Part shown: one piece after another, positions 1-51,566 of the stretch | Numbering within the stretch: position 1 is the first letter of the stretch | How the letters are laid out: each line of letters begins with the position of its first letter | NCBI GenBank assembly: GCA_031286285.1 | Contig: JAITUN010000245.1 | Span: 1 to 51,566, forward strand | Length of the DNA stretch: 51,566 nt | Direction: 5' to 3' | Source: Bacteroidales bacterium | Lineage (GTDB): Bacteria; Bacteroidota; Bacteroidia; Bacteroidales; WCHB1-69 | Position numbers and translations under genes: made by a program | The notes under the pieces: model-generated | The model's database searches: none | What the model was told of the DNA's origin: nothing | What the model saw: only the letters and a program-made list of their open reading frames with translations

Positions 1-1107
1 AATTTCGTCTAACAACTCATTATTTTTAAACAGTTTGTATGAAGTAGATTCATTATCTTTATCCCAACTTATTGTAATCTTATCTATTCCTGAGCAGGCG
101 CTGAGGTTTTGCGGGGGCAACCAGGCGTTTGCCAACTCGGCTGTAGCTGCTAAAACAGCCTGTATAAAGGCTTGTACTAAATCCAATCTGTTTACACCGC
201 AATTATCACTGCCATGTACTCCAATAGTGTCGCATGGCTTATGATAGCAAGGGTTTTGTTTTTGATATTGCATATCGCTAATAAACAATGATGGGTATTC
301 ATAAATATTAAATGGCATGTGGTCGCCGCCATATACATCGCCATAACTATAGCTATCACTAAAACGGATAGTGGGAATAGAAGGCATATAGGTGTTTGCT
401 GTTTGTTGGTAATATTCAAAAAGCGCTTGAGAGATATAGGAATATCCTGAAGCCATTATGGTATTTGTACTATCCGGCGGAAACCAGCCAATCATATCCA
501 TATTAAAATGAGCAATAATGTTCATGTGTTCTGATGCACATTTTTCTGCAAAAGGCAAACTGCCTTGCAGCCAATACTCTTCTGCATTAAAGGGGACAAA
601 CATGATAGAACGTTTGGTCGGAAAATTTTTGAGTAATCGTGAACATTCTAAGACACCTGAAGTTCCTGAGGCATTGTCGTCAGCGCCCGGACCACTGGGA
701 GTGTCATAAGTTGAATGGTCATAATGAGAGGTTATCATAATATACTCATCGGGAAATTCGGTTCCTTTTTTTACTACCACCACATTACCCGCATCTAAAA
801 GTTGAGAATTAATATAAAACTTATGAATAGAAATATCCTCATATCCGTAAGATTCGAAATTGTCAACCAACCAATTTTGCACAATTAGCGCTTCCGGAGA
901 GGTTGCCTTTCGAATAAAACCCTGCATGTAGCGAATGTGAGCTTCAATACTGTCTTGCGAAACCTGATTGATGAGATTTACTACCTCCGGTTTGGTTTCT
1001 GTAATTATCGGATAGGATTGGTTTCTATTTCCTTTATTGTCAATTAATTGCTGGGCAGATAAAGAAAAACAAAAAAAAGCAAAAAAAAGAAGAGTGGTTT
1101 TTTTCAT
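1..1107 (-). CDS. M28-family metallopeptidase (partial, runs off the left edge)
   Basis: Minus-strand reading frame open from ATG at 1107 to position 1; signal-peptide-like start MKKTTLLFFAFFCFSLSAQ; motifs ITSHYDHSTYDTPSGPGADDNASGTSGVLE and FNAEEYWLQGS typical of M28 zinc aminopeptidases. Confidence 0.85.
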   Translation of the reverse strand, partial: MKKTTLLFFAFFCFSLSAQQLIDNKGNRNQSYPIITETKPEVVNLINQVSQDSIEAHIRYMQGFIRKATSPEALIVQNWLVDNFESYGYEDISIHKFYINSQLLDAGNVVVVKKGTEFPDEYIMITSHYDHSTYDTPSGPGADDNASGTSGVLECSRLLKNFPTKRSIMFVPFNAEEYWLQGSLPFAEKCASEHMNIIAHFNMDMIGWFPPDSTNTIMASGYSYISQALFEYYQQTANTYMPSIPTIRFSDSYSYGDVYGGDHMPFNIYEYPSLFISDMQYQKQNPCYHKPCDTIGVHGSDNCGVNRLDLVQAFIQAVLAATAELANAWLPPQNLSACSGIDKITISWDKDNESTSYKLFKNNELLDEI

Positions 1108-1211
1108 AAAGTGGTTAGTTAATATTATAATTATTAATTACAAGGATTACAAAATAAAAATAAAAATACAAAAATAAAAAATTTGAATAACAAAACACAT
1201 AAATATTTATT

Positions 1212-1219
1212 TACTTTTG
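1212..1219 (+). promoter_or_regulatory. Bacteroidetes-type -7 element (TACTTTTG) upstream of ackA
   Basis: Matches TAnnTTTG consensus, ~44 nt before the ATG at 1263. Confidence 0.5.
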
Positions 1220-1262
1220 CAGCCGTTAAAAAAAATCACAAATTATTATAAATCATTATTCT

Positions 1263-2459
1263 ATGAAAATTTTAGTATTAAATTGTGGGAGTTCTTCCAT
1301 CAAATATCAACTCATTGATATGGAACAAGCATCCTATGTACTAGCAAAAGGTATAGTTGAGCGTATCGGTTTGGAAATTGGAGAGTTTACCCATAAACCG
1401 GTTTCAGGCAGCAAATATTATGTTCAAATTCCGATAAAAGATCATGAGATAGGCATTAAGTTAGTTTTAGAAGCGCTTTTAGACAACAATCATGGAGTAA
1501 TTACTTCATTAGATGAGATTATAGCTGTTGGGCATCGCGTAGCTCATGGAGGTGAATATTTCAAGCACAGTATGGTATTGGGAGATAAAGAGTTGATAGA
1601 AATCAGAAATCTTTGTGAATTAGCTCCGCTACACAACCCTGCCAATTTGCTTGGTATTGAAGTAATGCTTAAAATGTTGCCAAAAGTGAAACAGATAGGT
1701 GTTTTTGATACCTCTTTTCACCAAACCATACCCATGGAAGCGTTTTTATATGGAATCCCATTTAAATATTACGAAGAAAACAAGGTTCGCAGATATGGAT
1801 TTCATGGTACTAGTCATAAATATGTAGCCCCTAAAGCAGCAAAACTATTGGGAAGAAACTATGAAGATTTGAAGATTATTGTTTGCCATTTGGGAAATGG
1901 AGCTTCTGTATGCGCCATCAAAAATGGAAAATCGGTGGATACTTCAATGGGATTTACACCGGTAGAGGGTTTAATTATGGGTACTCGTTGCGGTGACTTA
2001 GATTTGGGTGCATTGCTTTACATTGGCGAAAAAGAAGGAATGGATTTCAAGGCTATGAACACATTTGTTAATAAAAAATCCGGAGTAGCCGGAATTACAG
2101 GCGGAAGTTCAGATATGCGTGATATAGAAGCCGGAGTTGAGGTTGGTGATGAACGCAGCATTATAGCTCTTAAATGCTACTGTTATCGTGTAAAAAAATA
2201 TATTGGTGCTTATATAGCAGCTATGGATGGCGTGGACCTAATTGTGATGACCGGAGGAATTGGCGAAAACGATAAAAATGTAAGAGCAGAAATTCTCGGA
2301 AATCTTAAATTCTTTGGCGTTGATTTTAATCCTGATGCTAATTATGTAAGAGGAGAAGACAAACTACTTACCAAACCCGGTAGTAAAACCGCAGCTATGG
2401 TTATTACTACAAACGAGGAGTTGGTGATTGCAACTGATACATTGGAATTGATAAAGTAA
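1263..2459 (+). CDS. ackA: Acetate kinase
   Basis: MKILVLNCGSSSIKYQL, GHRVAHGGE, FDTSFHQTIP, RRYGFHGTSH, HLGNGASVCAI, MGTRCGDLDLG, TGGIGEN motifs. Confidence 0.97.
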   Translation: MKILVLNCGSSSIKYQLIDMEQASYVLAKGIVERIGLEIGEFTHKPVSGSKYYVQIPIKDHEIGIKLVLEALLDNNHGVITSLDEIIAVGHRVAHGGEYFKHSMVLGDKELIEIRNLCELAPLHNPANLLGIEVMLKMLPKVKQIGVFDTSFHQTIPMEAFLYGIPFKYYEENKVRRYGFHGTSHKYVAPKAAKLLGRNYEDLKIIVCHLGNGASVCAIKNGKSVDTSMGFTPVEGLIMGTRCGDLDLGALLYIGEKEGMDFKAMNTFVNKKSGVAGITGGSSDMRDIEAGVEVGDERSIIALKCYCYRVKKYIGAYIAAMDGVDLIVMTGGIGENDKNVRAEILGNLKFFGVDFNPDANYVRGEDKLLTKPGSKTAAMVITTNEELVIATDTLELIK

Positions 2460-2481
2460 TTTTTTATAATAATAACTGTTT

Positions 2482-2994
2482 ATGTTCGATATTTCCAAAA
2501 TTAGAACAGTAGATGATTTTCCCAAAAAGGGAATTAAATTTTATGATATTACAACGGTATTAAATGATACCGAATCTTTTCAAAAACTTTTTAAAGAAAT
2601 GCTGGAAAAAGCGCGAAAGTTAAAACCAGATGTGATTGTAGCATTAGAAGCGAGGGGTTACATCTTTGCACCCGCATTGGCATTAGCATTAAATATTCCT
2701 TTTGTCCCGCTTCGTAAAAAAGGAAAACTTCCTTATAAAACATTTTCCGAACAGTATAACTTAGAATATGGATGTGAAACAATTGAAGTTCACCAAGATG
2801 CTATGAAACCCAATCAACACATTTTAATTTGCGACGATATTTTAGCCACCGGAGGAACCGCAGAAGCAGCGGCAAAATTGATGCAACATTTTAACCCAAA
2901 ATCTATTGTTTTTCTATTCTTGATGGAATTGTCGTTTTTGAAAGGAAGAGATAGAATTGTAGATTTTATTGTGGAAAGTTTAATAATAGTATAA
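2482..2994 (+). CDS. apt: Adenine phosphoribosyltransferase
   Basis: DFPKKGIKFYDIT, ALEARGYIFAPALA, ICDDILATGGTAEAA (PRPP-binding motif). Confidence 0.93.
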   Translation: MFDISKIRTVDDFPKKGIKFYDITTVLNDTESFQKLFKEMLEKARKLKPDVIVALEARGYIFAPALALALNIPFVPLRKKGKLPYKTFSEQYNLEYGCETIEVHQDAMKPNQHILICDDILATGGTAEAAAKLMQHFNPKSIVFLFLMELSFLKGRDRIVDFIVESLIIV

Positions 2995-3019
2995 GTTTTT
3001 ATTATAATCAAAAATAATA

Positions 3020-3027
3020 TATTTTTG
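3020..3027 (+). promoter_or_regulatory. Bacteroidetes-type -7 element (TATTTTTG)
   Basis: TAnnTTTG consensus upstream of CDS at 3120. Confidence 0.5.
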
Positions 3028-3119
3028 CACCAATTTTTAAAAAGCAGAAATAGTAAAGCATGTTATAGTATAAACCATTTTTTATCAATTTAATATTCAT
3101 TTTTTAAACACAAACGCTT

Positions 3120-3788
3120 ATGAAAAAAATTTTTATGATTCTTGCAATTTTATTTGTTGCAGTAACTTTAAACGCCCAATTTTTTATTGGAGGCGAATTC
3201 AAAATTGACGTAGAAGGAAATCGAGCAAAACTTGACGCTGATAAAAATTTACAAAGAAATGTAACCAATTTTGAGTTTCTACTTGCACCTAAATTCGGCT
3301 ACTATTTTAATGATAAATTAGCAGTCGGATTGAAATTAGGTTTAGGTCCTAAATGTGAATTTGATAATACGAATAAGGATAATAAGAGTACCAAAACAGA
3401 ATTTAGTTGGGGTATTTATCCTTTTGTAAGATATTCCGTTTTTACGTATAAAAAATTTGCAATCATAATGGAGGGATCTATTGGCTTTGGAGGCACACAT
3501 GAGTTTGCAAAATATGGAAAAGAAAAGCAAAAAAACCTTCCCTATACAATAAATATTCAAGTGTTTAACATTACACCTGTACTCTCTTTTAACTTATCAG
3601 ATCATTGGCAATTAGAAGCAGGACTTAACTTCCTTGATATTGGATATGGTATTGACGTAAGAAAATCTTCAACACTAAGTGATAAGAAGTATAATAGTAC
3701 AGAAACTTCCCATAAGTTTAAGTTTATTGTTAACTCAAATACTATTATCAATACCGCATTTACAATAGGGGCTTCATATAAATTTTAG
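3120..3788 (+). CDS. Outer-membrane beta-barrel protein (hypothetical)
   Basis: Signal peptide MKKIFMILAILFVAVTLNAQ, alternating hydrophobic pattern, C-terminal ...IGASYKF. Confidence 0.7.
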   Translation: MKKIFMILAILFVAVTLNAQFFIGGEFKIDVEGNRAKLDADKNLQRNVTNFEFLLAPKFGYYFNDKLAVGLKLGLGPKCEFDNTNKDNKSTKTEFSWGIYPFVRYSVFTYKKFAIIMEGSIGFGGTHEFAKYGKEKQKNLPYTINIQVFNITPVLSFNLSDHWQLEAGLNFLDIGYGIDVRKSSTLSDKKYNSTETSHKFKFIVNSNTIINTAFTIGASYKF

Positions 3789-3807
3789 TTTTATTTGTGC
3801 CTGATTT

Positions 3808-5586
3808 ATGGCAGCTACTCGTATTTTCGATATTTTAGAAGAGCAAAAAAAATATCCGAAATCTGATATTTTTGCAAATAGACTGGGTGATGAATGGCGT
3901 ACTTTCAGCACCCAGTTTTATTATGAGATTTCACATACCATTGCCTACGCCCTCTTAGAAATGGGACTACAAAAAGGAGATAAAATTTCTACTATTATGA
4001 ATAATAGAGCCGAATGGAATTTTATGGATATGGGAATTACTTTAGCTAATATGGTACATGTTCCCATATATTCTACCCTGAATGAAAACGAATATCAATA
4101 TATTCTAAATCACTGTGATTGTAAAATTGTGGTTATTGGAATCGAAGCAATTTATAAGCGTGTGGAACCAATCTTAAACATTGTAGCTCAAAAACCTGAA
4201 ATCTTTACTATTGATGTCATTGAGAATAGACGGAGTTTTCAAGAAATAATAGATCTTGGTAAGCTTTTTGCTTCAAAATGGTATGATACTGTTGAAGAAA
4301 ACAAAAGAAATATTTCTACAGAAGAGATTGCTACCATAATTTATACTTCAGGAACTACCGGAAATCAGAAAGGGGTAATGTTGTCGCATAAAAATTTATG
4401 TAGCAACTTTATGCCTTTGACCAATTTACAACTTTTAAATCATACACACAAACTTTTAAGTTTTCTACCTCTATGCCATGTATATGAAAGAACAGTGATG
4501 TATCATTACCAATTTTTAGGTGCAAGTTATTATTATGCGGGGGGGGTGGGAACAATTGCCAAAGATATTCATGATATGAAAGCTGATGGCTTTTGTGCAG
4601 TACCCCGAGTTCTCGAAATGATGTTTGATAAACTTTATTCTGTTGGAAAAGATTTAAAAGGAATTAAAAGAATACTCTATTTTTGGGCATTTAAGTTGGC
4701 AACAAAATTTGACAACTATAATACAAACCCGTTTTATTTGTTGAAAATAAAGATTGCTGATAAGTTGATCTATTCAAAATGGCGGGAAAAGATGTCGGGA
4801 AAAGAAATGACAGTTGTTTCTGGAGGTTCTGCTATCCAAGAACGGATAATACGTTTGTTTACTGCTGCACAAATACGAGTTTATGAAGGATATGGTTTAA
4901 CAGAAACTTCTCCGGTAATTGCAGTGAATAATCCAAAAAAACGTATTCTTAAGCCTGGAACTGTAGGCGAAATTTTGAATGGAATAGAGTTTAAACTTGC
5001 TGACGACGGCGAGATCCTAACCAAAGGAAATTGCCTCATGATGGGATACTACAAAGATCCGGAATACACTAAACAAGTAATTGACGAAGAAGGATGGTTT
5101 CACACAGGAGATATTGGCGCTTTAGTTGAAAGCAGATTCTTAAAAATTACAGATAGAAAAAAAGAGATTTTTAAACTCTCACTGGGAAAATATATTGCGC
5201 CACAATTGATTGAAAATAAACTCAAAGAATCATCGTTTATTAGCAATGTGATGGTAATTGGCGAAAATGAAAAGTTTACTTCTGCAATTATTGTTCCAAA
5301 TATGAATGCTCTGCATTTTTGGTGTGCAAAACATCGCGTGCATTTTCATAACAATATTGAAATGATATCAATACCTGAAGTTACAAAACGCGTTCAAAAA
5401 GAAGTAGATAGAATAAACTCGCAACTCTCTGAACATGAACAGATTAAAAGGTTTCGTTTAGTTGCAGATGAGTGGAGTCCGATGTCGGGTGAACTCTCGC
5501 AAACTCTTAAACTTAAACGTGCTGTGATTTATAAAAAGTACGATGCTTTATGTCGAGAAATATACAACTATGATTTAAAGGTGTAA
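3808..5586 (+). CDS. Long-chain acyl-CoA synthetase / AMP-binding protein
   Basis: IIYTSGTTGNQKGVMLSH AMP-binding motif, YEGYGLTETSPV, DRKKEIFKLSLGKYIAPQ. Confidence 0.93.
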   Translation: MAATRIFDILEEQKKYPKSDIFANRLGDEWRTFSTQFYYEISHTIAYALLEMGLQKGDKISTIMNNRAEWNFMDMGITLANMVHVPIYSTLNENEYQYILNHCDCKIVVIGIEAIYKRVEPILNIVAQKPEIFTIDVIENRRSFQEIIDLGKLFASKWYDTVEENKRNISTEEIATIIYTSGTTGNQKGVMLSHKNLCSNFMPLTNLQLLNHTHKLLSFLPLCHVYERTVMYHYQFLGASYYYAGGVGTIAKDIHDMKADGFCAVPRVLEMMFDKLYSVGKDLKGIKRILYFWAFKLATKFDNYNTNPFYLLKIKIADKLIYSKWREKMSGKEMTVVSGGSAIQERIIRLFTAAQIRVYEGYGLTETSPVIAVNNPKKRILKPGTVGEILNGIEFKLADDGEILTKGNCLMMGYYKDPEYTKQVIDEEGWFHTGDIGALVESRFLKITDRKKEIFKLSLGKYIAPQLIENKLKESSFISNVMVIGENEKFTSAIIVPNMNALHFWCAKHRVHFHNNIEMISIPEVTKRVQKEVDRINSQLSEHEQIKRFRLVADEWSPMSGELSQTLKLKRAVIYKKYDALCREIYNYDLKV

Positions 5587-5595
5587 ATAATTTTA

Positions 5596-5603
5596 TATTT
5601 TTG
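5596..5603 (+). promoter_or_regulatory. Bacteroidetes-type -7 element (TATTTTTG) of tRNA-Leu
   Basis: TAnnTTTG ending 10 nt before the tRNA 5' end. Confidence 0.5.
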
Positions 5604-5612
5604 CCGCAAATT

Positions 5613-5696
5613 GCCATGGTGGCGGAATTGGTAGACGCGCCGGTCTCAAAAACCGGTGAGGTAACACTCGTGCCGGTTCGATCCCGGCCCGTGGTA
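5613..5696 (+). tRNA. tRNA-Leu(CAA)
   Basis: Acceptor GCCATGG/CCGTGGT, D arm GCGGAATTGGTAGACGCGC, anticodon arm CCGGT-CTCAAAA-ACCGG, long variable arm, T arm GCCGG-TTCGATC-CCGGC; CCA not encoded. Confidence 0.93.
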
Positions 5697-5697
5697 C
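5684..5697 (+). repeat. attL core (14-bp direct repeat)
   Basis: CCGGCCCGTGGTAC overlapping tRNA-Leu 3' end. Confidence 0.85.
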
Positions 5698-5791
5698 GAA
5701 AGAAAACGCTAATCGTTTAAAAATAAAATGGTTGGCGTTTTTGCTTTTATTGTTTTGGCACGTGTTTGGCATTTTATCAGAAAATAATGTA

Positions 5792-5829
5792 AAAAGCACC
5801 CAAAAAATCGTGTTTTTCAAGGTGCTTTT
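5792..5829 (-). terminator. Intrinsic terminator at left end of the element
   Basis: AAAAGCACC ... GGTGCTTTT 9-bp stem with T tract on the minus strand. Confidence 0.65.
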
Positions 5830-5902
5830 CGTTTGCATTAAAACAATGCCTTGCGGCATTAATTTCAAGTGCGAAGATATACTTTTTTACATAATGTAAA
5901 AT

Positions 5903-6103
5903 TCAATACGACATTCCATAATAAACAACTTCGTCAAAATAATCATTGAAAATGTTAGTGGCATCTCCTTCTTGAATTTCCATTCTTGTGTAAGTAATAT
6001 GCGTTAAATCGGGTTTTTCCGCAGTGTACTTGCCATCTTTTGTATCAGAAATAAAGTTTATTACTCTATCTGCTTCTTTGCTATAAGGTGCTGTATTTAA
6101 CAT
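5903..6103 (-). CDS. Small hypothetical protein (66 aa), last gene of the cargo
   Basis: ORF starts 8 bp after the stop of the SDH-type protease gene; same strand; followed by a terminator hairpin. Confidence 0.6.
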   Translation of the reverse strand: MLNTAPYSKEADRVINFISDTKDGKYTAEKPDLTHITYTRMEIQEGDATNIFNDYFDEVVYYGMSY

Positions 6104-6110
6104 AGTTATA

Positions 6111-7325
6111 TTATTTAAAAGTTATTTTTCTTTTCGATTGCGTTTCAATTTGATTTTTTATTGGCTTCAAATCAATTTCAAAGTTACAACCTAACCCATC
6201 ACATATTAAAACGTCGTTGTCTTGTATTTTATTATTTACTGGCAGTTGTAACTGTTTAATTTTATTACTGTCAATATCAACATAACCAGGTATTTCGTGT
6301 TTCTTACCACATTTAGGACAAGTAATGTTTAGTACGGTATAATCTATTGTATTTTGTTTATTTGGCATTGGAAAAGGGGCAGGAGCTGGCATATTTGCAT
6401 TTGCAACTGTTGCAGTTCTTGTCAATTGAAAATCTTCCCAAAAATATAATTTGTAATCAGTAGAAAAATCAAAAATCAATCTAATAATAGTTTTGATACG
6501 ATAGACAATATCTGCAAGTAATGGATTTTCATCAATATTTTCAATTATTAACACATCTTTCAAGTCGTCTATTTTTAAAGACCTACCGTGTGTCCGCCAA
6601 TTCATGTGGTCGCATAATTTATTGGCTACGTCTTCTGCTCGCTGTCTTCTCATTTCGGGAGTAACTGCTTGCTGTGTTGTTCGTGTGATAGTCCAATTCT
6701 TGAATTTATATTTTTCCAACCACTCTTTTACAAGGTCTTTGGCAAATTCCAAAGAATTGATAACTCCGTAAATTTCACCAGGAGATATTTGGGCAACCAT
6801 TATAGCGTCAAATGGATTTAATCGCCCGTTGATAGTCGCTTCACTTCTTTTTTGGTCAACCCATTCTTTATAGTCGTGTGCAGAAACTATAGAACGACCA
6901 ATTTTAATTTGTGCATCTATCGGTCCCAAACTCCCTGTTTCACACATATAGATGTTATCCCCCGACAATGCCAAAATAGTTCCTGCACTTTTTGCTTCCC
7001 CTGCAATTACAAAATTAACTTCTTCAAATTTTTTCCGTAGAAATTTTGCAATTTCTTCAGCAGCCTCACCACTACCACCTGGAGTTTCAAGATAAACATC
7101 TATTTGTTTTTTATCGGATTCTCGTAAAATATCTTGAATGGTATAAAAATCATCTTGCATAAGGCTTACATCTATACCTCGTCTTGCTTTGTTAAAATCA
7201 GCAGCATAGACAAAAAGGTTACGATTGGTCAAACCGTTATATTTTTCAATCAATACTTTAAGTTCGGCTTTCAATTCAAGCACCCCCCATCGTTTCGATA
7301 TATATTCATTCAATATACTTGCCAT
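6111..7325 (-). CDS. SDH-type (ClpP/SppA-fold) serine protease with C-terminal zinc ribbon
   Basis: VYLETPGGSGEAAEEIAKFLR, IAGEAKSAGTILALSGDNIYMCETGSLGPIDAQI typical of SDH_protease family; C-terminal CPKCGKKHE...CDGLGC. Confidence 0.85.
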   Translation of the reverse strand: MASILNEYISKRWGVLELKAELKVLIEKYNGLTNRNLFVYAADFNKARRGIDVSLMQDDFYTIQDILRESDKKQIDVYLETPGGSGEAAEEIAKFLRKKFEEVNFVIAGEAKSAGTILALSGDNIYMCETGSLGPIDAQIKIGRSIVSAHDYKEWVDQKRSEATINGRLNPFDAIMVAQISPGEIYGVINSLEFAKDLVKEWLEKYKFKNWTITRTTQQAVTPEMRRQRAEDVANKLCDHMNWRTHGRSLKIDDLKDVLIIENIDENPLLADIVYRIKTIIRLIFDFSTDYKLYFWEDFQLTRTATVANANMPAPAPFPMPNKQNTIDYTVLNITCPKCGKKHEIPGYVDIDSNKIKQLQLPVNNKIQDNDVLICDGLGCNFEIDLKPIKNQIETQSKRKITFK

Positions 7326-7348
7326 AATATTTTTTCATTATTGACGGG

Positions 7349-7356
7349 CAAAAATA
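7349..7356 (-). promoter_or_regulatory. Bacteroidetes-type -7 element (TATTTTTG) for the SDH-type protease gene
   Basis: Complement of CAAAAATA, 24 nt upstream of ATG at 7325; gene follows a terminator. Confidence 0.45.
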
Positions 7357-7373
7357 TTAAAAAATCAAACACT

Positions 7374-7399
7374 TAAAAAAGGGCGATAAAAAATCGCCC
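7374..7399 (-). terminator. Intrinsic terminator after the HSDR_N-like gene
   Basis: Perfect 7-bp stem GGGCGAT-AAAAA-ATCGCCC followed on the minus strand by TTTTTT. Confidence 0.75.
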
Positions 7400-7425
7400 A
7401 AAAATTGGTTCTTTCTTCATAATGA

Positions 7426-8520
7426 TTATTTCACATATTTTTGTATAGCAATAGAAAATTCATTTGAATATTTGAAAATATCATCAACACTATCTATGTC
7501 GTACTTGGTATAACTCCTGTCCTCGTTTTGTATTTCAATTTGTTTCTTTTCAGGATTATTTAAGTATAGACGACACGGACATTGACGCTGTGAGTCATCA
7601 ATCAATATAGAAAAGAATCTTTGAAAATCACGGTGCACAATTCTTTTTTGGTCAATATGGCTTCTTAATATTGATTTAACAATATAAAACCCCTCTATTT
7701 CTTCTTTTGTCGTTATCGTTCCGTCTTCATTAATTGCAACAATTCCTTCCGGCAGTTCTTTTGTTATTGGTGTTGATTTAGCCTCTTCGGTTGGCTCTTT
7801 TGCTTTTTCCTGTTTCTCAATAGCAGATTTCAGCCGTTCTGTTATCATGTCATTTATATACACCACGATAGAATGTTTTGTGAGTTCTGTAAATTGAGCG
7901 AGTATTTTTTCCGTAATTTTTCCATCGTAAATTTCTCTTGCTATCATCTTAACAAATTCAACTGACGGGGTCTCAAATTCTCGTTTCAATATTGCTTTTA
8001 TTTCTCCTGTATATTTAAGTTCACTTGCCGAGTTTATAATACTTTCAACATCAAAATAGGATTTGTGAAACTTTTTCAATTCTTCAATATGCTGTTCCTT
8101 CAAATCTGTTAAATTAACCTCTAAAAATGGCTTTTCATCCATTTTGTTATTCTCTTTTAAATCAGTGTAAAAACGGTAAATAATTCCATTTGTAAGAACG
8201 CCGAATTTTGCAGTTGATACATTGAAATAGCGCAATAATTGGTTATCGTGTAAATCTAATTCCTGCATCCAATGTTTACACTCCATTAAAATAACGGGCT
8301 TTTCATCTTTTAAAATAGCATAGTCTATTTTTTCACCTTTCTTTGTGCCTATATCACATGTAAATTCAGGAACAACTTCAAGTGGGTTAAATACATCGTA
8401 TCCTAATGCTTGAATAAACGGCATTATAAAAGCATTTTTTGTCGCTTCTTCTGTGCCGATATTGTTTTTCAGTTTTTCTATTCTCTCTGATAACTGTTTG
8501 ATTTGGTCTTTTAAGTCCAT
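7426..8520 (-). CDS. Standalone type I restriction R-protein N-terminal-like (HSDR_N_2) protein, putative PD-(D/E)XK nuclease
   Basis: NAFIMPFIQALGYDVFNPLEVVPEFTCDIGTKKGEKIDYAILKDEKPVILMECKHW: D...ExK core; no helicase domain. Confidence 0.8.
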   Translation of the reverse strand: MDLKDQIKQLSERIEKLKNNIGTEEATKNAFIMPFIQALGYDVFNPLEVVPEFTCDIGTKKGEKIDYAILKDEKPVILMECKHWMQELDLHDNQLLRYFNVSTAKFGVLTNGIIYRFYTDLKENNKMDEKPFLEVNLTDLKEQHIEELKKFHKSYFDVESIINSASELKYTGEIKAILKREFETPSVEFVKMIAREIYDGKITEKILAQFTELTKHSIVVYINDMITERLKSAIEKQEKAKEPTEEAKSTPITKELPEGIVAINEDGTITTKEEIEGFYIVKSILRSHIDQKRIVHRDFQRFFSILIDDSQRQCPCRLYLNNPEKKQIEIQNEDRSYTKYDIDSVDDIFKYSNEFSIAIQKYVK

Positions 8521-8659
8521 AGTTTATTGATTTTTTTGGTTAATAATTTATTGATTTATAATATGTTTAAAGTTTTTAGCACAAATGTCCTAACGCTATG
8601 TAATACAAAACGTTTCCTACTGTTTTGAAAGATTACTGCGAGATATAAGCGCAGACCCC

Positions 8660-8801
8660 CTATTAGTGCATAGGTATTGCCTTACCTTAATCCAAATAAG
8701 TAAAGTCCGCGCGAAATGCACGATTCACTTATTGCTTGTTGGATTAATAAGAATGGCAATTTTATGCACCCAAACAATAGCAAACGCTATCTAAGATAGC
8801 G
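8660..8801. ncRNA. Candidate structured RNA or structured origin: multi-helix stem-loop
   Basis: Nested inverted repeats GTGCATA/TATGCAC, ATTGCC/GGCAAT, TTAATCCAA/TTGGATTAA, ATAAGT/ACTTAT over 8666-8769, plus CGCTATCT-A-AGATAGCG at 8785-8801, in a 560-bp gap without a convincing ORF. Confidence 0.45.
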
Positions 8802-8846
8802 GCGCGAAAATAGCAAATTTTCATCTTTAAAAAAACGACCAAAAAA

Positions 8847-8869
8847 TGACGTTGATATTGACGTTGATA
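8847..8869 (+). repeat. Two direct copies of TGACGTTGATA, period 12
   Basis: TGACGTTGATA T TGACGTTGATA. Confidence 0.85.
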
Positions 8870-9082
8870 ATTCCACATTTATCTGCAAAATTAACGATTA
8901 TCTTTAATAAAAACTCATTGTTCTTTCAGTGTTTTACAATAGAAAGGAGATTAATTTTATGCCAAAATTTGCCGCTTTTCACTTTCTTTTGCCATTTTTG
9001 TCAATTCTTGTATTTTTTTGCCGTTTTTTTTCGTATTTTATACTTTATTTTTCGTTCCAAATTGTCGCAAAATGTCATATTT

Positions 9083-10348
9083 TTATTTCTGAAAATATCT
9101 TTTAAAATCCTGTAAATGTTTAAGGTATGGTAGATACGCTTTGTTTGTATAGTGCGCACGTAAGCAAGTCAAACTATTGTCAACAAAAAGTCGTGCATCG
9201 TTTATTGTTGTCCATGCGTTTAATTTAATTGGAACGGTTGGGAGCGTTGCTGTGCTAAAAAATCTTTCAAGTTCTAAAACATCCTCTTCAAAATTTACTG
9301 TTTCTTTTTTGACGGGTAAAACTTCTTCAACAAGTTGTTTGGGTTGCCCTATTATTGGTTCTGTAATACTTTTATTTTCGGGTTGAGGTGTTTGTGTTGG
9401 TTGAGGGTCGGGCAATTTTATTTGACCTTTGCGTAGCATTGTTTCTAAATAATCTGCTAAGTCATAACCTTTTTTGCGTTCTTCTTCGGTTGCATTGTTC
9501 TCTATCAAAGAAGAAACATCTACTTTACAGATTTTTTTTAACTCTTTGGCTTTTTCACTCCATTTGTCAAATAAAGTTTTTCCTTCTTTGTCGGGAGTTT
9601 TTGCATCGGGATATAAAATTACGTTACGCCCTTGTAAACATCGGCACTTGTCAATATTAATTCCTCCACTTCCACCACTTGCAAGCCATATTGTATCGGG
9701 GAAACAAACACTCGCTAAAATGGCTGTTTTTTCGCTTTCCACAATTGCAATGGGTTTGGTAGTGTCTTTCAAAAGATGTTCGCCAAAAAAGCATTGAAAT
9801 AGATTAAAAGAAGGTATTTCTATAAGTTTGTGTATCCACTGTACCGGTGGCATTATATTTTGATTTCTGTGTCCATCGTCTTTGAAAACAATAACCTTTC
9901 CGGCTCTAATTTTATATTTCATATCTACTTGCCAAAATACTGTCGCACCACCAGAATATTTTGATGTTCCTACAAAATAGCGTTCTATTGCTTTGGAGGC
10001 GATCGCCTCCCCAACAATGTCCACCAACCACATAGCAAAATTGTTTTGTTCGTAATGTTTCATAGATTGTTTCAATAGTTTGGCATCGTGGAAAGTGGGA
10101 AGAAGCGGAGGGGTTGGGTTCGGGATAGGTGCCAAAGTCGCTTTTTTCTCAGGAGAAATATTGTTGTCCTTAAAATACTGTCTTGGGGTGTAATGATGGG
10201 CGCAATTATCGACACGGTCACATTTTCCAACGGCTGAATTTAACGGCTCACCTGTTTCGTTATCAATGTATAAAACAAACCTCTTTTTTCCACACGCGGG
10301 ACAAATATGCTTTCCTTTTTTTGCTAAACTATATTTGTGTTCTGTCAT
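9083..10348 (-). CDS. Primase-like/DUF6371-type zinc-finger and Toprim-like protein
   Basis: N-terminal HICPACGKKRFVLYID...GKCDRVDNCAHHYTPRQYF zinc finger; IAIVESEKTAILAS...WLASGGSGG...NVILYPDAKTPDKEGKTLFDKW Toprim-like core. Confidence 0.75.
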   Translation of the reverse strand: MTEHKYSLAKKGKHICPACGKKRFVLYIDNETGEPLNSAVGKCDRVDNCAHHYTPRQYFKDNNISPEKKATLAPIPNPTPPLLPTFHDAKLLKQSMKHYEQNNFAMWLVDIVGEAIASKAIERYFVGTSKYSGGATVFWQVDMKYKIRAGKVIVFKDDGHRNQNIMPPVQWIHKLIEIPSFNLFQCFFGEHLLKDTTKPIAIVESEKTAILASVCFPDTIWLASGGSGGINIDKCRCLQGRNVILYPDAKTPDKEGKTLFDKWSEKAKELKKICKVDVSSLIENNATEEERKKGYDLADYLETMLRKGQIKLPDPQPTQTPQPENKSITEPIIGQPKQLVEEVLPVKKETVNFEEDVLELERFFSTATLPTVPIKLNAWTTINDARLFVDNSLTCLRAHYTNKAYLPYLKHLQDFKRYFQK

Positions 10349-10389
10349 AAATAATTTGTTTTTAAAACTTTATATTTATTTCGCTTACT

Positions 10390-10442
10390 TGTCCCATATT
10401 GTCCCACTGTCCCATATTTATAAATGTGGGACACTTGGGACA
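10390..10442. repeat. Iteron/operator-like cluster of TGTCCCA (3 forward, 2 inverted)
   Basis: TGTCCCA at 10390, 10400, 10408; TGGGACA at 10427, 10436. Confidence 0.85.
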
Positions 10443-10449
10443 AACCCAT

Positions 10450-11490
10450 TTATTTTTTTAATATCCTTTCAACTGTACTTTTTGAGGTGTGCAATTCATC
10501 GGCAATTTCGCGGTAACTTTTTCCCTCTGTTTTTAATCTCTTTATGTTGGCTTCTAACTCTGCCTTGTCATTTTCGCTTTGTTGCTTTAAGTGGTTTAAT
10601 TCCGTGTCAAAACCAATGTGTTTAAGGTGTAAAAATGAATTTTCCTTAACTTTTTCATAAATTGGCACGTGTTCACTATCATAAACAACGTCGCCTGACC
10701 GTACTTTCAATTGTTTGATATATCTTAAATTTTTATCTTTTGCACTTTTACCTATTGAAAAAACAGCATCGGCAAAATTTGCTTTATGCTTGCTCCCTTG
10801 TAAATCATTCAAACTTATGGGACGGCTTTCATCGGTTTTGCGGTTGTGCTCCAAAAGCAATAATGTTAAATTATATTCAAACTTCAAATCCTGCAATTTA
10901 TCCATTAAAGGTTTGGCAGTTCTTGCATTATCCGTATCACTACTAACTAACTTTGTCATATTGTCAATAATAACAATTCTTGCACCAGTTGAAATTACCA
11001 ATTCTTTAAGACTATCAATGAAATATGTATCGTAATCCACTCCATTTGGTACGCGAAAAGGTCGGATAAAGTCGGGGCGGATAAGGTTTTCTTTAAAAAC
11101 ATATTCGCTTTGATATTCTTCTGAATATCTGCCCTGAAACTGTTTGTCTGACAACTCCAAATCAATATATAAGACTTTATCGGTTTTACTGATTTCATTT
11201 GCCATTTGCACGGCGAAAATTGATTTTCCTAAGCCGGTATCTGCAAATAATATCGTGATTTCTTCTTCTAATAAAAGGTCATCATATAGTTTTCGTGGTA
11301 TTGGTTGCGTTTTTGCATCATTTATACATTGGTTTGCTGTACGAACACGAAAAAGCCCAACCTGTGAGGGCGATTTGTTTAATAACTGTTTCTTTTCTGT
11401 ATCAATAGCATCGAACGTTATGGCTGTGCCCTCATCGGGTTTTTGATTATCAAAAATAGAAAAATCGGGTTTTACATTAGTCATAATCAT
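10450..11490 (-). CDS. RepA-like AAA ATPase (AAA_25/RecA-like) with C-terminal HTH
   Basis: ITILFADTGLGKSIFAVQMANEIS Walker A; VLYIDLEL, RIVIIDNMTKL Walker B-like; C-terminal KRLKTEGKSYREIADELHTSKSTVERILKK. Confidence 0.85.
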   Translation of the reverse strand: MIMTNVKPDFSIFDNQKPDEGTAITFDAIDTEKKQLLNKSPSQVGLFRVRTANQCINDAKTQPIPRKLYDDLLLEEEITILFADTGLGKSIFAVQMANEISKTDKVLYIDLELSDKQFQGRYSEEYQSEYVFKENLIRPDFIRPFRVPNGVDYDTYFIDSLKELVISTGARIVIIDNMTKLVSSDTDNARTAKPLMDKLQDLKFEYNLTLLLLEHNRKTDESRPISLNDLQGSKHKANFADAVFSIGKSAKDKNLRYIKQLKVRSGDVVYDSEHVPIYEKVKENSFLHLKHIGFDTELNHLKQQSENDKAELEANIKRLKTEGKSYREIADELHTSKSTVERILKK

Positions 11491-11795
11491 TTTTCCTTTC
11501 CTAAAATTTTGTTTATATCACTCATACGATAGCGGCGTTTACCACCAATCTCAATGGTTTTTAGATAGTTCGCCTTATTCCACCTCCACAAAGTTGCGGG
11601 GGAAACATTTAGAATTTTCGCCACCTGTGCAGGGCTTGGATAGGTTTCGGTGTTGGCATCGGTAATTTGTTGCTCTAACTCTTTGCGAGTTCTATTTATA
11701 CAAAATTCCGTTGCTTCAATAAGTTCTCCCAACTTTACACTGATAGTTACTTCGGGACAGGTTCGTGCAAGTTCTGCAATGTTATTATAATTCAT
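11487..11795 (-). CDS. Excisionase/HTH_17 (MerR-like) DNA-binding protein
   Basis: YPSPAQVAKILNVSPATLWRWNKANYLKTIEIGGKRRYRMSDINKIL; start chosen at internal Met (MNYNNIAELA); upstream ORF extension looks non-coding. Confidence 0.82.
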   Translation of the reverse strand: MNYNNIAELARTCPEVTISVKLGELIEATEFCINRTRKELEQQITDANTETYPSPAQVAKILNVSPATLWRWNKANYLKTIEIGGKRRYRMSDINKILGKEK

Positions 11796-11823
11796 AATTG
11801 AAAAATTTAAGTTCCGCCTTTCC

Positions 11824-11846
11824 CCGAAAGGTGGCCACACTTTCGG
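11824..11846. promoter_or_regulatory. Inverted repeat upstream of the HTH gene
   Basis: CCGAAAG-GTGGCCAC-A-CTTTCGG: 7-bp arms around an 8-bp palindrome, 29 nt before the chosen start. Confidence 0.5.
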
Positions 11847-11997
11847 TTGTTTTGACTGCTGCAATAATAATGCGTTTTTTGCGGGGGCAATGGGGGTACT
11901 GCGGGAAAAATAAAAAAAGAAAGACATTAATTTGATTAAAAATCAACGTCTTATAAAATATTGAAAGAGAATGTTTGGGTATGAGTGGGGGTAACTA

Positions 11998-12786
11998 TTA
12001 TTTATACATAGATTTTAGTTCATTGTGCTCGGAAAAGTCCGTTTTTGATTGGCATTCTTCAAGTGATTTTCCGAGTTTTTGCGCAGCTCTTTCGCCCCAT
12101 TCTTTACCTAAAAATAGTAAGCGAGATAAAACACAAATATTATATCGTACTCTTTGCGCTTTCCCCTCTTTGTGTATTTCGGAAAAATCGGCAGTTCGTA
12201 CCATTTCAATAAATCGGTGTTGTGAAATATCTTTGAAAATGTTTTTGTAATAACGTTCATCCAAACCGTTCCAAAAATTAAAATTTTCCAAAAGTTTGAT
12301 TTCTTGTGCTTTGGAAAATTCAAGTTTGGTAGTAGTAGGCGCATAAATATTATTGCTTTCAGATGTTTGTTTTCCTGTGGTTTGTTCAACTTTAATATTC
12401 AAAAGTTCTATAATTCTGAAACAACGATAAATTTCATTAAAGGAACAATAAACAATATCATCATCAATACATTTTAAATCTATTTGTTTTTCAGCAAAAT
12501 GGGCAGCAATAAATTCTGTAAAACTTTCCGTCTCAATGTTTGGATTTTCAAATTTACATTTTCTTATTGCTTCAATAAATTCTCTTATTATGCTGTTATT
12601 ACAGTTATAGTATTTTTCAATATCATTTTTACATTTTGTTCTAAGTGCTTCTGTACGACTTTCTTTATCTTTGTAAAAATCTCCCTCGTTAAATGTTATA
12701 TTGACTTCACTTATCACATCGTCTTGGTTGGCTATAATAATTGTTGCCAAATCATACCTGAATTTATTGTAATCACTTTTTTTCAT
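11998..12786 (-). CDS. Hypothetical protein (262 aa) translationally coupled to integrase
   Basis: ATG overlaps integrase stop by 1 nt (TAATG); C-terminal block FIEMVRTADFSEIHKEGKAQRVRYNICVLSRLL...EWGERAAQKLGKSLEEC. Confidence 0.75.
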   Translation of the reverse strand: MKKSDYNKFRYDLATIIIANQDDVISEVNITFNEGDFYKDKESRTEALRTKCKNDIEKYYNCNNSIIREFIEAIRKCKFENPNIETESFTEFIAAHFAEKQIDLKCIDDDIVYCSFNEIYRCFRIIELLNIKVEQTTGKQTSESNNIYAPTTTKLEFSKAQEIKLLENFNFWNGLDERYYKNIFKDISQHRFIEMVRTADFSEIHKEGKAQRVRYNICVLSRLLFLGKEWGERAAQKLGKSLEECQSKTDFSEHNELKSMYK

Positions 12787-14177
12787 TATTCTAACATTTT
12801 AACAAGTTCATTTTTCAAATCTTCGTCAATTTCACGATAACGCGCAAAGGCTCTACTTCCCTCTTTGTGCCCCGAAAGTGCGCCCACTAAGTTAGGGTCT
12901 TTCACTTGTTTGTAAAGATTGCCAACAAAGCAACGGCGGGCAAGGTGTGATGATGCTATTTCGTTCATGGGGCGGATTACACTTTCGCGTGTAAGAGGGT
13001 CAAGGGTAACAACTGGGCGGGTTATCCCTGCGACTGTAAATGCTGATTTGATTGCGTAGTTATATTTTTGTTCAGATATGTAGGGGAATAATGTTTTTCC
13101 CTCAAAATCGGCGTATTTCTCTAAAATTGCCTTTGATATAGTGTTCAGAGGCACGCGCACTGTTACAGGTCGCCCATCTTTCGTTTTTCGGGCAATATAT
13201 TCTATGGCACCATTAATAACATTCTGTTTTGTGAATTTATAAAGGTCAGCAATACGGCAACCTATCAAACATTGAAAAATGAATATATCCCTTTGTACTT
13301 CCAAAGTGGGACGGTGCGAAAGGTCGGTATTATAAAGGCGGTTTCTTTCTTCAATGGTAATATAATAGGGTGTGCCATAAACACATTCTTCTACTGAATA
13401 TTTTTTGAAAGGGTTGTTTTGGGTTTTCTCATTATCTACTGCCCATAAAAAGAAAGTTCTTAGCCTTTTCATTACGTCATTGATTGTATTTTGACCGCGT
13501 GGCTTCGGATTGTGAAACTGTGGACATTTCTCGTATATTTCGGGATATTCCACGCAAATTTCGTGTTCTCTCCGCAAAAACTTTGACAAATCTTGTAAGG
13601 TTTCAGAGGTAATATTATCCAACTGTAAAGTAAAATCCTGTTTTTCTTTTACAGATAGGCGAATATAAAGTTCATACCTCCGCATTGTCCTAACAACAAC
13701 ACGATAATTTTTTTTCCTAACTTCGGATTGATTGTATTTCTCTAAAAATTCATCACAAGCATCAAAGAATGATTGATTTTGTTCTGTTTCTTTTTTCGGG
13801 GCGTATTCGCCGCGTTGGTAAAATTTATCAATGCTATTCACTAACCAATCGGATACGATGTTTTTGTCCTTTGGGTCAAACAAATTGCCTATTGAATTGG
13901 TGAGGCTTTTTAATTTGTCGCTTTGTTCTGTAAGATACTGTTTTAATGCTTTTTTCTCATTATTCCAAACGCGAAAGTTAGGGATAACGATTTTGTCCTC
14001 TTTGGCTTCGAAATCCCAAATATTCCATTTCTTTCCATTCTCATCTACAAATACTGCGGGAATAAAAATTCCTGTTTTTGCGAATTGGTCTATTTTCCCG
14101 TGAGAAAATCTAATTAAGATTTCTTGTTTTTTCGTTGTATCTACTTTCGTAGATAGTCTCAAATAAATTGTTGCCAT
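12786..14177 (-). CDS. Tyrosine recombinase/integrase
   Basis: Catalytic signature: LIGCRIADLYKF (Arg), SSHLARRCF (HxxR), LSGHKEGSRAFARYREID (His, Tyr). Confidence 0.93.
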   Translation of the reverse strand: MATIYLRLSTKVDTTKKQEILIRFSHGKIDQFAKTGIFIPAVFVDENGKKWNIWDFEAKEDKIVIPNFRVWNNEKKALKQYLTEQSDKLKSLTNSIGNLFDPKDKNIVSDWLVNSIDKFYQRGEYAPKKETEQNQSFFDACDEFLEKYNQSEVRKKNYRVVVRTMRRYELYIRLSVKEKQDFTLQLDNITSETLQDLSKFLRREHEICVEYPEIYEKCPQFHNPKPRGQNTINDVMKRLRTFFLWAVDNEKTQNNPFKKYSVEECVYGTPYYITIEERNRLYNTDLSHRPTLEVQRDIFIFQCLIGCRIADLYKFTKQNVINGAIEYIARKTKDGRPVTVRVPLNTISKAILEKYADFEGKTLFPYISEQKYNYAIKSAFTVAGITRPVVTLDPLTRESVIRPMNEIASSHLARRCFVGNLYKQVKDPNLVGALSGHKEGSRAFARYREIDEDLKNELVKMLE

Positions 14178-14220
14178 AAGTATATTGTTTAATGCGTGGC
14201 GAAAATATACTTATTTTTCA

Positions 14221-14242
14221 TTTTTCCCGACTTTTTCCCGAC
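14221..14242. repeat. Tandem TTTTTCCCGAC x2 near integrase promoter/attR
   Basis: Two perfect 11-bp copies. Confidence 0.8.
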
Positions 14243-14382
14243 TTTTTTGAAAATAAATGATATTTTATGAAAGTGTATGATGAGATGTTTACGCTTATAA
14301 TTCGCTCTTTATCATATCATTTTGTATGATTTTTCGCAGTTTTTCAATAGATGCGAAAATGGCATTATTTCATAGATTAAAT

Positions 14383-14396
14383 CCGGCCCGTGGTAC
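14383..14396 (+). repeat. attR core (14-bp direct repeat)
   Basis: CCGGCCCGTGGTAC identical to 5684-5697. Confidence 0.85.
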
Positions 14397-14401
14397 AACT
14401 T

Positions 14402-14425
14402 AAAACTGCTCAAAAGGGCAGTTTT
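14402..14425 (+). terminator. Intrinsic terminator, probably the original tRNA-Leu terminator displaced by integration
   Basis: AAAACTGC-TCAAAAGG-GCAGTTTT followed by TTT. Confidence 0.75.
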
Positions 14426-14475
14426 TTTATGATTTAAGAAAAGTAGAAACCTGTCTGTTTTTTGCACAAAAAAAT

Positions 14476-14483
14476 TATTTTTG
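14476..14483 (+). promoter_or_regulatory. Bacteroidetes-type -7 element (TATTTTTG)
   Basis: TAnnTTTG upstream of ATG 14501. Confidence 0.5.
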
Positions 14484-14500
14484 CACCCTAAAAAATTCAC

Positions 14501-16966
14501 ATGAAAGATTTATTAAAAAGAGGGCTCCCATTTTTTGTAGCCATCATTGTTTTTATTCTGTTTACACTTATCTATTGTTCTCCGGTATTTGAAGGAAAAA
14601 TTGTTCAAGGTGGAGATATTTTAAGTTGGAAAGGAATGTATCAGGAAGCAAAATTGTATAATGAAAAAACAGGGAACAATACTTTTTGGACCGGTTCCAT
14701 GTTTTCAGGAATGCCTAATTATCAAATTGGCGGCGGGAAAATTTTTTCTGATTCTCTCTTGGCTCCTATAAATAGAATTTCTTCTCTTGGATTTAAACAT
14801 GTTTTGAGATTGTTGATTTGGTATTTGATTGGTTTTTTTATTTTATTAAGGTCTTTCAAGATAAATAAATGGCTATGTATCATAGGGGCTATGGCTATAA
14901 CACTATCTTCCTATTTCTTTATCATTATTCAAGCTGGACATGTTACTAAAGCACAAACCATTGCCCTAATGGCGCCTGTTATTGCGGGCTTTTTTCTCAT
15001 TTACAACAAAAAATATATTTGGGGACTCCTTTTTACAATTACGTATTGCGCCTTAGGAGTACTTCCGCACCCACAAATGTCTTACTATTTCTTTCTCTTA
15101 ATAGGTTGTCTATTTTTTGCTGAGCTATTTATACATATTAAAGAAAAAAGAATAAAAGAGTTTTTAATTGCTACACTTCTTTTTGGAGCAGCTGTTGGAG
15201 TTGGTTTGGGAACCTGTTATACTAGAGTTTCTTTGAATCAGGAGTATGTTAATGAAACGATGCGTGGCGGGCATTCCGAATTGGTAAAAGAGGGAGACGA
15301 TCAAAATAAAACAGACGGATTAGACTTAGATTATGCAACTAATTGGAGTTATGGAATTGATGAAACCATGACTCTTCTTATCCCAAATTTTATGGGAGCA
15401 TCTTCTTATTATAATGTAGGTACAAACTCGAAAGTGTATGAAGAGTTGATAAAAAACTACGTTCCTAAGAAAAATTCAGCAGGCTTTTGTAATAATGTAC
15501 CAACTTATTGGGGAAAACAACCCTTTACGGCTGGCCCAGTTTATATAGGAGCTATTATCTGCTTCCTGTTTGTATTAGGATTATGTATTGTGAAAGGTCC
15601 TTATAAATGGGCGCTTTTGGTAGCCACTCTCTTTTCAATTTTGCTTTCTTGGGGAAAAAACTTCATGCCTCTCACGGAATTCTTTTTTAACTATTTTCCG
15701 CTTTATAATAAGTTCAGAACTGTCTCTTCTATTTTGGTTGTAGCTGAAATTACCATGCCGTTATTGGGATTTCTTGCAATTAAAACAATTATGGACAAAC
15801 AGATTACAAATAAACGGATTATTATAAGTATTTATATTTCAGCAGGAATAACTGCTGGATTATGCCTGTTTTATGCTCTGTTTGGAAGTATAATTTATGA
15901 CTTTAAATCTCCGTTTGACGAAATTAATTTTTCTCAAATGCAGATTCCAGAATGGTTAGGAGATGCTATTATTGCTGAAAGAGAATCTATGTTCATTAAT
16001 GATGCCCTTCGTTCTTGCGCATTTATTCTTTTGGGAGCAGGAACGCTGTGGTTATTTGTGGTTCACCCTCTCAAAGAGAAAATAAAAATACCTCTCTTTT
16101 TAGCTGCCTTAGGTGTACTGATTTTGGCAGATATGTGGACCGTAAGTCAACGTTTCTTTAATGATAACCATTTCGTTGATTCAAAAAAAGAAACTAATTA
16201 TTTTAAAAAACAACCCTACGAAGAATATATATTAAGAGATTCCTCCCATTTTAGAGTATTGAATAGGACTACAGATACTTTTAATGAATCAAGAACATCC
16301 TATTATTTGAAATCTATTGGTGGATATCATGCTGCAAAATTGCGCAGGTATCAAGATTTAATTTCTGAACATATTTCTAAAAGAAATATGAAAGTTCTTA
16401 ACATGCTAAATGCTAAATATTTCATAGTACCTGGGTACAATAATGAACCGATTGTGCAGCAAAACCCCGAAGCTATGGGAAATGCTTGGTATATTGACTC
16501 TATACTCGTTGTGAATACAACAAACGAAGAATGTGATGCCCTCAATGAAATTGACCCTAAAACAACCGCCGTTTTAGATGCTAAATTTGCCGATTTTGTG
16601 AAAGATTTTGTTCCCGTAAAAGATTCTGCTGCTCACGTGAAGTTTCTTTCTTATGCGCCGAATGCTCTTGAATACCAAACTTATTCTAACTATGACGGAA
16701 TTGTTGTATTCTCCGAAATTTATTATCCTTATGGATGGAAAGCGTATATTGATGCTAATCCGATTGAGCATTTCCGTGTAAACTACATATTAAGAGCACT
16801 TAACGTCCCAGCCGGTGAGCATCATATCCGTTTTGAGTTTAAACCTGATGCCATTAAAAAGTATGAACCTATTTCTATTTTGTGTATTTTTATCTTGTAT
16901 GGAATCATCATTGGTGGAATTGTGTATTATTTTGTGAGAAAAAAGAAAAAAGTGGAAATAAAGTAA
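14501..16966 (+). CDS. YfhO-family membrane protein
   Basis: Many TM segments; GGDILSWKGMYQEAK, FWTGSMFSGMPNYQI; C-terminal FSEIYYPYGWKAYIDANP...RALNVPAGEHHIRFEFKP. Confidence 0.85.
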   Translation: MKDLLKRGLPFFVAIIVFILFTLIYCSPVFEGKIVQGGDILSWKGMYQEAKLYNEKTGNNTFWTGSMFSGMPNYQIGGGKIFSDSLLAPINRISSLGFKHVLRLLIWYLIGFFILLRSFKINKWLCIIGAMAITLSSYFFIIIQAGHVTKAQTIALMAPVIAGFFLIYNKKYIWGLLFTITYCALGVLPHPQMSYYFFLLIGCLFFAELFIHIKEKRIKEFLIATLLFGAAVGVGLGTCYTRVSLNQEYVNETMRGGHSELVKEGDDQNKTDGLDLDYATNWSYGIDETMTLLIPNFMGASSYYNVGTNSKVYEELIKNYVPKKNSAGFCNNVPTYWGKQPFTAGPVYIGAIICFLFVLGLCIVKGPYKWALLVATLFSILLSWGKNFMPLTEFFFNYFPLYNKFRTVSSILVVAEITMPLLGFLAIKTIMDKQITNKRIIISIYISAGITAGLCLFYALFGSIIYDFKSPFDEINFSQMQIPEWLGDAIIAERESMFINDALRSCAFILLGAGTLWLFVVHPLKEKIKIPLFLAALGVLILADMWTVSQRFFNDNHFVDSKKETNYFKKQPYEEYILRDSSHFRVLNRTTDTFNESRTSYYLKSIGGYHAAKLRRYQDLISEHISKRNMKVLNMLNAKYFIVPGYNNEPIVQQNPEAMGNAWYIDSILVVNTTNEECDALNEIDPKTTAVLDAKFADFVKDFVPVKDSAAHVKFLSYAPNALEYQTYSNYDGIVVFSEIYYPYGWKAYIDANPIEHFRVNYILRALNVPAGEHHIRFEFKPDAIKKYEPISILCIFILYGIIIGGIVYYFVRKKKKVEIK

Positions 16967-17068
16967 TTGCTGTCAATTGAATTGAACTCTTAATTGACAA
17001 ATAAGTATTCCGGATTTTTCGAAATGAAAGTACCGTGAATCTGAAAATAATATATCAATAACCCCTAA

Positions 17069-18694
17069 TTACTCCTCATAATTCCAATCAGAATCATTTA
17101 AAAATTCCTGTAATTCACTTTTACTGAAACCTACATAAAAGTAAACGCTATAATCTGTGTACTCAATCACAAAACTAAATCCATTATCTTGAAACAAATA
17201 ATATTTTCCTTTTTTGCTCTCCATTTGTAGTTTTTGATTTTGCTCGATTTCTGTTTTTATTGCATTTGCAACAGCACCCGCTTTTCTGTAAGCTTTTCCG
17301 GAAAGGTCAAATTCATATTTTATTGCAAAGGGTTTTGCATCAAAATCATATTCTTTTTTTGTACCTGATTGATACGAATATCCCCAATAATAATCATAAG
17401 TAGCCACTTCTTTATAAATAGCTTCATCGAAATGAAAAGAAACTTTATAAAGAGAAATATCTTTTGTAATATCTGTTCTAGGATAACACGATACAGTATA
17501 TTTATCTACTGCATTCAAATCATCTCCATAATTAGAGTTATTTGACAAATCATTTAAGGTGGAAGATTCATTAAAACCATCGAAAAGAGACCCTGTATTT
17601 TTTTTGAAAAAAATGTTTATAAATGAGGTAGCATCGTAATAATCGCTTTTAACGTTGGTAAATAAATTCGTAGCAATTGACCATAAAAATTTATGATATA
17701 ATTTAACACTTTCAAATTGTGGGTTGATAACATATTTTCCTTTTTTATCAATAAATCCCCATTTATCAGCACTTTCCACAGGAGCAATATCTCCATAAAA
17801 AAACCAAACATCATCAAATTGCGGATTAATCTCATATTTTCCTTGTTTGTTAAGGTAGCCTGAAGTTTTACCCTGTTTCACTGGAGATAGTCCATTTAAG
17901 AAAAACAAAACATCATCAAATTGCGGATTTATTTCAAATTCTCCTTTTGTGTTTATAAATCCATATTTATCTCCTTGTTCAACTCTTGCCAATCCCTCGC
18001 TGAATGAAAAGACGTCACTATATTGCGGATTGATAACATAAGCACCCTTAGTGTCAATAAATCCCCATTTTTTGCCATCATAAAAAGCCGCTTTTCCTTC
18101 TTTGAAATTAAGGACTCTCTCAAATTGTGGATTAATTAATAATTTTCCATCCTTACCAATAAATCCCCATTTTTTATTTTGTTTCACTGCAGCAAATCCT
18201 TCAAAGAAAGGAATTGCTTCTTCAAATTGAGGATTAATTGCCACGTTTCCATTTTTGTCAACGAATCCATATTTATCATCTGAATTAATAAATAATGCTA
18301 ATCCTTCGCTGAAAGCAAAAACCCTTTCGGCTTCTTTTAAAACAAATTTAACATTACCTTTTTTATCAATACAGGTAGGAGGACCGCCATCTGAAACAAC
18401 AAAAGCAAATCCTTCACAAAAAGCAGTACCATATTTGTAGATTGCTGCTATTTCAAACTTCCCGCTTTTGTTGATGTACCCTGTTTTTCCTTCTGAATTT
18501 TCAACCCTTGCTAAGCCATCATAGAAAAAATCAGCATCTTCAAATTGGGGATTAACAACAAAGAGGCCCTTAGGGTTAATATACCCCCATTTGTCAGCTT
18601 GTTGAACCGGAATTAACGCAAAATCTTGTTGATTTGAACAAGAAAATAATAAACTTACCATTATAGTAAGCAAACAAAAAATAAAGTTTTTCAT
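17069..18694 (-). CDS. WG-repeat lipoprotein
   Basis: Lipobox MVSLLFSCSNQQ; multiple tandem KWGFIDKKGKYVINPQFE-type repeats. Confidence 0.88.
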   Translation of the reverse strand: MKNFIFCLLTIMVSLLFSCSNQQDFALIPVQQADKWGYINPKGLFVVNPQFEDADFFYDGLARVENSEGKTGYINKSGKFEIAAIYKYGTAFCEGFAFVVSDGGPPTCIDKKGNVKFVLKEAERVFAFSEGLALFINSDDKYGFVDKNGNVAINPQFEEAIPFFEGFAAVKQNKKWGFIGKDGKLLINPQFERVLNFKEGKAAFYDGKKWGFIDTKGAYVINPQYSDVFSFSEGLARVEQGDKYGFINTKGEFEINPQFDDVLFFLNGLSPVKQGKTSGYLNKQGKYEINPQFDDVWFFYGDIAPVESADKWGFIDKKGKYVINPQFESVKLYHKFLWSIATNLFTNVKSDYYDATSFINIFFKKNTGSLFDGFNESSTLNDLSNNSNYGDDLNAVDKYTVSCYPRTDITKDISLYKVSFHFDEAIYKEVATYDYYWGYSYQSGTKKEYDFDAKPFAIKYEFDLSGKAYRKAGAVANAIKTEIEQNQKLQMESKKGKYYLFQDNGFSFVIEYTDYSVYFYVGFSKSELQEFLNDSDWNYEE

Positions 18695-18915
18695 AATTAT
18701 TTTTAAGGATAAAATTGTACCTCCACTTTAAGGCTATCGGCTTCTCCTATTCTATATTCCAAACAATCATATCTATTAAAATACTTCATTTAGAATAAAG
18801 TGCAAAAATATAATATTTTTTCATTTTTTATTTATTTATATTTTTTTTCCAAAACGATGGTACAATAATTATTATAGAATATCGTTTTTTTCAGGCATTA
18901 CAAAAAAAATATTTT

Positions 18916-19911
18916 ATGAATACACAAATTGATATTCGAGAATTAAATGAACGCATTCAGCGTGAAAGTTCTTTCGTTGATCTAATCACTTTGGAGATGA
19001 ACAAGGTGATTATTGGCCAAAAAAACATGGTTGAGCGGTTGCTCATTGGCTTGTTGGCAAATGGACATATTTTGTTAGAAGGTGTACCCGGTTTAGCAAA
19101 AACACTCGCTATCAAATCGCTTGCCAACACTATTGATGCCAAATTCAGTCGTATCCAATTTACTCCTGACCTACTTCCCGCTGACCTGCTGGGTACAATG
19201 ATTTATAGTCAAAAAAGGGAAGAGTTTTTGGTGAAGAAAGGACCTATTTTTGCCAATTTTATATTAGCTGATGAGATTAACCGTGCGCCGGCAAAAGTTC
19301 AAAGCGCGTTGTTAGAAGCAATGCAAGAACGTCAAGTAACCATAGGTGAGCAAACGTACAAATTGGATGAACCTTTTTTGGTAATGGCAACTCAAAACCC
19401 TATCGAACAAGAAGGTACCTATCCCTTACCCGAAGCTCAAGTAGACAGATTTTTAATGAAAGTAGTAATCCAATATCCAAGTAAGGAAGAAGAAAAACAG
19501 ATTCTTCGCCAACAAATAGATGAAAATATTCCTACTACTAACACTGTGTTAAAACCTCAAGATATTGTTACTGCAAGAAAAGTAGTGAAAGATGTATATG
19601 TGGACGAGAAAATAGAAAACTATATCACTGATATTGTGTTTGCTACACGTTTTCCTGGAGAATTTAAGTTAGATCAATTCAAAACCATGATTAATTATGG
19701 CGCATCCCCACGTGCTACTATTAACCTTGCATTAACCGCACAAGCTTTCGCATTTATTAAACGACGAGGTTATGTTATCCCGGAAGATATCAGAGCTATT
19801 GCTCATGATGTACTCCGTCACCGTATAGGACTAACCTATGAAGCAGAAGCAGAAAATATTACCTCAACAGATATTATTAATGAAATACTTAATACAGTGG
19901 AAGTGCCTTAA
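18916..19911 (+). CDS. MoxR-family AAA ATPase
   Basis: HILLEGVPGLAKTLAIKSLA, LADEINRAPAKVQSALLEAMQERQVTIG, MATQNPIEQEGTYPLPEAQVDRF. Confidence 0.95.
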   Translation: MNTQIDIRELNERIQRESSFVDLITLEMNKVIIGQKNMVERLLIGLLANGHILLEGVPGLAKTLAIKSLANTIDAKFSRIQFTPDLLPADLLGTMIYSQKREEFLVKKGPIFANFILADEINRAPAKVQSALLEAMQERQVTIGEQTYKLDEPFLVMATQNPIEQEGTYPLPEAQVDRFLMKVVIQYPSKEEEKQILRQQIDENIPTTNTVLKPQDIVTARKVVKDVYVDEKIENYITDIVFATRFPGEFKLDQFKTMINYGASPRATINLALTAQAFAFIKRRGYVIPEDIRAIAHDVLRHRIGLTYEAEAENITSTDIINEILNTVEVP

Positions 19912-19985
19912 TGAGTGGATGGGGATGTATAAGTTTATACGTTAAATCTATACCCCCATAGATTCATACATTCATATACAAAATT

Positions 19986-20855
19986 ATGGATTCAACCGAA
20001 CTATTAAAAAAAGTCAGAAAAATAGAAATCAGAACGCGTGCATTGTCTCATCAAATCTTTTCTGGGCAATATCACAGTGCGTTTAAAGGTCGTGGAATGG
20101 CGTTTAGTGAAGTACGTGAGTATCAATATGGAGATGATATTAGAAATATTGATTGGAATGTTACTGCACGTTTTAACCATCCTTATATCAAAATATTTGA
20201 AGAAGAGCGCGAACTTACAGTAATGTTACTCATTGATGTGAGTGGTTCAACGCAATTCGGCACAAAACAACGATTCAAATCGGATTTAATAATAGAAATT
20301 TCTGCTGTTTTATCTTTTTCAGCCATCAATAATAATGATAAGGTGGGTGTGATTTTCTTTAGCAATCAAGTAGAAAAATTTATACCGCCTAAAAAGGGCC
20401 GTTCTCATATTTTAAGAATTATCAGAGAATTAGTAGATTATAAATCGCAGCAAGTACAAACCAACATGTCTGAAGCATTACGTTATTTAACTAATGCTAT
20501 TAAGAAAAAATGTACGGCGTTTATTCTTTCCGATTTTGTAAATTGCGATTGTGAACAAGCATTGAGAATTGCAGCAAACAAACACGATGTAGTTGCCTTA
20601 CAGATAACTGATAGAGGCGACACTCTACTTCCTTGTTTGGGATTAGTGAAAATTCATGACCCCGAAACAGGAAAAAATTATCTTGCCGATACATCAAATT
20701 TCAGAGTTCAAAAAGAATATGCGCGTTGGTGGCACGAGCAACATAAGAAAAATATTGAGAATTTTAAGAAGTCCGGAGTAGATCTGGCACAACTTTATAC
20801 AGATCAAGATTACGTACAAGCCCTTACAGAATTGTTTCATCGCAGAAGGGCTTAA
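19986..20855 (+). CDS. DUF58 domain protein
   Basis: GMAFSEVREYQYGDDIRNIDWNVTARF, VMLLIDVSGSTQFG. Confidence 0.93.
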   Translation: MDSTELLKKVRKIEIRTRALSHQIFSGQYHSAFKGRGMAFSEVREYQYGDDIRNIDWNVTARFNHPYIKIFEEERELTVMLLIDVSGSTQFGTKQRFKSDLIIEISAVLSFSAINNNDKVGVIFFSNQVEKFIPPKKGRSHILRIIRELVDYKSQQVQTNMSEALRYLTNAIKKKCTAFILSDFVNCDCEQALRIAANKHDVVALQITDRGDTLLPCLGLVKIHDPETGKNYLADTSNFRVQKEYARWWHEQHKKNIENFKKSGVDLAQLYTDQDYVQALTELFHRRRA

Positions 20856-20935
20856 AAATTTCAATTTTACACTTTTATTCTAATTGTTGTTGGGTGATTA
20901 TTATAATAAAATTGAAATCTAGTTAAAGATTCGAT

Positions 20936-22777
20936 TTAAATATCATGAAACAAAGATGTTGCTTTTCTATACATCTCTTGCATGATATCTGAATTGTCGC
21001 CGGGTGCAAACCTTGCAAATTCACATTGTTGCAATGTTTCAACAAACCGAACAATGGTTTGTTCGGCTATCCCTAATTGCATGAGTTTAGTAGTAACGTT
21101 TTCCATGGAGAGTTGTGAAATAGGAATATGATACTTATCACTTAAATATCCCCATAAAGCACGAGATATTTCAATATAAAACATCTCTTTATTATTTTCT
21201 TCAAAAAGTTTTTTAGCTGTTTTCAAAGTTTTTCGTGCAACTTTGTTTGCCTTTTTATGTTTCATTAACGCTATATTACTTCTTATTTCAATCTGTTTTC
21301 TCCAAATAATAATGAAAATAAATAAAAGTAATATTGGTAATATTAATGCAGTATAATAATGAAGCGATCCAAAAATAGCATCTCTTTTGGGCTTTAAGTT
21401 GAAATTGGAGGTGCGAATAAAACGAATATCATTACCTAATACTTTAATATCTTTTTGTAATGACGTTGTTGAAACGGATAATTGACCTGAGCCTTTCTCA
21501 ATTTCTAATTTATATTCTTGTGTTGAAAGAGTTTTATATGAATTTGTTTGATTATCGAAAAATGAAAAGAGAGCTTGAGGAATAGTAAAAGTGCCTTCAT
21601 TCCGAGGAATGATAACATATTCAAAATTTCGTGAACCTGTAATAGTATTACCTTTTGTATTAATATTATCAGATACTCTAGGCTCTGTTACGTCAAAATC
21701 TGTCGGAAACTCAATATTTAAAGCATCAATATGTTGAAGATTTCCAGAACCACTAATTGTAATCGTTAGGTTGGTAGCGTCATTTGCTTTGAGTTGTGAT
21801 CTGCTTAGCGATGAGGTTAAAGTAAAATTTCCTACCAAATTGCTAAAGTCATTGGGTCTATTGTTTTGAGGTAGTGGTTTTACATTAAGCTTAATAGCAT
21901 TAGACTTAATATCAAGGTTGTAATTTTGGGAATTTTGCCTGCCACCAAAAAACCTATCATAAAAAGGGTCACCGGTACTTTGTTGGGTTATAACATTAGC
22001 AGTAAAATCCAATTCCATAGGAGTTATTGTAACCTCTCCTGTTTTTTGAGGAAAGACCGCAGTTTTTCTAATTTCATGAACAACATACTTTTTCCCATTA
22101 TAGGTCTCTTGTTTTGCAACATTTTCTGTATTTTGGTCTCCCAAAGTGTATGACCATAATCCACTCTGTGTGGGCATAGTAGCGCTATTTACCCTATACC
22201 CGCCATTCACGCTCAGACCAATATATAATTTATGTGTTATTATAACTTGTTCTCCTTGGTAAGGATTTGTTTTAGAGGCAGAAGCAAGGACAAACACATC
22301 ATTTTTATCAAAAGTTTGGGCAACTTGCTGGTTTCGAGTTCCTTGCTGCTGTTGTTGTGTTGTTTGAGGTGTTCCAGCCTGTTGAGAAGCAAGAACTTTA
22401 ATTTGAACACTATTAGACTTTACTTGATTACCATCTACTACAAATGTAGCAGCCGGAATATTGAAAGTTCCCTCTTTTTGCGCCCGAAGTGTATATGAAT
22501 AAGAAAACGAATTGCTTTGTGTTGTCTGTCCATTTATTATAGTCATTGAAGTAGAAGAGCTTTGGTTTGGACCACTCAACATCTCAAACCCCGGAAATTG
22601 CATTTGGGTTACCTGTTGTGCACGCTGATTGAGAGTAAAAGTAATAGTAAGTGTCTGTCCCGCTGCAACTTGTGGTGGAGCGCTCGCAGTACATGTTATT
22701 TGAGAATAAAGAAATTGAATATTTCCGATGAAAAACAATAAAAAACTAATTATAAGAATTTTACGAACATCATTCAT
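20936..22777 (-). CDS. BatD-family protein (aerotolerance)
   Basis: MNDVRKILIISFLLFFIG start; APPQVAAGQTLTITFTLNQRA, KTGEVTITPMELDFTANV; C-terminal TM; start set at internal Met. Confidence 0.85.
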   Translation of the reverse strand: MNDVRKILIISFLLFFIGNIQFLYSQITCTASAPPQVAAGQTLTITFTLNQRAQQVTQMQFPGFEMLSGPNQSSSTSMTIINGQTTQSNSFSYSYTLRAQKEGTFNIPAATFVVDGNQVKSNSVQIKVLASQQAGTPQTTQQQQQGTRNQQVAQTFDKNDVFVLASASKTNPYQGEQVIITHKLYIGLSVNGGYRVNSATMPTQSGLWSYTLGDQNTENVAKQETYNGKKYVVHEIRKTAVFPQKTGEVTITPMELDFTANVITQQSTGDPFYDRFFGGRQNSQNYNLDIKSNAIKLNVKPLPQNNRPNDFSNLVGNFTLTSSLSRSQLKANDATNLTITISGSGNLQHIDALNIEFPTDFDVTEPRVSDNINTKGNTITGSRNFEYVIIPRNEGTFTIPQALFSFFDNQTNSYKTLSTQEYKLEIEKGSGQLSVSTTSLQKDIKVLGNDIRFIRTSNFNLKPKRDAIFGSLHYYTALILPILLLFIFIIIWRKQIEIRSNIALMKHKKANKVARKTLKTAKKLFEENNKEMFYIEISRALWGYLSDKYHIPISQLSMENVTTKLMQLGIAEQTIVRFVETLQQCEFARFAPGDNSDIMQEMYRKATSLFHDI

Positions 22778-22980
22778 TATTAAATTTTTTAAAACAACTA
22801 ACGAAACAAAAGTAAAATTATTACTTAATTTTTTTTTCAATGAAAAATAGTATAATTTTGCGACGTTTAACCAGTAAGGCATTATGGAAGAATAATTATC
22901 ATATTGGATTACTAAAAAAAAAGACCCATCAAGAGTACAAATATTCTTGTTTATAAAGATGCTATAACCTTATTAATATT

Positions 22981-25380
22981 ATGAACGAAATTATTGCAAA
23001 CGAAGTAAATTTTATTCCTCTTTTTTCTTTGGAAGATGAAGAAAAACTTAATAAAGAATTGGTAAGTGAACTGATTCCCATTCTTCCTTTAATGAATACT
23101 GTTCTTTTTCCCGGAATGGTAATTCCAATCACTGTTGGCAGAAGTAAATCCATAAAACTAACACAGGAACATTCTCGGAGTAACCAACCTATCGGTGTTA
23201 TTACTCATAAAGATAATGAGTTGGAAGAGCCGACCAAAGCAGATTTATATACTGTAGGAACATTAGCCCGTATTATCAAGTTTTTGTCTATGCCGGATGG
23301 CAGCGTTACGATTATAGTACAAGGTCTCAAGCGTTTTGAGCTGCTGGATATTGTAGAAACAGAACCTTACTACAAAGCTCGCGTTTGTGAATATATTACG
23401 AATGAATATACCCCCGAACTGAAAGGTAATTCCGATTTCGAAGCACTCATAGGCTCTATTAGAGATACTGCAATTTCAATGATACGGTTGTCGCCCAATC
23501 TCCCAAGAGAAGCCACTTACATGCTTCAAAACATCGAAAGTCCATCTTTTTTAATGAGTTTCATTGCATCTAATTTGTCGGTATCTGTGGAAGAACGACA
23601 ATCAATTTTGGAAATTCGCGATATTGAAGAGCGAGGAAAAGTAGTGTTAAAACTCTTGAATAAGGATCTACAAATGTCGGAGTTGAAGAATCAAATCCAA
23701 AACAAATCACGTCAAGAGATGGACAAGCAATCACGTGAATATATGCTACATCAGCAAATGAAAGCAATCCAGCAAGAACTAGGTGGTTCGCCTGCTGAAA
23801 AGGATACAAAGCAGTTGGAAGAAAGAGCAAAAGAAAAAAAATGGAACTAAGAAACAAAATTACTTTTTGAACGAGAACTAAAGAAACTACAACGTACTAA
23901 TCCTATGTCGCCCGATTACTCTATTCAACTCAATTATTTAGAACTGATGATGGATTTACCTTGGAACGAATTTGGCGAAGATAACTTTGATTTAGCCAGG
24001 GCTGCTGAGGTATTAGACAGAGATCATTTTGGTTTGGAGAAAGTGAAAGAGCGGATAATTGAATATTTGGCTGTGTTGAAGTTAAAAGGGGATATGAAAT
24101 CTCCTATTTTGTGTTTGGCAGGACCTCCCGGGGTGGGCAAAACATCGTTAGGAAAATCAATAGCAGAAGCAATTAACAGAAAATATATCCGCATCTCTTT
24201 AGGAGGTTTGCGCGATGAATCTGAGATTCGCGGACACAGAAAAACTTACATTGGCGCTATGCCGGGACGGATTATACAAAGCATGCGTAAAGCAAGACAG
24301 GCAAATCCGGTGTTTGTGTTAGATGAAATTGACAAAGTACTTGGAATGAATGTGCAGGGCGACCCCTCCGCTGCACTCTTGGAAGTTCTCGATCCGGAAC
24401 AAAATTCGACGTTTTACGATAACTATTTAGAAACTACCTTCGACTTGTCAAAAGTACTCTTTATTGCAACGGCAAACAATTTGGGAAATATCCATCCTGC
24501 GCTGTTAGACAGAATGGAAGTGATAGACATAGCAGGATATTTAATTGAAGAAAAGTTGAATATTGCCAAAAAACATTTAATTCCACGCCAACTGAAAGAG
24601 CACGGCATGGAAGAAAACGGGCTGCAATTTTCCGATGAAATATTAGAGCGCATCATCTCCGATTATACGCGAGAATCGGGTGTGCGAAATTTAGAGAAGT
24701 TGGTTGCCAAAATGATTCGGAAACGCGCCTCTCAATATGTGCGGGATGGAAAATTAGAAAAGGAAATCAAAATTTCCGATTTGTCAAAAACGTACGGCGC
24801 GCCCATCTTTCAAAAAGAGCGCTCGTTAGATAACAGCGTGCCGGGCGTGGCTATCGGCTTGGCGTGGACTGCCACGGGCGGCGAAATACTCTTTGTTGAA
24901 TCGGTAATCAATCCTGGTAAAAACGGTTTGACAATGACCGGTAATTTAGGCGATGTGATGAAAGAATCGGCCACAATTGCCTTTGAGTATCTGAAAACTT
25001 ATGCCAAAGAGTTCGGGATTGATGATACAATTTTTGAAAATACCCACATCCATTTGCATGTGCCGGAAGGGGCAACACCAAAAGATGGTCCCTCTGCAGG
25101 AATTACTATATTAACTTCAATGATTTCAGCGTTTACGAAGAAAACGGTGCGCCCGAAAATCGCCATGACGGGAGAGATTACTCTGCGAGGAAAGTTATTG
25201 CCCGTGGGCGGCATCAAAGAGAAGATATTAGCCGCCAAACGCTCCGGCATCTTCGACATCCTGTTATCTTCCGAAAACAAAAAAGATGTGGAAGATATTA
25301 AAGAACATTTTATTGAAGGAATGACGTTTCACTATTTCAGCGAGATGAAAGAAACAATGGGGTTTACAGAAGTGGTTTAA
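22981..25380 (+). pseudogene. lon: ATP-dependent protease Lon interrupted by one in-frame TAA (23848-23850)
   Basis: ORF 22981-23850 (Lon N domain) and 23905-25380 ([34 protein letters not shown]) are in the same frame; intervening codons read [17 protein letters not shown] as expected for Lon. Confidence 0.85.
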
Positions 25381-25573
25381 GTAATTGATTCATGAGAGGA
25401 TTTGAGCGCGCTTCTCCTATTTTTTTATTATGTAATAATTATCATCTTTTTTTTTACCCCACCAATGAACCTTTTGCCCCTTAATTATAATTTTAGCTAT
25501 TTTTGAGTTAGGCATATATTAATAATTATTATTTAGCAGACTATTCATACTTAATTCGCAAAAATTTATATTT

Positions 25574-27340
25574 ATGGAACCTAAAAGAATTTTCGACATC
25601 TTGTCTCATTATCAAAGCAGATATCCCAATCAAGAAGTAGCCTTAGCAGGAAAAATTGGAAAACAATGGAAAAAATATTCTATTGCTGAATATGTTGAGT
25701 TTACAAACAATCTATCTTTTGGCATGATAAAATTGGGTATTAACCCCGGTGATAAAGTAGGTGTTATCTCAACAAACAGACCCGAATGGAATATGCTGGA
25801 TATGGCTATTATGCAAATAGGGGCAATAACTGTGCCTATTTACCCTACTTTAGCAGGCCATGAATATAAATACATATTAAATCATGCAGAAATAAAGTTG
25901 GTCTTTTTAGAAGGGGCAGAACTAATGGAAAAAATATCTTTAATAGTCTCAGATATTGTTGAATTAAAACATATTTACACTTTTGTTGATAGAAAAAAAT
26001 ACCCTTATTTTCAACAACTTGTAGATTTTGGCAAGGAAAATCCTAACATAGATGAATTAGAAAAACGAAAAACTGAAGTAAATTCTTCAGAATGCTCAAC
26101 AATTATTTATACTTCCGGGACAACAGGTGTGCCCAAGGGAGTAATGTTATCACACGACAATCTAATGGGACAGGTTTTAAATTTACGTCAAATTCCTGAG
26201 CCATGGTCCAATATTGCATTTAGCTTTTTACCTTTGTGCCATGCTTATGAGCGGATGTTGGTACTTCTCTACCAATATCTCGGAATGTCGGTGTATTATG
26301 CTCAAAATTTGGGTACAATTGCCGAAAACATTAAAGAGGTTAAACCCACAATGATGTCAACTGTGCCAAGAATGTTGGAAAAAATTTATGACAAAATATA
26401 TGTTTCAAGCAATAGTATGCCCTGGCTAACAAAAACTATTTTCCGTTGGGCGGTGCGCCTTGCTTGCGAATACAAAATTCAGTCTCATGACCGTACCTGG
26501 TGGTATAATCAAAAACACCGAATCGCAGATAAGTTGGTTTACAGTAAGATTCGCAATAATATTGGCGGCAATTTCGATATTGTGGTTTCGGGAGCTGCAA
26601 GCATTCAACCTCGGCTGGCGTCATTTTTTTCTGCTATAGGGATGCCTGTTTTTGAAGGATACGGGTTAACGGAAACATCACCTGTTGTTGCTGTAAGTTG
26701 CAGAGAAATTAATGGAAGAGAAGCAGGAACAGTGGGATTCCCGCTGCCAGGCGTTGAAGTAAAAATTGCTGAAAATAGCGAAGTTTGCTGCCGCGGACAC
26801 AATGTGATGATGGGATATTATAAAGATGAAACTCTAACCAAAACTGTAATAGATGAAGAAGGTTGGTTTCATTCGGGTGATCTAGGTAAAATTAACGAAA
26901 AAGGACAACTAATTTTAACCGGAAGAATGAAAAATTTGTTCAAAACATCTTTAGGAAAATATATTAACCCTCAATTGGTAGAAGAGAAATTTTCAGAATC
27001 ACCTTTTATTGAAAATATTGTAGTGATGGGCGAAGGACAAAAATTCGCTATTGCGCTCGTTTCTCCCGATTTTAATTTTCTACAAGGATGGTGCTTACGT
27101 CACAATATTGAGTATAAAAACCCTCAACAAATTGTGAATGTCCCAGAAATTATTAAGCGTTATAATCGAGAAATGGTGAAATACAACTCCCATTTTGGAG
27201 ATACAGAACAAATTAAAAAATTTAAACTTATTCCTGATGAGTGGTCACAATTTACTGAAATCCTTACTCCCACACTTAAAGTGAAACGAAATTTAGTTCA
27301 GGAAAGATATAAAGATGTTATTGAAAAGTTGTTTCAATAA
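25574..27340 (+). CDS. Long-chain acyl-CoA synthetase (paralog of 3808-5586)
   Basis: IIYTSGTTGVPKGVMLSHDN, FEGYGLTETSPVVAVS, GRMKNLFKTSLGKYINPQ. Confidence 0.93.
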   Translation: MEPKRIFDILSHYQSRYPNQEVALAGKIGKQWKKYSIAEYVEFTNNLSFGMIKLGINPGDKVGVISTNRPEWNMLDMAIMQIGAITVPIYPTLAGHEYKYILNHAEIKLVFLEGAELMEKISLIVSDIVELKHIYTFVDRKKYPYFQQLVDFGKENPNIDELEKRKTEVNSSECSTIIYTSGTTGVPKGVMLSHDNLMGQVLNLRQIPEPWSNIAFSFLPLCHAYERMLVLLYQYLGMSVYYAQNLGTIAENIKEVKPTMMSTVPRMLEKIYDKIYVSSNSMPWLTKTIFRWAVRLACEYKIQSHDRTWWYNQKHRIADKLVYSKIRNNIGGNFDIVVSGAASIQPRLASFFSAIGMPVFEGYGLTETSPVVAVSCREINGREAGTVGFPLPGVEVKIAENSEVCCRGHNVMMGYYKDETLTKTVIDEEGWFHSGDLGKINEKGQLILTGRMKNLFKTSLGKYINPQLVEEKFSESPFIENIVVMGEGQKFAIALVSPDFNFLQGWCLRHNIEYKNPQQIVNVPEIIKRYNREMVKYNSHFGDTEQIKKFKLIPDEWSQFTEILTPTLKVKRNLVQERYKDVIEKLFQ

Positions 27341-27343
27341 AAA

Positions 27344-27364
27344 AAGATGATTAAGATTCATCTT
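27344..27364 (-). terminator. Hairpin terminator between convergent genes
   Basis: AAGATGA-TTAAGAT-TCATCTT with T run on the minus strand. Confidence 0.45.
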
Positions 27365-27572
27365 CTGGGAAAAAAAAGTCGTCTTTGGTAGGATAATCTG
27401 GCCATAAATCTTCAATATTATCATACACCTCACCCTCATCTTCAATCTCTTTTAAGTTTTCAATAACAGCCATGGGAGTTCCTGAACGCAGTGCATAATC
27501 AATCAATTCTTCTTTGGTTGCCGGCCAGGGGGCATCTTCTAATTTTGAGGCTAATTCTAACGTCCAATACAT
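27351..27572 (-). CDS. DUF2795 small protein
   Basis: LELASKLEDAPWPATKEELIDYALRSGTPMAVIENLKEI. Confidence 0.82.
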   Translation of the reverse strand: MYWTLELASKLEDAPWPATKEELIDYALRSGTPMAVIENLKEIEDEGEVYDNIEDLWPDYPTKDDFFFPEDES

Positions 27573-27608
27573 AAAAAAACTATTTTAAAATTCTTTTTTA
27601 ATGGGGCG

Positions 27609-27616
27609 CAAAAATA
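27609..27616 (-). promoter_or_regulatory. Bacteroidetes-type -7 element (TATTTTTG)
   Basis: CAAAAATA on plus strand, upstream of start 27572. Confidence 0.5.
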
Positions 27617-27658
27617 TACTTTTACAAATAGGATAATATAGCTTATACAAATTTTTAT

Positions 27659-28198
27659 TTATCTCATTTTTAAATACTTCTCTGGAATATATTTTTTTTT
27701 ATGTAGAAATCGTGCTAAAATAAAGAAGTAATCCGAAAGTCTATTGGTTATCTGAAGCAGAAGTAAAAAATAATTGTTTTGTGTACAAAAGTGTGATATT
27801 TTTCTCTCTAATTTCCTACAAACTGTACGACAAATATGAGCCTGAGCTATAGCAAGTGAACCCTGTGGCAGTAAAAAACTTTGTATGGGATTTAAGTCAT
27901 TATTCATTATATCTATTTCTTTTTCAATAGTTTTTAGAAATGGTTCCCACAAAATTTCATTCCAATATTGTTCATATTTTTCTTTTGGAGTTGCTAAAAT
28001 TGCACCCATGATAAATAATTTTTCCTGAATTTCTGAAAGAAACGGATTTGTTTCTATAGCCATCAACATTCCAATGTGTGCATTCAATTCATCGCATGTG
28101 CCATAAACATCAAGAATGGGTTCAGATTTACTTATTCTATCTCCGCCCAACAAAGAAGTGGTGCCGTCATCTCCGGTTTTGGTATAAATTTTGTTCAT
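27659..28198 (-). CDS. Cob(I)yrinic acid a,c-diamide adenosyltransferase (PduO-type)
   Basis: MNKIYTKTGDDGTTSLLGGDRISKSEPILDVYGTCDELNAHIG. Confidence 0.92.
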   Translation of the reverse strand: MNKIYTKTGDDGTTSLLGGDRISKSEPILDVYGTCDELNAHIGMLMAIETNPFLSEIQEKLFIMGAILATPKEKYEQYWNEILWEPFLKTIEKEIDIMNNDLNPIQSFLLPQGSLAIAQAHICRTVCRKLERKISHFCTQNNYFLLLLQITNRLSDYFFILARFLHKKKYIPEKYLKMR

Positions 28199-28399
28199 AC
28201 AGGGCAAGTTATTAATAATAAAAATAAACGGAAATATACCCTATGTTATTGTAACTCCCTACTTCCATTCATAATACTTTTACTTTTAGACATTACAATT
28301 TCTGGGGTTGTTTCAACTTGCTTATACATTTCAAACCATAAGAAAGCGAAAAGATCTATTTATAAATCCTCCTAATCTATTTGTAGTTGCTATTTTTTC

Positions 28400-28407
28400 T
28401 ATATTTG
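28400..28407 (+). promoter_or_regulatory. Bacteroidetes-type -7 element (TATATTTG)
   Basis: TAnnTTTG upstream of ATG 28431. Confidence 0.5.
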
Positions 28408-28430
28408 CCGACTAATTTTTTACCCTGTAA

Positions 28431-31049
28431 ATGACTTGTTTTTTCCGTAAGTTACTTTTCTTTATTATTCTGTTAAGAGTTTGTGGATTATTTTGTTACA
28501 GTCAAGTACAACTACCTGCTGAAGATGAAAACATAGATCAGATACTAAATTTTTCTGCGCCAAAAACTTATGAAGTGGGGGGAATAACTTATTCAGGAGT
28601 TGTCAATTTCGACACACGACTTCTCTTTTTTAAAGTAGGTGACTTTATTGAAATACCCGGAGAACAAATTTCAAAGTCTATTAAAAATATTTGGAAATCA
28701 GGACTATATGAAGATATTGATATTACTCTTTCTAAAGTAGTAGATGATGTAGCTTTTATTAATGTGCATGTAACTGAACGAAATCGTTTGGTTGCTTTTG
28801 GATTTAGAGGAATAAAAAAGAATCAGGAAACCGACCTTAGAGACAAAATTAAATTAGCCCAAGGAAATATTGTTAACGAAAATATGATACAAACTTGTAT
28901 CAATGTAATAAAAAAATACTATATCGAAAAAGGATTCTATAATTGTGAAGTAAAAACAGATATTAATCCTGACCAAAAAGTCAGCAACGGAGTAAGTATA
29001 ATTTTTAACATTAATAAAGGAAAGAAAGTTAAAATTGATCGTATTTATATAACAGGCATCAGTGTCCCTCAAGGAAAATTAACGAAGGTAATGAAAGGAA
29101 CAAAAGAAAGAACACGTTTTGAAATCATTTCTAAAGCAGATACTGTTTTCTTGTTTATGATTAAGAATTTAGATTATTATAAGTCAAAAGATTTATTGGA
29201 ACATTTGGATGACTATTTTTCCGAGCGCGTAAAATTTAGAATTGCAAAATCATCAAAATTTATACGAGATTCCTACGAGGGTGATAAAGTAAGTATAATC
29301 AATAAATTAAATGACTTTGGTTATCGAGACGCCTTTTTACAATTTGATACTGTAGTATTTGAAGATAGTTATGCAAATATTTTCATAGATGTTCACCAAG
29401 GTAATAAATATTTCTTTAGGAATATTGATTTTGTGGGAAATACAAAATATTCGACCCACATATTAAAAGAGATTCTTAATATTGAGAAAGGAGATGTATA
29501 TAACCAATCTTTATTGAATGAAAGATTGTTACAAGATAAAAACGGTAATGATTTAGCTTCATTGTATATGAATGACGGCTACTTATTTTTCAATGCCATC
29601 CCTGTAGAAATAAGAATAGATAAAGATTCAATTGATTTGGAAATTCGTATTAGAGAGGGTAAACAAGCCACATACAATAATATAACAGTATCGGGTAATA
29701 ATAAAACTAGTGATAGGGTAATTATACGAGAAGTAGCTACAATTCCTGGGCAAATGTTTAATAGACAAGACTTAATTCGTTCTCAGCAAATGTTGCTTTC
29801 TATGCAATATTTTAATCAAGAATCTATTAATGTGATACCTAAACCGAACGAGACAGATGGAACAGTAGATTTAGAATATGTTGTAGAGGAAGCGTCTTCA
29901 GACCAATTGGAGCTATCGCTGGGATATGGAGCAACGGGTTTGGTATTGAGTGCGGGAGTTTCATTTAATAACTTTTCATTCAAAAAATTCTTTAAAAAAG
30001 AAGCATGGAACCCTATTCCATCCGGAGATGGACAGAAACTAGCATTCAGAGCTTCTACCAATGCTATTTGGTATCAATATTATTCAGTATCGTTTACTGA
30101 ACCTTGGGTGGGGGGTACAAAACCAAACTCTTTATCTGCTGCTTTAAGCTATCAAATACAAACCAATGGTTATAAAAAATCAGATAACAGATACGCTTTT
30201 ATTAAAATATTGGGTTTTTCTATAAGTTACGGACAAAAACTTCAATGGCCGGATGACTATTTCCAAATGTCTCATACACTTTTATATCAACGTTATAATG
30301 TTAGTAATTACGGTTCTGTTTTCGTTTTCGCTAATGGGTTTTCTAACAATATAAGCTATATTTTAACTATAGGACGAAATTCTGTTGATGCACCTATATA
30401 TCCTCGTCAAGGATCAGAAATAATGTTTTCAGTACAACTTACTCCACCTTATTCGCTCTTTTCAAAGACAGATTATGCTAATGCTCCTCCACAAGTTAAA
30501 TATCGTTGGTTAGAGATGCATAAATGGAAATTTAATATTTCATGGTTCACACGTATTGTGGAAAATTTTGTTGTTAACTTACGCTTAAAATCTGGATTTA
30601 TGGGTTGTTATAACAAAAAAATCGGCATCTCTCCTTTCGAACGTTTCTATTTGGGGGGTGACGGATTGTCAAATTATGCTTTAGATGGAAGAGAAGTAAT
30701 TGGTATGAGGGGGTATGATGATTCTTCATTAACACCTTTTAATTTTGGAGAACCTATAGGGGGTGCAATCTATAATAAGTTCACAGCCGAATTAAGATAC
30801 CCTATCACACTAAACCCAAGCGCTACTATTTATCTGTTAGGGTTTGTAGAGGCAGGAAACTGTTGGTTGGATAAACGTCAATTCTCATCATTTAAACTCT
30901 ATAAATCAGCCGGAGTGGGTGTTAGAGTATTCCTGCCCATGTTCGGATTGCTTGGGTTTGATTGGGGATACGGATTTGATGAGATTCCCGGAAGAATTGG
31001 GGCGCATAAAGGACACTTTCATATCTCTATTAACTCTTCTATTGATTAA
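28431..31049 (+). CDS. bamA: Outer membrane protein assembly factor BamA
   Basis: POTRA-like repeats, EPWVGGTKPNSLSAALSYQ, FERFYLGGDGLSNYALDGREVIGMRGY, followed by OmpH/Skp. Confidence 0.9.
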   Translation: MTCFFRKLLFFIILLRVCGLFCYSQVQLPAEDENIDQILNFSAPKTYEVGGITYSGVVNFDTRLLFFKVGDFIEIPGEQISKSIKNIWKSGLYEDIDITLSKVVDDVAFINVHVTERNRLVAFGFRGIKKNQETDLRDKIKLAQGNIVNENMIQTCINVIKKYYIEKGFYNCEVKTDINPDQKVSNGVSIIFNINKGKKVKIDRIYITGISVPQGKLTKVMKGTKERTRFEIISKADTVFLFMIKNLDYYKSKDLLEHLDDYFSERVKFRIAKSSKFIRDSYEGDKVSIINKLNDFGYRDAFLQFDTVVFEDSYANIFIDVHQGNKYFFRNIDFVGNTKYSTHILKEILNIEKGDVYNQSLLNERLLQDKNGNDLASLYMNDGYLFFNAIPVEIRIDKDSIDLEIRIREGKQATYNNITVSGNNKTSDRVIIREVATIPGQMFNRQDLIRSQQMLLSMQYFNQESINVIPKPNETDGTVDLEYVVEEASSDQLELSLGYGATGLVLSAGVSFNNFSFKKFFKKEAWNPIPSGDGQKLAFRASTNAIWYQYYSVSFTEPWVGGTKPNSLSAALSYQIQTNGYKKSDNRYAFIKILGFSISYGQKLQWPDDYFQMSHTLLYQRYNVSNYGSVFVFANGFSNNISYILTIGRNSVDAPIYPRQGSEIMFSVQLTPPYSLFSKTDYANAPPQVKYRWLEMHKWKFNISWFTRIVENFVVNLRLKSGFMGCYNKKIGISPFERFYLGGDGLSNYALDGREVIGMRGYDDSSLTPFNFGEPIGGAIYNKFTAELRYPITLNPSATIYLLGFVEAGNCWLDKRQFSSFKLYKSAGVGVRVFLPMFGLLGFDWGYGFDEIPGRIGAHKGHFHISINSSID

Positions 31050-31098
31050 TAGTTAATAATAATCATTTAAAAAACACGTTACATTCAAAAATTATTTT

Positions 31099-31620
31099 AT
31101 GAAAAAATTCCTCTTTTTATTAACCTTGGTTTTTATTTTGTCGTTTACGGCATTCTCTCAAAAATATGGATATATAGACTCTGAATATATTTTAGGAAAT
31201 ATTCCGGAATATAAAGAAGCTCAAAAAGAGTTGGATAGAATTGCTGCAAACTGGCAAAAAGATATTGAAAAAAAATTCTCTTCTATTGATTCTATGTATA
31301 AAAAATATCAGGTAGAAGCTATTACATTACCTGAAAATCTTAAACAAAAAAGGGAAGAAGCCATAATAAAAGCAGAACAAGAAGCAAAAGAGCTACAAAA
31401 AAAACGATTCGGAAAAGATGGAGACTTGTTTAAGAAAAGAGAAGAGTTGGTTAAACCCATCCAAGATAGAGTTTTTAATGCTATAGAATCATTCGCAAAA
31501 GATAGAGGTTATGCTTTTGTTTTTGACGTAGCAGGCTCTATGACAATAGTTTACGCTGACTCTAAATTTGATTTAAATGAACAAGTGATGCAACGGCTTG
31601 GGATCTCGGTAAAAGAATAG
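31099..31620 (+). CDS. OmpH/Skp-family periplasmic chaperone
   Basis: Signal peptide; KYGYIDSEYILGNIPEYKEAQKELDRIAANWQ; coiled-coil composition; downstream of bamA. Confidence 0.88.
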   Translation: MKKFLFLLTLVFILSFTAFSQKYGYIDSEYILGNIPEYKEAQKELDRIAANWQKDIEKKFSSIDSMYKKYQVEAITLPENLKQKREEAIIKAEQEAKELQKKRFGKDGDLFKKREELVKPIQDRVFNAIESFAKDRGYAFVFDVAGSMTIVYADSKFDLNEQVMQRLGISVKE

Positions 31621-31661
31621 TTTTTAAATATTATATACACAAATAGTTAAGACTGTACCTG

Positions 31662-32330
31662 TTGCGTATACCATTTATCTATATATTTTTAATAAAACTA
31701 ATGTCTAAAGCTATTTCTTTTCTGTTTTCTGCTTTCTGCTTTCTGATTATTCTATACATTAGCATAGAGGGATGTTTTGCGCAAGCAAAGAAAGCACCCA
31801 AAGATTCTCCTCATTTTGTATATCAATCCTCACTTTCATTAGCTTATGGAATTGGAAAGAATTATAATGGAACAAGTACTCTTCCTAACGGCAATCTCTC
31901 TTTTGAAATTCAACAAATAATAGCTTATCAATTTAACAATTACTTCTTTACAGGGGTTGGTACTGGGCTTGATTTTTGGTTTTGTGAAAAAAAAACATCC
32001 ACTTTTATTCCGATCTATGCTAATGCTACTGCCAAATTTATGGATAAGAAAACGGCGCCTTTTCTCTTTGTTAATTTAGGGTATGCTTTCAAATGGCAAG
32101 TAGAGAAAAAAATAGAAGAAAATATTTTTTATGGAACCAAAGCCGGGATCTTTTTCCAAACCGGTCTTGGATTGAATTTGAAATTTTCTGAGAAATTGTC
32201 TCTTCTTTTTTCAGCCTACTATAAAATGCAGCAATCTGCAATTCAATTCAGAGAAAGTCCGCTTTTATTAGCGGAAACAAAAAACCAGCTTTTTCATTTT
32301 ATAGGAATAAAAATTGGGGTTTTATATTAG
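31662..32330 (+). CDS. Hypothetical outer-membrane beta-barrel protein
   Basis: Signal peptide-like N terminus and beta-barrel-like pattern; start uncertain. Confidence 0.55.
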   Translation: MRIPFIYIFLIKLMSKAISFLFSAFCFLIILYISIEGCFAQAKKAPKDSPHFVYQSSLSLAYGIGKNYNGTSTLPNGNLSFEIQQIIAYQFNNYFFTGVGTGLDFWFCEKKTSTFIPIYANATAKFMDKKTAPFLFVNLGYAFKWQVEKKIEENIFYGTKAGIFFQTGLGLNLKFSEKLSLLFSAYYKMQQSAIQFRESPLLLAETKNQLFHFIGIKIGVLY

Positions 32331-32348
32331 TTTTTAGTTGTTAAAAAC

Positions 32349-33044
32349 ATGGGCAATCTTACCACTTTACTTTTACAGGATGTACGTTTTCAGGAAGCGC
32401 TAAATGCGTGTATGAATTGCGGAGTTTGCACTGCCATTTGTCCTTCTGCCGAATTTTATAATTATGACCCTCGGAAAATTTGCGATATTGTACAACGCGA
32501 AGAGGACTCTGAAATTGAAAAGTTATTACGTTCAGAAACAATTTGGTATTGTGGCGAATGTATGTCTTGTGCCACACGGTGTCCAAGAGGTAATACGCCC
32601 GGTTTGGTCATTATTGCTTTGCGGAAAATTGCACAACAACTTGGCTATTTCGTTAATAGTGAGAAAGGACGACAACAATACTTCATTAAGAAAGTGATAG
32701 GGGGTTCTATTTTAGATAGCGGATATTGTGTACACCCCGATATTGTTGTTCCTGAATTGCACCCCGAACAAGGTCCAATTTGGAAATGGTATCGTGATAA
32801 TATTAAAGAGATTGCCCCTAAGGTTGGCGCTAACTATCATGGCGAAGGTGCCGGTGCATTGAAAAGATTAGATGAAAAAAGTCTGCAAGAGATTAAAGAA
32901 ATTTTTGAGGCTACAGGCGCACTCGATTTTCACAATAACATTGATTGGTTTTCAACTGAAAAAAGAGGCGCTACTTCAGAAGAAGATTATTTAAACGAAA
33001 TTTATACTTCTAATAATAAAACACATAATCGTAGAGAATTATGA
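32349..33044 (+). CDS. Heterodisulfide reductase subunit C-like [4Fe-4S] protein
   Basis: CMNCGVCTAICP and CGECMSCATRCPRGNTPG motifs. Confidence 0.88.
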   Translation: MGNLTTLLLQDVRFQEALNACMNCGVCTAICPSAEFYNYDPRKICDIVQREEDSEIEKLLRSETIWYCGECMSCATRCPRGNTPGLVIIALRKIAQQLGYFVNSEKGRQQYFIKKVIGGSILDSGYCVHPDIVVPELHPEQGPIWKWYRDNIKEIAPKVGANYHGEGAGALKRLDEKSLQEIKEIFEATGALDFHNNIDWFSTEKRGATSEEDYLNEIYTSNNKTHNRREL

Positions 33045-34096
33045 AGAAACATTTTTGGAACGAATATCAAAAAGAGATCGCAGATGATCATTATTTCTAT
33101 GGCAGAAGTTGTATCCGACAAACTTTTTTTCCGGGTTCAGAAACTACTTTCTTGAAAATAATGCGAGATGAATTAGAAAAAGATATTCATGACAATGAAA
33201 ATACACACTCATGTACCGGCATTGGATACCACAGTGATATTGTTCCTTTGGAAACGACTATGGCTGTGATTGCAAGAATGTTTGCATTAATGACCGAGCA
33301 GGGATATGAAAACTTTGCCACTTCTTGTATTACCTCTTTTGGACTTTATAATGAGATTATTGAAACATGGAAACACCATCCCGAATTATTGGATAGAACT
33401 CGAGAAACACTGAAAAAAGCTACAGGGAGAGAGTTTCAAATTCCTAAAAATGTTACACACCCTTCCGATATTATCTATAAATTTAGATTAGCGTTGAAAG
33501 AAAAGATGAAGTATCAGTTGATCAATCGTTTTACCGGAAAGCCATTACGTGTAGTGGAACACATTGGTTGTCATTATGCAAAAATGTTCCCTGAAACCGG
33601 AGTGGGAAAAGCTGAATTTCCTTATGTGTTAGCTGGAATGATTGAAGCATGGGGCGGTGAAGTAGTAGATTATCCTGAACGACGGCATTGTTGTGGATTC
33701 GGATTTAGACAATATTTGGTACAAGCAAATCGAGGTTTTTCTATTGCGAATACTAAGAAAAAATTTGAATCAATGGAACCGTACGAACCTGATTTTATTG
33801 TGTGTAACTGCCCCGGATGTCCTATGTTTTTAGATAGATGGCAATATACAATAGCTGAATTGGAAAACAAAACTTACGATAAGGAAGGCTATGGAATCCC
33901 TGTGCTAACTTACGAAGAGATGACCGGAATGTTGTTGGGATACAATCCATGGGAGATGGGATTACAACTACATCAGGTGCAAGCAGACCGACTTTTGAAT
34001 AAAATTGGAATTCCTTTTGATAAAGACGATAAATATCGTGGAGTAAACGGGAAAATTTTGCCTACACCCAATAAACCAAATGTGCTAAAAGTATAA
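33041..34096 (+). CDS. Heterodisulfide reductase subunit B-like protein (CCG domain)
   Basis: EHIGCHYAKMF, RRHCCGFGFRQY, CNCPGCPMFLDRWQ; start overlaps upstream gene by 4 nt. Confidence 0.87.
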   Translation: MKKHFWNEYQKEIADDHYFYGRSCIRQTFFPGSETTFLKIMRDELEKDIHDNENTHSCTGIGYHSDIVPLETTMAVIARMFALMTEQGYENFATSCITSFGLYNEIIETWKHHPELLDRTRETLKKATGREFQIPKNVTHPSDIIYKFRLALKEKMKYQLINRFTGKPLRVVEHIGCHYAKMFPETGVGKAEFPYVLAGMIEAWGGEVVDYPERRHCCGFGFRQYLVQANRGFSIANTKKKFESMEPYEPDFIVCNCPGCPMFLDRWQYTIAELENKTYDKEGYGIPVLTYEEMTGMLLGYNPWEMGLQLHQVQADRLLNKIGIPFDKDDKYRGVNGKILPTPNKPNVLKV

Positions 34097-34201
34097 CTTG
34101 GGTTGTCTTAAAGTTAAGTTTTAAATATAATCGAAGTTCTTTTGCTATTTATTCTTTTTTTAAAATCAATCTATTTTTTTCCTTTAATTTAAAAATAGAT
34201 A

Positions 34202-34209
34202 TACATTTG
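34202..34209 (+). promoter_or_regulatory. Bacteroidetes-type -7 element (TACATTTG)
   Basis: TAnnTTTG upstream of ATG 34268. Confidence 0.5.
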
Positions 34210-34267
34210 CGCCATAAATATATGGTTCTTTAAATCTTTAAATTATAAATCATTAACAAATTAATAT

Positions 34268-34882
34268 ATGCATATAGCAGTAGCGGGAAATATCGGTTCC
34301 GGTAAAACAACCTTAACCGGAATGCTTGCCAAACATTTTGGTTGGGAACCTCTTTATGAAAGTGTAGAAAACAATCCCTATTTAGTAAGTTTTTACGAAG
34401 ATATGCAACGTTGGTCATTTAATCTTCAAGTCTATTTTTTAAACAGCCGTTTTCGTCAGGTGATAGAGATTCGACAAAAGAAAAAAGATGTAATCCAAGA
34501 CCGTACTATTTACGAAGATGCACGTATCTTTGCCCCAAACTTGCACGCCATGGGCTTAATGCCTACCCGTGATTTTGAAAACTATTCTTCGCTCTTTGAA
34601 TTGATGATGCAATTTCTACAACCACCCGATTTGTTGATATATCTAAAAGCAGATGTATCTACTTTAGTATCACAAATTCAAAAAAGAGGAAGAGAATATG
34701 AAACCTCTATTCGTTTGGATTATCTTAACTCTCTTAATGAAAGATATGAAGAGTGGATTTCTAATTATAAGGATGGAAAATTATTAGTTGTTGATGTTAA
34801 TACTATCAAATTTGCTGAAATTCCGGAAGATTTCGGAAGTGTAATTGAAATGGTAAATGCAGAACTGTTTGGGTTGTTTTAA
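34268..34882 (+). CDS. Deoxynucleoside kinase
   Basis: MHIAVAGNIGSGKTTLTGMLAKHF, DRTIYEDARIFA, PPDLLIYLKADVSTLVSQIQKRGREYE. Confidence 0.93.
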   Translation: MHIAVAGNIGSGKTTLTGMLAKHFGWEPLYESVENNPYLVSFYEDMQRWSFNLQVYFLNSRFRQVIEIRQKKKDVIQDRTIYEDARIFAPNLHAMGLMPTRDFENYSSLFELMMQFLQPPDLLIYLKADVSTLVSQIQKRGREYETSIRLDYLNSLNERYEEWISNYKDGKLLVVDVNTIKFAEIPEDFGSVIEMVNAELFGLF

Positions 34883-34943
34883 GCTACAGATTATACTGAT
34901 TTATTGGTCGTTTTCTATTTAATTTTTTTGCTGTTGCTCAGTA

Positions 34944-37619
34944 TCAATCGGCAATTGGAATATCTCCAGTATCCACATCGTGAGGTTGTTCTCTTCGTTG
35001 TTTGTAATTATTAAGTCTGTAAGTTAAAGTTATGTTCACTTGAAACACGCTGCGCCAACGGGTACTTGAAGAGTTGTATCCACTTGTTGCTTTTGTATAA
35101 TCGTACGAATTAATGATGGTTTTTGGATTATAAACCAAATCTCTGATATTGAGACTAATCGACATGGCGTTGTTTTTCAGGAAAGATTTTTTGATTCCTA
35201 AGTTCATTGAATATTGTGCATTACGTCTTCCTTGTCCTACGCTGCCCCCGTGCCAGCCCATACTTCCCGTAGTAATTGAACGAGAGCGAAAACGGAAATT
35301 TAATTGAATATCCCAGTTTTTTGGCAAATTAAATGTTTGATTTAGTCTGAACCCAAACGCCCAATCATCAGAAAGATTTGGGTCAATTAAATCTTTGCTG
35401 TTAATTTTAACATAATAAAAATCCCCACTTAAGTTGATACGCCAAAAATTCCATAATTTTTGACCATAAACAAGTTCTAATCCAACACTTTGGCTCCTAT
35501 TCAAATTTTGAGAAGAGTTTAAAGTATAGGTAAATGTGTCTGTTCCCAAATAGTTTTCATCAATAGGTAAAGTATATATTTCATTATCAATAAGCGTATA
35601 GTATATCAGCCCATCTTTTATATAGGCTTGTCGCATCTCTGTATACCTTGTTATCAAGTCGGTGCGGTGGCGATAAAAAAGAGTAGCGTTAAAAGATGAT
35701 TTTTTAATATTCATAGAATACCCTAGCTCCAAATTATTTGCAAATTCAGGACCTAAATTTGAATTTCCCATACGTAAGTTTTGTTTGTCGGAAACATCCA
35801 CAAAAGGATTTAAACTCCAAAAACCGGGTCGGGTAACACGCCTGGAAAAACTTAGTTGCAAAGAATGATAATTATTGATATCGTACCGAATGTGAATCGT
35901 TGGGTAAAGGATATTTTCTGGGCGTAAGTAGTTTTTAGTAAATGTTTTAGCTTCCAAAAGTTGCGACCATGTATTGGCAAACTCTGCACGTAATCCTATT
36001 TGTATTTTTAATACTTTCCAAAACGAATTTGAATAGATGAAATAAACAGCATTTATTAATTCTTGATATTGAAATTTATTTCGTTGTTGAGTATTTTCTT
36101 CAAAGGTGCTATAAGAATCTCCATAAAATAGGCGATAATCTTGCCAAATAGAACGATAAGATGTTTTAAAACCGGTTTCAATTCTTCCGCCGTTTCCCAC
36201 AGGCGTTATAAAATCGACTTGTCCGGTAGTTGTTCGGTTTCTCATATCTGTGTTCGTTTTTTGAAAATAGAATAGTGTATCGGGAAACCAGATTTTCTGC
36301 ATGTATTGACTCTTTGAGTTTCCAAATATTTCCGTATAATACACATCGGAGGTTAACTCCATTCCTTGTTTATTAAATAATTTTTTATAAGTAATATTTC
36401 CGGAAAAATTATTTCCAAACCTACTGCCTCTACCATCTTGACGGTAAGTATTAAATGGTAGTTTTTCATTATTTAACCAATGCAAATTGTTGGCAGTTAA
36501 ATTGCTTGTATCTTTAGAATCGTTTCTGTTATAGCCAAATGTAAACGATAACGTATTTTGTTTGTTAATAAAATAATCTAATCCTGCACGAATGTTATTC
36601 CCAAAATATTGAGAACAATTATCACTGTTTTGTTTCAAAAAGGTTGTATCTGCAGATGAGATTGAATCTTTTTGAAACCAGGTAGTGCGCTCTAAGTTTC
36701 CTGCATTTCTCCAATTTCCGCTTCTGAAGTTGTAAGTTAAATACATAGAGACTTTGTTGTAGGTATAATTCAGATTGGCGGACAGGTTTCCACCGTCAAC
36801 GTAGAATTTATTTTTAAAGATAGAAGTGAACATACCTCCACTGAAAAAAGCATTAAAACCGGATTGTTTTTTCTTTTTAAGAATAACGTTGATGATACCA
36901 CCCATACCATCTGGATCAAACCGGGCTGATGGATTAGTAATCACTTCAATACTTTCAATTTCTGAGGCAGGGATTTGTTCCAAAGTAAGGTTTGTAGGTC
37001 TTCCGTCAACTAAAATGGTAACATTACCTGTTCCTCGCAGGGATACATTGCCTTCAATATCCACATCTACCGAAGGAATCTCGGCTAATGCTTGCACAGC
37101 GGTAGCGCCTTCCGTAACGATGCTGTTTTCTACATTGTAAACTTTCTTGTCTAAATTTTGTTGGAGCATCTCTTTTTGTGTAGTAATTTCAACTGATTTA
37201 AGTTGTTGCGGACGTTGTGTAATAGCAAACTGACGCATCATGTAACGTGGGTTACTTTGCGACAAAGTAAATTCGGGTGTAAAATGTTTGCTGTATCCCA
37301 TGGCATTTACTTGAACAAAATAGGTTCCCCAGGGAATATCAATAATGATAATTCTCCCCATCTCGTCCGTAATTCCACCTGTTACAGTTGTAGAATCCAA
37401 AGCATTTTGCACAAAAACGGTTGCATATTGAATGGGGGTTTTATTTTCATCAACAATTACACCAACCACAGCTCCAAGAGAGCCAAGATCGGGCATTTGA
37501 CCACTTTGTCCGCTTGCACGGTTGCCTCCGGATTGTTGTGCGAAAGAAGAGAGAAATGAGAAAGAAGAAAAGTGAAAGAAGAATAAAAAGATGATTAATA
37601 GATGGATTTTATTGTTCAT
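34944..37619 (-). CDS. TonB-dependent receptor-like outer-membrane beta-barrel protein
   Basis: Carboxypeptidase regulatory-like N domain VGVIVDENKTPIQYATVFVQ, plug VSLRGTGNVTILVDGRPTNLTLEQIPASEIESIEVITNPSARFDPDGMGGIINVILKKK. Confidence 0.92.
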   Translation of the reverse strand: MNNKIHLLIIFLFFFHFSSFSFLSSFAQQSGGNRASGQSGQMPDLGSLGAVVGVIVDENKTPIQYATVFVQNALDSTTVTGGITDEMGRIIIIDIPWGTYFVQVNAMGYSKHFTPEFTLSQSNPRYMMRQFAITQRPQQLKSVEITTQKEMLQQNLDKKVYNVENSIVTEGATAVQALAEIPSVDVDIEGNVSLRGTGNVTILVDGRPTNLTLEQIPASEIESIEVITNPSARFDPDGMGGIINVILKKKKQSGFNAFFSGGMFTSIFKNKFYVDGGNLSANLNYTYNKVSMYLTYNFRSGNWRNAGNLERTTWFQKDSISSADTTFLKQNSDNCSQYFGNNIRAGLDYFINKQNTLSFTFGYNRNDSKDTSNLTANNLHWLNNEKLPFNTYRQDGRGSRFGNNFSGNITYKKLFNKQGMELTSDVYYTEIFGNSKSQYMQKIWFPDTLFYFQKTNTDMRNRTTTGQVDFITPVGNGGRIETGFKTSYRSIWQDYRLFYGDSYSTFEENTQQRNKFQYQELINAVYFIYSNSFWKVLKIQIGLRAEFANTWSQLLEAKTFTKNYLRPENILYPTIHIRYDINNYHSLQLSFSRRVTRPGFWSLNPFVDVSDKQNLRMGNSNLGPEFANNLELGYSMNIKKSSFNATLFYRHRTDLITRYTEMRQAYIKDGLIYYTLIDNEIYTLPIDENYLGTDTFTYTLNSSQNLNRSQSVGLELVYGQKLWNFWRINLSGDFYYVKINSKDLIDPNLSDDWAFGFRLNQTFNLPKNWDIQLNFRFRSRSITTGSMGWHGGSVGQGRRNAQYSMNLGIKKSFLKNNAMSISLNIRDLVYNPKTIINSYDYTKATSGYNSSSTRWRSVFQVNITLTYRLNNYKQRREQPHDVDTGDIPIAD

Positions 37620-37695
37620 AAAAGATTAAATAAAAAAAACGTTGCCTTTGACTATAAATTATAGTGAGGAGTTTAATGAAAATTGATTAGTAGTA

Positions 37696-38376
37696 TTAAT
37701 ATGCTGTAGCAAGTGTTATTATGCTAATCTTAATAGATGAAACTATCGCTAATTTATTGATTGCTGCCTCAATTGTAGCTCCCGTTGTCAATACATCATC
37801 ACATATTATGATATGTTTGTTTTTTAATATTTCAATATCAGTAAGTTGAAAAACATCCTTAACATTTTCCCAACGTTGAAAACGACTCTTTTTTGTTTGT
37901 GTTTCCGTAAAATCAGAACGTATGAGCAAATTATTATTATAAGGAATTTTCATCCCGGCGCTCAATCCTTTGGCAATCCATTCACTTTGGTTATAACCTC
38001 TCTTCTTTTCTTTCTTTTTGTGTAAAGGAATCGGAATGATTAAGTCTACGGTTTTCCATTTTTCATTTTGAATAAGTTGGTTTCCATAAATATTTCCTAA
38101 AAAAACTCCAATCTCTTTTCCGGCATTATATTTTAAATGATGCAAAATTTTTTGTACCTGATTTCCTTTTTTATAAAACAAAAATGACCCTATATTTTCT
38201 ATTTGCACTCGCCCTAAAAAAAGTTGCGACAACGGAGAATCATTAAACTCATGATATCGTGTCTCCGGTAAATTATGTAAACAGTGTAAGCAAAAAAATT
38301 GTTCGTGCTGCAACAGAATTTTTCCGCAGGAGATACAGGAGCGAGGATAGAAGAAATTTAATAGGTGTGTAAACAT
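37696..38376 (-). CDS. ComF-family phosphoribosyltransferase
   Basis: CISCGKILLQHEQFFCLHCL zinc finger, IIICDDVLTTGATIEAA PRPP motif; start moved to Met at 38376 because the -7 element overlaps the longer ORF. Confidence 0.88.
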   Translation of the reverse strand: MFTHLLNFFYPRSCISCGKILLQHEQFFCLHCLHNLPETRYHEFNDSPLSQLFLGRVQIENIGSFLFYKKGNQVQKILHHLKYNAGKEIGVFLGNIYGNQLIQNEKWKTVDLIIPIPLHKKKEKKRGYNQSEWIAKGLSAGMKIPYNNNLLIRSDFTETQTKKSRFQRWENVKDVFQLTDIEILKNKHIIICDDVLTTGATIEAAINKLAIVSSIKISIITLATAY

Positions 38377-38383
38377 TGCACCG

Positions 38384-38391
38384 CAAATATA
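38384..38391 (-). promoter_or_regulatory. Bacteroidetes-type -7 element (TATATTTG)
   Basis: Minus strand, 8 nt upstream of ComF Met codon at 38376. Confidence 0.45.
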
Positions 38392-38461
38392 CATTCCAAA
38401 AAACTCTTTGTCAAGAGGGATAATTATTTTTTTTATTCTTTTGCACGTTTAAAATAAAATT

Positions 38462-39883
38462 ATGCCCTTAATCAAATCTATTTCAGGTATTCGTGGAACT
38501 ATCGGCGACACTCCTGGCGAAGACTTAACCCCTACTGAGGTGGTAAAATTTACTTTTGCCTTTGTGCAATTGATAAAATCTAAGCAAAATTCAAAATTAA
38601 AAATTCTTGTCGGTCGTGATGCCCGTGTCTCCGGAGAAGTTCTTAATTATTTGGTATGTAACATATTGCTAAATATTGGTGTTGATGTAATTGATGTAGG
38701 GTTCTCCACTACCCCTTCCGTTGAAATGGCAGTGGTTAAACACAAAGCAGATGGCGGAATTATCCTCACAGCAAGCCATAACCCAATGGAATGGAACGCG
38801 TTGAAATTACTAAACGAAAAAGGAGAGTTTATTTCTGCAGCAGAAGGACAATTATTGTTGAAAATTGCGGAAAATATTGATGGGTGTGTAATACGTGAAT
38901 TAACTAACCCCAAAGGACGCAAAATGTTTGCACAAAAAACGCTGGATATAGAATCCGGAAGCTACACCCGATACCACTTTGCCATTGAAGACCACATTGA
39001 TGAGATTTTGAAATTGGAATTTGTAAATGTGAAAGCAATTCGTAGTGCCTGTTTTTCTGTTGTTATTGATGCGATTAACTCTACCGGAGGAATTGCCATT
39101 CCTCTATTATTAGAAAAATTAGGTGTTGAAAAAGTGAAAGTACTAAACGCTGAACCCACCGGGATTTTTTCCCACAACCCTGAACCACTTCCTGAACATT
39201 TGCACGAAATCTCTTCAATAATGAATTCTCAAGACTTTGATGTAGGTTTTGTGGTTGATCCTGATGTAGATAGGTTGGCAATTGTTATGGAAAACGGTGA
39301 GATGTTCGGCGAGGAATATACCCTGGTTGCTATTGCTGATTATGTGCTGCAACACAAAAAGGGGAATACAGTTTCCAATCTTTCTTCTACAAGAGCATTA
39401 TGTGACGTAAGTAAAAAACATGGCGTTGCCTATTCTGCTTCTGCTGTTGGCGAAGTAAATGTGGTAGAAAAAATGAAAGAGACGAATGCTATTATTGGTG
39501 GCGAGGGAAACGGAGGTATTATCTTTCCTGAATTGCATTATGGAAGAGACGCATTGGTGGGTATCGCACTTTTTTTGACATTTATGGCAAAAACGAAAAA
39601 AAAATGTTCAGAAATTAAAAAAATGTATCCTAACTATTATATTTCCAAAAATAGAATTGAGATCACAAAAACTACAAATGTGCAAGAAATATTGCAAAAA
39701 GTAACAAAAAAGTTTGCAAATAATAATCCTATTATAATTGATGGAGTAAAGATAGATTTTGAGCAAGGTTGGGTACATCTTCGCCCATCAAATACAGAAC
39801 CAATTATTAGAATCTACGCAGAGGCAAAAAATGAAACAGAAACGGAAAATTTGATTAATGAGGTGAAAAATTGTTTTTTGTAA
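38462..39883 (+). CDS. glmM: Phosphoglucosamine mutase-type phosphohexomutase
   Basis: SISGIRGTIGD, ILTASHNPMEWNALKLLN active-site Ser, DPDVDRLAIV, GGEGNGGIIFPE, RPSNTEPIIRIYAEA. Confidence 0.88.
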   Translation: MPLIKSISGIRGTIGDTPGEDLTPTEVVKFTFAFVQLIKSKQNSKLKILVGRDARVSGEVLNYLVCNILLNIGVDVIDVGFSTTPSVEMAVVKHKADGGIILTASHNPMEWNALKLLNEKGEFISAAEGQLLLKIAENIDGCVIRELTNPKGRKMFAQKTLDIESGSYTRYHFAIEDHIDEILKLEFVNVKAIRSACFSVVIDAINSTGGIAIPLLLEKLGVEKVKVLNAEPTGIFSHNPEPLPEHLHEISSIMNSQDFDVGFVVDPDVDRLAIVMENGEMFGEEYTLVAIADYVLQHKKGNTVSNLSSTRALCDVSKKHGVAYSASAVGEVNVVEKMKETNAIIGGEGNGGIIFPELHYGRDALVGIALFLTFMAKTKKKCSEIKKMYPNYYISKNRIEITKTTNVQEILQKVTKKFANNNPIIIDGVKIDFEQGWVHLRPSNTEPIIRIYAEAKNETETENLINEVKNCFL

Positions 39884-39923
39884 GTTGTTGATGCAGATTT
39901 TTAGAGTTTACACAACAAAAGTA

Positions 39924-41195
39924 CTATGTGACTTTATTACATAATTTCACTTCGCTTTCAATATTGCCCTCAAATAGTTTTGTAATAATCAAATCACCCG
40001 GATTTAACTCATCCACACTTCGAATTGCCTTATCATTCTTCATCGTAATACTATACCCGCGCTTTAGAATATTATCTGGATGTAATAGTTCTATTATTAT
40101 TTCTGCCTGATTTAGTGCGTTTTGTTGTTTTAACAAATACTGAAGAATCGCATTTTTAAAACGCTGCTCAAATATTTGAATCTCTTTTTCTTTCTTATGG
40201 TTATATTTTTCAATGTGCATCAATAGATGTTGGTGAATTTTGGAAAAATAAAACTCTTTCTCCTGTAATATGTCTTTAACATATTTTATTAGTGTATCTC
40301 TACATTCTTCCACTTTTATTGAAAAGTTATGAAATTGTTGGAGCAAAAAGTATGCAACTTCAGTAGGGGTAATCTTATTGGCAAATGCCACCATATCGGT
40401 AATGGTTTCGTTTGTAGAGTGCCCAATACCTGTGATTACCGGCAGTGGAAAAGTTGCCACTGCGGCGGCGAGCGTATAGTCGTCGTAACAACTCATGCCG
40501 ACATCGCCGCCGCCGCCGCGTACAATCACCATACAGTCAAACTCCTGCTGGCGTTTTGCAATTTGCGACATCTGATAAGGCATTGAAACTAATGCTTTCT
40601 CGCCCTGCAAAATAGAAGGAAATAGTGTACATTGAAACCGATATTGCCAACTGTTTTGTTGTAGGGTTATCATAAAATCGCTGTACCCCTTGCTGGTTTC
40701 CACAGAAATAACAGCAACCCGCTGAGGAAGAAGTGGTAATATTTTTTGCTTATTCAGAAAGAAGATCTCCTCTTTTTTTAATTTTTCTATCACTTCTCGT
40801 TTATTTCGCGCCATTTCGCCCAAGGTGTAAATCGGCTCAATATCTTGAATATGCAAAGATAAACCGTGCTGTGCGCTAAACTCAACCGTAGCCAAACACA
40901 AGATGGTAATATCCTCTTTCAGAGGCTCTCCGGTAATTGCTACAAATCTTTCGTTGATGCTACGAAACTGTGTGGACCAAATTATGCCGCGCAGTTGTGC
41001 CTTGATTTTTCCGTCTTCTTTCTCCATCAATTCAGGATAACAATGACCGGAATGGGGATAATGGTTGAGTTTTAATACTTCTGCCTTAATATAATAGGCA
41101 CGGTTGTAATTCTTGGCAATCACACTTTCCAAACTATTAGTTATTTCGGAAAGTGTATAAACAGGGCGGTCTTGAAAGGTTTCTCTGGGTTCCAA
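39924..41195 (-). CDS. xseA: Exodeoxyribonuclease VII large subunit
   Basis: YTLSEITNSLESVI, YYIKAEVLKLNHYPHSGHCYPELMEK, RVAVISVETSKGYSDF, IVRGGGGDVGMSCYDD, VITGIGHSTNETITDMVA. Confidence 0.92.
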   Translation of the reverse strand: MEPRETFQDRPVYTLSEITNSLESVIAKNYNRAYYIKAEVLKLNHYPHSGHCYPELMEKEDGKIKAQLRGIIWSTQFRSINERFVAITGEPLKEDITILCLATVEFSAQHGLSLHIQDIEPIYTLGEMARNKREVIEKLKKEEIFFLNKQKILPLLPQRVAVISVETSKGYSDFMITLQQNSWQYRFQCTLFPSILQGEKALVSMPYQMSQIAKRQQEFDCMVIVRGGGGDVGMSCYDDYTLAAAVATFPLPVITGIGHSTNETITDMVAFANKITPTEVAYFLLQQFHNFSIKVEECRDTLIKYVKDILQEKEFYFSKIHQHLLMHIEKYNHKKEKEIQIFEQRFKNAILQYLLKQQNALNQAEIIIELLHPDNILKRGYSITMKNDKAIRSVDELNPGDLIITKLFEGNIESEVKLCNKVT

Positions 41196-41198
41196 AAC

Positions 41199-43358
41199 TT
41201 AATCGTTTACCAAATTCATTTCATCAATCAGGTGTTTGGCATCTCCAAACTTGTCAATAACAAATAGAATATAGCGAATATCCACATTGATACATCTTTG
41301 CAGGATATGCTCAAAGAAGATGTCTCCGCTCATAGCCTCCCAATTGCCATCAAATGCACAGCCAATCAGTTGCCCTTTTCCGTTGATTACAGGTGAGCCG
41401 GAGTTTCCGCCGGTAATGTCGTTGTTTGTCAAAAAATTAACCCGTATTTGTCCATCTTCTGCATAGAGTCCATAATCTTTGTTTTGTTGCAATATTTTTA
41501 GTTTTTCCGGAATAATAAATTCGTAACTATCCGGATCTTCTTTTGCCAAAACGCCCTCTAAGGTTGTATAATGCTTCGCATATAGACCATCTTTTATAGG
41601 GTAACCCCCTACTTTTCCATAAGTTAAACGAATTTGACTATTGGCATTAGGCGCATACAATTTATGGGGATTCATTTCTAACAATCCTCTTACAAACAAA
41701 CGATTGGCTTTGGTAAGTATTTCTATTTGTTCTGATAAGGGTTCTCTTTTTTCTTGATATAGATCAGAAAATTTAGTGTACAAAGAAAATGCAATGTCAT
41801 TATCTAATAACTTCGCACTTGGATTTTGTAGAAATGTTTCAATGGCTCTTTTGTCTGCAAAAATGGTGTTATTAAACAGATTTTCAGTGAGTTTTTCAAA
41901 GTTGTTGTTGAATTTTTGGACGGCTTCATTAAAATCCTGTGGGCGTTGGTCGAGAGTCGTTTCATTATAAAAGAGTTCAAACAGTTTTGCGGTTGTCGCT
42001 TTATCAACATTCAGATTATAATTTTTGAAATAGTTCTCTATCCTTGATTGCAAGGATTTTAAGCGTGATTCCAATTGGTTGGCTTCCTTCTCTGAAATTG
42101 TTTGTTCATCTTTTTTTTTCAATAAATCATAAACCTGTCTGAATTGACTTGCTAAGGAGAAGATCTCTGGTCCTCCAAAAATAGCTTGACTATACAGATT
42201 GTTAAATTTTTCTTGTTTTGATATTTCGGTGTATGCGCTTGCTATATTCGCAAGTACATTTGTATACTCTTTTTTGTTGTTTTTATTTATCCAATTTTGA
42301 AAATCGTCTTCAATTTTTTTCTTTTTTTCAAACACATTATTATTTTTAAGTTGTTGTGTTTGACCAATATAATATTTCCAATAATTAGAAATTCCTGCAT
42401 ATTTTGAGGCATATTGTAAATTAATTACCGGGTCGGCTCTTCTAAATTCACGCCATGAAGAAAGTTTTATATCTCTCACATTGACTATGGTTGGGTTTTT
42501 TTCTTCTATTGCCATCTTCACACCATAAGAAGATAGAAATCTGTCTGTAGAACCCGGAAAACCCATAATCATTGCAAAATCTCCCTCTTTAACCCCCGTT
42601 GTTGAAACCGGAAAATACCATTTAGGAACTAAGGGGATATTTTCTTCCGAATAAGCAGCAGGATCTCCTTCTTTATCGGTATAAACTCTAAATAAAGAGA
42701 AATCTGCTGTATGACGTGGCCATGTCCAGTTGTCGGTATCGCCACCAAACTTGCCCATTGCTTCTGGAGGAACTCCCACTAAACGCACATCACGATATAC
42801 TTGATAAATAAACATATAGTACGTATTTCCATTAAACATACTTACAATTCGCACAAGAAATTTGTTGTTTTCACTATATTCGTCTTCTAGTTCTTGTCTT
42901 CGTTTTGAAATTGAATCATTGCGTTGTTGTTCAGACATATCATCATTTAGTTCTGAAAGAATGATATTTGTAACCTCTTCCATTCGAATAAAAAAGGTAA
43001 CATTTAGTCCGGGGCAGGGTAGTTCATCGGCGAATGTTGTTGCCCAAAAGCCATTAGTAAGTATGTTATTTTCAGGCGTTGAGAGGGCTTGCACTGTACT
43101 ATAACCGCAATGATGGTTGGTTAATAATAGTCCTTTTCCGGAAATAATCTCGCCGGTACAACCGCCTCCAAAGATCACTACCGCATCTTTCATAGAAGCG
43201 TTGTTAATGCTGTAAATTTCTTCCACAGAAAGCGTTAACCCCATTTTTTGCATAGTTGAATAGTTATTTTCTAACAAAGATAACAACCACATCCCCTCGT
43301 CGGCTTTAGTAGATAATAATGATAAATAAATGATGATAGACAGGATAATTTTTTTCAT
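41199..43358 (-). CDS. S46-family serine peptidase (dipeptidyl-peptidase DPP7/DPP11-like)
   Basis: DEGMWLLSLLENN, LLTNHHCGYSTVQ, MGKFGGDTDNWTWPRHTADFSLFRVYTDKEG, TGGNSGSPVINGKGQLIG. Confidence 0.93.
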   Translation of the reverse strand: MKKIILSIIIYLSLLSTKADEGMWLLSLLENNYSTMQKMGLTLSVEEIYSINNASMKDAVVIFGGGCTGEIISGKGLLLTNHHCGYSTVQALSTPENNILTNGFWATTFADELPCPGLNVTFFIRMEEVTNIILSELNDDMSEQQRNDSISKRRQELEDEYSENNKFLVRIVSMFNGNTYYMFIYQVYRDVRLVGVPPEAMGKFGGDTDNWTWPRHTADFSLFRVYTDKEGDPAAYSEENIPLVPKWYFPVSTTGVKEGDFAMIMGFPGSTDRFLSSYGVKMAIEEKNPTIVNVRDIKLSSWREFRRADPVINLQYASKYAGISNYWKYYIGQTQQLKNNNVFEKKKKIEDDFQNWINKNNKKEYTNVLANIASAYTEISKQEKFNNLYSQAIFGGPEIFSLASQFRQVYDLLKKKDEQTISEKEANQLESRLKSLQSRIENYFKNYNLNVDKATTAKLFELFYNETTLDQRPQDFNEAVQKFNNNFEKLTENLFNNTIFADKRAIETFLQNPSAKLLDNDIAFSLYTKFSDLYQEKREPLSEQIEILTKANRLFVRGLLEMNPHKLYAPNANSQIRLTYGKVGGYPIKDGLYAKHYTTLEGVLAKEDPDSYEFIIPEKLKILQQNKDYGLYAEDGQIRVNFLTNNDITGGNSGSPVINGKGQLIGCAFDGNWEAMSGDIFFEHILQRCINVDIRYILFVIDKFGDAKHLIDEMNLVND

Positions 43359-43449
43359 ATTATAAATGTTTTAATACTATTATTCCTTTGCTCAAAAATC
43401 TATTGTACAAAAATTAATAATTTGGGCAAAATGGCAGAAATCGGTGGAC

Positions 43450-44178
43450 TTAAAACAACGACAATGAAATTCCTAACGACATTGGATTCACAGCCGGTCC
43501 TTTGCCTTCATTAAACAATTTGGTTACTTGATATGAATAATAAATCGCAACAAACTTCCAACCACATTTGAAATATGTATCAAAACTCACTGATTGACGA
43601 CCTGATTTTAAAAAGTACTTATAATTGTCGGTTGTTCCGTTTCCTTCAATATTATTACCTTTATAGCGCTGTGAAATTTCTGCAACTATCCCGAGACGTG
43701 CACCTAAGGTAACTTTAAATCCACATTTATGACGATATCTTATTTCAAAAGGGATATTACAGTTAATAAGCGTCATTCTGTTTAATTTCATACTATCTTT
43801 TTGTGCAATAGTTTCAGGAAGTACAAAAAATTTTGTAGTTTGTGTTGTGTTATCGTATCTCAATTGTGCATTAGAAAATTGTGTTATGTATAGACATCCT
43901 AATCCTAAACCAAAAGAGATGGGACCTTTTTTGGTAACTTTAAAATCCCACAAAACAGAAACATTAAAACCCGGATTAAACTTTTGAGTTACTGTATTCG
44001 GCATTTTTAACCAAAAGGAGTGAAAAACATCAACAATTAGTCGGTCTCTAAATGCTTCAACAGCCTCTTTTTGTATTTTAGTTTGAATATCTGACACTCT
44101 TTTTTGTTGCTCCTGTGAAAAAGAGAAAAATACCGAAAAACAGAAGATGGAAATCAGGATTATTTTTGAAAATTTCAT
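43450..44178 (-). CDS. Hypothetical outer-membrane beta-barrel protein
   Basis: Signal peptide MKFSKIILISIFCFSVFFSFSQ from internal Met; beta-rich pattern. Confidence 0.65.
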   Translation of the reverse strand: MKFSKIILISIFCFSVFFSFSQEQQKRVSDIQTKIQKEAVEAFRDRLIVDVFHSFWLKMPNTVTQKFNPGFNVSVLWDFKVTKKGPISFGLGLGCLYITQFSNAQLRYDNTTQTTKFFVLPETIAQKDSMKLNRMTLINCNIPFEIRYRHKCGFKVTLGARLGIVAEISQRYKGNNIEGNGTTDNYKYFLKSGRQSVSFDTYFKCGWKFVAIYYSYQVTKLFNEGKGPAVNPMSLGISLSLF

Positions 44179-44247
44179 TCTTTTTAAATTAGTCTGCAAA
44201 TAAACAGTTTTTTCTTTTTTGTCCGCAGAAAAAAAAATTTCAATCAC

Positions 44248-44403
44248 GAAGAGAGCTTATCGCTCATTAACGAAATGATCAGTCAGGCAAGAAACAATGT
44301 TAAAGTGGGTATTCAATTTATTATTTTTGCCGCCTGTATGTTGCTCGGTTTTGTGGTTCCCGGACATATTTTAAATCATCAAGTAAAGAAAAGTCATGTT
44401 TAA
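44248..44403 (+). pseudogene. Short membrane-protein remnant upstream of winged-helix regulator
   Basis: Frame reads EESLSLINEMISQARNNVKVGIQFIIFAACMLLGFVVPGHILNHQVKKSHV*, open upstream without an ATG (first ATG 44275), stop overlaps ATG of the next gene. Confidence 0.45.
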
Positions 44404-44680
44404 AGAACTCTATCCTTTATTACATTCGCAATTACGGCTGGCGGTAATTTCTATTCTCATTAGTGTGGAAGAGGCTGACTTTGTTTTTCTTCAAGAACAA
44501 ACGGGCGCCACTTCGGGTAATTTGAGCGTGCAGATAGAAAAACTAAGCGAAGCCGGTTATATCAGTATCAATAAAACTTTCAGGGGCAAAATTCCACGAA
44601 CTGTTTGCAAAATCACCCAAAAAGGAGTTTCTGCCTTTGAAGAATATGTGCAAGTGTTGCAGGGGTATATTGGGAAGTAG
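44396..44680 (+). CDS. Winged-helix transcriptional regulator
   Basis: LRLAVISILISVEEADFVFLQEQTGATSGNLSVQIEKLSEAGYISINKTFRGKIPRTVCKITQKG. Confidence 0.88.
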   Translation: MFKELYPLLHSQLRLAVISILISVEEADFVFLQEQTGATSGNLSVQIEKLSEAGYISINKTFRGKIPRTVCKITQKGVSAFEEYVQVLQGYIGK

Positions 44681-44710
44681 GTGTTTGTGTACAGTATATT
44701 AACCTAATAT

Positions 44711-45970
44711 TTAGGATTGCTTTTCAAGTAACCATTTCCATGTCGGAATAATTGTGATTTTTTTGTCATTAACAAAAAATTCCTCTTCTGTATCGTCGGT
44801 AATTATTAGCCCGGATTGCAAATTATATTCGTTCATAGCATCAAGTAAACCATCAATTTCTCGCTTTCTTGTTTTTTCGGAAGAAAAGAGATAACAAACT
44901 TGGATAGCCGAAGTAACAGTATTGTTTTCAACTAAAACAAAGTCACATTCTTGATTTTTTTTGTGATAAAAAATTCTTTTATTACGTCTTAGTAATTCAA
45001 TAAAAACCAGATTTTCAAGTAAATATCCCAAGTTTCCGGAAAAACTGAAACCGACACGTCTTACTAAGCCATTATCAATAAAATAGGATTTTTTAGGATT
45101 TAATATTTGCTTGGATACAGAATAATCATACTTATATGTTTGAAAAACCAAATAACTATCGGCAAGAAAACTGATATATTTTTTTACTGTTGAAGCGTTT
45201 TTGACACCAATAATTTCTACTAATTCACTATTTGTTGATAATCTTGCATAATTTCCTGCAAGATATGATACTAATTCTTTGATTTCTCTTTCATTAGTAA
45301 TATTATTTCTTACCATAACATCGCGGTAAAGAATATTTTCAAAAAGTGTTTTTAAAGCCAATTCATCTTTAGTTATTATGAAATTTGGAAAACCTCCGTT
45401 GTTAAAATAATCGTGAAAAAGTGATAAGATTTCAGCTTTCACACTTGTTTTGAAAAAGTTTTTTTTAAGTAATTCCGGATTTTTTAAAACAATAAATTCA
45501 TTGAAAGAGAAAGGATAAAGTTCAAACGACAAATAGCGACCTGTGAGGTGAGTGCCAAGTTCGCGACTTAACATTTGTGCGTTGGAACCCGTAATATAAA
45601 TCTTGTTTCCGGTATCATGTAAGCGGCGAACAAATCGTTCCCATTGTTCAATATTTTGAATTTCATCAAAGTAAAAAGTTTTTTGTTCACCAAAAAGTTC
45701 GCAAAAAACTTCCAATAACATTTGAAAATCTTCTACCTTGAAACTAACCAATCGTTCATCGTCAAAATTGATATAATAATCTTTTTCTGATTGAACGGTA
45801 CGAATTTGCTGTAATAATGTTGATTTTCCACAACGACGTATACCTGTAATTATCACTATTTCAGGTGAAAGACAAAAGTTGTTGGAAAATTCACGCTTTA
45901 TACTATTTTTTGCTTGCTCAAAATAATATTCTTGGTCTGCAATAACAGTTTTTAATAAATCTTTTGTCAT
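44711..45970 (-). CDS. ATP-binding protein (AAA_14/DUF4143)
   Basis: EIVIITGIRRCGKSTLLQQI, YFDEIQNIEQWERFVRRLHD, ITGSNAQMLSRELGTHLTGRY; start at Met 45970. Confidence 0.9.
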   Translation of the reverse strand: MTKDLLKTVIADQEYYFEQAKNSIKREFSNNFCLSPEIVIITGIRRCGKSTLLQQIRTVQSEKDYYINFDDERLVSFKVEDFQMLLEVFCELFGEQKTFYFDEIQNIEQWERFVRRLHDTGNKIYITGSNAQMLSRELGTHLTGRYLSFELYPFSFNEFIVLKNPELLKKNFFKTSVKAEILSLFHDYFNNGGFPNFIITKDELALKTLFENILYRDVMVRNNITNEREIKELVSYLAGNYARLSTNSELVEIIGVKNASTVKKYISFLADSYLVFQTYKYDYSVSKQILNPKKSYFIDNGLVRRVGFSFSGNLGYLLENLVFIELLRRNKRIFYHKKNQECDFVLVENNTVTSAIQVCYLFSSEKTRKREIDGLLDAMNEYNLQSGLIITDDTEEEFFVNDKKITIIPTWKWLLEKQS

Positions 45971-45983
45971 AAAAATTTTTCGG

Positions 45984-45991
45984 CAAAAATA
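45984..45991 (-). promoter_or_regulatory. Bacteroidetes-type -7 element (TATTTTTG)
   Basis: Minus strand, just upstream of ATG 45970. Confidence 0.45.
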
Positions 45992-46108
45992 CAACTTCTT
46001 TTTGAAATAGAAGTATATTTCTGCTTTTTTCTATTTAAAATAGAGGTTATCGGTATTAAAATCTGCGCTTATCCGTAAAATCTGTGTCATCTGTGTGCTA
46101 AAATTGGG

Positions 46109-47359
46109 TTACCCCAACTCATGTATCACTAACCCCGACCGTAGTTTTGGTTCAAACCAGGTTGTTTTCGGGGGCATAATGTTTCCGGTGTCGGCAATAT
46201 CAATCAGTTGTTTCATAGAAACCGGATAGAGGGCAAAGGCAACTGCCATTTCTCCGTTATCCACACGTCTTTTCAGTTCGCCCAAGCCGCGAATACCTCC
46301 CACAAAATCTATTCGTTTATCGGTGCGCAGGTCTTTAATTCCCAGTATTTTATCTAACACCAAGTTTGAAAGGATAGTTACGTCCAACACGCCAATAGGA
46401 TCATGATCATTGTAAGCGCCGGCTTTGGCATTTAGTTTGTACCATTTACCGTCTAAATACATACTAAATTCATGTAATTTGGCAGGAGTGTAAATACCGA
46501 TGCCTTTTTCTTCCACCTCAAAAGTTTCTTTCAGCGCACCTAATAATTGTTCTTTGGTTAGTCCGTTTAGGTCTTTTATAACACGGTTATAGTCAATAAT
46601 TTTCAATTGATTATCAGGGAAAAGCACCGCCATAAAGTAGTTGTACTCTTCTTTTCCGGTGTGGTTTGGATTTTTGGCTCGTTTCTCGCCACCTACCAAA
46701 GCTGCGGCTGCGGTTCTGTGGTGTCCATCGGCAACATATAATGCGGGTATCTCTTTTGCAAAAATCTCTGCTATCTGTTTGTTGATCGCCGCATCATTAA
46801 TAACCCAAAAATGATGGCCAAAACCCTCATCTGCTACAAAATCGTATTCGGGTGTCTGTTCTTTCACTATTTTGTTTACAATGGCGTCAATTTTCGGATT
46901 AGCCGGATAGGAGAAAAATACCGGTTCCACATTTGCATTTGTGATCCGCACATGAATCATACGATCCTCCTCTTTATCTTTGCGGGTAAGTTCATGTTTT
47001 TTGATGTTATTGTTCATATAATCATCGGTGTGTGCACAACCCACAATACCGTATTGGGTTCTGTCGTCCATGGTTTGCGCATAGATGTAGAATTTCTCGG
47101 TTTCTTCCTGCACTAACCACTTTTTCTCTTTGAACATATTAAAGTTTTCAACTACTTTGTCATACACTTCTTGCGAGTGCTCGTCAATCCCTTTGGGAAG
47201 GTCTATCTCTGCTTTGGTTACGCGAAGCAAGGAGTAAGGGTTTCCTTCCGCTTCTTTGCGGGCTTCTTCTGAATTTATTACATCATAAGGACGTGATGCT
47301 AATTGTTTTACAATTTCTTTTGGTGGACGGAGTCCCCTGAATGGTTTTACGATTGCCAT
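46109..47359 (-). CDS. DUF1015 family protein
   Basis: IVKPFRGLRPPKEIVKQLASRPYDVINSEEARKEAEGNPYSLLRVTKAEID, YVADGHHRTAAAALV. Confidence 0.92.
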   Translation of the reverse strand: MAIVKPFRGLRPPKEIVKQLASRPYDVINSEEARKEAEGNPYSLLRVTKAEIDLPKGIDEHSQEVYDKVVENFNMFKEKKWLVQEETEKFYIYAQTMDDRTQYGIVGCAHTDDYMNNNIKKHELTRKDKEEDRMIHVRITNANVEPVFFSYPANPKIDAIVNKIVKEQTPEYDFVADEGFGHHFWVINDAAINKQIAEIFAKEIPALYVADGHHRTAAAALVGGEKRAKNPNHTGKEEYNYFMAVLFPDNQLKIIDYNRVIKDLNGLTKEQLLGALKETFEVEEKGIGIYTPAKLHEFSMYLDGKWYKLNAKAGAYNDHDPIGVLDVTILSNLVLDKILGIKDLRTDKRIDFVGGIRGLGELKRRVDNGEMAVAFALYPVSMKQLIDIADTGNIMPPKTTWFEPKLRSGLVIHELG

Positions 47360-47391
47360 AGTGTTTTTTTTAATTTGGGAAAAATGATTGA

Positions 47392-48471
47392 TTATTGTTG
47401 AGTAATTTTTTTTGTTATATTAAAAAAATCTTCTTTATTGTTTAAAAAATAGTTTGTTAATTTCTTATTCTTTCCAAAATATTTTTTTATAAAGAAATAA
47501 CGACGAAATTTTGAGTTTACTTTATTCATTTTATGTCGCTTTGAAAATATCTTGAAAAGATCAATATTTTTTTCATGGTTATTGTTTCTTTTCGCAAACT
47601 TTTGCTTTTGATATATTATTAATTGGGTGAAATTTATTTGTACCGGACAAACTTCATTACAATTTCCACAAAGGGTTGTGTTTTCAAATAATTTAAGAGA
47701 CTTTTTATTTTCTTCTTTACAATGGTATTTTATTAATTCTATTGGTGAAAATTCTTTTGTTTGTTGATAAACCGGACAAACTTCTTTACACTTACCACAA
47801 TTAATACAATATAATGTTTCTCTTAATACATTGTCTCCCAACATTTGTGTTATATCATTATCGTACAGAAGTAAAAAGATTTCTATTTTTTCCGAAGAGT
47901 AATTGTCTTCATTAGATAATTGAAATTTTTTAGAAATAATTCTAGATGGGGGTGAAGAGATTATTTTTATATCACTACATATTAATGACGTGTCTATTTC
48001 TTTTTGAATGTATAACAATAATTCTAAATCACATTGTCTAACAACTAAATCATTTATATTTAATATAACAAATATTTTTTCGAGATTATTAAAGCAATTT
48101 TTGCTGAGTTTATTTATAAAAACAATTGAACCATTTTCAATAACACCAAAGTTGGCTTGAATTACTAGATTTTCTGCTGTATCGTTATTATTTTCAAAAG
48201 AATCAATGCTTATTTTTTTTATAAAGTTTTTCTTTTCAAAAAAACTGTCTGATATTTTTGGAATATCAAAACAAACTTTATTATAATTATTTTTAGGTAA
48301 AGATTTGCAAATAAAATCTACTAATTCTGTTTCTTCACTCATCCATCTAACTTTAATATTTTTTGAAGATAATCTGCTCTCAAAAGCCAATAAATATTTT
48401 TCCATTTCTTCAATGTAAGAAAAACGAATAAAGTTTGCTCTCGTCTTTAAAAATTGTAAATCTTTTTGCAT
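47392..48471 (-). CDS. LutB-like LUD-domain iron-sulfur protein
   Basis: LUD-like region VIQANFGVIENGSIVFI; ferredoxin motifs CINCGKCKEVCPVY and LCGNCNEVCPVQI. Confidence 0.75.
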   Translation of the reverse strand: MQKDLQFLKTRANFIRFSYIEEMEKYLLAFESRLSSKNIKVRWMSEETELVDFICKSLPKNNYNKVCFDIPKISDSFFEKKNFIKKISIDSFENNNDTAENLVIQANFGVIENGSIVFINKLSKNCFNNLEKIFVILNINDLVVRQCDLELLLYIQKEIDTSLICSDIKIISSPPSRIISKKFQLSNEDNYSSEKIEIFLLLYDNDITQMLGDNVLRETLYCINCGKCKEVCPVYQQTKEFSPIELIKYHCKEENKKSLKLFENTTLCGNCNEVCPVQINFTQLIIYQKQKFAKRNNNHEKNIDLFKIFSKRHKMNKVNSKFRRYFFIKKYFGKNKKLTNYFLNNKEDFFNITKKITQQ

Positions 48472-48732
48472 ATTCTGTTTATAAGGTGTTAATAATTATT
48501 TATTTCATTGTTCATATTTTTTATAAAAATATTTATCGACAAAAAAACAAATTTTTTCTATACTTTTTCAACATATCTTTTATTTTTTTTCGTTTATAAT
48601 AATCTAATACGTAACAACTAAAAAAATATCAACACTATTAACATCACTTATTATATCTTTTTTTTCTTTAATTTATTTTGATTATTATTAAAATTACAAA
48701 TTCTTGTGTTAGTTAAATGTTAGTTTTGCATT

Positions 48733-49515
48733 ATGAAAAATAAGTTACTTCTTCTGTTTCTTTTTCTACCTTTTATTTCTTTTTCACAAGAGGATATCTT
48801 ATTAAAAGGCAATGTTTTTGATGGTGTTTCTTTTTTCCCAATAGCCGAAGCAAATATCTATAATTTTAATATAAAAAAATACAGTTTTACCGACAAAGAA
48901 GGAAATTTTGATATTTTAACACATTTAGGAGATACAATTATTATTTCAAAATCAATTTATAAACCCATTTTAATAAAAATAACTGAGGAAATTATTAAAA
49001 AAGGAATTATTGAAATACCTCTTTATTTTAAGGTTATTGTTTTGAAAGAAGTTAGTGTTTATGCATTACCTTCTACATATGAAGGATTTAAAAAAGATTT
49101 TATTAATATAGTATTTACTGACATTTTTAAAAAAATAGAAAACACTAATTTAACCCAGCTAGATTTAATAAATGCAGAATATAAAGCACGCGGTGGACCA
49201 AATATACTAAGGAATACAGGATTTGCTAATCCAATTTCTTGGCTTTACGACAGATTTAGTAAAAAGAAAAAAATGGAACGTTTATATCAAGAATTAGTTG
49301 AAAACCAAAACGATGTAGATAATTTACATTTAAAATATAACCGAGAGATAGTCACATCTTTAACAGGATTAGAAGGAGAAGAATTATTAGATTTTATGAC
49401 ATTTTGTAAATTTAGTTATTATGATTTAGTAAGATGGGAGCCAGAATTTATTATTTCTAAGATAAAAACAAGATTTAATGATTATGAATTTTATAAGGCA
49501 TTAGAAGATTATTAA
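48733..49515 (+). CDS. Carboxypeptidase-like regulatory-domain protein
   Basis: Signal peptide; LLKGNVFDGVSFFPIAEANIYNFNIKKYSFTDKEGNFDI. Confidence 0.75.
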   Translation: MKNKLLLLFLFLPFISFSQEDILLKGNVFDGVSFFPIAEANIYNFNIKKYSFTDKEGNFDILTHLGDTIIISKSIYKPILIKITEEIIKKGIIEIPLYFKVIVLKEVSVYALPSTYEGFKKDFINIVFTDIFKKIENTNLTQLDLINAEYKARGGPNILRNTGFANPISWLYDRFSKKKKMERLYQELVENQNDVDNLHLKYNREIVTSLTGLEGEELLDFMTFCKFSYYDLVRWEPEFIISKIKTRFNDYEFYKALEDY

Positions 49516-49545
49516 TAGTATAATATTAACCAATAAATATTTTTT

Positions 49546-51369
49546 ATGACAGAAAAAATTACAAAATTAATGAAAGACGTTCCGGCAGTTCGCTGGACCG
49601 CACTTGTATTCTTGGCGTTTGCCATGTTTTGCGCTTATATCTTTATGGATATTTTGTCGCCAATAAAAGATTTAATGCAAACCACACTCCAGTGGGACTC
49701 CTCTGCTTTTGGTACCATGCAAGGTTCTGAAACGTTTTTAAATGTATTTATTTTCTTCCTGATATTTGCAGGTATTATTCTTGACAAAATGGGAGTACGT
49801 TTTACGGCAATTTTGTCCGGTTTTGTAATGCTTGTTGGTGCAGCCATAAATTGGTATGCAGTTACAAAAGGTGCAGATTGGTCGTTTGCCGGCTCCGGTT
49901 TAGAGGTTTGGTTCACCCAAAATTTAAACTATATTCCCGGTTTTCACGAATTAGATATCTCTCCGTTTTTTGGGGATAAATTAATTGTTTTAGTCGACGG
50001 TGCAGAAAAGACAATAAAAGCTTGTGATTTTACTAACGGAATGATAATAAAAGAATATATTAATACTATGCCGGCGTCTGCAAAATTTGCTTCTGTTGGA
50101 TTTATGATTTTTGGTTGTGGCGTTGAGATGGCGGGTATTACCGTATCACGTGGAATTGTCAAATGGTTTAAAGGTAAAGAAATGGCTATGGCTATGGGTT
50201 CTGAAATGGCTATTGCGCGTTTAGGAGTGGCTACTTGTATGATTTTTTCTCCTGTTTTTGCTAAATGGGGAGGAGTTATTGATGTTTCTCGTTCTGTAGC
50301 TTTCGGTGTAATTCTTCTAATGATTGCTTTGATTATGTTTATAGCATATTTCTTTATGGATAAAAAATTGGATGCCCAGTTAGGTGAAGCAGAAGAAAAA
50401 GATGACCCCTTTAAAATCAGCGATATTGGTAAAATATTCTCAAGTGTTGGTTTTTGGTTGGTGGCATTGCTTTGTGTATTGTATTATTCTGCAATTTTCC
50501 CATTCCAAAAATATGCCGTAAATATGTTACAATGTAATCTAACACTTATAAAACCGGCCGAAACCTCTTTTTGGGCAACAAATACTTGCATATTAATTCA
50601 ATATGGTATTTTATTAGTGGTTGCCGGAACAGCTTTTATTAGTAATTTTCGTAAAGAAAAAACAATAAAAGCTACTTTGTTGACAATTTCAGTATTGTTT
50701 TTAGTAATCTTTTGTTTCATGGGATATAAACGCCAATCAGCCGAAACTATTTTTGCGGTGTTCCCGGTGTTGGCAATGGGTATTACCCCAATACTCGGTA
50801 AGTATGTAGATACTAAAGGAAAAGCGGCCTCTATGTTAATGATTGGTTCTATCTTACTAATAGTATGCCATTTAACATTTGCTTTTGTTTTGCCGCAGTT
50901 TGCAGGAAATGCAATAGGAGGTGTAGTAGTTGCTTATATAACTATTCTTGTACTTGGTTCTTCGTTCTCATTAGTTCCTGCTTCATTGTGGCCATCGGTT
51001 CCAAAGTTGGTTGATAACAAGGTAATAGGATCAGCGTATGCATTGATATTTTGGATTCAAAATATTGGTTTATGGCTGTTTCCATTATTAATAGGAAAAA
51101 TATTAGATAAAACAAATCCTGATATAAACGAAGCTGTTAAAAATAAAACATTAGAAATAACAGATGTAAATATTCTTGAAAAAATTAATAACGGCTTGAT
51201 AACAACAAAAGATGCTATGCAAGAACAAGCAGCAATTTTATATAATTATAAATGGCCACTTGTTATGCTGGCTTGCCTTGGAGTAGCAGCATTGTTTTTA
51301 GGAATTATTCTTAAAAGAGTTGATAAAAAGAAAGGACTCGGATTGGAATTGCCAAATATAAAATCATAA
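49546..51369 (+). CDS. MFS transporter
   Basis: ~12 TM segments; LMQTTLQWDSSAFGTMQGSETFLNVF, FAGIILDKMGVRFTAILSGFVML. Confidence 0.85.
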   Translation: MTEKITKLMKDVPAVRWTALVFLAFAMFCAYIFMDILSPIKDLMQTTLQWDSSAFGTMQGSETFLNVFIFFLIFAGIILDKMGVRFTAILSGFVMLVGAAINWYAVTKGADWSFAGSGLEVWFTQNLNYIPGFHELDISPFFGDKLIVLVDGAEKTIKACDFTNGMIIKEYINTMPASAKFASVGFMIFGCGVEMAGITVSRGIVKWFKGKEMAMAMGSEMAIARLGVATCMIFSPVFAKWGGVIDVSRSVAFGVILLMIALIMFIAYFFMDKKLDAQLGEAEEKDDPFKISDIGKIFSSVGFWLVALLCVLYYSAIFPFQKYAVNMLQCNLTLIKPAETSFWATNTCILIQYGILLVVAGTAFISNFRKEKTIKATLLTISVLFLVIFCFMGYKRQSAETIFAVFPVLAMGITPILGKYVDTKGKAASMLMIGSILLIVCHLTFAFVLPQFAGNAIGGVVVAYITILVLGSSFSLVPASLWPSVPKLVDNKVIGSAYALIFWIQNIGLWLFPLLIGKILDKTNPDINEAVKNKTLEITDVNILEKINNGLITTKDAMQEQAAILYNYKWPLVMLACLGVAALFLGIILKRVDKKKGLGLELPNIKS

Positions 51370-51462
51370 CAAAGAAATTCTGCTAAATCCATGTTACCTA
51401 TGTGCTAAAAAATTTTATAATAAAAAAAAACACTAATCCTACATATCGTATAAAAAAAATTA

Positions 51463-51470
51463 TATTTTTG
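51463..51470 (+). promoter_or_regulatory. Bacteroidetes-type -7 element (TATTTTTG), putative rrn promoter
   Basis: TAnnTTTG followed downstream by a boxA-like sequence. Confidence 0.5.
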
Positions 51471-51515
51471 CCGCCCCATTTGGGAGGATATGTAAATGAT
51501 CGATAAATGGGATAA

Positions 51516-51527
51516 CGCTCTTTGAAA
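51516..51527 (+). promoter_or_regulatory. boxA-like rRNA leader element
   Basis: CGCTCTTTGAAA followed by GATTGGAATGAATG..., resembles boxA of bacterial rRNA leaders; no rRNA within window. Confidence 0.5.
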
Positions 51528-51566
51528 GATTGGAATGAATGTAGCAAACAAAATAACTCGGAAATT

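Follow-up and report, generated by a model that had tools for sequence, protein, structure and literature searches.

A complete tRNA-Leu(CAA) gene at 5613..5697 (+), recognized by ARAGORN and by the Rfam tRNA model, is the only tRNA that ARAGORN finds in the window, by which we mean the whole 51,566-nt stretch of DNA analysed here; the host is an uncultured Bacteroidales bacterium with a draft genome of about 91% completeness. The last 14 nt of the gene, CCGGCCCGTGGTAC (5684..5697, +), recur exactly at 14383..14396 (+). A search allowing up to two mismatches finds these two sites and no others in the window, including no third internal core of the kind a tandem might have left, where shuffled sequences give a mean of 0.03 copies and base composition predicts ~1e-5 exact ones. 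This repeat, on which the original prediction of an integrative element was built, is thus exact and unique in the window, and we refer to its two copies as the attL and attR cores. The attL core is similarly placed in 16 related elements described below.

Terminator-like hairpins lie directly outside both cores (terminator scan). At the left junction, the core is followed by GAAAG and then by a hairpin at 5702..5742 (+), on the element side; at the right junction, it is followed by AAC and then by a hairpin at 14402..14425 (+), on the chromosome side. Empty tRNA-Leu(CAA) sites in three congeners (G001, G002 and G003) consist of CCGGCCCGTGGTAC, AAC and a terminator hairpin. Since these sites match the right junction, we assign the right side to the original chromosome and the left side to the element; 14402..14425 is then the displaced original tRNA terminator, and 5702..5742 its element-encoded replacement. 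The agreement is limited to the core, the three bases that follow and the presence of a terminator, and it rests on few bases past the core because downstream genes vary between species. Integration at tRNA-Leu(CAA) with these boundaries is supported by the three empty sites together with 16 elements of the same topology, and regeneration of the tRNA at the left junction, also predicted, is supported by the ARAGORN call, which spans the complete gene.

The flanks agree in part with what had been expected of them, namely ordinary chromosomal genes on either side. On the left, an acyl-CoA synthetase gene lies upstream of the same tRNA in G001 and G003 also. On the right, a yfhO-like gene has orthologues in the congeners, but none adjoins the tRNA. 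The empty site had been predicted to read tRNA-Leu...CCGGCCCGTGGTACAACTTAAAACTG; the congeners bear out the AAC after the core, whereas further along the right flank shows no conservation beside their tRNA. The element is not set apart from its surroundings by GC content.

Between the cores are eight credible ORFs, all on the minus strand with the integrase last, as anticipated. The intact tyrosine integrase beside the right repeat (12786..14177, -; PF13102, PF00589; phrog_1) has the catalytic residues R308, K331, H411, R414, H437 and Y447, all six invariant across 13 aligned integrases, as expected of an active tyrosine recombinase. It is followed by a 262-aa protein of unknown function (11998..12786, -), for which family searches gave no convincing match and the structure model was unusable (pLDDT 36), and by an HTH_17 excisionase-like protein (11487..11795, -; PF12728 3e-9; phrog_66 excisionase and regulator 2e-7), whose ORF opens at 11927 while homology begins near Met45, homologues aligning from residue 48. 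Next come an AAA_25/RepA-like ATPase with a C-terminal HTH (10450..11490, -; PF13481 4e-18; phrog_239 primase/helicase 1e-20) and a protein combining DUF6371, Zn_ribbon_16 and DUF6965 (9083..10348, -; PF19898 7e-53, PF21957, PF22292), which we take to be primase-like. None of the five congeners has the DUF6371 backbone protein, which occurs in 2 of the 40 genomes searched, the host genome included.

The tRNA-proximal genes encode an HSDR_N endonuclease-like protein (7426..8520, -; PF04313 2e-15; phrog_4225 endonuclease 3e-128), a ClpP/SDH-type serine protease with a C-terminal zinc-ribbon-like part (6111..7325, -; PF01972 1.5e-12; phrog_11747 4e-48) and a 66-aa product of unknown function (5903..6103, -) for which family searches gave no convincing match. 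Nuclease homologues, 39-61% identical, occur in many phages of many hosts, and protease homologues, 65-66% identical, occur in viral contigs; the two contigs whose ORFs were listed resemble transposable phages, as judged from the neighbouring ORFs. Neither protein was matched by PADLOC, no solved structure related in sequence to either was found, and IMG/VR queries with DUF6371 and the nuclease found no relative. We regard the nuclease and protease as exchangeable cargo, probably serving phage-related conflict.

No relaxase was found in the element by Pfam, NCBIfam, PHROGs and PADLOC scans, and there are no type IV secretion genes among the eight. The element also contains no terminase, portal, capsid or tail gene and no packaging-redirecting gene; its ClpP-like gene best matches phrog_11747, a family of unknown function.

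A family of small tRNA islands and its routes of transfer

A scan of genome contigs identified 80 relatives of the integrase in Bacteroidales, 16 of which belong to complete elements, 4.7-11.2 kb long, that have 12-21 bp repeats of a tRNA 3' end at their borders. The target tRNAs are Leu(CAA) in six, Leu(GAG) in three, Leu(TAA) in two, Leu(CAG), Lys and Met in one each, and Arg in two. In all 16 the tRNA lies at the integrase-distal end, the orientation for which the search was set up, and the second core is found a short way upstream of the integrase. All 16 also have a hairpin and T run inside the tRNA-side core, which we read as a replacement terminator, and most have paired 11-bp repeats 40-75 bases from that core. 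The element in the window shows this same layout of integrase-distal tRNA, core upstream of the integrase, replacement terminator and paired 11-bp repeats; matching arm repeats, which it lacks, are not part of the family definition. No relaxase was detected in the 16 complete loci by tblastn with one relaxase and one NikA query, and relaxases are present in eight other loci that have related integrases and no tRNA. Among the commonest families listed for 88 other proteins of the relatives are primase/helicase, DnaB, DnaC/DnaD-like loaders, RusA and varied cargo, and several relatives carry phage-type replication genes.

The nearest kin, L156, is an 8.8-kb element at tRNA-Leu(TAA) in a Tannerellaceae MAG (JAISBL010000099.1). 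Its integrase is 65% identical, its HTH, AAA and DUF6371 genes are in the same order, and it shares the att layout. It differs in its target tRNA, in having arm repeats that match at both ends, and in carrying a terminase-small-subunit-like gene (16847-17176, +; Pfam GP3_package 1.4e-7; phrog_606 7e-8), inside the tRNA-bounded element, where ours carries the nuclease and protease. Two further loci were noted. In G001 (L119, C135, 3960-4750) a partial related integrase lies at the end of a contig, with a core of the tRNA-Leu(GAG) type and, upstream, an 11-bp paired repeat, and the host genome contains a second, distantly related element (L035, C311, 12667-17976) with an integrase 32% identical, DUF6043 and HTH genes.

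Together, these observations make it very probable that 5698-14396 is a small integrated mobile element of 8.7 kb from a family of tRNA islands, 4.7-11 kb long, found Bacteroidales-wide, which is the best explanation overall. The tyrosine integrase would recombine the 14-bp core with the 3' end of tRNA-Leu(CAA), and integration would rebuild the tRNA and supply it with a new terminator. Once excised, the island may replicate by means of its AAA/DUF6371 module, and it may spread with the help of another element, be it conjugation machinery or a phage. We class it with the tRNA islands that lack a relaxase and take its presumed transfer to be of a mobilisable or satellite-like type.

That it is a PICI-type phage satellite relying on a helper phage for packaging is a credible reading that falls somewhat short of probable. 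Phage-inducible chromosomal islands resemble the element in their integrase, regulator, primase-like module, tRNA site and small size. The tRNA site, the integrase with an excisionase-like gene, the phage-type replication families, the relaxase-free scans and the phage homologues of the cargo all fit such a life style, of which the TerS-like gene of L156 is the best hint, from a single relative. However, the packaging-type gene occurs in that one relative only and the element in the window has none; members of the HSDR_N and DUF6371 families are not confined to satellites. Nor was a helper identified: a phrog_2 terminase match in the host genome is weak, and the same search was positive in 11 of 14 controls.

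It is also quite possible, if short of an even prospect, that the element is mobilisable without a relaxase of its own, a conjugative element transferring it by way of an oriT within the island. Relaxase-bearing elements occur in the same integrase clade, and DUF6371 and this integrase type are found together with a Mob_Pre relaxase in a fecal record. On the other side, no oriT was identified in the island, and no PF03432 relaxase was found across the draft host genome. Because the relaxase-bearing relatives belong to the same integrase clade, transfer by conjugation and transfer by phage are not distinguishable here. The fecal record itself (L259, MT836828.1), labelled a bacteriophage, also contains DUF3987, a ThsA-like gene and type I S subunits, and is a mobilisable element rather than a phage. 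Two plasmid records labelled circular and carrying this integrase type were considered as excised circles and dropped; the annotated record includes a chromosomal gene, and their source assemblies contain dozens of numbered plasmids.

Descent from a prophage that has lost its virion genes is very improbable: related integrases do occur in viral contigs, but the genes here are intact, compact and co-oriented, and the 16 relatives are alike in size class and layout, which would be unexpected under random decay. No capsid genes were found in the family members examined, by the searches used.

Several known systems offer points of comparison. NBU1, an integrative mobilizable element of Bacteroides, is similar in size, Leu-tRNA site and int-xis-primase order, a backbone order that would favour a mobilisable island; its core sequence differs. 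By its description, NBU1 likewise combines a tyrosine integrase with an excision factor, but it has a MobP relaxase and an oriT, and no relaxase was found here (PMC5704250). Mobile genomic islands without a relaxase have been reviewed from Firmicutes and Proteobacteria; like the element, they encode their own integrase and excision factor and no conjugation proteins, whereas a tie to a helper through oriT or MobI would be putative for ours (PMC5704250). The nearest experimental analogue is the 10K genomic island of Riemerella anatipestifer, for which PCR demonstrated integration as well as a circular form; it lies downstream of an Arg tRNA, and no plaques were induced (PMC6764341). Compared by description, that island is likewise about 10 kb, from Bacteroidota, tRNA-adjacent and equipped with a tyrosine integrase, and differs in its target tRNA and in a 53-bp repeat beside it (PMC6764341). 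Unlike phage-inducible chromosomal islands, the element has neither a packaging gene nor a known helper, although its kin L156 has a TerS-like gene.

The mismatched ends of the element

Both ends carry paired 11-bp repeats that, by analogy with other integrases, are probable arm sites. At the right end, TTTTTCCCGAC occurs twice (14221..14242) as a perfect 11-bp repeat, a match equalled in 1 of 300 shuffles; the motif is close to the arms of L156, and these are the probable arm sites of the element's own integrase. At the left end, the pair TTTGGCACGTG/TTTGGCA (5753..5776, +) is probably of a different lineage and is near-identical to repeats at a tRNA-Arg on contig C233 of the host genome and at a tRNA-Glu in G005. 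In 11 of the 11 relatives in which both pairs are detectable, left and right repeats match each other, with scores of 9-22; in the window they disagree, with a score of 4. Moreover, the best score of the right-arm motif in the left 413 bases is 7, against a shuffled mean of 7.1.

The left repeats lie within a conserved block (5728..5888) shared with integrase-less remnants in the same genome. One copy of the block, 86% identical over 160 bp, lies 31 bp downstream of tRNA-Arg(CCG) on C233, and another, 70% identical, adjoins tRNA-Glu(TTC) on C277. Past these copies are ordinary genes or a fragment of an HSDR_N nuclease gene, and an integrase is absent. We note the first locus (L031, 19649-19809) as an integrase-less element end at tRNA-Arg(CCG), and the second (L033, 8409-8679) as one at tRNA-Glu(TTC), followed by the nuclease gene fragment. 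In G005, similar left ends are found at tRNA-Glu and at tRNA-Asp, one of them downstream of the integrase of another element. The tRNA-Asp element (L097, G005:C33, 5551-11325) has a foreign left end just beyond its integrase side, likely by tandem accretion.

Because remnants with a similar left end occur at other tRNAs of the genus and the arms mismatch, the element is probably a hybrid. The simplest reading, which we favour with some reserve, is that the left end was swapped with that of another island, or that a tandem underwent a deletion. A more doubtful view, though one to be taken seriously, holds that the element is unbroken and fully functional, its own ends having merely diverged and the arm mismatch being meaningless. 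The perfect cores and the intact integrase agree with such an element, as does a left end that keeps the usual order of core, terminator and repeat at the usual spacing. This view is opposed by the shuffle-level score of the right-arm motif in the left 413 bases, when relatives match in 11 of 11 cases, and by a left end whose nearest counterpart is the integrase-less remnant at tRNA-Arg, with an arm repeat in common. If the left end was indeed exchanged with another family member, excision by the element's own integrase may be weak. The original claim that the island was captured whole accordingly holds for the cores and is doubtful for the integrase arm sites.

A structured leader RNA upstream of the nuclease gene

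The noncoding interval between the backbone and the cargo contains a structured leader RNA of ~215 nt (8599..8816, -), which lies 78 nt ahead of the start codon of HSDR_N and is recognized by covariation and by a fold z of -4.9. Its relatives lie elsewhere in the host genome and genus, upstream of unrelated genes; two copies are on the contig of the second element of the host genome (C311). In an alignment of 26 copies, 88.9% of cells form standard pairs and the covariation score is 0.606, versus 0.198 in shuffles and less than 0.09 for slid structures, although the copies were aligned to the model, a procedure that favours the structure. Matches to a wider model occur in 90 of 247 genomes from the order and in 26 of 248 sampled from the phylum, and 33 matches from the order, also fitted to the model, give 93.9% pairs and a covariation score of 0.686 versus 0.171. 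No Rfam 15 family exceeds threshold over the motif, in the window or in the other copies, and neither Flavo-1 nor any other Rfam family accounts for it. We also considered the block as a cis-acting origin of transfer or replication, and dropped this idea because copies were found upstream of ordinary genes.

Complementarity links the right strand of the apical hairpin to a second strand close to the 3' end; in most copies this second strand abuts a U run. Scores for a copy's own partner exceed those for permuted partners (19.6 versus 17.8 +- 0.3, and 18.2 versus 15.1 +- 0.6). In the window the complementarity is kept and the U run is missing. A gene on the same strand, often for a predicted secreted protein, usually begins within about 120 bases of the RNA. 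This arrangement suggests an attenuator-like leader. We see evenly balanced grounds for and against the fuller reading, in which 8599-8816 (-) is a copy of a widespread Bacteroidota leader RNA class, undescribed in the open papers covered, that has a long multi-helix arm and an alternative apical pairing as in a transcription attenuator, precedes many unrelated genes and here controls the island nuclease. It is probably the most novel item in the window.

Implications for Bacteroidales islands

We conclude that the element is a real, well-bounded tRNA island, of a kind already known, with a probable hybrid left end. It gives a replicated plan of small Bacteroidales tRNA islands, with a core, a replacement terminator, paired 11-bp arm repeats and exchangeable cargo on the tRNA side, and it is a testable case of end-swapping between islands. 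We found no described phage satellites of Bacteroidales in the literature searched; the packaging-type gene in L156, together with the lack of a detected relaxase in the 16 relatives, raises the question of whether a phage satellite family exists in this order. Should a regulatory role of the leader RNA be confirmed, it would represent a common RNA device in a phylum for which few such devices have been characterised.
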